Positions 1 to 38,090 of a stretch of DNA of 38,090 nucleotides are shown here, piece by piece. Under the pieces are notes generated by a model. That model was not told the origin of the DNA. It did no database searches and saw nothing but the letters and a program-made list of their open reading frames with translations. Position numbers and translations under genes: made by a program. How positions within the stretch are numbered: position 1 is the stretch's first letter; every line of letters begins with the position of its first letter. The stretch comes from Acidobacteriota bacterium (GTDB lineage Bacteria; Acidobacteriota; Terriglobia; Acidiferrales; UBA7541), in NCBI GenBank assembly GCA_003224085.1, contig QHYK01000091.1:1-38090 (forward strand), written 5' to 3'.

Positions 1-298
1 TCTGCGCCGCCCCGGTGATCATGTTCTTGATGTAGTCCGCATGCCCCGGGCAGTCCATGTGCGCGTAGTGCCGGTTGGCGGTCTCGTACTCCACGTGCGA
101 CACCGCGATGGTGATCCCCCGCTCGCGCTCTTCCGGCGCGTTGTCAATGGTGTCAAACGCGCGGAACTGTACTTTCGGGTTGTGCTTCGACAGCACCTTG
201 GTGATCGCGGCCGTCAAAGTGGTCTTGCCATGATCGATGTGCCCGATCGTCCCGATGTTCACGTGCGGCTTGCTGCGCTCGAATTTCTCCTTCGCCAT
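1..298 (-). CDS. tuf: Elongation factor Tu, N-terminal part (cut by window edge)
   Basis: EF-Tu is the GTPase that delivers aminoacyl-tRNA to the ribosome. The first 99 codons are visible, reading leftwards from an ATG at 298. The protein starts [20 protein letters not shown] and contains the P-loop GHIDHGKT, the switch I region with RGITI and the G3 motif DCPGHADY, all canonical for EF-Tu. A purine-rich stretch (AGAAGGCGAAGGA) lies just upstream of the ATG. Four tRNA genes precede it on the same strand with no terminator in between, so it is probably the last gene of a tRNA-tuf operon. The other domains lie outside the window. Confidence 0.97.
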
Positions 299-355
299 GT
301 TCCTTCGCCTTCTGCGCCTGCCTCTCAACCGAAACGGCGCTACACTTCAGAACTA

Positions 356-430
356 TGGAGCGGGGGACGGGATTTGAACCCGCAACCATCACCTTGGAAG
401 AGTGAGACTCTACCGTTGAGTTACCCCCGC
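356..430 (-). tRNA. tRNA-Gly (anticodon UCC)
   Basis: The reverse strand folds as a complete cloverleaf. The acceptor stem GCGGGGG pairs with CCCCCGC, the anticodon stem TCACT/GGTGA closes a CTTCCAA loop with anticodon TCC, and the T-arm is GCGGG-TTCAAAT-CCCGT. The CCA end is encoded (356-358). It lies 57 bases upstream of tuf, in the position held by thrT in the E. coli thrU-tyrU-glyT-thrT-tufB operon, so the order of glycine and threonine tRNAs is exchanged. Confidence 0.96.
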
Positions 431-474
431 TCAAACCCCTCCAAACTTCCCGGCCGCAGAGACTGCCTAACTCC

Positions 475-550
<76 letters not shown>

Positions 551-716
551 CGAATCCGCTCCCGGCGTTCTCGCCCGCTTTACCCTCGATACATCGCCAA
601 AGCATTTTTCGCGGCGCGCTCTTCCTGAGCGGCGCTTTCACCGCGAATCAGACCCATTTTGAACATCGCTGCATGCGATTACCCTGCGGTGTCTGCCAAC
701 CCCACAATCAAACGCC

Positions 717-805
717 TGGTGGACGGGGAAGGATTCGAACCTTCGTAGCCCGCAAGGAGCGGCAGATTTACAGTCTGCTGGTTTTAACCGCTCACCCACC
801 CGTCC
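717..805 (-). tRNA. tRNA-Tyr (anticodon GUA)
   Basis: An 89-base class II tRNA with a long variable arm. Acceptor GGACGGG pairs with CCCGTCC, the anticodon stem GCAGA/TCTGC closes CTGTAAA with anticodon GTA, and ACCA is encoded at 717-720. The long variable arm (GCTCCTTGCGGGC region) separates tyrosine tRNAs of bacteria from other GNA tRNAs. Confidence 0.95.
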
Positions 806-967
806 CGCGAAACTTTCTCGGACGCGAACCACGCGGTCCGAACTTTCTCTTCAATGACTTCCAGACGTTCGGAGCAAAAACACAAATAGGACTCGTGTCA
901 AGAGACACCAGCCCGTTGGCTTTTGCTGCCAGATTTCGTTCCGCCTCGCTCCCCTAACAACTTCCGG

Positions 968-1043
968 TGGAGCTGGCGGAGGGAATTGAACCCCCGACCC
1001 TCTGATTACAAATCAGATGCTCTACCAGCTGAGCTACGCCAGC
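968..1043 (-). tRNA. tRNA-Thr (anticodon UGU)
   Basis: A 76-base cloverleaf. Acceptor GCTGGCG pairs with CGCCAGC, the anticodon stem TCTGA/TCAGA closes TTTGTAA with anticodon TGT, and CCA is encoded. It is the first gene of the tRNA-tuf operon and lies directly downstream of a promoter-like sequence. Confidence 0.96.
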
Positions 1044-1060
1044 GCCGCTCAAACCGCATG

Positions 1061-1090
1061 AGTCTACCAGAAGAGGTATGAGAATTGCAA
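1061..1090 (-). promoter_or_regulatory. Candidate sigma-70 promoter of the tRNA-tuf operon
   Basis: On the reverse strand, TTGCAA (1085-1090) and TAGACT (1061-1066) are separated by 18 bases. This puts the start site about 12 bases before the first tRNA. The sequence match and position are seen directly; activity is inferred. No other good promoter was seen between the tRNAs. Confidence 0.55.
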
Positions 1091-1336
1091 GGGCTTGTCG
1101 CGAGTGAAAGCAAGTTGGTGACCAGTGTTGTGGAAATCCCAGCGGGACATGCTCCCTTTGGCAATGGCTATCCCTTTGCCCATCTATAACTTAGCATAAA
1201 TCCTGGGAAAAGTAGCAATTTCTCTCCAGCGGCGCAGCATTCTCACAGTTTTCAACGGAGTTTGTGTACGATTATGTGACTGCTCATGACAAATCATGAC
1301 AAAATTGCGAACTTAGGCGCGCGGGATGCAAACAAA

Positions 1337-2416
1337 ATGAACAAGCCAGAATGGATTGCCGTGGCAGCCGGTGCGCTTCTTGGGACCGCCGCAGCATTAT
1401 TTATCCACCACCTATACAATACGAATAGCTCCTCTGCACGCGAAGACCTGCTGGGAATGATGCCGGGCGATGCCGCCGCCGTTCTGTTTGTAAACTTGGC
1501 GGAATTGCGCACGGCCCCCTTTGTGACGCAGCTTTTTGCGTGGGCGCCGCAACCCGAGCTAGACGAAGATTACGCACGGTTTATCAAGCAAACCAATTTC
1601 AATTACGAACGCGATCTCGACCATTTCGCGATCGCATTTGAAAAAGCCGGGCAAGACTCCGCTTTCTTTGCCGTCGCGGACGGAAGATTCGATCACCAGA
1701 AAATCTCGGCTCTGGCCGCTAAATCGGGGACAGTAGAAAGACGCAATGGGAGTGAGATTTTCGCAATTCCTGAAACCAGCGCGGCAAAAAGGGTTTATCT
1801 CAAGTTTCTCAGCAATGACCGAATCGCTCTCACGAACCGCAGCGACCCCCGTCAAATTCTGGGCGCTCTAAAACGGAGTGCTGACGCCGTGGAATGGCGT
1901 GCACGTTTCGAACGTGTTGCAGGTTCACCGATCTTCGCGGTGATCCGGCAGGACGCCGCACCGGGTGCAGAACTGTCCGCGCAAGCTCCGGGGGGCTTTC
2001 GTTCGCCAGAGCTCTCTTCCATGTTGGATCAATTACTGTGGATTACTCTGGCGGGAAAAACAGAGAACGACCGGTTGCGCCTCGTCGTCGAAGGAGAGTC
2101 CGCCACTGATGATAATGCCGTGCGATTCGCCGATCTGCTCAATGGCGTCCTAACTTTGGCGGAGACCGGGCTGAATGATGCGAAGACTCGCCAGCAGTTG
2201 GACCCGTCGCTCCGCGAAGCTTACTTGACGTTATTGAAAGGCGCGGACGTTTCCAGAATCAATCGCGGAGACACAAAGTCCGTGCGGCTGGCCTTCGAAA
2301 TCACGCCGGAGTTCCTGGAATCGGCTCGGCGGTTCTCCACAAGATCAACTGGGGACACGTTAGCCAAGCCTGCTACTGGCAGCACGGCGCCGCGCTCAAA
2401 GAAAGGCCACACGTAG
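1337..2416 (+). CDS. Membrane-anchored protein of unknown function
   Basis: A 359-residue protein that I do not recognise. The chosen start is MNKPEWIAVAAG; an in-frame ATG at 1286 would add 17 residues with no hydrophobic or conserved look, and neither start has a clear ribosome binding site. Residues 5-25 form a single hydrophobic segment (AVAAGALLGTAAALFIHHLY), so the rest (a mixed alpha/beta soluble region from about residue 35) is probably periplasmic. The tail is Ser/Thr/Lys-rich (TGSTAPRSKKGHT). The layout resembles acidobacterial proteins of the DUF3352-like type, but that is only an impression. It stands alone between the divergent tRNA operon and the convergent M23 peptidase gene. 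Confidence 0.75.
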   Translation: MNKPEWIAVAAGALLGTAAALFIHHLYNTNSSSAREDLLGMMPGDAAAVLFVNLAELRTAPFVTQLFAWAPQPELDEDYARFIKQTNFNYERDLDHFAIAFEKAGQDSAFFAVADGRFDHQKISALAAKSGTVERRNGSEIFAIPETSAAKRVYLKFLSNDRIALTNRSDPRQILGALKRSADAVEWRARFERVAGSPIFAVIRQDAAPGAELSAQAPGGFRSPELSSMLDQLLWITLAGKTENDRLRLVVEGESATDDNAVRFADLLNGVLTLAETGLNDAKTRQQLDPSLREAYLTLLKGADVSRINRGDTKSVRLAFEITPEFLESARRFSTRSTGDTLAKPATGSTAPRSKKGHT

Positions 2417-2499
2417 GAAGGCTGGCCCAGGAACACGGTTCCTCCTGGGGACGCGTATCGCCCATGCCGAACGCGGGCTTGGGCCAATCTGCTGGCGTC

Positions 2500-2527
2500 C
2501 AAAATAAAAAAGCGGGCTAGAGCCCGC
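2500..2527 (-). terminator. Rho-independent terminator of the M23 peptidase gene
   Basis: Read on the reverse strand, the perfect hairpin GCGGGC-TCTA-GCCCGC (2512-2527) is followed by TTTTTTATTTT. It begins 33 bases after the stop codon of the M23 gene. On the plus strand the A-rich side precedes the stem, so it should act only leftwards. Confidence 0.8.
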
Positions 2528-2560
2528 ATCGCCTTCCCTCTTTCTCTTGTTCGAATTTTG

Positions 2561-3448
2561 TCAATCGCCCGCTGCTGATGACTTCATGTATCGCCAAGGA
2601 TTCACGGGCGCGTTGTTTACTCGAACTTCGTAGTGCACGTGAGGCCCCGTGGATCGCCCGCTAATGCCGGTGTACCCCACAACTTCTCCGCGTTTAATTC
2701 GCGCACCCACTACGGCCGAAAACGCCGAAAGGTGCGCGTACCAAGTCGTGATGCCAAACCCATGATCAATGACCACCAAGCGGCCGTAGCCCGCGTGGGT
2801 TTCGGCGATGGTGACCACGCCGTCTGCCGTGGCATGAACCGGCGCGCCGTAATCCGAGGCCACGTCTACGCCCGTATGAAACGCACCTTCGCCGCTGAAT
2901 GGGTCAAGACGCTCTCCAAAGCTATCTGTGATATGTCCCATCACCGGCCAAATGGAAGGCGTGTAGCTGGAATCGGCGAACTTCAGCGGGGAGAGCAAAT
3001 GCATCCCGCCGCTGTAACCGGCGATCAACGCGGCATTGCGCTTCAAGAAGGTGTACTGCTCGATGGAACGATCAAAAGCATCCTGTGAATCCCCCGGGTT
3101 GTCGACTTGGTCGAACGCCGCCGGATGATACCGCAGCACGCCGTAAGTCATGGCTACTTCCGTCGCGAGAGACTGCAGGGAATCGAGGCGCTGGTTGGTG
3201 TCGTTGACGGTGGCTTGCAACTGGCGGTATTGCTGGGTCCGGGTTTCCAATTCGTGCCGCACTGCGTTGTAGTTTCCGACCTTCCAAAGCATCCTAGAGT
3301 AAGACGCCACAGCTGCCGTCACGCTGATGGCGCCAATCAAGGCGAGCATGACAACGCCATGTATTAGATAGGCTGGTACCACCACTTTCCGGAGCTTCCC
3401 CGGAGTGGACGCTATGAAGAATGTATAGCTCTTGCCTCGCATCGTCAC
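2561..3448 (-). CDS. M23 family metallopeptidase (LytM/DipM-type cell-wall hydrolase or activator)
   Basis: A 295-residue protein of the peptidoglycan peptidase M23 family, which cuts peptide cross-links in the wall or activates amidases. Residues 24-50 are a transmembrane segment. Residues 60-105 are heptad-like and probably a short coiled coil. The LytM domain covers about 165-285. The zinc ligands are all visible: H191 and D195 (HTGVD), H239 (AHL) and H270/H272 (HVH), so the enzyme looks catalytically intact. The N-terminal sequence MRGKSYTFFIAS is typical of acidobacterial M23 proteins. It is monocistronic, with its own terminator downstream and a divergent thiL region upstream. Confidence 0.93.
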   Translation of the reverse strand: MTMRGKSYTFFIASTPGKLRKVVVPAYLIHGVVMLALIGAISVTAAVASYSRMLWKVGNYNAVRHELETRTQQYRQLQATVNDTNQRLDSLQSLATEVAMTYGVLRYHPAAFDQVDNPGDSQDAFDRSIEQYTFLKRNAALIAGYSGGMHLLSPLKFADSSYTPSIWPVMGHITDSFGERLDPFSGEGAFHTGVDVASDYGAPVHATADGVVTIAETHAGYGRLVVIDHGFGITTWYAHLSAFSAVVGARIKRGEVVGYTGISGRSTGPHVHYEVRVNNAPVNPWRYMKSSAAGD

Positions 3449-3597
3449 CTAGAGGCCGCTCGGGCCTTTGTTCTCGCCATTTGCGGGCGACTCACCCTGT
3501 AACCCGCTAAACCAGAAACACTTTATCTGAACCGAGGGAATTGCTTCGCAACAGGGGCAATGCTAATTCTTGGAGGAGGGTTCGTCAACCCTGATTT

Positions 3598-3656
3598 TAG
3601 TACCAGTCCGGTACAGGCGGTTCTATTTAGTTTCCTGTCCCTAGGGACGGGTACTA
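3598..3656. promoter_or_regulatory. Nested inverted repeats in the M23 / thiL divergent region
   Basis: Two arms, TAGTACCAGTCC (3598-3609) and GGACGGGTACTA (3645-3656), pair with one mismatch over 12 bases. Inside them are GTACC-AGTCC-GGTAC (3600-3614) and a perfect 12-base palindrome GTCCCTAGGGAC (3637-3648). The rest of the 347-base gap (3449-3795) holds nothing else I can name. The region could be an operator or a structured leader of thiL. It does not match the TPP riboswitch. Confidence 0.4.
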
Positions 3657-3795
3657 GGAGCCTTTTCCGGGTGGTTCTTGGGGGTCTCGTTTATCGCCGA
3701 TTCCCAGACCAGAAAAGGCAAAAGTGCGCTATAACGCTGGGCAGAAATCTTTCAAGACAGAATCAGAAGGAGCCAGGCTCCGTACGGACTTGGCC

Positions 3796-4785
3796 ATGAG
3801 GGTGCGCGAAACAGAGCTGGTTGAGAAGATTCATAGAGTGCTCGGGCGACGCCATGAAACTTCACGGGAAGTACGCCTCGGCATGGGCGATGATGCGGCC
3901 CTGTTTCGTGCTCGGGAAGGGCAGGAAATCATCCTGACTTGCGACTGGTTCCTGGAAGGAACTCACTTCCTTCGGGACAAGCATCGGCCACTCTCGGTAG
4001 GCTGGAAATGCCTCGCCCGGGCCGTCAGCGACATTGCCGCCATGGGTGGAGTCCCTCGCTGTTTCTTATTGAGTCTGGCGCTTCCTGTTTCCCACACTGG
4101 GCGTTGGCTAGATGAGTTTTTGACTGGCTTGCGTCGTGCATCAAGGAAGTTTCGATGTCCTTTGGCGGGCGGCGACACGACGCGCCGTAATGAGGTCCTT
4201 ATAAGTGTGACTGTGGCCGGAGATGCGCCAGCGGACTCTGCCATGCTCCGTTCCGGGGCTCGCCCAGGCGAGCTGGTCTATGTCAGCGGACGCCTAGGCG
4301 AGGCGGACCTAGGACTTCAGCTTTTAAAACGAAGCAAAACAGCAGCCAAGTCAGCAAACCCCTTGATCCGAAAGCATCTGTATCCAGAGCCACGGCTTGC
4401 CCTGGGACAGTGGCTTGCCCAAAAACGCCTGGCCACGGCGATGATGGACATCTCGGACGGCCTCTCGAGCGATCTGCCTCGCCTATGCGCCGCCGGCGGC
4501 GTCGGCGCTTGGTTGGAAAGCGCAAGAATCCCCCAGGCAGGAGACGGGGATATTGCGCGCAAGTATGGTCTGGATCCACTCGAACTGGCCCTGCATGGGG
4601 GCGACGATTACGAGCTGTTGTTCACGGTACCGCCGCACAAGGCAAAGGTCCTGCCAAAGTCATTCCGAGGAGTAATGCTCACGCCGGTTGGAAGAATCAC
4701 GAAGGGGCCAAACGTGGTGGTCGGTGAAGAAAACGGACGCGAACGGCCCCTGGTTGCCGGCGGCTGGGACCCGTTCCAGAGATGA
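3796..4785 (+). CDS. thiL: Thiamine-monophosphate kinase
   Basis: ThiL phosphorylates thiamine monophosphate with ATP to give thiamine pyrophosphate, the last step of the pathway. The 329-residue product has the family motifs in order: GMGDDAA (29-35) for magnesium and ATP, D50 and EGTHF, the long signature GWKCLARAVSDIAAMGG (69-85), AGGDTTR near 125 and DISDGLSSDL near 220. The length matches the family. The ATG at 3796 is chosen because ThiL proteins begin close to the MxxxETELVEKI stretch; a GTG at 3724 in frame adds 24 unlikely residues. The nearest purine-rich stretch, AGAAGGAG, is about 25 bases upstream, so the start is not certain. No other thi genes are nearby. Confidence 0.95.
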   Translation: MRVRETELVEKIHRVLGRRHETSREVRLGMGDDAALFRAREGQEIILTCDWFLEGTHFLRDKHRPLSVGWKCLARAVSDIAAMGGVPRCFLLSLALPVSHTGRWLDEFLTGLRRASRKFRCPLAGGDTTRRNEVLISVTVAGDAPADSAMLRSGARPGELVYVSGRLGEADLGLQLLKRSKTAAKSANPLIRKHLYPEPRLALGQWLAQKRLATAMMDISDGLSSDLPRLCAAGGVGAWLESARIPQAGDGDIARKYGLDPLELALHGGDDYELLFTVPPHKAKVLPKSFRGVMLTPVGRITKGPNVVVGEENGRERPLVAGGWDPFQR

Positions 4786-4792
4786 CACTCCG

Positions 4793-5688
4793 TTAAAAAA
4801 CCAGAGGAAAGGCATCCGGCCTTCCCTCCGCTAGAAAGCTTGGTTGCTCGATGGCGCTCAGTTGCATCTGGCGCATGTTGGTGGCTGTGCTCTCGTAGGT
4901 GTTGAAGTTCGGAGACGCAAATTGGTTGACGTAGCCGGCAAAGTTCGCGTGGTTCAGAGCGTTGAACATCTCCCAGCGCAGTTGGAAGCTCTTGGCCTCT
5001 GTCAACTTAAACATCTTGGCAAAGGCCAAGTCCAGATTTGTCAATCCCGCCAGACGCAGGTGGTTGCGCCCGCCGCTTCCGTCATTGCCGAGCAGCGGCT
5101 CGCTTACAGGCAAGTTCGCCTGCTGCTGGGGGTTATTCAGGTTCGGCACCGGGTGAAGCAGCGCGGCATTGCCGTTCAGGGCCGTAGTCACCACGGTGTT
5201 GGAGTTCGCCGTGCCGTTCAACAACGTGTCGGTAATTCCGACGAGCTGAGAGTTACCATTCGCATCCGGCGGACACGTCGCGACGGTAAACCCTGGAACG
5301 GAGCACACCGTCACGGGCGCCGCGATTGCCGTAGCGGGCAGACCGGATTGCGCGCTGAAGATGGCGCTCTGGCTCCAACCGTCCAGCACATATTTTCCCC
5401 AGCCGTGGAAGCCTTTGGTAAAGGGGATGTCGTATTGATAGCCCAAAGCGAAGCGGTTGCGGATATCAAACTGAGAGTTCGACCGTTGGAACAACAAGGG
5501 CTTCGCCGCATCCAGGAGGTTCGCGCTGTCGCTAATTAGAACGTTGAGCGCGTCAGAAACATCGTCCAGGCTGTGTGCCCACGTGTAGTGCCGCTAAATG
5601 TAAGCCCATTCCGGAACCTGCGAATGGCTTCCAACTGCATTGCGTTATAACTTGAGGTTCCGAAGGAAGGGCCGCGGCGATTTAGGTT
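4793..5688 (-). pseudogene. Oar-like TonB-dependent receptor, decayed C-terminal remnant
   Basis: The intact part, read leftwards from about 5590, is the C-terminal beta-barrel end of the very large acidobacterial TonB-dependent/carboxypeptidase-regulatory receptors: HYTWAHSLDD, QFDIRNRFALGYQYDIPF, RNHLRLAGLTNLDLAFAKMF, WEMFNALNHANF, and a terminal phenylalanine (PLVF) as outer-membrane barrels have. Immediately upstream, the matching piece SSYNAMQLEAIRRFRNGLTFS is in another frame (ending about 5593), and the downstream frame has a TAG at 5594-5596. So there is a single-base frameshift close to 5590-5596. Upstream of about 5688 the family similarity is lost, although such receptors are usually about 1,000 residues long. 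It is therefore a truncated and frameshifted relic. Confidence 0.8.
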
Positions 5689-6445
5689 TTCTTCGGCCTC
5701 GTTCCCAGCCGCCGTCTGCGAGCGATCTGTCGGACTGCTTCGCTCTACCCCACCTTTTCGCTGACCACACGCAACAGCATCTCCCAGGCCGCATCGCCTC
5801 AAGAAAAAATCAAGCCGCAAGACTTAAGGGAGACGGAGGGTTATTGAGAATTCCTATTCAGCAATGCTTAGGGAATTTTCAACGCCTCCAAATTGGCGTA
5901 CTCTTTCGCACGATTCATACAGGTATGTGTATAAATCGGTTCTAAAACTCGCGTGGCTAGGGGTTTCAGCTGGACGGATTGCTTAAACGATTGGAATTCG
6001 CGGGACGCGATCTAAAGAAGCGCAGAGACTTGTAGGCAAATCGCTCGACTATAATAGCTAAGCTAGACGTTGCCGAGCAGCGGCAATGCCTTCCCAGCCT
6101 TGTCCCCTACCAGTGAAAGGACCGCCAGCGCCGGCCTTAAATCGCCGATAGGGAGTCACAGAAAGTGCGGTCAAAAACGGCTTTGTAGATCTTGAGGGCG
6201 CTCCCAACTGCGGATGGCCGCGGAAAATAGGATTTGCGGCCTATCGTAGGCACGCGATAGCGCGCGGCGCGCCCGGCTCATTGTTTCTGTTTCTCCGTTG
6301 CCACCTCGCCGCACGCACCTCGGCCCTCCTGGAACTCGCCTTCCCATTCCAAAATTATCAAAACGCTTGAGAACACCTAGCTTAGCTGAGCTAGTTAAAG
6401 CGTGTTGCAAAACCCAAGGTCATGCACCAGACTTTAGTTAGGAAG
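5689..6445. other. Gene-free stretch with an 11-base inverted repeat
   Basis: I see no convincing coding sequence in these 757 bases; the longest open frames lack codon bias and family motifs. Two exact copies of an 11-mer lie in opposite orientation, AGCTAAGCTAG at 6056-6066 and CTAGCTTAGCT at 6377-6387, about 310 bases apart. The right copy continues into AAAGCGTGTTGCAAAACCC (ending 6415), which resembles a sequence at 37776-37806. The stretch sits between a decayed receptor and the 3' end of the penicillin-binding protein gene, so it may be debris of a small mobile element. Confidence 0.4.
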
Positions 6446-8740
6446 CTAAGGATCTGTGGCACTTGTTTTTGAGGGTGGAGAAGGAACAGGGGGCTTTTCT
6501 TTCGGCGCGGCCGGTTCATCTTCCGTTGGAGCGGTGTCGGGAGTGTCCAATTGAAGTTGATGCTCGCCCTCCAATTGCTCGAGCGGGACGACATTCGGGA
6601 AATCCGTCGGTGGCGTCCCGGCTAGCGCTCCTTGCATAAATTCCAGCCAGATGGGGAGCGCTGCCCGAGCGCCAGTTTCTCTCTTACCAAGAGAGATCTG
6701 CTTGTCGTCAAACCCCACCCACACGCCGGCAGTGAGCTGAGGCGTATATCCTACGAACCACGCGTCGGTGTAATCCTGTGTCGTACCCGTCTTTCCCGCA
6801 GCAGGCCGGCCCAACGCCTTCGCCGCCACGCCGGTGCCGAACTGAATGACTTCTTCGAGCATGGCTGTCATCGTGCGCGCTACGTCCGGCGAAATGACAT
6901 CATGCACTTCGGGGTGCGCCTCTTCGAGCAGCGCGCCATCGTAACTGGTCACGCGGCGAATCATGTACGGATCGATGCGAATGCCGTCGTTCGGAAACAC
7001 CGTGAAGGCGGAAACGTGTTCGAGCAACCTCATGTCCGCCGCTCCCAGCGCCAGAGGCAAATACGGCGGTAATGGCGTGGTGACCCCAAAGCGCCGCGCC
7101 ATATCCACAACCGTGTTGATGCCTTCCTTTTCGGCCAGCTTCACCGCCGGGACGTTGCGCGAGCCGGCCAATGCGCGCCTAAGTGTGATGGTGCCCTCAA
7201 ACTTTTCGTCATAGTTGTGCGGCGTGTAGGGTTGGCCGCCGCTGATGGTGGTTAAAGGCAGGTCCACAATGGTGTCGAACGGTGATGCGCCCTTTTCGAG
7301 GGCGTCAGCATAGACGTAAACCTTGAAAGAGCTGCCGACCTGCCGGAGCGCTTGCGTGGCGCGATTGAATTTGGAGTCTTCAAAGCTGTAGCCACCAACC
7401 ATGGCTTTGATTTCCCCGGTGGCATTGTCAATGGCCAGCAGCGCGCCTTGCGGTCCGGGTTGCTGCTCGAGTTGGACACGCGCGGTATTTGCTCGCAACT
7501 CGTGCACCGAAAACTGTGCCAGGTCGCCTACTTTGAGCAAGTCGCCGGGTCTTTTGCGGCCCGTCCAGGCAAAATCAGACGGAGAAAGAATGGCGCGATA
7601 CGGCCCGATTTTGATGACGGCGTCATGCTCGCCCGCGCTCATCACGAGTCCGGTGACGTAACTTCCCTTCTCAATCGCGTGGTGCCAATCCTCGTCGTCA
7701 TACGTGTCGAGCTTGCCGAGGTTGTCGCGCAGCACGTTGGGCAAGTTGCCCTTCCACCCACGGCGGCGCTCGTAGGCGTGCAACCCGTCGCGCACGGCCT
7801 GATTTGCCACGCGTTGCATGTTGACGTCCAGCGTGGTATAGACGCGCAGGCCGCGCTCGTGAACCGCTTCCGTGCCGTATGTTGCTTCGAGGTATTTCCG
7901 GATCTCCTCGAAAAAATAGGGCGCGAGGTCATTCCGGGGGTACTGCAAGTGCAAGCCAAGCGGCGACTTGACGGCGGCAGCTTCCTCTTGTGCCGTAATC
8001 TTTCCTTCTTCTCTCATGCGATGAAGCACCAGGTTGCGCCGCGCCAGCGCTCCCTCGGGATTCAGCAACGGGGAATATTTCGGGCCGTTGATCATCCCCG
8101 CCAGCAGCGCGGCTTCCGGCAGATTCAAATCGGTGACGGATTTGCCGAAATAAAATTGTGCAGCCGAAGCGAATCCGTAGTTGCCGTGTGCCAGATACAC
8201 CTGGTTCGCATACATGGTAAAAATCTGCGGCTTGCTGTAGCGCCGCTCGATTTGCAGGGCGAGCAAAGTTTCTTCCGCTTTCCGGCGAAAGCTAATATCG
8301 CTGCGGTCCAGGAAGAGATTACCGGCGAGTTGCATGGTGATGGTGCTGGCGCCCCCGGCGCGGCGTCCCCGCGTGAGGTGGCGCAAGGCGGCGGTGAACA
8401 TACGCGGAAAGTCGATCCCCCAGTGTTCCTCGAAGTGCTGGTCTTCGATCGCGGTGACCGCGTTGTACAAAACCTTGGGACATTGCTCATAAGTCATCAG
8501 AATGCGCCGCTGCAAGGCGAAGCTGCCCACAAGCTGGCCGTCATCGGCGTAAATCTCAGTGACTACGTTTGGGCGGTACGTTTCAAGCGCGCGAATTTCC
8601 GGCAAGTCACCGGCGTAAACAAAAAGCAGCCCGCAGGCGGTCCCAAAGAGAATTGAGCACAAAAGCAGGAAGGCCAGCGCCACGCGGTCAATCAGCTTGA
8701 AACTGCGCAGTCGCAGGGTGATCGGTGGAAGGGTTACCAT
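6446..8740 (-). CDS. Class A penicillin-binding protein (bifunctional transglycosylase/transpeptidase)
   Basis: A 764-residue protein that polymerises lipid II glycan strands and cross-links the peptides. A cytoplasmic tail and a signal anchor (about 17-43) come first. The GT51 domain follows, with the catalytic glutamate in IEDQHFEEHWGID (E99) and GGASTITMQLAGNLFL (129-144). An intermediate region of about 300-430 leads to the transpeptidase domain, with nucleophile S470 in SSFK (S470-K473), SRN (527-529) and KTG (650-652). The last 40 residues are rich in proline, lysine and acidic residues and look disordered. PBP1b-like enzymes of Gram-negatives have the same order. The neighbours do not suggest an operon. 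Confidence 0.95.
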   Translation of the reverse strand: MVTLPPITLRLRSFKLIDRVALAFLLLCSILFGTACGLLFVYAGDLPEIRALETYRPNVVTEIYADDGQLVGSFALQRRILMTYEQCPKVLYNAVTAIEDQHFEEHWGIDFPRMFTAALRHLTRGRRAGGASTITMQLAGNLFLDRSDISFRRKAEETLLALQIERRYSKPQIFTMYANQVYLAHGNYGFASAAQFYFGKSVTDLNLPEAALLAGMINGPKYSPLLNPEGALARRNLVLHRMREEGKITAQEEAAAVKSPLGLHLQYPRNDLAPYFFEEIRKYLEATYGTEAVHERGLRVYTTLDVNMQRVANQAVRDGLHAYERRRGWKGNLPNVLRDNLGKLDTYDDEDWHHAIEKGSYVTGLVMSAGEHDAVIKIGPYRAILSPSDFAWTGRKRPGDLLKVGDLAQFSVHELRANTARVQLEQQPGPQGALLAIDNATGEIKAMVGGYSFEDSKFNRATQALRQVGSSFKVYVYADALEKGASPFDTIVDLPLTTISGGQPYTPHNYDEKFEGTITLRRALAGSRNVPAVKLAEKEGINTVVDMARRFGVTTPLPPYLPLALGAADMRLLEHVSAFTVFPNDGIRIDPYMIRRVTSYDGALLEEAHPEVHDVISPDVARTMTAMLEEVIQFGTGVAAKALGRPAAGKTGTTQDYTDAWFVGYTPQLTAGVWVGFDDKQISLGKRETGARAALPIWLEFMQGALAGTPPTDFPNVVPLEQLEGEHQLQLDTPDTAPTEDEPAAPKEKPPVPSPPSKTSATDP

Positions 8741-8893
8741 GAAAGAATAATTCTAACGCAGAACTTAAGGCCCAGAACGTTGCCCGCGCGAAACATGGTG
8801 CTTTGGAAACATGTCAAGATTCGCGGTTGGGGCTTTCACTGATTTGGGCAATACTCTTACTGTTGAAAACCTTTCGCCCCGGAGCCACCCCCC

Positions 8894-9349
8894 ATGTTTG
8901 TTGCCCTTTTTGGAGCTTCTTTCCTACTCGCCCTGGTTTTGTCCGTTACCATCGCCTGGCTTTCCCGGGAGGCCATCGATACCATCTTGCGTCGTTTTGT
9001 TGCCGACAGCGTCGTAAGAAGAGGGTTCGAGAAATATATTCGCTTCGCCATCGTCGTCGTGGGCATCTCAGGCGGAACCCGAGTCAAGCCTCTACAGGAA
9101 TTCATTTCCGCTTCCGAGTACAACAAGGCGGCATTGCAAGCAGCGCTGACGCAAGAATTCTGGGCCATGGAACTTTATCGCACGGTGATGGGAACCTTGG
9201 AAGGCACCGCCGGTCTGCTGCTGATCTGCATCTTCCTGGCCCTCATCGCGCCGGCGGTTCTCCGCATGCTTAACGTAGAACCCCTCAAACCTGCTCCTGA
9301 GCCTCAAAAACCTCGCGAACCAGAGCGCCGCGTTGTTACCATGCGCTGA
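8894..9349 (+). CDS. Small membrane protein of unknown function
   Basis: A 151-residue protein that I cannot assign. It starts at an ATG with GGAG nine bases upstream. Three hydrophobic segments are visible: about 2-22 (FGASFLLALVLSVTIAWL), 47-61 (YIRFAIVVVGISGG) and 104-125 (TAGLLLICIFLALIAPAVLRML). The tail (129-151) is proline- and glutamate-rich (PAPEPQKPREPERR) and probably cytoplasmic. It is divergent from the penicillin-binding protein gene and convergent with the FmdE-like gene. Confidence 0.75.
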   Translation: MFVALFGASFLLALVLSVTIAWLSREAIDTILRRFVADSVVRRGFEKYIRFAIVVVGISGGTRVKPLQEFISASEYNKAALQAALTQEFWAMELYRTVMGTLEGTAGLLLICIFLALIAPAVLRMLNVEPLKPAPEPQKPREPERRVVTMR

Positions 9350-9361
9350 ACCTGCGCCAAG

Positions 9362-9940
9362 CTATTCTGCCGGTTTGTAATACCTTTCGCCGGCGCAGCC
9401 GCGGCAAAGCGTCTTGCCGTTCACCATCACTTCCCGTTTGAAGTTGATTCCTTCGCCGCATTGCGCGCAGACCACCCGCGGCCCCTTAAACCCAGGCAAA
9501 TCTTCCGGTGGGACTTCCACTTTCACCCATTGCCTGTCGAACAGAGCGCCATCCGACAGTTGCGCATAGGCTTTCTGCTGACCGGTTTCCTTATCGAGTT
9601 CCGGAAACATTTCGCGCGCCGCCTGCTTGGAAGATTCTTTCGCGGCCACACGGATGGCGCGGCCGGTTTGGAGATCGACGAACGTGGCTGCGACCTTGCC
9701 CCAGTCGCGGAATTTCAGCGCGCGCTTGCCCAACCGGCAGTTGGCAACTACCGCCACGGCGTCGGTAACGCAGCGGTCGATCTCAACATAGGTCACCAAG
9801 CGCTTGCGCTCAGCGACCGGATCGTCTATGCCGAGTTCCCGTAATCCCAGCATCGCCAACCGCACGCCGAGAACCTGTCCCGCACAAAGATGCCCGTGCG
9901 CTTGCTCGGAAAGTTGGAGATATTGTTCGAGTGATTTCAT
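9362..9940 (-). CDS. FmdE-like metal-binding protein with C-terminal zinc finger
   Basis: A 192-residue protein of the FmdE family (formylmethanofuran dehydrogenase subunit E-like). Its biochemical role in bacteria without that pathway is unclear; known FmdE structures bind metals through conserved Cys and His. The core motif AHGHLCAGQVLGVRLAMLGL lies at 14-33, with H15, H17 and C19, followed by EIDRCVTDA (53-61). A zinc finger, C158-x2-C161 and C179-x2-C182, closes the protein. The start ATG overlaps the stop of the upstream MauE-like gene in an ATGA, which fixes the start and indicates translational coupling. It is the third gene of a DsbA-MauE-FmdE operon, so a redox or metal-thiol function is an inference from context. 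Confidence 0.85.
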   Translation of the reverse strand: MKSLEQYLQLSEQAHGHLCAGQVLGVRLAMLGLRELGIDDPVAERKRLVTYVEIDRCVTDAVAVVANCRLGKRALKFRDWGKVAATFVDLQTGRAIRVAAKESSKQAAREMFPELDKETGQQKAYAQLSDGALFDRQWVKVEVPPEDLPGFKGPRVVCAQCGEGINFKREVMVNGKTLCRGCAGERYYKPAE

Positions 9941-10482
9941 TGCGGGTTTTGCGTCATCAGCGACGGCTTTTCTGGAGCGGCCCAAGGGTGCGGTTTTCGC
10001 GCTTCAATAAACGCGAAGACGGTCATTAGCAGCGCGAGCGCGGTAAAAAGACTGTCGCGGATAACGGTCTTGAACGTCAGGGGTTCCGGCGTCGCAAAGC
10101 AGCCGCAATTGATGTCCATGTGCCGCAGGTAGGCCCGGGTCACGACCGTCAGAAATCCGAGCATAAGGAGTGTCACAAGCGAAGCCCAGATGCGCAACCG
10201 CCAGCCAATCAGCAGCAGCAGTCCCAGGAGAATTTCCGCAAACGGCAGCGTGTGCGCCACGAAATCTACGCCTGCGGGCGAGAGCAGTTTGTACGATTCC
10301 ACTTGCTGCGCAAACGTGGTGAGATTCACGGAGATGGAAAACTTCAGCACAAACATCGGCCACAGATGCGTGTTGGGGAAGAAAATCTTGGAGATGCCTG
10401 CGTAAACGAAGATCCCGCCGAGGACCAGGCGGCCGATCCAGATGACCGCGCGACGAAGATTAAGTGGACTGGATTCCATCAT
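9937..10482 (-). CDS. MauE/DoxX family redox membrane protein
   Basis: A 181-residue membrane protein of the MauE/DoxX family, whose members work with thioredoxin-like partners in disulfide or sulfur chemistry of the envelope. Four hydrophobic segments are visible (about 14-29, 83-96, 98-115 and 143-160). The family signature NCGCF at about 123-127 holds two cysteines, and FVYAGISKI (20-28) is the classic DoxX/MauE opening. It starts at a doubled ATG (10482/10479). It lies between the DsbA-like gene (54 bases upstream) and the FmdE-like gene (overlapping), consistent with one transcription unit. Confidence 0.85.
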   Translation of the reverse strand: MMESSPLNLRRAVIWIGRLVLGGIFVYAGISKIFFPNTHLWPMFVLKFSISVNLTTFAQQVESYKLLSPAGVDFVAHTLPFAEILLGLLLLIGWRLRIWASLVTLLMLGFLTVVTRAYLRHMDINCGCFATPEPLTFKTVIRDSLFTALALLMTVFAFIEARKPHPWAAPEKPSLMTQNPQ

Positions 10483-10535
10483 GTGAAGTGCTCAGTCGTC
10501 AGTTTCCGTTCTCAGCACAAGCGGTCGCAACGGAA

Positions 10536-11306
10536 TTATTTCTCCGAAAGCAGCTGCTCCAGAAATTGCTTGAGAGTGTCGTAGGTCATGACGCCGGGGT
10601 ACGGATACGTCCGACCCTTACAACAATGGAAAACCGTCGTGGGCGTCTGGCTAACGTGGTACATCTGTCCTAGCGCAAAATCCTTGTCAATGAGCGGCTC
10701 CAGGGTGCCACCCTTGACAAGCGCGCGAACCTTGTTCATTTCCGAGGCCGAGAGTACTCCGGCCACCGTGCCGTCTACGTCGCCCGTCTGCTCCCACTTC
10801 TCCTGGTTCTGAAAAAGGGCCTGCTCTACCGGTTCGACTTTTCCGAGCGTTGACGCGGCACGCGCGTAGCGGGCAGCGATCCGGGAATAGGCGTGCATGG
10901 CCAGCGGAAAATCGCGGTGAATCAGGTAAACCTTGCCGGTGCTGACGTAGTTGTCCATGAGCAGCCGATTGGTTGTGGTGTAGAGCGTCTTGCAGGCCGG
11001 ACACTGGTAGTCACTGAACTCTTCCATGACCACCGGTGCGTTCTTCGACCCAAATGCTTTGTGGGGATCAACCTCCGGCGAGGAATCCGTGGCTTGGCTT
11101 GGCAGGGGCGCGGCTTCGGCAGCGAGCGGCGATGTCGGCAATGCAGGCCGTGGGACAGCTGATGAGGCTGCCGGAAGCGGCGTAGGCCCAGGTGGCGGCG
11201 GTGCGATGCGCGGCGGGGGGACGGGATGGAAGGAAGGCAGCAGCAAAGCGCCCAAGACGAGCAAAGTTACACTGATGATTGCGACTAAAATACGCCTGCG
11301 ATTCAC
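10536..11306 (-). CDS. DsbA-like thioredoxin-fold protein, membrane-anchored
   Basis: A 256-residue thiol-disulfide oxidoreductase of the Thioredoxin_4/DsbA group. A transmembrane segment (about 5-25) is followed by a proline/alanine-rich linker (28-75). The thioredoxin fold has the active-site motif CPAC at 102-105 in FSDYQCPACKTLY, and the cis-proline loop QTPTT around 220-224. A further CC pair (HCCKG) follows at about 228-229. I chose the GTG at 11306 because GGAGG lies five bases before it; a TTG at 11318 in frame would place the Shine-Dalgarno sequence inside the gene. It is the first gene of the operon with the MauE and FmdE-like genes and probably acts in the periplasm. Confidence 0.88.
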   Translation of the reverse strand: MNRRRILVAIISVTLLVLGALLLPSFHPVPPPRIAPPPPGPTPLPAASSAVPRPALPTSPLAAEAAPLPSQATDSSPEVDPHKAFGSKNAPVVMEEFSDYQCPACKTLYTTTNRLLMDNYVSTGKVYLIHRDFPLAMHAYSRIAARYARAASTLGKVEPVEQALFQNQEKWEQTGDVDGTVAGVLSASEMNKVRALVKGGTLEPLIDKDFALGQMYHVSQTPTTVFHCCKGRTYPYPGVMTYDTLKQFLEQLLSEK

Positions 11307-11587
11307 ACCATCCTCCAAAGCTCTTATTTAATGACTTCCCCGAAGCCTACAGAATTCTACCTCGAAACCGAGTGAGTGGAGTGAAGTCACGTTGCAAGAT
11401 GCCGCGAGGAGATAACTCTGGCGGAAAACGGGGCCATCAATCAGTAATCAGTTTGTTGCGAAATGGCAAATGCTGGTGGCCCACGGAGCTGAGGAGGGGT
11501 GGGCCGTCGATCGCCGGCGAAACAGGGTGCTTCACAAGTGATCGCTAACAATTAGAAAATACAGGCTTTATGTTCGCTATAAAGAAA

Positions 11588-11617
11588 CTTGACAAAAACA
11601 CACTCAACCTGTATGCT
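11588..11617 (+). promoter_or_regulatory. dnaK promoter with HspR-type operator (HAIR)
   Basis: The -35 TTGACA (11589-11594) and the -10 TATGCT (11612-11617) are 17 bases apart, a near-consensus sigma-70 promoter. Overlapping it is CTTGACA-N7-ACTCAAC (11588-11608), which matches the known HspR-associated inverted repeat CTTGAGT-N7-ACTCAAG at 12 of 14 positions. The operator would cover the -35 and spacer. The hspR gene is third in the operon, so negative autoregulation is likely. About 105 bases of leader lie between the start site and dnaK. In the gap before it (11307-11587) I see nothing else. Confidence 0.75.
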
Positions 11618-11729
11618 TTGCCTGGTGCTGAGCTTGGATCGCGAGGACTCCAGCTGAATTTGCCTTGCAAATCGCCCCACATCGGGCTCAGGCAACAGGA
11701 AACAAGTTTGAGGGAGGCTGAGGGTTTTT

Positions 11730-13667
11730 ATGAGCAAGATTATTGGAATTGACCTGGGGACGACCAACTCGGTTGTCGCGGTAATGCAGGGCGGCGAGCC
11801 GGTGGTGATCCCCAACCAGGAAGGTGCCCGGACGACGCCGTCGGTCGTGGCGATTACCAAGACGGGCGAGCGCCTTGTCGGGCAGGTGGCCAAGCGGCAG
11901 GCGGTGACGAATCCTGAGAACACCGTGTATTCGATTAAGCGCTTTATGGGCCGGCGATATGACGAAGTCGGCGAAGAGATGCGTCGCGTGCCCTATAGGG
12001 TCGTGAAAGGCCCGCATGATGACGCGCGCGTGGAGATCTCCGGCAAGCTTTACAGCCCGCCCGAAATTTCCGCGATGATCCTGACCAAGCTGAAGACGGC
12101 GGCCGAAGACTTTCTCGGTGAAAAGGTGAGCAAGGCCGTAATCACCGTGCCAGCGTATTTCAACGACGCGCAAAGGCAAGCCACCAAGCAGGCGGGCGAA
12201 ATCGCGGGCATGGAAGTGGTGCGCATCATCAACGAACCAACGGCGGCCGCGCTCGCCTATGGGTTGGACAAAAAGAGCGATGAAACCATCGCGGTATACG
12301 ACTTGGGCGGCGGCACCTTCGACATTTCCGTGCTGGAAGTAGGCAGCGGCGTGGTCGAAGTGAAGTCCACCAACGGTGACACCCACCTCGGGGGCGACGA
12401 CATCGACCAGCGCATCGTGGACTGGCTCATCGACGAGTTCAAGAAAGAAAACAACATCGATCTCAGCAAAGACCGCATGGCTCTGCAGCGTCTGAAGGAA
12501 GCTGCGGAAAAGGCCAAGATCGAGCTTTCGCAAATGATGGAGACGGAAATCAACCTACCGTTCATTACCGCGGGAGCAAGCGGACCGCTGCACATGCAAC
12601 TGAAGCTGACACGCACACGCCTCGAGCAGATGATGAACGACCTGCTCGACCGTTCGATGAAACCGGTGAAGCTGGCGTTGGAAGACGCGAAACTTTCGCC
12701 GAACGATATCCAGGAGGTGGTGCTGGTCGGCGGCTCCACGCGGATTCCAAAGGTGCAGACGCTGGTGCGTAACTTTTTTAACGGGAAGGAACCGCACAAG
12801 GGCGTGAACCCTGACGAAGTCGTCGCGGTAGGCGCGGCCATCCAGGGCGCGGTGCTGGCGGGCGAAGTGAAGGACATCCTGCTGCTTGACGTGACGCCAC
12901 TTTCCCTCGGCGTGGAGACGCTCGGCGGCGTGATGACCGCGCAGATTCCCCGCAACACCACGATTCCGACCCGCAAGGTGGAAACGTATTCGACCGCCTC
13001 GGACAACCAGCCGGGCGTGGAGATTCACGTTTTGCAGGGCGAGCGCAAATTCGCCGCGGACAACCGCTCGCTCGGCAAATTCAAACTGGACGGGATTCCT
13101 CCGGCGCCGCGCGGCGTGCCGCAGATCGAAGTCACCTTCGATATCGACGCCAACGGCATCTTGAACGTGAGCGCGAAGGACAAGGCCACGGGCAAAGAGC
13201 AGAAAATCACCATTACTGCGTCGAGCGGCTTGACTAAAGAAGAAGCCGAGAAGATGCGGCAGGAAGCGGAATCGCACGGGGAAGAAGACCGCCGCCGCAT
13301 GGAGGAAGTGGAATCCCGGAACCGCCTAGACGGCATCGTCTATCAGGCAGAAAAGACGATTCGCGAAAGCCGGGACAAGCTGCCGGAAACAGACGTCAAG
13401 AAAGTGGAAGAGGCCCTTGAAGACGCCAAGAAGGCTATGTCCGAGGGCGGCACGGCCCGGCTGCGTTCCGCCACGGAAAACGTGGAGCGCGCGATGCACA
13501 AGATCGCCGAAGAGCTTTACAAGACGCAAGCTGCGGGGCAGGCGGCAGGAGCCGGCGCAGGTGGGGCCTCGTCTTCAAACTCGAGCGGCGGCCACGAACA
13601 GAAGAAGCCGGGCGATGTAATCGATGCTGAATACGTGGACGTGGACGACGGCAAGAAGCCGAATTAA
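11730..13667 (+). CDS. dnaK: Chaperone DnaK (Hsp70)
   Basis: A 645-residue Hsp70 that folds and protects proteins using ATP. The ATPase domain starts with [18 protein letters not shown], and also contains [15 protein letters not shown] and VGGSTRIP. The substrate-binding domain has [17 protein letters not shown] and the glycine-rich linker region; the C-terminal lid ends in [13 protein letters not shown], the EEVD-like tail of bacterial DnaK. The start has GGGAGG about 12 bases upstream. The promoter carries an HspR-type operator. dnaJ and hspR follow on the same strand. grpE, usually adjacent, is missing here. Confidence 0.98.
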
Positions 13668-13885
13668 GAGTGACGGGAAACTGGTAACTGGTGACCGCTG
13701 CAAAACACCAGGCTACTGAGACAGTTGATCGGTCGCAGGTTTTAGGTTCTCAATGCGAGAGACTGGTGATAGGTCCACTCTCTTCCCGTTCGAACCTTAG
13801 CGAGTTCACACAGCGGATATGTTCGACCATGGGCACGGAGCGGAGAGTGCGTGTGTTTGTAATACTGCCCGTTATGGTTAATTGA

Positions 13886-15043
13886 ATGCCAACAACGACG
13901 AAACAAGATTATTACGAAGTGCTAGGCGTGCCGCGTAAGGCCAGCGTAAAGGACATCCGCGCTGCGTTTCGCAGGCTGGCGCGCAAATATCACCCGGACT
14001 TGAATCCAGGCGACAAAGCGGCGGAAGAAAAGTTCAAGCAAGTCCAGGAAGCCTACGATGTGCTTTCCGATTCGAAAAAGCGCCAGATGTACGACCAGTA
14101 CGGCTTCTACAGCGAGAATCTGCCGCCAGGGGGCTATCCCGGAGGACAGGGCGCCGAGGAGCCCAGCGTGAACTTTGATTTTGGCGGGTTTGATTTTGGC
14201 GGCGCAACCGGGACGGCGGGCGGGGGAACGAGTTTCCGCGACCTCTTCAGTCAGTTTTTTGGCGGTCGCAGCGGCGTCGCCACCGAGCCGGAACATGAGC
14301 CGGGCGGCGACCTGGAATACCAGCTGGAGACCGATTTTGGGGACGCGGTGCGCGGGGCGGTAAAAAAACTTTCGATCACGCGGCTGGACGCTTGCGAAAC
14401 GTGTCATGGAACGGGCGCAACCGGCTCACCGCAAACGTGCCCTACGTGTCATGGCACCGGATCCATCCAACAGGCGGCGGGCAGGATGCGCTTCAACGTT
14501 CCGTGCACGCACTGCGGCGGAACGGGCAAACTACGCACCCCGTGCCGCACTTGCGGCGGCGAAGGTCGCGTGCGGCGTACCGAGACCATTGATGTACGCA
14601 TTCCGGCCGGTGTGGCCAATGGCGGGCGCGTGCGTGTTCCAGGGAAGGGGAATGCCGGGACCATGGGCGCGCCGCCAGGCGATTTGTATTTGCGCGTGGT
14701 CGTACGGCCGCATCCATTTTTTGAGCGCAGAGGCAATGATTTGTACACCCGCGTGCCGGTAACGGTCAGCGAGGCGACGCTAGGGGCCAAAATCGAAGTA
14801 CCGACGATTGACGGCCGTTCGCTGGTGAAGATTCCGCCGGGGACCAACAGCGGAAGCACGCTGCGTTTGCGTGAAAAGGGTGTCCCCAACGCGAGAAACG
14901 GCGCCCGGGGGGATCAGTACGTTGAGGTGCAGGTAATCGTGCCAAAACCCACCGATGAACGGGTGCGAACGTTGATGAAGGACCTGGAGAAAGTAGCGCC
15001 CGAAGATCCCCGGAAGGATTTGTTCAGCAAGGCAGGAGTGTAA
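13886..15043 (+). CDS. dnaJ: Chaperone DnaJ (type I Hsp40)
   Basis: A 385-residue co-chaperone that stimulates DnaK ATPase activity. The J domain (about 8-72) has HPD at 36-38. A Gly/Phe-rich segment (about 78-135) follows. The zinc centre has four CxxCxGxG repeats, at C170, C185, C207 and C220. The C-terminal substrate-binding part (about 235-370) is complete. The start is an ATG with no clear Shine-Dalgarno sequence. A 218-base gap separates it from dnaK, and no terminator is obvious in it, only a weak CTGGTG/CACCAG stem at 13688-13711. The stop TAA touches the next gene, hspR. Confidence 0.97.
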
Positions 15044-15049
15044 TTGAAG

Positions 15050-15424
15050 ATGCCAGCGCGAGGGAAAAAACGGGCCAAAGCAGGCTACATGATCAGTTCC
15101 GTCGCGGAGCTATACAAACTGCATCCGCAGACGCTGCGCCTGTATGAGCGCGTTGGACTTTTGAAGCCCTCGCGTTCTCAGGGAAACACGCGGCTGTATA
15201 CGGATGCGGACTTGGAGCGGCTCGAAGTGATCCTGACTCTGGCGCGGGACATGGGCGTGAACCTGGCGGGCATCGAAATTATTTTGAACATGCGCGAGAA
15301 AATGATCGAAATGGAAAAACAAATGGGCGAGTTCGCGCAGGTCGTACAGCAGGAATTGTCGCGCATGGCGGCATCGCATATGCGGGATAGGACGCCACGG
15401 CATGCGATTGTGCGTATAAAGTAA
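15050..15424 (+). CDS. hspR: HspR-type MerR-family heat-shock repressor
   Basis: A 124-residue MerR-family repressor of the HspR type, which binds inverted repeats at heat-shock promoters. The helix-turn-helix is MISSVAELYKLHPQTLRLYERVGLLKPSR (14-42), with the HspR-specific HPQTLRxYE, and then NTRLYTDADLERL and GVNLAGI (69-75), another HspR hallmark. A basic helical tail follows (82-124). A TTG at 15044 directly after the dnaJ stop is an alternative start; GGAG lies upstream of both. It ends the dnaK-dnaJ-hspR cluster, and the operator-like repeat in the dnaK promoter fits it. Confidence 0.93.
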   Translation: MPARGKKRAKAGYMISSVAELYKLHPQTLRLYERVGLLKPSRSQGNTRLYTDADLERLEVILTLARDMGVNLAGIEIILNMREKMIEMEKQMGEFAQVVQQELSRMAASHMRDRTPRHAIVRIK

Positions 15425-15664
15425 GCGCGCAGAGAGCTCGAGACTTAGAACTAGAGACAGAAAAGCCTTCCACAGTTTTCCCAGAGCAGACGGCTTGCCG
15501 AATAGGAGTTGCGACCGTATCCTTTCGTCAGTAGGAACCAACGGACGGCCTCCAGAAAGCCGCCCACACACAGAACCGAAAGCCCCGGCCGGCCAGCAGC
15601 CGAGGCTACAAAAAAAGACAAGAGCCGGGGTGAAGTCCGGCCTCTGCAAGTAGAATTCAGGATC

Positions 15665-16456
15665 ATGGCCCTAGAAAACTGCGCACTGTGCAGGGGAACG
15701 GGATGGAAGCTGGTGCCGCGGCCAGACGGCGCGGGCAGGGTCGCCGTGCCCTGCGACTGCGGCATGCAGGAGCGCGCCGGGCGCGTGATGGAACGCGCGC
15801 GCGTCCCGAAGCGCTACGAACACTGCGATTTCGAGAGCTACAGCACCGACGTCGGTTCCACGCAGGAGCAAAGACATTCCCTGCAACAGGCGAAATTGTC
15901 GGCGCAGGGATTCGTTCGCGATTTTCCCGGGTCTTCCGAAAAGGGGTTGCTCTTCATGGGGCCTTCTGGGGTTGGCAAGACGCACCTGGCAGTGGCGGCG
16001 CTGAAAGAGCTGATTCAGCGCGGGCATGTGGGATTGTTTTGCGATTACCGCGAGCTGCTGAAGGAAATTCAAGCGAGCTACAATCCGGCGAGCGAATCGA
16101 CAGAAATGAGAATCCTGGAGCCGATTCGAACGGTGGAAATTCTCGTGCTCGACGATCTTGGCGCGAGCAAGCCTTCGGATTGGGTGCGCGACATCGTGGG
16201 AATCGTCCTGAACGCACGCTACAACGAAAGCCGAACCACGGTTGTGACGACGAACTATCTGGACAATCCTGCCTCGGAAGGCGAAACGGCGCGGCTGCCA
16301 GGCGGAAAATTGTTGCCGCCAACGCGGGAAGATTCGCTCGAACAGCGGATCGGCAGCCGCATGCGCTCCCGGTTGTACGAAATGTGCCGCACCGTCGAGA
16401 TTTCCGCACCGGACTTTCGCCGCGAGAAAACGCAAGCCGGGCGCGCCCGGGCCTGA
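15665..16456 (+). CDS. DnaC/DnaI-like AAA+ ATPase with N-terminal zinc motif
   Basis: A 263-residue ATPase resembling helicase loaders, which bind and place the replicative helicase on DNA. An N-terminal metal site is suggested by CALCRG (C6, C9) and CDCG (C30, C32). The AAA+ core has Walker A GPSGVGKT (99-106), Walker B ILVLDD (159-164), a sensor-like TTVVTTNY (191-198) and an arginine-rich RIGSRMRSRLYEMC (228-241). The start is an ATG with AGGA just upstream. It follows the heat-shock cluster after a 240-base gap with no clear terminator. IstB-type transposition helpers are the main alternative, but no IstA gene is nearby. Confidence 0.88.
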   Translation: MALENCALCRGTGWKLVPRPDGAGRVAVPCDCGMQERAGRVMERARVPKRYEHCDFESYSTDVGSTQEQRHSLQQAKLSAQGFVRDFPGSSEKGLLFMGPSGVGKTHLAVAALKELIQRGHVGLFCDYRELLKEIQASYNPASESTEMRILEPIRTVEILVLDDLGASKPSDWVRDIVGIVLNARYNESRTTVVTTNYLDNPASEGETARLPGGKLLPPTREDSLEQRIGSRMRSRLYEMCRTVEISAPDFRREKTQAGRARA

Positions 16457-16655
16457 CGCTTATTCGACGAAGCGCTTTTCATCGCAGATCCAGGGAAAGG
16501 TCCCGAATCTGCATAGGAGCACTACAGATCGAAAGCCCACCCGACACCGAAGCCATCTCTGGCAAGATCAGAACCGACAAACTTAACTAGCCCATAGCAC
16601 AGTTTTGTAGGTCTTGGCTGTAAGGGATACAGCTCGGTCTAGCTCAGTAGTTTCA

Positions 16656-16685
16656 TTGACATAGAAGCAAGGCGGCGAGTATCCT
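16656..16685 (+). promoter_or_regulatory. Candidate rpsA promoter
   Basis: TTGACA (16656-16661, perfect -35) and TATCCT (16680-16685) are 18 bases apart. The start site would fall near 16692, giving a leader of roughly 170 bases before the rpsA start codon. Only the sequence match is seen; the activity is inferred. The gap before it (16457-16655) holds nothing I can name except a weak stem near 16460-16480. Confidence 0.55.
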
Positions 16686-16728
16686 TTTCAAGTTGCAGCG
16701 TACCCCATGACGTTCGCAGCATTTCCCG

Positions 16729-16798
16729 TTTGACCGTGTCCTTGTGTCCCGGTCAAATCACCTTGCACTAGACCCTAGTAGGGATTCCGCAAGGAATC
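16729..16798 (+). promoter_or_regulatory. Structured leader of rpsA: three inverted repeats
   Basis: Three inverted repeats lie in 70 bases of the predicted leader. First is TTTGACCG-N13-CGGTCAAA (16729-16757), perfect over 8 bases. Second is ACTAG-ACC-CTAGT (16767-16779), which competes with CCCT-AGT-AGGG. Third is GATTCC-GCAA-GGAATC (16783-16798), a 6-base stem with a GNRA tetraloop. All lie between the promoter and the Shine-Dalgarno sequence TGGAGG of rpsA. Leader RNAs of rpsA are known sites of S1 autoregulation in enterobacteria, so that is the likely role; a DNA-binding operator for the first repeat is also possible. Confidence 0.5.
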
Positions 16799-16865
16799 TA
16801 TGCGACAAAATGTGGGGCCGCCGAGCGGCTGCCACATCGGAAGTATCTTCTGGAGGCCAACAACC

Positions 16866-18854
16866 ATGTTTCCTGACCACGAGAACCCCTCGAACATCGC
16901 GGCCGCCGCCACTGCACCAAGCGGCACCGAAGCAAGCACACCCGAAGCGATCGCTCCAGCGGTAACCGAACAAGCAGCTCAACAGGCCGAATCGACCGAT
17001 GGAGCGCATGCGACTCCGGCTCCCGCGCTAGCCCGCCAGGCAAGAGACGAGTCTAGGGAAACAACGCAGACTCCTGCTGCAAGGGAAGCGCACAGCGAAG
17101 CTCCCGCGGTGGATGCCGAAGCCGCGGCCGCCGCCGAAGAGGCTGCCGGCTCCGAAGAGATGAGCAAGCTGATGCAGGAGTTCGACGAGAGGCAGGAAGC
17201 CGCTGCTTCGCACGAGGTGGTCGAAGTCAAGGTGGTTGCCTACACCGAGCACGGCGTGGTGGTGGACCTGGGCGGAAAAACCGAAGGGCTGATCCCCGCG
17301 GCGGAATTCGCGGAGACGGAAATTCCGCGGCCGGACCCGAATGCCACGATCGAAGTGCAGCGTTCCGGCGAAGTCAAAGACGGTTACGAAATCGTTTCCT
17401 ACCAGAAGGTGCTGCGCCGCAGGACTTGGGAAAAAATCGACGCGGCGTTCAAGGCCAAAGAAACGATCGCCGGAAAAGTAGTGGATCGCATCAAGGGCGG
17501 GGTGGTGGTGGACATCGGCGTGCGCGCGTTCCTGCCCGGTTCACAGTATGACTTGAAACCCACGCAGAACCTGGACGAGCTGGTCGGCATGGAAGTGCAA
17601 GTGCGCGTCACCAAGCTGAATCGGCGGCGCGGCAACGTGGTCGTGAGCCGGCGCGCGTTGCTCGAAGAGGAACTGCACGCCAAGCGCGCAACCTTGATGG
17701 AAACTTTGAGCGAAGGGCAGATCGTACATGGACACGTAAAGAACGTGACTGACTACGGGGCATTCGTGGACCTGGGTGGAATTGACGGCTTGCTGCACTT
17801 GACCGACTTGAGCTGGGGTCGCGTGAAGCACCCCTCCGACCTGGCGAAGCCGGAGCAAGAACTCGACGTCATGATTTTGAAGTTCGACAAGGAAAAACAG
17901 CGCATTTCGCTGGGGTTGAAGCAATTGACCCCCGATCCCTGGGTGGGCGCGGCGGAAAAATATCCCGCGGGCGGCAAGGTCCAGGGAAAGATTGTGGGGA
18001 TCGTCGATTACGGCGTGTTCGTCGAGCTGGAACAAGGCATTGAGGGCTTGGTCCACGTTTCGGAGATGAGCTGGAATAAAAAAGTGCAGCACCCTTCGAA
18101 ACTGGTGAAAGTGGGTGACGCAGTGGACGTGGTGGTGCTGGACATCAAACCGAGCGACCGCCGCGTTTCGCTGGGAATGAAGCAAGCGCAGCCTGATCCC
18201 TGGCTGCTGATCGCAGAGAAATATCCGGTGGGGACTGTGGTCACCGGAAAAGTCCGCAACATCGCGGAATTTGGCGCGTTTGTGGAAATCGAGGAGGGTT
18301 TCGATGGACTCGTGCACGTCGGCGATGTCAGCTGGACGGGCCGTGTGAAGAATCCACACGAGGTGTTCAAGAAGGGCGAACCGGTCACAGCGAAAGTGCT
18401 GAAGATTGATCCGGAGAATCGCCGCGTGTCGCTGGGCATCAAGCAGGTCAATGACATTTGGGGCGAATGGTTCAAGCACCACAAGGTCGGACAAATCGTG
18501 AAGGGCAAAGTTTCGCGAATCGCCACGTTCGGAGCGTTCGTGGAGCTAGGCGAAAACATCGAAGCGCTCTGCCACAACACGGAAATCGAAGACCGCCGCA
18601 GGCGCGACGAAGGCACGGGCGGCTATCGGCCGACAACCGGTCCGCTGAAGAGCGCGGGGCCCCTCGAGCCGGGCAAGGAATACGATTTCAAAATCATCAA
18701 GATCAGCCCGGAAACGCGCAGGATCGGCTTGAGCTACCGCGCAGCCGTGAAGCAGCTCGAACGCAAAGAAATCGAACAGTACCGGTCGGCGTCGAAGTCC
18801 TCGTCGACGGCGACAATCGGAGATGCGCTAAAGTCCAAGCTTTCGGCGCGTTAG
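16866..18854 (+). CDS. rpsA: Ribosomal protein S1 with a long acidic N-terminal extension
   Basis: A 662-residue protein with six S1 RNA-binding domains at about 117-183, 200-263, 285-354, 371-440, 457-527 and 544-627. S1 unfolds mRNA and helps it bind to the 30S subunit. Domains 3-5 carry classic sequences such as DYGAFVDLGGIDGLLHLTD and RRVSLGMKQ. Residues 1-115 are an Ala/Glu/Pro-rich extension that looks disordered, unlike the short N-terminus of E. coli S1. The ATG at 16866 is chosen because TGGAGG lies nine bases upstream; an ATG at 16800 would add 22 residues. A structured leader precedes the gene. HU/IHF follows, as rpsA-ihfB does in E. coli. Confidence 0.96.
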   Translation: MFPDHENPSNIAAAATAPSGTEASTPEAIAPAVTEQAAQQAESTDGAHATPAPALARQARDESRETTQTPAAREAHSEAPAVDAEAAAAAEEAAGSEEMSKLMQEFDERQEAAASHEVVEVKVVAYTEHGVVVDLGGKTEGLIPAAEFAETEIPRPDPNATIEVQRSGEVKDGYEIVSYQKVLRRRTWEKIDAAFKAKETIAGKVVDRIKGGVVVDIGVRAFLPGSQYDLKPTQNLDELVGMEVQVRVTKLNRRRGNVVVSRRALLEEELHAKRATLMETLSEGQIVHGHVKNVTDYGAFVDLGGIDGLLHLTDLSWGRVKHPSDLAKPEQELDVMILKFDKEKQRISLGLKQLTPDPWVGAAEKYPAGGKVQGKIVGIVDYGVFVELEQGIEGLVHVSEMSWNKKVQHPSKLVKVGDAVDVVVLDIKPSDRRVSLGMKQAQPDPWLLIAEKYPVGTVVTGKVRNIAEFGAFVEIEEGFDGLVHVGDVSWTGRVKNPHEVFKKGEPVTAKVLKIDPENRRVSLGIKQVNDIWGEWFKHHKVGQIVKGKVSRIATFGAFVELGENIEALCHNTEIEDRRRRDEGTGGYRPTTGPLKSAGPLEPGKEYDFKIIKISPETRRIGLSYRAAVKQLERKEIEQYRSASKSSSTATIGDALKSKLSAR

Positions 18855-19044
18855 ATAGTGGAAGCCTGGCCGGGGGCACGGCTTTCATAATGTCATTTAC
18901 CTGCGGGTCATTTTAGTGATAGGAAAGGGAGCAATTCGGCGGTACGCCAGCCCCTTGTAAACCCATACGCTTCATGGCGCTGGGGAAAATTGAAGCGGTG
19001 GGAAGCTTTGGCAGTCCATGCCAGGACTGCGCGACGAGGCATAG

Positions 19045-19383
19045 ATGACCAAGCAACCGACAACCACACTCACGAAGGCCGACTTGATTGAGGAAGTTCT
19101 GAACGTCACCGAACTTCCCCGCAAAGAATCCGAAACAATTGTAGAAACCATCTTCGACAGCATCATTGCTACTTTGCAGAAGGGCGAAAAGATCGAGATT
19201 CGCGGTTTCGGCAGCTTCCGCACGCGCGAGCGCCGCGGACGGGTGGGCCGCAATCCGAAGACGGGAGAAAAAGTGGAAGTGCCCGCGAAGAAGATCCCGT
19301 ATTTCAAGCCCAGCAAGGAACTCAAGGATTTTGTGAATAATGCCGCCGCTCACAGCGCCGCCGGAGACTCGCAGGGCGGTTAG
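19045..19383 (+). CDS. HU/IHF family DNA-binding protein
   Basis: A 112-residue nucleoid protein that bends DNA as a dimer. The fold begins with LTKADLIEEVLN (9-20). GFGSF at 54-58 and RNPKTGE at 69-75, with the intercalating proline P71, are the family signature. The tail (100-112) is Ala/Gly-rich. GAGG lies a few bases before the ATG. It follows rpsA, a conserved arrangement for the IHF-beta gene, so it may be an IHF-beta or a general HU; the sequence alone does not decide. Confidence 0.95.
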   Translation: MTKQPTTTLTKADLIEEVLNVTELPRKESETIVETIFDSIIATLQKGEKIEIRGFGSFRTRERRGRVGRNPKTGEKVEVPAKKIPYFKPSKELKDFVNNAAAHSAAGDSQGG

Positions 19384-19526
19384 TCCACGCTTGGCTATGG
19401 TAAATTCCCTCCTCCGCATCCCCATCTAAAAAAAAACTTGGCTTCTGTGAATCTTCATGCGCGCCCGCCGCGCCGATTCTGGGTTATTCTGTGCGCTCCT
19501 TTTATTGGCAGCAAAGGAACGTCGCG

Positions 19527-20012
19527 ATGGATTATTTGTGGACTCCCTGGCGTTACCAGTATTTGGCGCAAGCGGCCGCCGGCGAAAAACCCGAATGCAT
19601 TTTTTGCGACGCGGTGGCGAAGAAGAAAGACGCAGAAACCTTGATCGTTCATCGTGGCGCAAAATCGTTCGTCATTCTCAACCGCTTTCCCTACACTTCG
19701 GGCCACGTCATGATTGTGCCTTACGCCCACGTAGCGGAGCTGGCGCTTTGCGACGCGGAAACATGGAGTGAAATCATGCAGCTGGCGCAGCGCGTCGAGG
19801 CTGTTTACAAAGCCCAATATAAGCCGGATGGCATGAATCTGGGAATGAATCTTGGCCGCGCCGCCGGTGCGGGAGTGGCCAGGCATCTGCACCTGCACAT
19901 GCTACCGCGGTGGATCGGCGATGCAAGCTTCATGACGGTGGCCGGCGAAACCCGCGTACTCCCCGAAGACTTGAAGACCACCTACGAACGGCTTTCCCAA
20001 GCACTCGCCTGA
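19527..20012 (+). CDS. HIT-family nucleotide hydrolase/transferase (Ap4A phosphorylase-like)
   Basis: A 161-residue histidine-triad protein that acts on nucleotide phosphates, probably diadenosine polyphosphates. The triad HLHLH is at 120-124 in RHLHLHMLPRW. CIFCD (24-28) is a zinc-binding motif of the type often found in this subgroup, and MDYLWTPWRYQYL is a typical opening. The ATG at 19527 has AAAGGA upstream; a further in-frame ATG at 19491 is less likely. A weak hairpin follows before the acyl-CoA dehydrogenase gene. Confidence 0.92.
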   Translation: MDYLWTPWRYQYLAQAAAGEKPECIFCDAVAKKKDAETLIVHRGAKSFVILNRFPYTSGHVMIVPYAHVAELALCDAETWSEIMQLAQRVEAVYKAQYKPDGMNLGMNLGRAAGAGVARHLHLHMLPRWIGDASFMTVAGETRVLPEDLKTTYERLSQALA

Positions 20013-20041
20013 TAGCGACGAACCCTTGCGGCCTTACTCGC

Positions 20042-20077
20042 CTCTCTCGAGGCGGGGCTTTTAGCCCCGCAAGAGAG
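20042..20077. repeat. Two-part GC-rich hairpin between HIT and acyl-CoA dehydrogenase genes
   Basis: Inner stem GCGGGGCT/AGCCCCGC (20052-20059 and 20063-20070, loop TTT) is flanked by an outer CTCTCT/AGAGAG stem (20042-20047 and 20072-20077). No T-run follows, so it is not a standard terminator. A related but shorter stem (GCGGGC/GCCCGC) occurs at 2512-2527. It could be a terminator remnant, an mRNA-stabilising stem or a dispersed palindromic element. Confidence 0.4.
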
Positions 20078-20134
20078 CCGCTCGCGCTAAAATAATGGCC
20101 TCTCCAGGCCCTGGCCGGATCGGAGCGCTCCGAG

Positions 20135-21277
20135 TTGGATTTCGAGCTGACGGAAGAACAAAAGCTGCTGCAAAACAGCGTGCGGGAATTTGCGGAATCA
20201 GAAGTACGCCCGTTGGCCAAGGAGCACGACGAAACCGGGCACTTTCCTCGAGCGTTGTTTAAGAAGGCGGCGGAGCTTGGCCTGACCGCGGTGGCGTTTC
20301 CGGAGAGCGAAGGCGGCGCAGGCTTCGATCACGTCGCCTACACCATCGTGATTGAGGAAATTTCGCGCTGCTGCGCTTCCACGGGCGTGATCCTTTCGGT
20401 CCAGAATTCCCTCTACTGCGATCCGCTTCATCGCTTCGGCACCGAAGAACAGAAAAACAAATTTCTGCAGCCCTACGCAAGAGGCGAAAAAATCGGCTGC
20501 TACGCGCTGACTGAGCCCCAGGCTGGTTCGAATGCCGCGGCGCTGCAAACCAAGGCAGTGAGAAAGGGCGACACTTACGTCCTCAACGGCACTAAAGCCT
20601 GGATCACCAACGGCGGCGCGGCGGACGCGGCGATTGTGTATGCCAATACGGATCCAGCGAAGGGCGAGAAAGGCATTACGGCCATCGTGGTGGAGAACGG
20701 CACACCCGGATTCAAAGTCGGCAAAGAAGAAAAAAAACTGGGTATCAACGCCACCGCGTGCTGCGAATTGGTCTTCACCGATTGCGCTGTGCCGGTGGCG
20801 AATCGCATCGGCAATGAAGGTGAAGGCTACAAAGTGGCTCTTTCGACGCTCGATGGCGGGCGCATCGGCATCGCCGCACAAGCCACAGGGATTGCTCGGG
20901 ACGCGTTCGAAGCAGCCCTGAATTATTCGCAACAACGCCTGGCTTTCGGCCAGCCCATTTCGCAATTTCAAGCGATTCAATTCATGCTTGTGGACATGAG
21001 CACGGAAATTGACGCCGCCCGGCTGCTGAACCGCAAAGCGGCGTGGAAGCAGGACACTGGCGCCCGCTTCAGCATGGACGCGGCCATCGCCAAACTGTTC
21101 GCCAGCGAAATGGCCACGCGCGTCACGCACAAAGCCATGCAGATTCACGGCGGCAATGGCTACAGCCGCGAGTATCCGGTCGAACGCAATTATCGCGACG
21201 CGCGCATCACCGAGATCTACGAAGGCACCAGCGAAATCCAGCGCTTGGTCATTTCTTCCCGGGTCCTAAAGTCTTAG
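20135..21277 (+). CDS. Acyl-CoA dehydrogenase (short-chain type)
   Basis: A 380-residue FAD enzyme that oxidises the alpha-beta bond of an acyl-CoA in fatty-acid or branched-chain amino acid breakdown. The motifs include CYALTEPQAGSNAAA near 129-144 (FAD/substrate), WITNGG and the catalytic base E363 in YEGTSEIQRL (362-371). Length and sequence fit the short-chain/butyryl-CoA dehydrogenase group. The start is a TTG with GGAG about 10 bases before it, and MDFELTEEQKLL is the usual opening. The UvrC-like gene follows after 23 bases. Confidence 0.95.
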   Translation: MDFELTEEQKLLQNSVREFAESEVRPLAKEHDETGHFPRALFKKAAELGLTAVAFPESEGGAGFDHVAYTIVIEEISRCCASTGVILSVQNSLYCDPLHRFGTEEQKNKFLQPYARGEKIGCYALTEPQAGSNAAALQTKAVRKGDTYVLNGTKAWITNGGAADAAIVYANTDPAKGEKGITAIVVENGTPGFKVGKEEKKLGINATACCELVFTDCAVPVANRIGNEGEGYKVALSTLDGGRIGIAAQATGIARDAFEAALNYSQQRLAFGQPISQFQAIQFMLVDMSTEIDAARLLNRKAAWKQDTGARFSMDAAIAKLFASEMATRVTHKAMQIHGGNGYSREYPVERNYRDARITEIYEGTSEIQRLVISSRVLKS

Positions 21278-21300
21278 CCACGCCGTAGTATCCTTACGAC

Positions 21301-22485
21301 GTGCTGGAACTAGACAACAGACTGGAGTTTGACCCGGCACGGGCGGCAGAGGAGTTCTTCCCCGCCCTGCCGCCTCGGCCCGCAGTGTGTTTGATCGAGC
21401 CGCGCGAGGAAAAGGCCGAGCCGTTCCTGATTCGCACGCAGAACTTGCAACGGCGACTGCAACGCCTGCTGGGCCCTCCTGATCCTGCGAACAAGCGCCT
21501 CAATCTGCGCGACTTTGCACAGAGCATCCGCTACCGTATCACTGGCTCGCGGTTCGAACAGGCGCTCGCTTCCTATCAGCAAGCCAGAAAACTCTTCCCA
21601 AAACGTTATCGAAACCTGATGCGCCTGCGCCCTCCGGTAGTTCTCAAGGTGAATCGGCGCAATGCCTACCCGCGCTGCCATGTGACGCGGAAGATTTATT
21701 TCGATCAAGACGGCACGCCTGCGGGAGGCTCTTACTACGGGCCATTCCCTTCCCGCCGCGCGGCGGAATCCTTTGCCGAGCGCGTGTTGGATTTCTTCAA
21801 AGTGCGCCGATGCCAGATCAAGATTCGCCGCGATCCCGCTTTTCCGGGGTGCATTTACTCGGAGATGAAAATGTGCCTCGCGCCGTGCTTTGCCGGCTGC
21901 ACTAAGGAAGAATACGACGTGGAAGTGAATCGCCTGGTGCAATTCCTCGAAACCAGCGGCGCCTCGTTGCGGGCCGCTTTCGAAGAAGAGCGCGAAAAGG
22001 CCAGTGAGCAACTGGATTTCGAGCGCGCCGCCGCGCTGCACAGAAAAGTGGAAAAGCTCGACGAAGTTCTGCGCGGAGGGCCGGAAATCACGCGCCAAAT
22101 CCAGGATTTGCACGCCGTGATTCTGCAGCGTGCCGCGGAAGGACAAACCATCGGCGTCTTCGCCGTCCGCGGTGGCCGTCTGGCAGAGCCGTTCTTTCTT
22201 CGCTTCGCCGAAATCGCGAGCCAGCCGCGCTCCGTCGAACAAATCTTCCGCGACTATCTGGAATCATCCGCACCCGCGGAGAATGGCGAGCTCTCCGAGC
22301 ATTTGTCGCTGGTCTCCCGATGGTTTTACAGCAAACCGCGCGAGGGCGAGATTTTCTTCCGTGAAAAAGACTGGCCTTATCGTAGGATTCTTCGTGCCTG
22401 TTCGCGCTTGCTTACACCAAGTGAAAAAGCCGGAGAGAAAAGCACGGCGCCGGAATCTTCAGCATCACCCGAAGGAGCACAATGA
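21301..22485 (+). CDS. UvrC-like protein lacking recognisable nuclease sites
   Basis: A 394-residue relative of UvrC, the dual-incision nuclease of nucleotide excision repair. Four cysteines C171, C184, C192 and C196 match the UvrC iron-sulfur cluster spacing (PGCIYSEMKMCLAPC), and the UVR motif lies at about 225-258 (ERAAALHRKVEKLDEVL). The N-terminal GIY-YIG domain is degenerate: AVC replaces the GIY, FLIR replaces YVGK, and the position of the catalytic glutamate aligns with Ser/Tyr (SRFEQALASYQQ). The second part ends in the middle domain (FAVRGGRLAEPF), before any RNase H active site. So it looks like a non-cutting UvrC-family protein. The GTG start has a poor Shine-Dalgarno sequence. 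Its stop overlaps the next gene's ATG. Confidence 0.85.
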   Translation: MLELDNRLEFDPARAAEEFFPALPPRPAVCLIEPREEKAEPFLIRTQNLQRRLQRLLGPPDPANKRLNLRDFAQSIRYRITGSRFEQALASYQQARKLFPKRYRNLMRLRPPVVLKVNRRNAYPRCHVTRKIYFDQDGTPAGGSYYGPFPSRRAAESFAERVLDFFKVRRCQIKIRRDPAFPGCIYSEMKMCLAPCFAGCTKEEYDVEVNRLVQFLETSGASLRAAFEEEREKASEQLDFERAAALHRKVEKLDEVLRGGPEITRQIQDLHAVILQRAAEGQTIGVFAVRGGRLAEPFFLRFAEIASQPRSVEQIFRDYLESSAPAENGELSEHLSLVSRWFYSKPREGEIFFREKDWPYRRILRACSRLLTPSEKAGEKSTAPESSASPEGAQ

Positions 22486-23591
22486 CAAAATCCGCAACAA
22501 AGGAAGGGACCACGCGCTACGCCCAGCGATTTGCCGGGGGCTCCGCCGACGGCCATTTCCGAGAAGCGCAGAGAATGTTGCTCTCCTCGCTGGGAATCGG
22601 GACTTATCTCGGCCAGCCCAACGAAAACACGGATGAAGCCTACACGGCGGCTCTCATTTCCGCGGTGGAGAACGGAATCAACGTCATCGACACGGCCATC
22701 AACTACCGCTTTCAGCGCAGTGAGCGCAGCATCGGCGCGGCACTTGCGCAACTCGCCGCAAAGGGTTTCTCGCGCGAAGGAATCGTGTTGTGCACGAAGG
22801 GCGGCTACTTAACGCCAGATGGTTCAATGCCCGCCGATCCTAACGAGTATTTTTTTCGCGAATACGCCCAACGAGGGATTTTTAGCGCCAAAGATCTTGC
22901 TGCCGGCAGCCATTGCATGACCCCCAAATTCCTGAAGGACCAGCTTGGGCGCAGCCTGAAAAATCTGAATGTCGAATGCGTTGACGTCTACTATCTGCAC
23001 AATCCGGAAACGCAACTCTCGGAAATCCCAAGGCCTGAGTTTCTTCAGCGTTTGCGTGCGGCATTCGAATTCCTGGAATCGGCGGTGGAGGCTAGAGAGG
23101 TTCGTTACTACGGAATGGCCACCTGGAATGGTTTCCGTCAGGACCCGCGCGCCCGCGACGCCATGCAGCTTGCAGAAATTGCCCAGATTGCCCAGGAAAT
23201 TGCGGGGGGAATGCACCACTTCCGGTTCGTGCAGCTTCCGTTCAATCTGGGGATGCCCGAAGCGCTCACATTGGGAAATCAGATGCTGCGGGAACGCCAG
23301 CGAACCTTTGTGGAAGCGGCAGGCGATCTCGACATCACAGTGGTGGCAAGCGCGTCGCTCTTGCAAGGTCAGGTCGCCCGTAACCTGCCGAAGGCAGTTG
23401 CCGAAGCGTTTGGTCTTGAGAACGATGCGGAGCGAGCGCTGCAGTTCGCGCGATCCGCGCCAGGAATCACCACCGCGCTCGTCGGAATGTCCCGCGTGGA
23501 GCATGCCAAGGCAAACACACGGCTGATCGGCGTGGCTCCTGCAACCGAAGAAGAGTTCGGAAAGCTCTTTTCGCGCGGCGAAGGCGCTTGA
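22482..23591 (+). CDS. Aldo/keto reductase family oxidoreductase
   Basis: A 369-residue TIM-barrel enzyme that reduces aldehydes or ketones with NADPH. The catalytic tetrad is visible: D70 in NVIDTAINY, Y75, K106 in LCTKGGY and H173 in YYLHNPE. It is longer than most family members (about 320), with extra residues at about 110-145. GGAGCACA precedes the ATG, which overlaps the stop of the UvrC-like gene in ATGA, so the two are translationally coupled. The substrate is unknown. Confidence 0.9.
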   Translation: MTKSATKEGTTRYAQRFAGGSADGHFREAQRMLLSSLGIGTYLGQPNENTDEAYTAALISAVENGINVIDTAINYRFQRSERSIGAALAQLAAKGFSREGIVLCTKGGYLTPDGSMPADPNEYFFREYAQRGIFSAKDLAAGSHCMTPKFLKDQLGRSLKNLNVECVDVYYLHNPETQLSEIPRPEFLQRLRAAFEFLESAVEAREVRYYGMATWNGFRQDPRARDAMQLAEIAQIAQEIAGGMHHFRFVQLPFNLGMPEALTLGNQMLRERQRTFVEAAGDLDITVVASASLLQGQVARNLPKAVAEAFGLENDAERALQFARSAPGITTALVGMSRVEHAKANTRLIGVAPATEEEFGKLFSRGEGA

Positions 23592-23637
23592 GAAGAAAAG
23601 ACTCAGCCCAAAGAACGCGGAGAATTTCCAGTCGCAC

Positions 23638-24300
23638 TTAATGGCGAAGGCGAAAGACCTCTCTCAGCCAGTTCGTAATGGCTGCGTGGAGTTGGTCGAG
23701 CTCGCCGGCAAAAAAGTGGTCTGCGCCTTCCACAACGGTGAGATGATTCTCACCGGACCATGACGGAACCAGGCGTTTAACTTTTTCTACCGCGCCGTAC
23801 TGGTCTGCACTTCCGTGGACGAAGAGTTTCGGCCTCTTGCAGTTCCTCAAGAAAGAAAAGTCGGAGCTATCCACCGGGATGCCCAAGCCAATCAGGTGAG
23901 AGACTCGTGGATGCTCGCAGCCGACCCGCAGGCCCACCCAAGCGCCAAAACTGAATCCTGCCAGCAAAAGCGGCACGCCAGGAAATTGTTTGGCGAGAAA
24001 ATCGAGCGCCGCCTGAACATCATCTTGCTCGCCAATTCCGCGGTCATGCACGCCAGCGCTTAAGCCCGCGCCTCGAAAATTGAAGCGAAGCACGGGGAGA
24101 CCGAGCGCATCCAGCGATTTGGCGGCTTGATATACGACTTTGTTGTGCATGGTTCCGCCGAAAAGCGGATGCGGGTGGCATACGACAGCCGCGAGCGAGG
24201 GTCGGTGCCACGTCGGCGCAGACGGCGTCCACAAAATCGCTTCGAGCCGACCGGCAGGCCCTTCCAGAAAGAGATTGCGGGAATCGTGAGAAGCGGTCAT
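23638..24300 (-). CDS. Alpha/beta hydrolase (dienelactone hydrolase-like)
   Basis: A 220-residue serine hydrolase of the small alpha/beta family. The nucleophile S117 is in GFSFGAW, the acid D166 in GSADQYG and the base H195 in GADHFF, and CHPHPLFGGTM (41-51) is the typical N-terminal motif of this group. The ATG at 24300 is chosen; a longer form up to 24423 lacks family similarity. It lies downstream of the broken PilZ gene on the same strand, 88 bases away, and converges with the aldo/keto reductase gene. Confidence 0.9.
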   Translation of the reverse strand: MTASHDSRNLFLEGPAGRLEAILWTPSAPTWHRPSLAAVVCHPHPLFGGTMHNKVVYQAAKSLDALGLPVLRFNFRGAGLSAGVHDRGIGEQDDVQAALDFLAKQFPGVPLLLAGFSFGAWVGLRVGCEHPRVSHLIGLGIPVDSSDFSFLRNCKRPKLFVHGSADQYGAVEKVKRLVPSWSGENHLTVVEGADHFFAGELDQLHAAITNWLREVFRLRH

Positions 24301-24388
24301 GGATGCGCCCTGATAAGCTTTGATGAGTTTTTCAGTGTGGCGCACCAAAGGAAAAGATCTGAAATCGAGGAATGATTGAGGCCATCGC

Positions 24389-25050
24389 CTAGGTTGCGCG
24401 GCAAACACCGACCTCCAGCGCAATGCTGTCCGCTACCTTCGCGCGAAATTCCCGGGAGCCAGGCCAGTATCCGGAACAACCTTCTTCCAGCGCGATTCTT
24501 GGCAGCTCCCCGTCGAATGTTCGCGCTGGCTGCGAAAGCGCATCCCGCGCGGCGACAAATCGAGCGACATGGTCTCCTGAAACCACCGCACATGCTCCAG
24601 AGGAGCGCGAATAGGAAAGGCAAGCAGACGGCGCCGACTGCTTCGTCGCTCAGGATCGCGCCTTGCACGATTCCCGTTGGCAGACGAGCGCTCCGCTCCC
24701 TCGAAATGAATTGCGACTGCGCAGCCCGGCTGAGCCGCGTTCCATTCGCGACCACGCGCAACGCGCGCAAGTACTTCCCGCTGGCCATTGGGAGGCGAGG
24801 CGTCCTGGGGAAAGATAACCCGGAGCGGTACACGCGGAGCGTGCCTTTCCCTGCCAGAACCAAGCAAGCCGCCTCGAGAAACGTCTCTGGTCTCTGCTAA
24901 TTCGATTTTCTGGCCGAAACGTGCGGGCCAGCGCGAGCGCACCGGAAGGCGCATCCGTTCGCGGCGATAAATTGCGCGAAGCCACGGAGTTGCGGAGTTA
25001 CAGTACTGCCCGCGGCTAGAAGTATAGGCCCCCAGTGCAAAATAGGACAA
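24389..25050 (-). pseudogene. Tandem PilZ-domain protein, single-base frameshift
   Basis: The reverse strand encodes two PilZ domains, which in other proteins bind c-di-GMP. The first, RRERMRLPVRSRWPA with TRDVSRGG (about 24890-24950), is intact. The second begins with ERRSSRRR and SLDLSPRGMRFRS, but at the run CCCC (24508-24511) the frame is lost. In the other frame it continues as ELPRIALEEG...YWPGSREFRAKV and DSIALEVGVCRAT, the usual end of the domain, with its stop at 24389-24391. One extra G would join the two frames exactly. So it is either a pseudogene or an indel error. The start is not fixed; ATG at 24954 and TTG at 25050 are possible. Confidence 0.72.
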
Positions 25051-25068
25051 GATCTCGTACTAGGACAA
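25039..25068 (-). promoter_or_regulatory. Possible promoter with direct repeat TAGGACAA
   Basis: On the reverse strand TTGTCC (25063-25068) and TATTTT (25039-25044) are 18 bases apart, giving a weak promoter for the PilZ gene. The same bases form an 8-base direct repeat, TAGGACAA at 25043-25050 and 25061-25068, spaced by 18 bases. The two may be the same signal or a binding site. The region lies between two divergent PilZ genes. Confidence 0.3.
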
Positions 25069-25150
25069 AATTGTTGGATTTTCGCGTTGAAACTTCCCTT
25101 CCCGGATGCTAGCTTTGCGCCAAATCTCGGAAGCGGCGGGGGTTATTTTT

Positions 25151-25486
25151 ATGAGTGATGGATCCGAACGCCGTGAAGCTCGGCGATTCAATATGAATCT
25201 TCCGTTGCGTGTATTGTCCCGTGAAACGAAGGATCGCGAGCTGAACGCGCAGACGCGCGATCTCAGCTATCAGGGGTTGTATTTCCTGGCAGAAGCGGAC
25301 TTTGAAGTGGGGAGCGAGATCGACTTTGTCATTACTCTTCCACAGCAAGTGACGCAATCCGACGATGTCAACATTCGCTGCCAGGGAAAGATTGTGCGCG
25401 TCGAGACCACGGAAAGTGGCCGCATGGGAGTCGCGGCAAAAATTGCCCGCTACGAATTCCTGCCGGCCGCCGCGACGGCCGCCTGA
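25151..25486 (+). CDS. PilZ-domain protein
   Basis: A 111-residue stand-alone PilZ protein, a likely c-di-GMP receptor controlling motility, surface or biofilm behaviour. The c-di-GMP box is visible: RREARRF near 7-13 and TRDLSYQG near 35-42. The rest (up to VAAKIARYEF) is a complete beta-barrel. The ATG at 25151 is chosen since the domain begins with SERREARRF; a longer start at 25106 exists. It is divergent from the broken PilZ gene. What it controls is not visible here. Confidence 0.88.
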   Translation: MSDGSERREARRFNMNLPLRVLSRETKDRELNAQTRDLSYQGLYFLAEADFEVGSEIDFVITLPQQVTQSDDVNIRCQGKIVRVETTESGRMGVAAKIARYEFLPAAATAA

Positions 25487-25587
25487 ACTCGCTTGGCCTA
25501 GCGCCTTTCTCCTGTCATTTCTTCTTGTGTCTGCGCGCGAGTACAATAGATTCTGTAACACTTTTCGGTCTTCTGCTGGGGGAAGCC

Positions 25588-25815
25588 ATGTATCACTATG
25601 ATCCTAGCCTCGCCTTGGAAGAGCTCCAGGAAGATGCCATGCTCCCGCACCCGGTGAAATTGCGGGACATGATTCTGCGCACGAAACTAGAGGCAAACGA
25701 AGCGCAAGTCCTGAATCACGATTTCCAGGATTACCTGGCGCGCTTCGGCGAACTGCAAAAACTCGGATGCGGCATCCTCGAGCGGCTCGCCACCGGACAG
25801 CGCAAGGCTTCGTGA
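25588..25815 (+). CDS. Small conserved-looking hypothetical protein
   Basis: A 75-residue acidic protein that I do not recognise. GGGGGAA lies nine bases before the ATG, a good ribosome binding site. It is likely alpha-helical (EELQEDAML; MILRTKLEANEAQVLNHDFQDYLARF) with no transmembrane segment or cysteine pair apart from one Cys. It lies 31 bases before the glycosyltransferase gene and probably is cotranscribed with it. Confidence 0.7.
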   Translation: MYHYDPSLALEELQEDAMLPHPVKLRDMILRTKLEANEAQVLNHDFQDYLARFGELQKLGCGILERLATGQRKAS

Positions 25816-25846
25816 TGCCTCCCACGAACTCACAAGCCTTCTGCTA

Positions 25847-26998
25847 ATGAAAACAAAGCCGCGCGTCCTGTTGCTCTCGGCAACTTCTGGCGCGGGGCAC
25901 GTGCGCGCCGCGCAAGCCTTGGAAAAAGCGTTTTTGGCGCGTGGTGACTGCGTAGTGGAACACATCGACGCGCTGCGTTACGTCAGCAAACTTTTTCAGC
26001 GCGTGTACGACAGAGCTTATATCTCGATGCTGCGGCGCGCGCCGGAATTGATGGGTCTTCTCTACGAGCGAACCGACCAGCCTTGGCAACATCTGCGGCC
26101 GCGCCTTGCGCTCGACCGGCTGAACACCCGCCCTCTGATCCGCTTGCTCAAGCGCGTCCAGCCCGACCTCTGCGTGGCTACGCACTTTCTGCCGGCAGAG
26201 ATTATCGCCTGGCTGATCGCCAAGAAAAAACTCCAAGCGCACAACGCCATTGTCGTGACGGACTACGATGTCCACGCCATGTGGCTGTGCCGCACCGTGG
26301 ACCGCTACTACGTGGCCATCGAGGAAGCGGCTCAGTATCTGGCGCACATCGGCGTGCCGCGCGACAAAATCTGCGTAACGGGAATCCCCATTGACGCGCT
26401 CTTTGCCCATCCTTTGCCTCGCTCCGAAGCACGCCAACATTTGCGACTGGACGCGGAGGCAGTTGTCATTCTCATTTCCGCGGGCGGCTACGGGATCGGC
26501 CCGGTCGAAAAACTGGTAAGGGAGTTATTGGAGCTACAGCGGCCGTGGCAGATTGTCGCTATCACCGGAAAGGCAGAGAAGACGCGCAAGCGCTTAGAAG
26601 AACTGGCCAAAGCCGCGAGCAAACTCCCCTCCGGCGCTCCACGGCTCTGCTCGGTAGGTTTTACGAACGCCATGGACAAATACATGGCCGCAGCCGATTT
26701 GATGGTGGGCAAAGCCGGCGGTTTGACGACGTCCGAGTGCCTGGCGCGGACTCTGCCAATGGCGCTAATCGAGCCTATTCCCGGCCAAGAAGAGCGCAAC
26801 GCCGACCATCTGCTGGAAGCCGGGGCCGCGATTCGCTGCAACGATTTGCCCGCAGCCGCTTGGAAGATTGCTACTCTACTTGACGACCCAGCTCGTCTAA
26901 ATCGCATGCGGGATGCCGCGAGGAAACTTGGCAAACCGGCGGCAGCTGCCGCCATCGCCAAAGACGCCCTCCGGCTGATTTCGTTTCAAGTTTCTTAG
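25847..26998 (+). CDS. Processive diacylglycerol glucosyltransferase-like enzyme (GT28)
   Basis: A 383-residue enzyme of the MGDG-synthase/UgtP type, which moves a sugar from a nucleotide donor to diacylglycerol, making membrane glycolipids. The N-terminal part has the SATSGAGHVRAAQAL motif (11-25, GxGH at 15-18), and the C-terminal GT28 half contains GKAGGLTTSE (around 286-296), the nucleotide-sugar site. No signal peptide is visible, so it acts on the cytoplasmic face. The Shine-Dalgarno sequence is weak. MurG is related but has another N-terminal motif. Confidence 0.88.
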   Translation: MKTKPRVLLLSATSGAGHVRAAQALEKAFLARGDCVVEHIDALRYVSKLFQRVYDRAYISMLRRAPELMGLLYERTDQPWQHLRPRLALDRLNTRPLIRLLKRVQPDLCVATHFLPAEIIAWLIAKKKLQAHNAIVVTDYDVHAMWLCRTVDRYYVAIEEAAQYLAHIGVPRDKICVTGIPIDALFAHPLPRSEARQHLRLDAEAVVILISAGGYGIGPVEKLVRELLELQRPWQIVAITGKAEKTRKRLEELAKAASKLPSGAPRLCSVGFTNAMDKYMAAADLMVGKAGGLTTSECLARTLPMALIEPIPGQEERNADHLLEAGAAIRCNDLPAAAWKIATLLDDPARLNRMRDAARKLGKPAAAAAIAKDALRLISFQVS

Positions 26999-27136
26999 CC
27001 AAGTAACGCTCTGTTTCTTGGCTTGCGAGATTGGTAGCAAAAAGTCGGAGCGGCGCTGGTAGACTGAAGAGGCCGGGATGAACAGGGGCTGAGGGGAACG
27101 GTCTGCGGCGCGAACGTTGTGGACCGTCAATACTAA

Positions 27137-27823
27137 ATGCGACGACACACACTGCTGATCGACGCAGACGACACGCTCTGGGAAAATAACGTCTTCTTCG
27201 AAAAGCTGATTGAAGACTTCATCAGCGTGGTCGAACCTTACGGCTACACTCGCGCTTATATCCGGCACATTCTGAACGAAACCGAACGCAAGAATATCCG
27301 CCAGTATGGCTACGGCGTGCGCAGCTTCGGCCGCTCCCTCGAAGAGACCTATCTGAAACTCGCGGACCAGATGGCTCGCCGAGAAATTCTCGCGCAGATT
27401 CACAGCCGCGTGATCGAGCTGGAACGCACGCCTCCAAAAATTCTGGATGGCGTTCCGGAGACGCTCGCGTACTTAACCGAGCGGCACCGGCTGATTCTTT
27501 TCACCAAAGGCGAGCCAGCGGAGCAGGCTGCAAAGGTCGAACGCTCCGGCCTGCAAGGATTCTTCGAGTTCATCGAGATTGTTCCGGAAAAAAACACCCA
27601 AACTTATGGCGGCCTGGTGCACAAGCACAAAATCGTGAAAGCGCACGGCTGGATGATTGGCAACAGCCCGCGCAGCGACATAAACCCCGCGATGCAAGTG
27701 GGCTTAAACGCTGTCTACATTCCCCACCAGCACACCTGGACCCTTGAGCATGAGCCCGTCGTGGCCGGCTCGGGCAAATTGGTCATCCTTCCCTCCTTCC
27801 GCGAGCTCCGCTCCCACTTCTAA
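27137..27823 (+). CDS. HAD-superfamily hydrolase
   Basis: A 228-residue phosphatase-like protein. Motif I is IDADDTLW (D9 and D11), motif II is LFTKGE near 122, the lysine of motif III is in the HKHK region near 162-165, and motif IV is GNSPRSDINPA at about 174-184. The helical cap lies between about 20 and 95. All four motifs are present, so it is likely active, on an unknown phosphate ester. No clear Shine-Dalgarno sequence was seen. Converges with the amidase gene. Confidence 0.88.
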   Translation: MRRHTLLIDADDTLWENNVFFEKLIEDFISVVEPYGYTRAYIRHILNETERKNIRQYGYGVRSFGRSLEETYLKLADQMARREILAQIHSRVIELERTPPKILDGVPETLAYLTERHRLILFTKGEPAEQAAKVERSGLQGFFEFIEIVPEKNTQTYGGLVHKHKIVKAHGWMIGNSPRSDINPAMQVGLNAVYIPHQHTWTLEHEPVVAGSGKLVILPSFRELRSHF

Positions 27824-27964
27824 AAGCTTGCTAACCGGCCTCTAGAATTTGTCATCCGGGAGCCAGGCGCGCCTGCTGCGTTCCGGTCAACTCCACGGAG
27901 CAGCAAGAAATCTGTTTCTTTGGTGTCATCCTGCAAGGCCCACAGCATGCCCGCGCACCCAAAC

Positions 27965-29413
27965 CTAAGCGCATAGCGGCGGGCGCTGGAATGGAGGCTG
28001 CGCCTGCTCGAACGCCTGGCCGATCCGGAAAAGAAGAGCCTCCGCGCCGACCGAGCCTATAAGTTGCAGACCAACAGGCAGCCCGTTGGGCGTCAAGCCA
28101 CAAGGTACAGAGATAGCTGGGAGGCCGGCAAGATTGGCGGGACGATTATTGCGCAGCAGGAGCGCGCGTGTGGAATGATTCGTGGTGCGGCGGAAACCGG
28201 GACCGTCGGTGGACAGGCGGGGGGTCCCTTCGCCGATAAGGGGAGCCGGAACAGGAGTTGTGGGAACAGCGATGGCCTCGAGAGTCGTATCGGTCATCAC
28301 CGCAAGGACACTGCGAAGAAAAATTTCGCGCTGCTCCAGCGCTTGCAGATACGCGGTGGCGGAAACTTTGACGCCGAGTTCCAATCGTTCGCGAACATCT
28401 TCACCATAATCGGCGGCACGCGCAGGAAACCAGCCGACTTGCTGGTGGTAATGTGTGGCTTCTGCCCACGCGATTTGATTGCCGGAATCTTCGGTTTCGC
28501 GGAGAAGAGGAATAGACACGCTTCGCAGACTCGCTCCCATTTTGCGAAAGACTCCGAGCGCTTGGTGAAACGCGCGTTCCACTTCCGATGAAAAACTCTC
28601 GGAGAGGAGCTCTTCAGGCAGGCCCAGACGGAAATGTTTGCAGAAGCGCGCCTGAGTCGCTTTTTGCAAGGGCGGTTCTTTCTCTGCTCGCACAAGAATG
28701 GGTTCGAGCAGCATAGCGGCGTCAGCGCAAGAGCGCGCCAAAGGGCCAACGCAATCGAGTCGGGGAGAGAGCGGAACCACGTCCGCGACCGAGACTCGTC
28801 CAAATGTGGGCTTGAGGCCCACGATCCCGCAAAGCGCCGCCGGAATCCGAATAGACCCGCCGGTGTCCGTGCCGATGCTCCCAAAACAGAGGCCCGCAGC
28901 AACCGCCGCCGCCGAGCCGCCGCTGGAGCCGCCCGGAATACGAGAAACGTCCCACGGATTCCGCGTCGGCCCAAAGTGAGGATTGTTGGTCGTCACGCCG
29001 TAGGCGAATTCGTGCAGATTGTTTTTACCAAGGATGATCGCGCCGGCTTCTTTGAGTTGGCGGACAATCGCCGCGTCATGGTGAGGCACAAAATCTTTGA
29101 GAATCTTCGAGCCCGCCGTGGTCCGAATATCCTTCGTATAGATGTTGTCCTTCAGCGAAATCGGGATCCCGTGAAGCGGCCCGCGATCCCGATGGCCCTT
29201 CCGGCCCCGGGGTGCAAAAAGCTCGCCCTCCGCTTTTTTTGCCTGGGCGAGAGCAAGTTCCCCGGTAACGGTGAGATATGCGTTGAGCTTTGGATTGAGC
29301 TGCTCGATCCGCGCCAGCATCAGCTTGGTGAGTTCGACCGGCGAAAGCTCGCGTTTCCGGAAAAGTTTTCCGATTTCTTCGATGGAGGCAAACGCGAGGT
29401 CGGCGTCGGTCAT
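27965..29413 (-). CDS. Amidase-signature family hydrolase (GatA-like)
   Basis: A 482-residue amidase with the Ser-cisSer-Lys triad: K88 in ISLKDNIY, cis-S163 in GGSSGGS and nucleophile S187 in [13 protein letters not shown]. Length and sequence fit the GatA subunit, which amidates mischarged Glu-tRNA(Gln), or a general amidase. No gatB or gatC is in the window, so the choice is open. The start ATG at 29413 lies at the beginning of [14 protein letters not shown]; a longer form up to 29470 is less likely. It follows lptD on the same strand with 135 bases between. Confidence 0.92.
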
Positions 29414-29548
29414 CCGGATGCGCTCGTGCAAGGCACGAGTGGAATTTAACACACAGACCGCAGAGGACACAGAGAGAAGAGGAAACCCAAAGATTTGGAG
29501 CGAAATGAATTCCTGCTTTCCGCCAACAGATTGTCATTCTGGCCCTTG

Positions 29549-31960
29549 CTAGAAAATTTTGTCTTTGTGACGCAAATTCCCGAAATTTCCGATGTTGGCG
29601 ATGATGAACGCCACGCGGAACTGATTCTCGGTACGGACGTTACTGAGGTTTAGCCGGCGATACTCCAGCGCAAGACCACAGCAACTCCCGTTATAGCTGG
29701 CCTGCACGATCTGGTTCTGCAACGTTTGGTTGGTGAAGTCGTATCCCACGCCCCCCGTAAAATTGAACCCCTTGCGGTTTTCGCTGCCGTAGCCCACAAG
29801 CGCGCGAACCTGATTCGAGGGTGGCTGCTGAAAAGGCTTTTGCCCAGGCGGCAACGATGCAGTGTCACTCGGTGAAGGATTGTCGTTGAGGCGGAAATAC
29901 GCCACCGTGGCGAAAATCGCTCTATAAGGCTTGGCCTTGATCAGCGTGCCGATTGTCACCAGCCGCTGAATCTGCGGATCGTACTGAAGAATTTGCTCGA
30001 GATCGTACCGGCCCCCTGGCGTGATTGTGAAGTCGCTCGCGATGGGAGACCAATTGCGCGGCCCGAAAGCAAACGCGAACGGAGAAATTGAATCGAGCGC
30101 CTGAAACACGTTCCGCTGACCGTTTGCGATCGCCCCGCCAAACGTAGGATCGAAATAGTGCTTTTGCGCAATGCGCCAGGAAAGGAACTCTTGCGGCTGA
30201 TCGTCCCCAGTCTTGGTGTAAAGACGCTGCGTGAATCCGTACTCTACTTCGCTGGTGTCCGTCAGCGTGGCATCGCTGTCGAATCGAATGAAGTCGGCAA
30301 AATTGTTTACTCCCGTGACGTAGCGGTAGGTGACGGCCGGTTCGATGGTGTGCTTGTATCTTCGGCGAGGCCTGTCCTTCCTGGCAGCGGACTCGAAAAA
30401 ACGTACGAACGAAGGCGGGCGTAGTTCGAACGCGAATTCCCCCGTGTTGCGAACGATGGACATTCCGCTCACGAGTCCGGAAGAATTCAGCGAATCGCCG
30501 TATCGCGTGGTACGAAAGCCCGCCGATGCCGTCGCGCCGAACCACGGGCCGAAATGCAAGGGAAGTGTGACACGCGGAGCGAACTCCTCTCGCGAGACGC
30601 TTAACGGCGTATCAATTGGTGTGTAAGCGGGCGTCGGTAAGAACGAATCGGAACGGTGCACGGCCCCAACAAAGCTGTCAAACGAAAAGTACAGAGGAAT
30701 TTTTCGCCACGGAGATTGTTCGACCGAGCTGAATCGTGCCTGCGGGAGATTGCGAAGCGTTACGCTGGTCGCCGGAACGGCTGGCGTCATGGACGTAGCC
30801 GCCACCGGGAGCGTGAGAAAACTTTTGTCATTGATGCCCGCAACATGGAGGCTGAACCCTCGAAAATTGTTGCTGAGGAAGATGGCGCTCTGCACTTCGG
30901 AATTAATGGCGTCCCCGAATGTGTCGGCAAACGCAAGACGAAACGTGAGAGACGAAAGCTGGTTGTAATCCGTGACAAAACGCCATCCTCGCGGTAGCAG
31001 TGATTGGATTTCCAGGCGCTGTTGCTGTCCGCCCTGCGGAGAGCGCGTGCCGCCGGTCAGGAGCCCGCGGTCGTCTACGCCGAAATAGGTGTACACGACC
31101 GAAGTGTTCTCAAAGGGCCTGGCGCGAAAAGTGCCGCGTTCCAACAGGCCGCGGCGGCTCATGAACTGCGCCCCAAACGTGGTGTCCAGCCAGGACAAAG
31201 GGGCAAGATAGAAATCGTCGCCAAAGATAAAGCCCTTGCGCGAACTTTGCCCGATGTCGGGGATCAGGAAACCGGTTTGCCGCACTTTTTCCCCTGCAGG
31301 GGCCGTGGCGTAAGGAAGCCACACGAGCGGAACGCGAAATAAACGAAAGTTGGCGTTAACCAGAGCGACCGTCTTGTCGAGACGAATGCGTGCTACGGGA
31401 GCGTAGAACTGCCACCTGGGATGCCGCCGGTCGCAGATTGTGATCCAAGCTCCCTGCACGAAATACAAGTCGCCGGCAAACCGCTCTACGGTTCGGGCTT
31501 GAAAATACAAAGGATTGTCAGTGAGCAGGACCTGCTCGTTTGGCTGGCGCACGATTTTGAAAGTGCCCTGAACATTTTTGAAGAGTCCGTGCCCCGTGCT
31601 GACGTTGTAATGCGCTTCGCTGGCTTCCAGGTGCTCCCCGCTGTAGTCCAACTGAACTTTCCCTGTAGCCGCGGCTTCGTTGGTTTTGTCGTTGTACTCC
31701 ACATGATCGGCGCGAAGACGCGTGTCTCCATAGCGAATGTCAACGTCCCCATCCGCCGTAGTAACGTCGCCCCTGCGAGTTTGCGTTTTCGCCTCGAGTT
31801 CAGCGACTTGCCCTTTCCCCGGCGAAAGCGGGCGGACCTGCTGGGCGACGGCGATAGCAGAGGAAAAACTCCAAGCCGTGCCGAGAAGCACCGTCAGGTG
31901 GAGGAAACGACGGAGGGCAGCATGACCCTCCGCCCAAGAATGGCGATTCACGCAAAACAT
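29549..31960 (-). CDS. lptD: LPS-assembly protein LptD (OstA)
   Basis: An 803-residue outer-membrane protein that inserts lipopolysaccharide into the outer leaflet. A signal peptide (about 15-40, LRRFLHLTVLLGTAWSFSSAIAVAQ) is followed by an OstA/LptA-like beta-jellyroll (about 45-150, with VDIRYGDTRLRADHVEYN) and a large beta-barrel, closing on phenylalanine as barrels do (KDKIF). The ATG at 31960 is chosen because a signal peptide follows; a reading frame continues upstream to 32281 without one. LptE and other partners are not here. The sequence marks the organism as Gram-negative with LPS-like export. Confidence 0.92.
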   Translation of the reverse strand: MFCVNRHSWAEGHAALRRFLHLTVLLGTAWSFSSAIAVAQQVRPLSPGKGQVAELEAKTQTRRGDVTTADGDVDIRYGDTRLRADHVEYNDKTNEAAATGKVQLDYSGEHLEASEAHYNVSTGHGLFKNVQGTFKIVRQPNEQVLLTDNPLYFQARTVERFAGDLYFVQGAWITICDRRHPRWQFYAPVARIRLDKTVALVNANFRLFRVPLVWLPYATAPAGEKVRQTGFLIPDIGQSSRKGFIFGDDFYLAPLSWLDTTFGAQFMSRRGLLERGTFRARPFENTSVVYTYFGVDDRGLLTGGTRSPQGGQQQRLEIQSLLPRGWRFVTDYNQLSSLTFRLAFADTFGDAINSEVQSAIFLSNNFRGFSLHVAGINDKSFLTLPVAATSMTPAVPATSVTLRNLPQARFSSVEQSPWRKIPLYFSFDSFVGAVHRSDSFLPTPAYTPIDTPLSVSREEFAPRVTLPLHFGPWFGATASAGFRTTRYGDSLNSSGLVSGMSIVRNTGEFAFELRPPSFVRFFESAARKDRPRRRYKHTIEPAVTYRYVTGVNNFADFIRFDSDATLTDTSEVEYGFTQRLYTKTGDDQPQEFLSWRIAQKHYFDPTFGGAIANGQRNVFQALDSISPFAFAFGPRNWSPIASDFTITPGGRYDLEQILQYDPQIQRLVTIGTLIKAKPYRAIFATVAYFRLNDNPSPSDTASLPPGQKPFQQPPSNQVRALVGYGSENRKGFNFTGGVGYDFTNQTLQNQIVQASYNGSCCGLALEYRRLNLSNVRTENQFRVAFIIANIGNFGNLRHKDKIF

Positions 31961-32205
31961 GCGGTGGATAACGAAAGATAGCCTAGCATGGCCCGCAGTG
32001 ATTTGAAGGCGCGGACCGCCGCGCGGTTGCTCGAAGCAGCGGAAGAGTAAAGACAAATAAAGACCGAGGGCATCAGTCGTGGCATGAAACGTCGCGACTA
32101 GGTGGCGCGTCTGTTTGCTCAGGGTTGGTTGCCGTTTCAAAAATATTGGATGCGCAGAACTCCGGACAGGAGTAAGATGCCGGACTTTGCGCGCGAGGAG
32201 AAGAA

Positions 32206-35200
32206 ATGAAGCCTGCGTCGAGGACTCTGCAGACGATTGTTGCCGGTATGGCGTTGCTCGGTGCGATGGCTGTGAACGCAACGGCGGCCCGGCCTCAAAA
32301 CCCTACGGACAAATTAAAAAGTCTGGAGTTTCGCGAGATTGGCCCCGCCGTGATGGGCGGCCGCATCGACGATTTCGCGGTAGTCGAAAGCAATCCGAAT
32401 ATCGTTTACGTCGGCACAGCTTCCGGCGGTGTGTGGAAGACTACGAACAACGGCACTACGTGGGAGCCGGTCTTCGATAAGCAAAGCGCTTCGACCATCG
32501 GCGACATCGCCATCGCACCATCGGACCCATCGGTCGTTTGGGTCGGAACCGGCGAGTCCAATAATCGGCAGAGTTCCTCTTGGGGCGACGGCATTTACAA
32601 GTCGCTGGACGCCGGCAAGACCTGGAAGAACATGGGATTGGAAAAAACGCACCACATCGGCAGAATCGTCATTCATCCGGAAAATCCGGAAGTCGTTTAT
32701 GTGGCGGCACAAGGTCATCTTTGGGGACCCAACCCGGAGCGGGGCGTTTACAAGACCAGCGATGGCGGCAAGACCTGGCAGCAAGTCCTGAAAATCAATG
32801 ACGACACCGGCGTAAGCGACATTGCCATGGATCCCGAAAGCCCGGAAACCCTCTATGCCGCCGCTTACGAGCGCCGACGCACTCCTTATGGCTTCAACGG
32901 CGGCGGCCCGGACAGCGCGATTTACAAGACCACCGACGGCGGACTCACCTGGAAAAAACTGACGAAAGGCCTGCCGTACGAAAACGGTGGCGGTGATACC
33001 GGGCGTGTCGGGCTCGACATTTTTCGCAAGGATCCGAACATCGTTTATGCTGAGATTCAGCACGAAAAAGGGGGAACCTTCCGCAGCGAAGACAAGGGCG
33101 AAACGTGGAAGCGCATGGGCGAAACCAACCCGCGGCCTTCGTATTACAGCCAAATCCGCGTCGATCCCAACAACGACCTACGCATCTGGGAGCTTGGCGC
33201 ACAAATGTTTTACTCGGAAGACGGCGGCAAAACGTTTGCTACGCAGCGCGTCCACGGCATCCACGGCGACTACCACGCCATGTGGATCGATCCCGCTGAT
33301 TCCAATCACATGATCGCCGGCTCGGACGGCGGCATCCACTGGAGCGACGACGGGGGGAAAAATTGGAATTTCCTCAACATCATCGCCATCGGCCAGTTCT
33401 ATGAAATTGCGCTCGACAACGAGAAGCCCTATCACATCTGCGGAGGATTGCAGGACAACGGCAGCTGGTGCGGCCCGAGCATGACTCTCACCCGCGACGG
33501 CATCGTCAATGAGGACTGGCAGCTGATTCACGGCGGCGATGGTTTCTACGCCGCGATTGACAACGTCGAGCCCTGGATTGCCTACACGGAATCGCAGGAC
33601 GGTTTCATTGACCGCCGCGACATGCGCACCGGCCAGCAGCGCTCCATCCGCCCCGAAGCGAGAGCCGGGGAGCCGCATTACCGTTTCCAGTGGAATTCCC
33701 CCGTGGTCATTTCCGCCCACGACCATACGACCGTCTATTACGGCGGAAACTACCTCTTCAAATCCGCCAACCGCGGTGACACCTGGACCCGCCTAGGCGG
33801 CGATCTGACCACCGGCGTCGACCGCAACAAGCTGCCGATTCTCGGCAAAGTGCCAGACAAAACCACGCTTTCTCGCCACGACGGCGTCCAGGAATATCCG
33901 ACGATCACCACGCTGAGCGAATCACCGCTCACCCCCAATGTGCTGTGGGTCGGCACCGATGACGGCAACTTGCAAGTCACTCGCGACGGTGGCAAGACCT
34001 GGAAAAACGTGGTGACGAAGGTATCCGGGGTGCCCAAGGGAACTTACGTCAGCCGTGTCGTCGCCTCAAAAACCGGAGAAGGCGCGGCTTTCGCTACATT
34101 TGACGCACATCGCAGCGACGATTACAACGTCTACATTTTTGCGACCTCGGACTACGGCGAATCCTGGAAAGCCATTCGAAACGGCATTCCCGACTCCGCC
34201 GGAACCGTTCACGTCATTCGCGAGCATCCACGCAACACCAACCTTCTTTTCGCTGGAACGGAATTTGGCTTGTGGGTTTCCTGGGACCGCGGCGCCAACT
34301 GGACGGCTTTCAAGAACAATTTTCCCACGGTGCCCGTGGACGACATCGAGATTCAAGCGCGCGACAACGACCTCGTACTTGCGACCCACGGCCGCTCCAT
34401 CTGGATTTTCGACGACCTGACCCCCGTCGAAAAAATGGACGCCAACGTCCCCAATGCACCGCTCACCTTCTTTCCTCCGCGGACGGCCATGACCTGGTTC
34501 ATTCGCCAGCGCCGCTGGAGCGCTGGCCAGCAAATGTTCGCCGCAAAGAATCCGCCTTACGGTGCGCTCTTGAGCTACTTCCTCAAGGAAGCTGTGCCAC
34601 CCGAACCGCCAAAGACAAACAAAGACGACGACAAAGATGCGGCACAGGAAAGACCCAGAGCACCGGCAAGGGGTGAGGCCGCAGAGAAGAAAGAAGGCAA
34701 GGTCAAAATCACCGTCCTCGACAAAGACGGAAAAGTGATTCGCGAACTTGACGGCCCCGGCGGCGCCGGCGTGAATCGCACCAACTGGGACCTCCGTCAA
34801 AATCCGCCCGCCGAGCCTACTCCCGAGCAGCAGGAAGCCATCGCGGCGGGATTCGGCTTCGGCCCGCGCGGGCCGCTCGTCGAGCCGGGCGAATACACCA
34901 TCAAGATCAAGGCCGGCGACCACGAAGCCACGCAAAAAGTCACCGTCGAGGACGACAATCGCATCACCATGTCCGCAGGCGACCGCGCCGCTCGCCATGA
35001 AGCCATCGAAAAGCTGTACGCCATGGCCAAGACCACCGGCAAAGACCGCGCCACCATCGAAGGCATTCAGACGGCTCTGACCAACGCGCGCGATCAATGG
35101 AAAAAAGACACCGGCAAGAAGGATGCAGCGAAGATTCCCGAAGACATCGTCAAAGTCGCAGACGATCTCCAAAAGAAAGTCGACGCGGTGGCTGAAAAGT

Positions 35201-35511
35201 TCCTCCGCCCGCGCCAAGCTCTCGGAAACGCCGGCCCGCCGTTCGAATGGAAACCCGATCCGCTGCCCAATCAAGTGCAAAACCTGCTCAGCGATTTGGA
35301 CGGCTTCTCCGCAGCTCCTGACGGCCAGCAGCAGGAAAAACTCGCTGAACTGACCACACTGGTCGGCGAAGCTTCCGCCGCCGTCAAAGCCGTCTCGGAA
35401 AGTGACCTGCCTGCCCTCAACAAAAAAATGAATGACGCGGGAATCCCGCATATCGCTCCCGCACCGACGCGGCCTCGTGGCGGCGCGGGCGACGGCAACG
35501 ACTCGGAGTAG
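32206..35511 (+). CDS. Large secreted Asp-box (BNR/sortilin-like) beta-propeller protein
   Basis: An 1,101-residue exported protein. A signal peptide (1-28, MAL..AMAVNATAA) leads to two propeller-like regions with many Asp-box repeats: SLDAGKTW, TSDGGKTW, TTDGGLTW, SEDKGETW, SDDGGKNW, TRDGGKTW and others up to about residue 740. A beta-sandwich-like linker (about 815-925), and a helical, lysine-rich C-terminus (about 935-1085) follow. The family (VPS10/sortilin or sialidase-like) is common in acidobacteria and usually annotated as glycosyl hydrolase, but no catalytic residues can be recognised. GAGGAGAAG precedes the ATG. It diverges from lptD. Confidence 0.9.
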   Translation: MKPASRTLQTIVAGMALLGAMAVNATAARPQNPTDKLKSLEFREIGPAVMGGRIDDFAVVESNPNIVYVGTASGGVWKTTNNGTTWEPVFDKQSASTIGDIAIAPSDPSVVWVGTGESNNRQSSSWGDGIYKSLDAGKTWKNMGLEKTHHIGRIVIHPENPEVVYVAAQGHLWGPNPERGVYKTSDGGKTWQQVLKINDDTGVSDIAMDPESPETLYAAAYERRRTPYGFNGGGPDSAIYKTTDGGLTWKKLTKGLPYENGGGDTGRVGLDIFRKDPNIVYAEIQHEKGGTFRSEDKGETWKRMGETNPRPSYYSQIRVDPNNDLRIWELGAQMFYSEDGGKTFATQRVHGIHGDYHAMWIDPADSNHMIAGSDGGIHWSDDGGKNWNFLNIIAIGQFYEIALDNEKPYHICGGLQDNGSWCGPSMTLTRDGIVNEDWQLIHGGDGFYAAIDNVEPWIAYTESQDGFIDRRDMRTGQQRSIRPEARAGEPHYRFQWNSPVVISAHDHTTVYYGGNYLFKSANRGDTWTRLGGDLTTGVDRNKLPILGKVPDKTTLSRHDGVQEYPTITTLSESPLTPNVLWVGTDDGNLQVTRDGGKTWKNVVTKVSGVPKGTYVSRVVASKTGEGAAFATFDAHRSDDYNVYIFATSDYGESWKAIRNGIPDSAGTVHVIREHPRNTNLLFAGTEFGLWVSWDRGANWTAFKNNFPTVPVDDIEIQARDNDLVLATHGRSIWIFDDLTPVEKMDANVPNAPLTFFPPRTAMTWFIRQRRWSAGQQMFAAKNPPYGALLSYFLKEAVPPEPPKTNKDDDKDAAQERPRAPARGEAAEKKEGKVKITVLDKDGKVIRELDGPGGAGVNRTNWDLRQNPPAEPTPEQQEAIAAGFGFGPRGPLVEPGEYTIKIKAGDHEATQKVTVEDDNRITMSAGDRAARHEAIEKLYAMAKTTGKDRATIEGIQTALTNARDQWKKDTGKKDAAKIPEDIVKVADDLQKKVDAVAEKFLRPRQALGNAGPPFEWKPDPLPNQVQNLLSDLDGFSAAPDGQQQEKLAELTTLVGEASAAVKAVSESDLPALNKKMNDAGIPHIAPAPTRPRGGAGDGNDSE

Positions 35512-35728
35512 GAAACGCGGACACGAAGCTCGCAGAATTTGCGCATGATTTCCTGATTTGCAGGACAGCGCCCATTTTTCGTCTGCACGGAATTTCGGTA
35601 GGGGAATTTGAACCGCTTCCGGGGAAAGGAAAACTCTTCTTCGAACCTGTTTACCGCTTGTGACGCACGGCGCTGGTACAGCCATCCTTCGAAAGCGCAA
35701 CGAGGACGAAGATACCGTACCCATACCC

Positions 35729-35758
35729 CTTGTGACCCTTGTGACCCACTTGTGACCC
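35729..35758 (+). repeat. Three phased CTTGTGACCC repeats upstream of a promoter
   Basis: The 10-mer CTTGTGACCC occurs at 35729-35738, 35738-35747 and 35749-35758, spaced 9 and 11 bases apart, about one helical turn each. They end nine bases before the -35 of the promoter below. Spacing and position suggest an activator-binding site. Confidence 0.55.
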
Positions 35759-35766
35759 GCTGTCCC

Positions 35767-35795
35767 TTGACTTCACCGGAGACGCGGTCTAAAAT
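35767..35795 (+). promoter_or_regulatory. Strong promoter of the dksA-like gene
   Basis: TTGACT (35767-35772) and TAAAAT (35790-35795) are exactly 17 bases apart, both near consensus. The start site would be near 35802, giving a leader of about 44 bases. The three phased repeats lie directly upstream. The rest of the gap from 35512 to 35728 holds nothing I can name. Confidence 0.7.
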
Positions 35796-35845
35796 GTGTG
35801 GTTTTTAGATGGCCCCAAATAGCAGGCAGAGGGGCAGGACTTTCC

Positions 35846-36199
35846 ATGGACAAGAAACGACTCGAGTATTACAAGAAAAAACTGCTGGCGCGGCGGGAAG
35901 AGCTGATGAAAACCATCGCGCGCACTCAGGAAGAGGGAAGAACGGCGGACGAAGACCCTACGGTGGACCTGGCAGACAAAGCGGCGAACTCCTATACCAA
36001 GGAGTTTCTCTTCGGCATGACCAGTACCGACCGCTCCCAATTGAATATGATTGATGCTGCCCTGAAGCGTATCCAGGAAGACGAATATGGCGTCTGCGCC
36101 AACTGCCAGGAAGAAATGCAGCAGAAGCGCTTGGAAGCAGTGCCCTGGGCCAAGCACTGCATCGCCTGCCAGGAAAAAATGGAGCAGGGCCTGCTATAG
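35846..36199 (+). CDS. DksA/TraR family transcription regulator
   Basis: A 117-residue protein of the DksA family, which enters the RNA polymerase secondary channel, often with ppGpp, to reprogramme transcription. The coiled coil tip motif D41-x2-D44-x-A46 (DLADKA) is conserved, and a zinc finger of C84, C87, C105 and C108 (CANCQ ... HCIAC) follows. GGGGCAGGA precedes the ATG. It has a near-consensus promoter with phased repeats. DksA-like rather than TraR because of length and coiled coil. Confidence 0.93.
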   Translation: MDKKRLEYYKKKLLARREELMKTIARTQEEGRTADEDPTVDLADKAANSYTKEFLFGMTSTDRSQLNMIDAALKRIQEDEYGVCANCQEEMQQKRLEAVPWAKHCIACQEKMEQGLL

Positions 36200-36229
36200 A
36201 TATTTCGCTATCCGAAACTGCCTTGTTAG

Positions 36230-36509
36230 CAGAGTTTTTCCTGCCGGCTGCCGCGCAAGGCGGTTCTCCTCATGCGAACTCGTGCGCGACCCGACAAGCG
36301 CATCCTTTCCCTGGAAGAGCGCTGGGAATCCGTGCGTGGCGTTTTTGCCACACCTCGAGGCAGCCAAGTCGACAATCTCCACGTCCTACTGGTGCCCTAC
36401 TGCTGGTGGATGATGTATTGACCCAACTTTGGATGACTGCGCGGGCTTTGCGCGAGGCGGATCCGTCGTTGCACTAACACTAACCTTGGCCCGGGCGGTC
36501 GGACGCTAA
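36230..36509 (+). pseudogene. comF: comF (competence phosphoribosyltransferase) C-terminal remnant
   Basis: Three frames together spell a ComF-like C-terminus. The first gives RKAVLLMRTRARPDKRILSLEERWESVRGVFATPRGSQVDNLHVLL (36254-36392), the LxRxR ... RxxNxxGxF pattern of ComF. The next gives LLLVDDVLT, the PRPP-binding loop start, then TLDD and ARALREA, and finally SVVALTLTLARAVGR with stop at 36507-36509. The expected VLTTGAT loop is missing its TTG part, while an ACTGGTGC piece resembling it appears just before LLLVDD. At least three indels are needed. No ATG-led full frame exists. ComF is otherwise involved in DNA uptake. Confidence 0.65.
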
Positions 36510-36696
36510 GAAATCCACACCCGAGCTCCGCAGAATGGTAGAATAGTTCGAGGCAAGCTCAATGGGATTAAAGCGGCACATGGCGGCCGATTCCCGGGGG
36601 GCTCACACCCCCGAAGCGGCTCGCGCGACTGCGCCCGGTTCCGAAGCCCCCGCAGGTAGTAGAATCCACAACTCGATCTCCCGCCGCGCATCTTTG

Positions 36697-37206
36697 ATGC
36701 AGGAACCGGTACTCGTTTTGAATGCAACCTATGAGCCAATCAACGTCACCGCGGTGCGCCGCGCAATGGTGTTGATGCTGAAGGGCGTGGCCCAGGCTGA
36801 AGAGTTGCACAATGCCGAGGTGCACTCAGCGGCTCACTCACATCAGGTTCCCTCCGTAATTCGCCTGCTGGCTTACCGACACATCCCTCAGCAGAGCCGC
36901 GCGCTTTCGCGTAAGAATATTCTGCTACGCGACCGGAATACTTGCCAGTTCTGTGGCCGTGTGTTTCCGAGTTCCGAGCTGACGCTGGACCATGTGCTGC
37001 CCCGCTCTCGTGGGGGTCGCTCTTCTTGGGAGAATCTGGTGGCCTGCTGCTACCGCTGCAATAACACTAAGGGGGACCGCACGCCCGAAGAAGCCGGGCT
37101 GAAGCTGGCCCGTAAGCCTCGGCCTTTCACATTGCACACTTCCCGGCAATTAATGCGTCTCATCGGCCACCGCGATGACCGCTGGCGTAAGTATTTGTTT
37201 TACTGA
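36697..37206 (+). CDS. HNH endonuclease family protein
   Basis: A 169-residue protein with an HNH_5-type nuclease domain at about 86-132: [25 protein letters not shown] ... [24 protein letters not shown]. The four zinc cysteines (CxxC and CxxC) and the DH of the active site are visible. The N-terminal [28 protein letters not shown] is conserved in the family. The start is uncertain: the ATG at 36697 is at the conserved beginning but lacks a good Shine-Dalgarno sequence; an ATG at 36562 with GAGG upstream would add 45 residues without similarity. A strong terminator follows. Such proteins are common in acidobacteria; the function is unknown. Confidence 0.88.
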
Positions 37207-37313
37207 GATTTCCGCCTACTAAAACGATTTTGTTGAAATTTTTTTAGTCCAAGGAAACCTTTTCGACTCCCCAACATCTAATCTTACAAAACCACTTCGA
37301 GGACACACCCCGG

Positions 37314-37356
37314 GAAGCGGTTAGGGCTTGCCCCTAACCGCTTCTCTCCTTTTTAG
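37314..37356 (+). terminator. Strong rho-independent terminator after the HNH gene
   Basis: A 13-base perfect stem GAAGCGGTTAGGG / CCCTAACCGCTTC (37314-37326 and 37332-37344) with a five-base loop is followed by TCTCCTTTTTA. Orientation fits the HNH gene 107 bases upstream. It is the strongest terminator of the window. Confidence 0.85.
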
Positions 37357-37444
37357 GGTAGATTCTTCCCACCCGGAAACTCCTTGTTCCGGTTGAAACA
37401 GCTCTGGTTTCTTCAAAAAGGAGCAATTGAAGTCTTTCATTCAC

Positions 37445-37679
37445 TCACGTGTAAGGGAATCCCTTAATAGAAAGCCACAATACGATGATCGCCGGCCGCC
37501 CCGAGCCCGTCACCTCTTCCCGCACCAGACTTTCCAGCCAACGTGCGGGCTGCGCGCGATACAAAGAAAGGGAGCGCTCCAGGTCTGAAGAAACCGTCAA
37601 CGACTCGACGGTTTCGTCGGGAAAGTGCTCGGCATGGAGGCGGCTGAACTGCTCGCGGAACTCACTCTCGCGATAATTC
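37445..37679 (-). pseudogene. Possible coding remnant, unknown family
   Basis: On the reverse strand a stretch reads FREQFSRLHAEHFPDETVESLTVSSDLERSLSLYRAQPARWLESLVREE and ends in GRPAIIVL before a stop at 37445. It has a protein-like amphipathic pattern, unlike the sequence on either side, but the frame continues upstream into low-complexity residues with no good start. I do not recognise the family. It may be the end of a decayed gene. Confidence 0.25.
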
Positions 37680-37775
37680 CCGCGCCGCCGGTTCAAACTC
37701 CCTCCGAACAAACTCCCGCCGATCCGGCTTGGTCCGCCCAAAGCGCTCCACTGCCAGGACCAAGCGGTGCTCGCC

Positions 37776-37806
37776 CCTAGCTTAGCTAAAGCCTGTTGAA
37801 AAACCC
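37776..37806. repeat. Third copy of the AGCTAAGCTAG element
   Basis: CCTAGCTTAGCT then AAAGCCTGTTGAAAAACCCCC lies here; the copy at 6376-6415 has the same two parts, separated by an extra nine bases. The reverse strand reads GGGGGTTTTTCAACAGGC, similar to the tips of many insertion sequences. It lies about 170 bases before a probable transposase gene, so it may belong to an element end. Confidence 0.4.
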
Positions 37807-37937
37807 CCAGCCTAACCCCTGTGGAATGCGAGCAGCGGCGCTGCGAACGTGACCGTTCGCAGGGGCTCGCCCCCGTGTTTTTCCTCGGAAATTCGTAGAA
37901 AAAAAACCAGAATCCTTCGATTTTTCTCATTTTTCTC

Positions 37938-37972
37938 TTGACAATCATACGCCTAATCGATATATTCGATTA
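37938..37972 (+). promoter_or_regulatory. Near-consensus promoter with a perfect palindrome over the -10
   Basis: TTGACA (37938-37943) and TATATT (37961-37966) are 17 bases apart. The perfect inverted repeat TAATCGA-TATAT-TCGATTA (37954-37972) covers the -10. The start site would be near 37973, only about seven bases before the ATG at 37980, so the mRNA is nearly leaderless. A repressor binding the palindrome would block the promoter. Confidence 0.7.
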
Positions 37973-37979
37973 AGTCATC

Positions 37980-38090
37980 ATGCTCTCCTCGACCCAACAC
38001 CAATCCTGGCTCTTCTATCTCCCCTTGGCCCAGCAGGCCGCCCTGCTGAAGGACGACTTGCTCGAACCCGTAGATCACCTCCTGGACGAC
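37980..38090 (+). CDS. Probable transposase, N-terminal part (cut by window edge)
   Basis: The first 37 residues, MLSSTQHQSWLFYLPLAQQA then ALLKDDLLEPVDHLLDD, resemble the N-terminus of DDE transposases of the ISNCY/IS1182-like kind, which carry a LLKDDLLxPVDxLLDD segment. The identification rests on this alone and the rest is outside the window. The gene starts directly behind a strong promoter with an operator-like palindrome, and 170 bases after a repeat that looks like an element end. Confidence 0.5.
   Translation, partial: MLSSTQHQSWLFYLPLAQQAALLKDDLLEPVDHLLDD

Follow-up and report, generated by a model that had tools for sequence, protein, structure and literature searches.

What would a relative of UvrC do in a cell if it could no longer cut DNA? 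The question arises from the window, by which we mean the whole 38,090-nucleotide stretch of an Acidobacteriota contig (QHYK01000091.1) analyzed here, in which one gene encodes a 394-residue protein that an earlier note, made from the sequence alone, had described as a UvrC-family member lacking both known active sites, which would make it a non-cutting partner. The open reading frame, which lies in a host genome of 159 contigs and 6.8 Mb (97% complete), is confirmed exactly, and its coordinates are collected with those of its domains and neighbors in Table 1. Both the start region and the length of the protein are conserved among relatives, most of which have open frames of similar length.

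Table 1. The UvrC-like gene, its domains, and its neighbors, in positions of the window.
Feature	Position	Strand	Details
UvrC-like pseudonuclease gene	21301..22485	+	GTG start, TGA stop; start region and length conserved in relatives; dN/dS ~0.1
Degenerate GIY-YIG domain (residues ~12-107)	21334..21621	+	PAVC, FLIRT; Arg52 retained; Ser91 at the catalytic Glu position
Four-cysteine region (Cys171/184/192/196) with near-invariant Cys200	21811..21900	+	Aligned with UvrC-invariant cysteines
UVR (UvrB/UvrC) motif (residues 228-255)	21982..22065	+	Pfam, genome search, family profile
C-terminal domain (residues ~265-371)	22093..22413	+	Co-linear with the UvrC UVR-to-RNase H segment up to residue 356
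Aldo/keto reductase	22482..23591	+	ATGA overlap with the UvrC-like stop codon; local neighbor, no conserved partner
Acyl-CoA dehydrogenase	20135..21277	+	Ends 23 bases 5' of the UvrC-like gene; upstream in 47/52 close relatives with room
IstB/DnaC-like ATPase	15509..16456	+	4.8 kb 5' of the UvrC-like gene; homologue near in 15/21 distant loci

Domain layout and active-site residues

A full UvrC (L002), whose existence the earlier note had left as a question, is encoded elsewhere in the host genome, and Pfam divides it into a GIY-YIG domain (residues 19-95), a UVR motif (209-241), PF22920 (255-370), an RNase H domain (386-547), and an HhH domain (562-611). Alignment of the family profile with 12 UvrCs by hhalign pairs residues 16-356 of the 394-residue protein with residues 8-349 of L002 at 99.9% probability; neither Pfam nor hhalign finds the RNase H (PF08459) or HhH domains of L002 in the shorter protein. 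Because the protein stops ahead of RNase H, these alignments identify the family as the front half of UvrC rather than a random truncation. The second nuclease domain is thus missing, as the earlier note had proposed, with the refinement that the stretch linking UVR to RNase H in UvrC is still present. Placement of this C-terminal region comes from hhalign; a global MAFFT alignment pairs this region with the distal end of UvrC.

The window protein and L002 are 28% identical over residues 76-297. Pfam finds UVR as the sole domain in the 394-residue protein (E 5.5e-4; 20.0 bits, where the gathering score is 21.5), and the same motif reaches 23.3 bits, above that score, in a genome-wide search. 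The NCBIfam models NF005906 (an exonuclease-GIY-YIG-UvrC fusion, 121.5 bits) and TIGR00194 (uvrC, 91.7 bits) both score far under their cut-offs on the window protein, and each matches all 36 members of a diverse family alignment at E 0.001. Searched singly against the PDB with phmmer, the protein yields one match only, at E 0.51.

The GIY-YIG superfamily is described as being defined by the tyrosines of its GIY and YIG motifs (PMC1564403), and the earlier note had pointed to the active-site Tyr, Arg, and Glu as the residues to align with UvrC. Relative to L002, Tyr22 is replaced by Cys30, Tyr33 by Phe42, Gly35 by Ile44, Lys36 by Arg45, and the catalytic Glu83 by Ser91, the last pairing being the same in hhalign; Asn95 corresponds to Tyr103 (Arg104 by hhalign). 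Tyr and Glu are thus lost, and the central arginine is retained, Arg43 of L002 being equivalent to Arg52 of the window protein.

The family as a whole was scored in an alignment of 93 distinct members and 13 UvrCs (10 of which come from genomes with a family member), to which 28 further members were added. Not one of the 120 members with a residue at the position has the catalytic Glu, compared with 13/13 aligned UvrCs, and Leu, Tyr, His, Phe, Met, Gln, Ser, or Ile stands in its place. The GIY Tyr persists in 3/119 members (12/12 UvrCs), the YIG Tyr in 80/119, the YIG Gly in 6/119, and the central Arg in 96/119, with Ala in 19; the C-terminal Asn of the active site is absent from all 121 members, where Tyr (99), Ala (20), or Trp (2) is found. 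The best-preserved members (L029, L080, L086, and L174) also lack the Glu, the Asn, and the GIY Tyr. Misalignment was ruled out as the source of the missing Glu, as MAFFT, hhalign, and HMMER against the UvrC GIY-YIG structure 1yd6 concur. On these alignments, the loss of both known UvrC nuclease sites is well supported, and the central claim of the earlier note about this protein is borne out.

The Pfam GIY-YIG model failed to match any of 36 members at E 0.01, and the family profile matches the UvrC GIY-YIG domain 1yd6 at E 5.2e-6. An AlphaFold2 model built from the 36-row alignment has a pLDDT of 89 and a pTM of 0.84, with lower values (60-64) for residues 171-200. The top Foldseek match is likewise 1yd6, with a probability of 1.00 but an E-value of 0.03 and no match below 0.001, and VIA, of which only rows at Z 5 and above were used, aligns 85 residues with 1yd6 at Z 6.4 and an rmsd of 2.8, with an unrelated row at Z 6.2. 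The dead domain has likely kept the GIY-YIG fold, a view that derives mainly from the 1yd6 profile match and hhalign. Within it, Glu86 (120/120 members), Ser83 (120/120), Tyr92 (104/120), and Tyr103 (99/121) are conserved, and apart from Glu86, which is common to UvrC (12/12), no acidic residue is constant across members. Arginines are conserved as well, at positions 51 (109/119), 55 (115/119), 66 (97/120), and 70 (101/120), at none of which is Arg the commonest UvrC residue; they likely form a nucleic-acid surface.

A fold that is likely kept, the central Arg, the constancy of Glu86, and the common Tyr92 and Tyr103 could also belong to an active Cho-like nuclease, in which a rebuilt GIY-YIG site would cut via non-canonical residues; Cho, whose front half is similar, is described as an enzyme that incises on the 3' side (PMC1564403), and published GIY-YIG proteins include some with unusual active sites (PMC2630997), which leaves some room for an unrecognized activity. 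We consider such a rebuilt nuclease very unlikely: eight different residues occupy the Glu position, Arg gives way to Ala in 19 members, and the GIY Tyr is nearly lost, while Glu86, being equally present in UvrC, is no substitute catalytic residue and is joined by no other constant acid.

The region that follows retains the UvrC cysteines. Residues 171, 184, 192, and 196 (spacing 13-8-4) align with UvrC Cys157, 169, 177, and 181 (12-8-4), in agreement with the earlier note, and all four are present in 121/121 family members. UvrC has been described as coordinating a [4Fe-4S] cluster (PMC8837605). Judging from the aligned ligands, the cysteine module of the window protein probably ligates a cluster too, of the [4Fe-4S] type. 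To our knowledge, the role of the Fe-S cluster in UvrC is not settled. A fifth cysteine, Cys200 (21898-21900), lies four residues past the CxxxC of the cluster in 115/121 members and 2/13 UvrCs.

The UVR motif, also recognized by the earlier note, is kept as well: Phe240 is found in 118/121 members and Glu241 in 120/121, Pfam detects the motif in 31/36 members at E 0.01 (missing it in five), and the family profile matches the UvrB UVR structures 2nmv (E 0.004) and 2d7d (E 0.0047). In UvrC, a UVR-like element is described as being needed for interaction with UvrB (PMC7835731).

Selection and distribution

A protein shorter than UvrC, with an interrupted frame in a few relatives (L088, L091), might be the product of a decaying pseudogene or an assembly artefact. 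Comparison of the window gene with eight relatives gives dN/dS values of 0.08-0.15, which are rough because dS ranges from 0.78 to 2.3. In six pairs, residues 1-107 give 0.06-0.18 and the remainder of the protein 0.07-0.14; the dead domain is constrained about as strongly as the rest. A dN/dS near 0.1, dead domain included, indicates a pseudonuclease that selection maintains rather than a gene in decay. Together with the similar-length open frames, the conserved start, and the spread across the class described below, it makes decay or artefact extremely improbable.

The phylum was sampled with the family profile in 297 genomes at least 80% complete, 34 from the class Terriglobia and 263 from outside it. 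All 34 class genomes score at least 342 bits; outside the class, 243/263 genomes have a match, with a maximum of 157 bits, and 20 have none at E 1e-20. Among the matches listed outside the class, frames are at least 550 residues long, as expected of UvrC, the exception (G091) being a frame that enters a contig end. In a class sample of genomes at least 90% complete, 219/249 match at E 1e-50 or better. Families f3, f8, f9, and f10 account for 14 of the 20 genomes listed from the 30 without a match at E 1e-50; in these 30, the gene is either dispensable or was missed in the drafts.

Distribution outside the phylum rests on a pattern-based scan (80 kept of 155 relatives), a plasmid search, and a viral scan. 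The plasmid tblastn returned 51 records, of which the 20 listed are uvrC or unannotated. One member (L158, positions 2-1162) lies at the end of a 41-kb viral-catalogue contig, IMGVR_UViG_3300012982_000015, and our guess is that this is host sequence, the contig being a mis-called viral or a prophage one. Another contig, titled Betaproteobacteria (L047), encodes a 64% identical member whose protein score equals that of G006:C45 from the window's own genus; the public title is probably wrong.

Besides their stronger match, two genomes of another Acidobacteriota family (f49), outside the class, each have a weaker one that scores about 100 bits (L189, 634 onward, and L190, 336 onward, both on the minus strand); no other relatives of the family were recognized among the 263 genomes from outside the class. 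These diverged relatives keep the four cysteines, have Trp at the central Arg, and show Tyr/Phe at the catalytic Glu position, the next residue being a Glu; Pfam finds no UVR in either, and the alignment has a gap where that motif belongs. A tree sets a joint group of 24 rows that includes the pair against 15 UvrC-type rows with 100/100 support, and within the group the pair nests inside the family (95/89), a placement of which we are unsure because of the unusual composition and long branch of these sequences. The missing motif indicates that UVR-based docking on UvrB is not indispensable in that lineage.

Genomic partners and possible roles

The host genome encodes a full-length UvrB (1027.5 bits) alongside L002, and searching the whole genome for UVR at E 0.01 returns three motifs, those of UvrB, UvrC, and the 394-residue protein. 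We propose that the protein, descended from an old UvrC paralog that was reduced to its front half and maintained after the loss of the GIY-YIG active site, docks on UvrB and DNA as a non-cutting NER partner; to this explanation as a whole, origin and role jointly, we assign a probability of roughly one half. At a lesion, the UVR motif would dock onto its counterpart at the C terminus of UvrB, and DNA would be touched both by the pseudo-GIY-YIG domain, with its many arginines, and by the cysteine module, probably of the [4Fe-4S] type. Rather than cut, the protein would tune how the real UvrC is recruited or when it acts. In the earlier proposal of a non-cutting partner, the site loss is the well-supported part; the partner role is the best fit to the conserved UVR Phe and Glu, to the three UVR motifs of the genome, and to the presence of UvrB and UvrC.

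A retained UVR with both cutting domains lost would suit equally well a dominant-negative brake that occupies the UVR site of UvrB, blocks UvrC, and so limits futile or damage-independent incision. Nothing separates brake from helper, and retention across the class suits both; we favor a matchmaker over a brake and regard the latter as unlikely. A doubtful extension of the partner proposal is that the cluster of this UvrB-docking Fe-S pseudonuclease might act as a redox- or damage-responsive switch that times incision by the true UvrC across the class.

Gene order was compared in 59 close relatives, with counts taken among those with room, and in 21 more distant loci. The earlier note had coupled the gene with the downstream aldo/keto reductase. 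The overlap of the two genes is real; as a sign of functional coupling it is uninformative, the reductase being downstream anywhere in 45/54 close relatives, at most 100 bp away in 22/54, and in none of the 21 distant loci (one of them without downstream room). A partnership with the reductase was dropped, the association being limited to close relatives. Upstream, a HIT gene occurs in 40/51 close relatives and a gene for an HU-type protein in 39/50; neither HIT nor the dehydrogenase was found in the 21 distant loci, and 10 of them have an HU-type homologue upstream in the opposite orientation. Eleven neighborhoods inspected by eye had no evident gene in common, and no NER gene was recognized as a conserved neighbor at the loci examined; gene order points to no clear partner. 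Anti-phage defence was also dropped as a candidate, there being no PADLOC match at E 0.01.

Gene order bears on one further explanation, in which the UvrC paralog would have left NER for another DNA transaction, for example replication or helicase loading with an IstB/DnaC-like ATPase, the cysteine cluster and C-terminal domain serving as DNA or protein contacts. In 15/21 distant loci (16 with L109), such an ATPase is encoded on the same strand as the UvrC-like gene, 3-858 bases upstream of it. Four of the five absences fall in loci with less than 630 bases of upstream sequence, whereas L098 lacks the ATPase despite having room. The diverged relatives without UVR would also fit. We hold this explanation possible but doubt it: the ATPase is near in only 5/30 of the loci L159-L188 (1.0-1.5 kb of upstream sequence each), it is not adjacent to the UvrC-like gene in the window, another ORF intervenes in some distant loci, such as L104, and UVR, which the genome search finds otherwise only in UvrB and UvrC, is retained outside the diverged pair. 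The ATPase, noted in the window and among loci L089 and L092-L111, starts with CxxCxGTGW, and in the window it sits downstream of dnaJ, a MerR gene, and a DnaK-like ORF (the last recognized from its translation).

If the protein is indeed a non-cutting NER partner, a pseudoenzyme regulator would join a textbook three-protein pathway. In UvrC, the cluster is not easily uncoupled from nuclease activity, and a pseudonuclease that retains the ligands and UVR would allow the cluster and docking to be studied in isolation.

Comparison with UvrC, Cho, and related architectures

UvrC itself (TIGR00194; L002) is co-linear with the protein over the span given above and has its cysteines and UVR in common; the family lacks the canonical GIY-YIG site, RNase H, and HhH, and the 100/100 branch separates it from the 15 UvrC-type rows. 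Escherichia coli Cho (PRK10545) is likewise a UvrC front half, with a single nuclease domain and without RNase H. In Cho, the UvrB-binding module is described as being replaced by a C-terminal domain of its own, unique kind (PMC1564403), whereas the 394-residue protein has a UVR. PRK10545 scores 11.3 bits on that protein (E 0.14; cut-off 367) and matches 14/36 members at E 0.001.

PRK07883 joins a DEDD exonuclease to GIY-YIG and the UvrC front half, and the corresponding NF005906 is the best NCBIfam match of the window protein, residues 17-357 aligning with positions 206-541 of a 563-position profile. The protein lacks the N-terminal exonuclease, and its 121.5 bits compare with a cut-off of 495; as a true UvrC also matches NF005906 (219.9 bits), the top ranking is merely suggestive. 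By layout, PRK07883 may be equated with the 'Cho-like+Exo' form of Actinobacteria described in PMC1564403. A split form of the exonuclease fusion was considered and set aside: in a search of the 297 phylum genomes with NF005906, none exceeded the cut-off, and the matches listed are mainly UvrC-like, so that the search does not discriminate. Separate frames of 275-422 residues that cover the exonuclease part alone are also among the matches listed.

In the open-access literature searched, we found no paper on an inactive Cho-like form. The 'Cho-like' subfamily that Dunin-Horkawicz et al. 2006 defined with one member, from Gloeobacter violaceus (PMC1564403), has an equal layout by its description there: GIY-YIG, four cysteines, and a UvrB-binding motif, without EndoV/RNase H, HhH, or exonuclease. 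That subfamily is ranked among GIY-YIG nucleases (PMC1564403), whereas the catalytic residues are lost in the aligned members of the present family. The layout itself has been known since 2006; what is new here is a Cho-like layout in which the catalytic residues are lost, present throughout most of a class.
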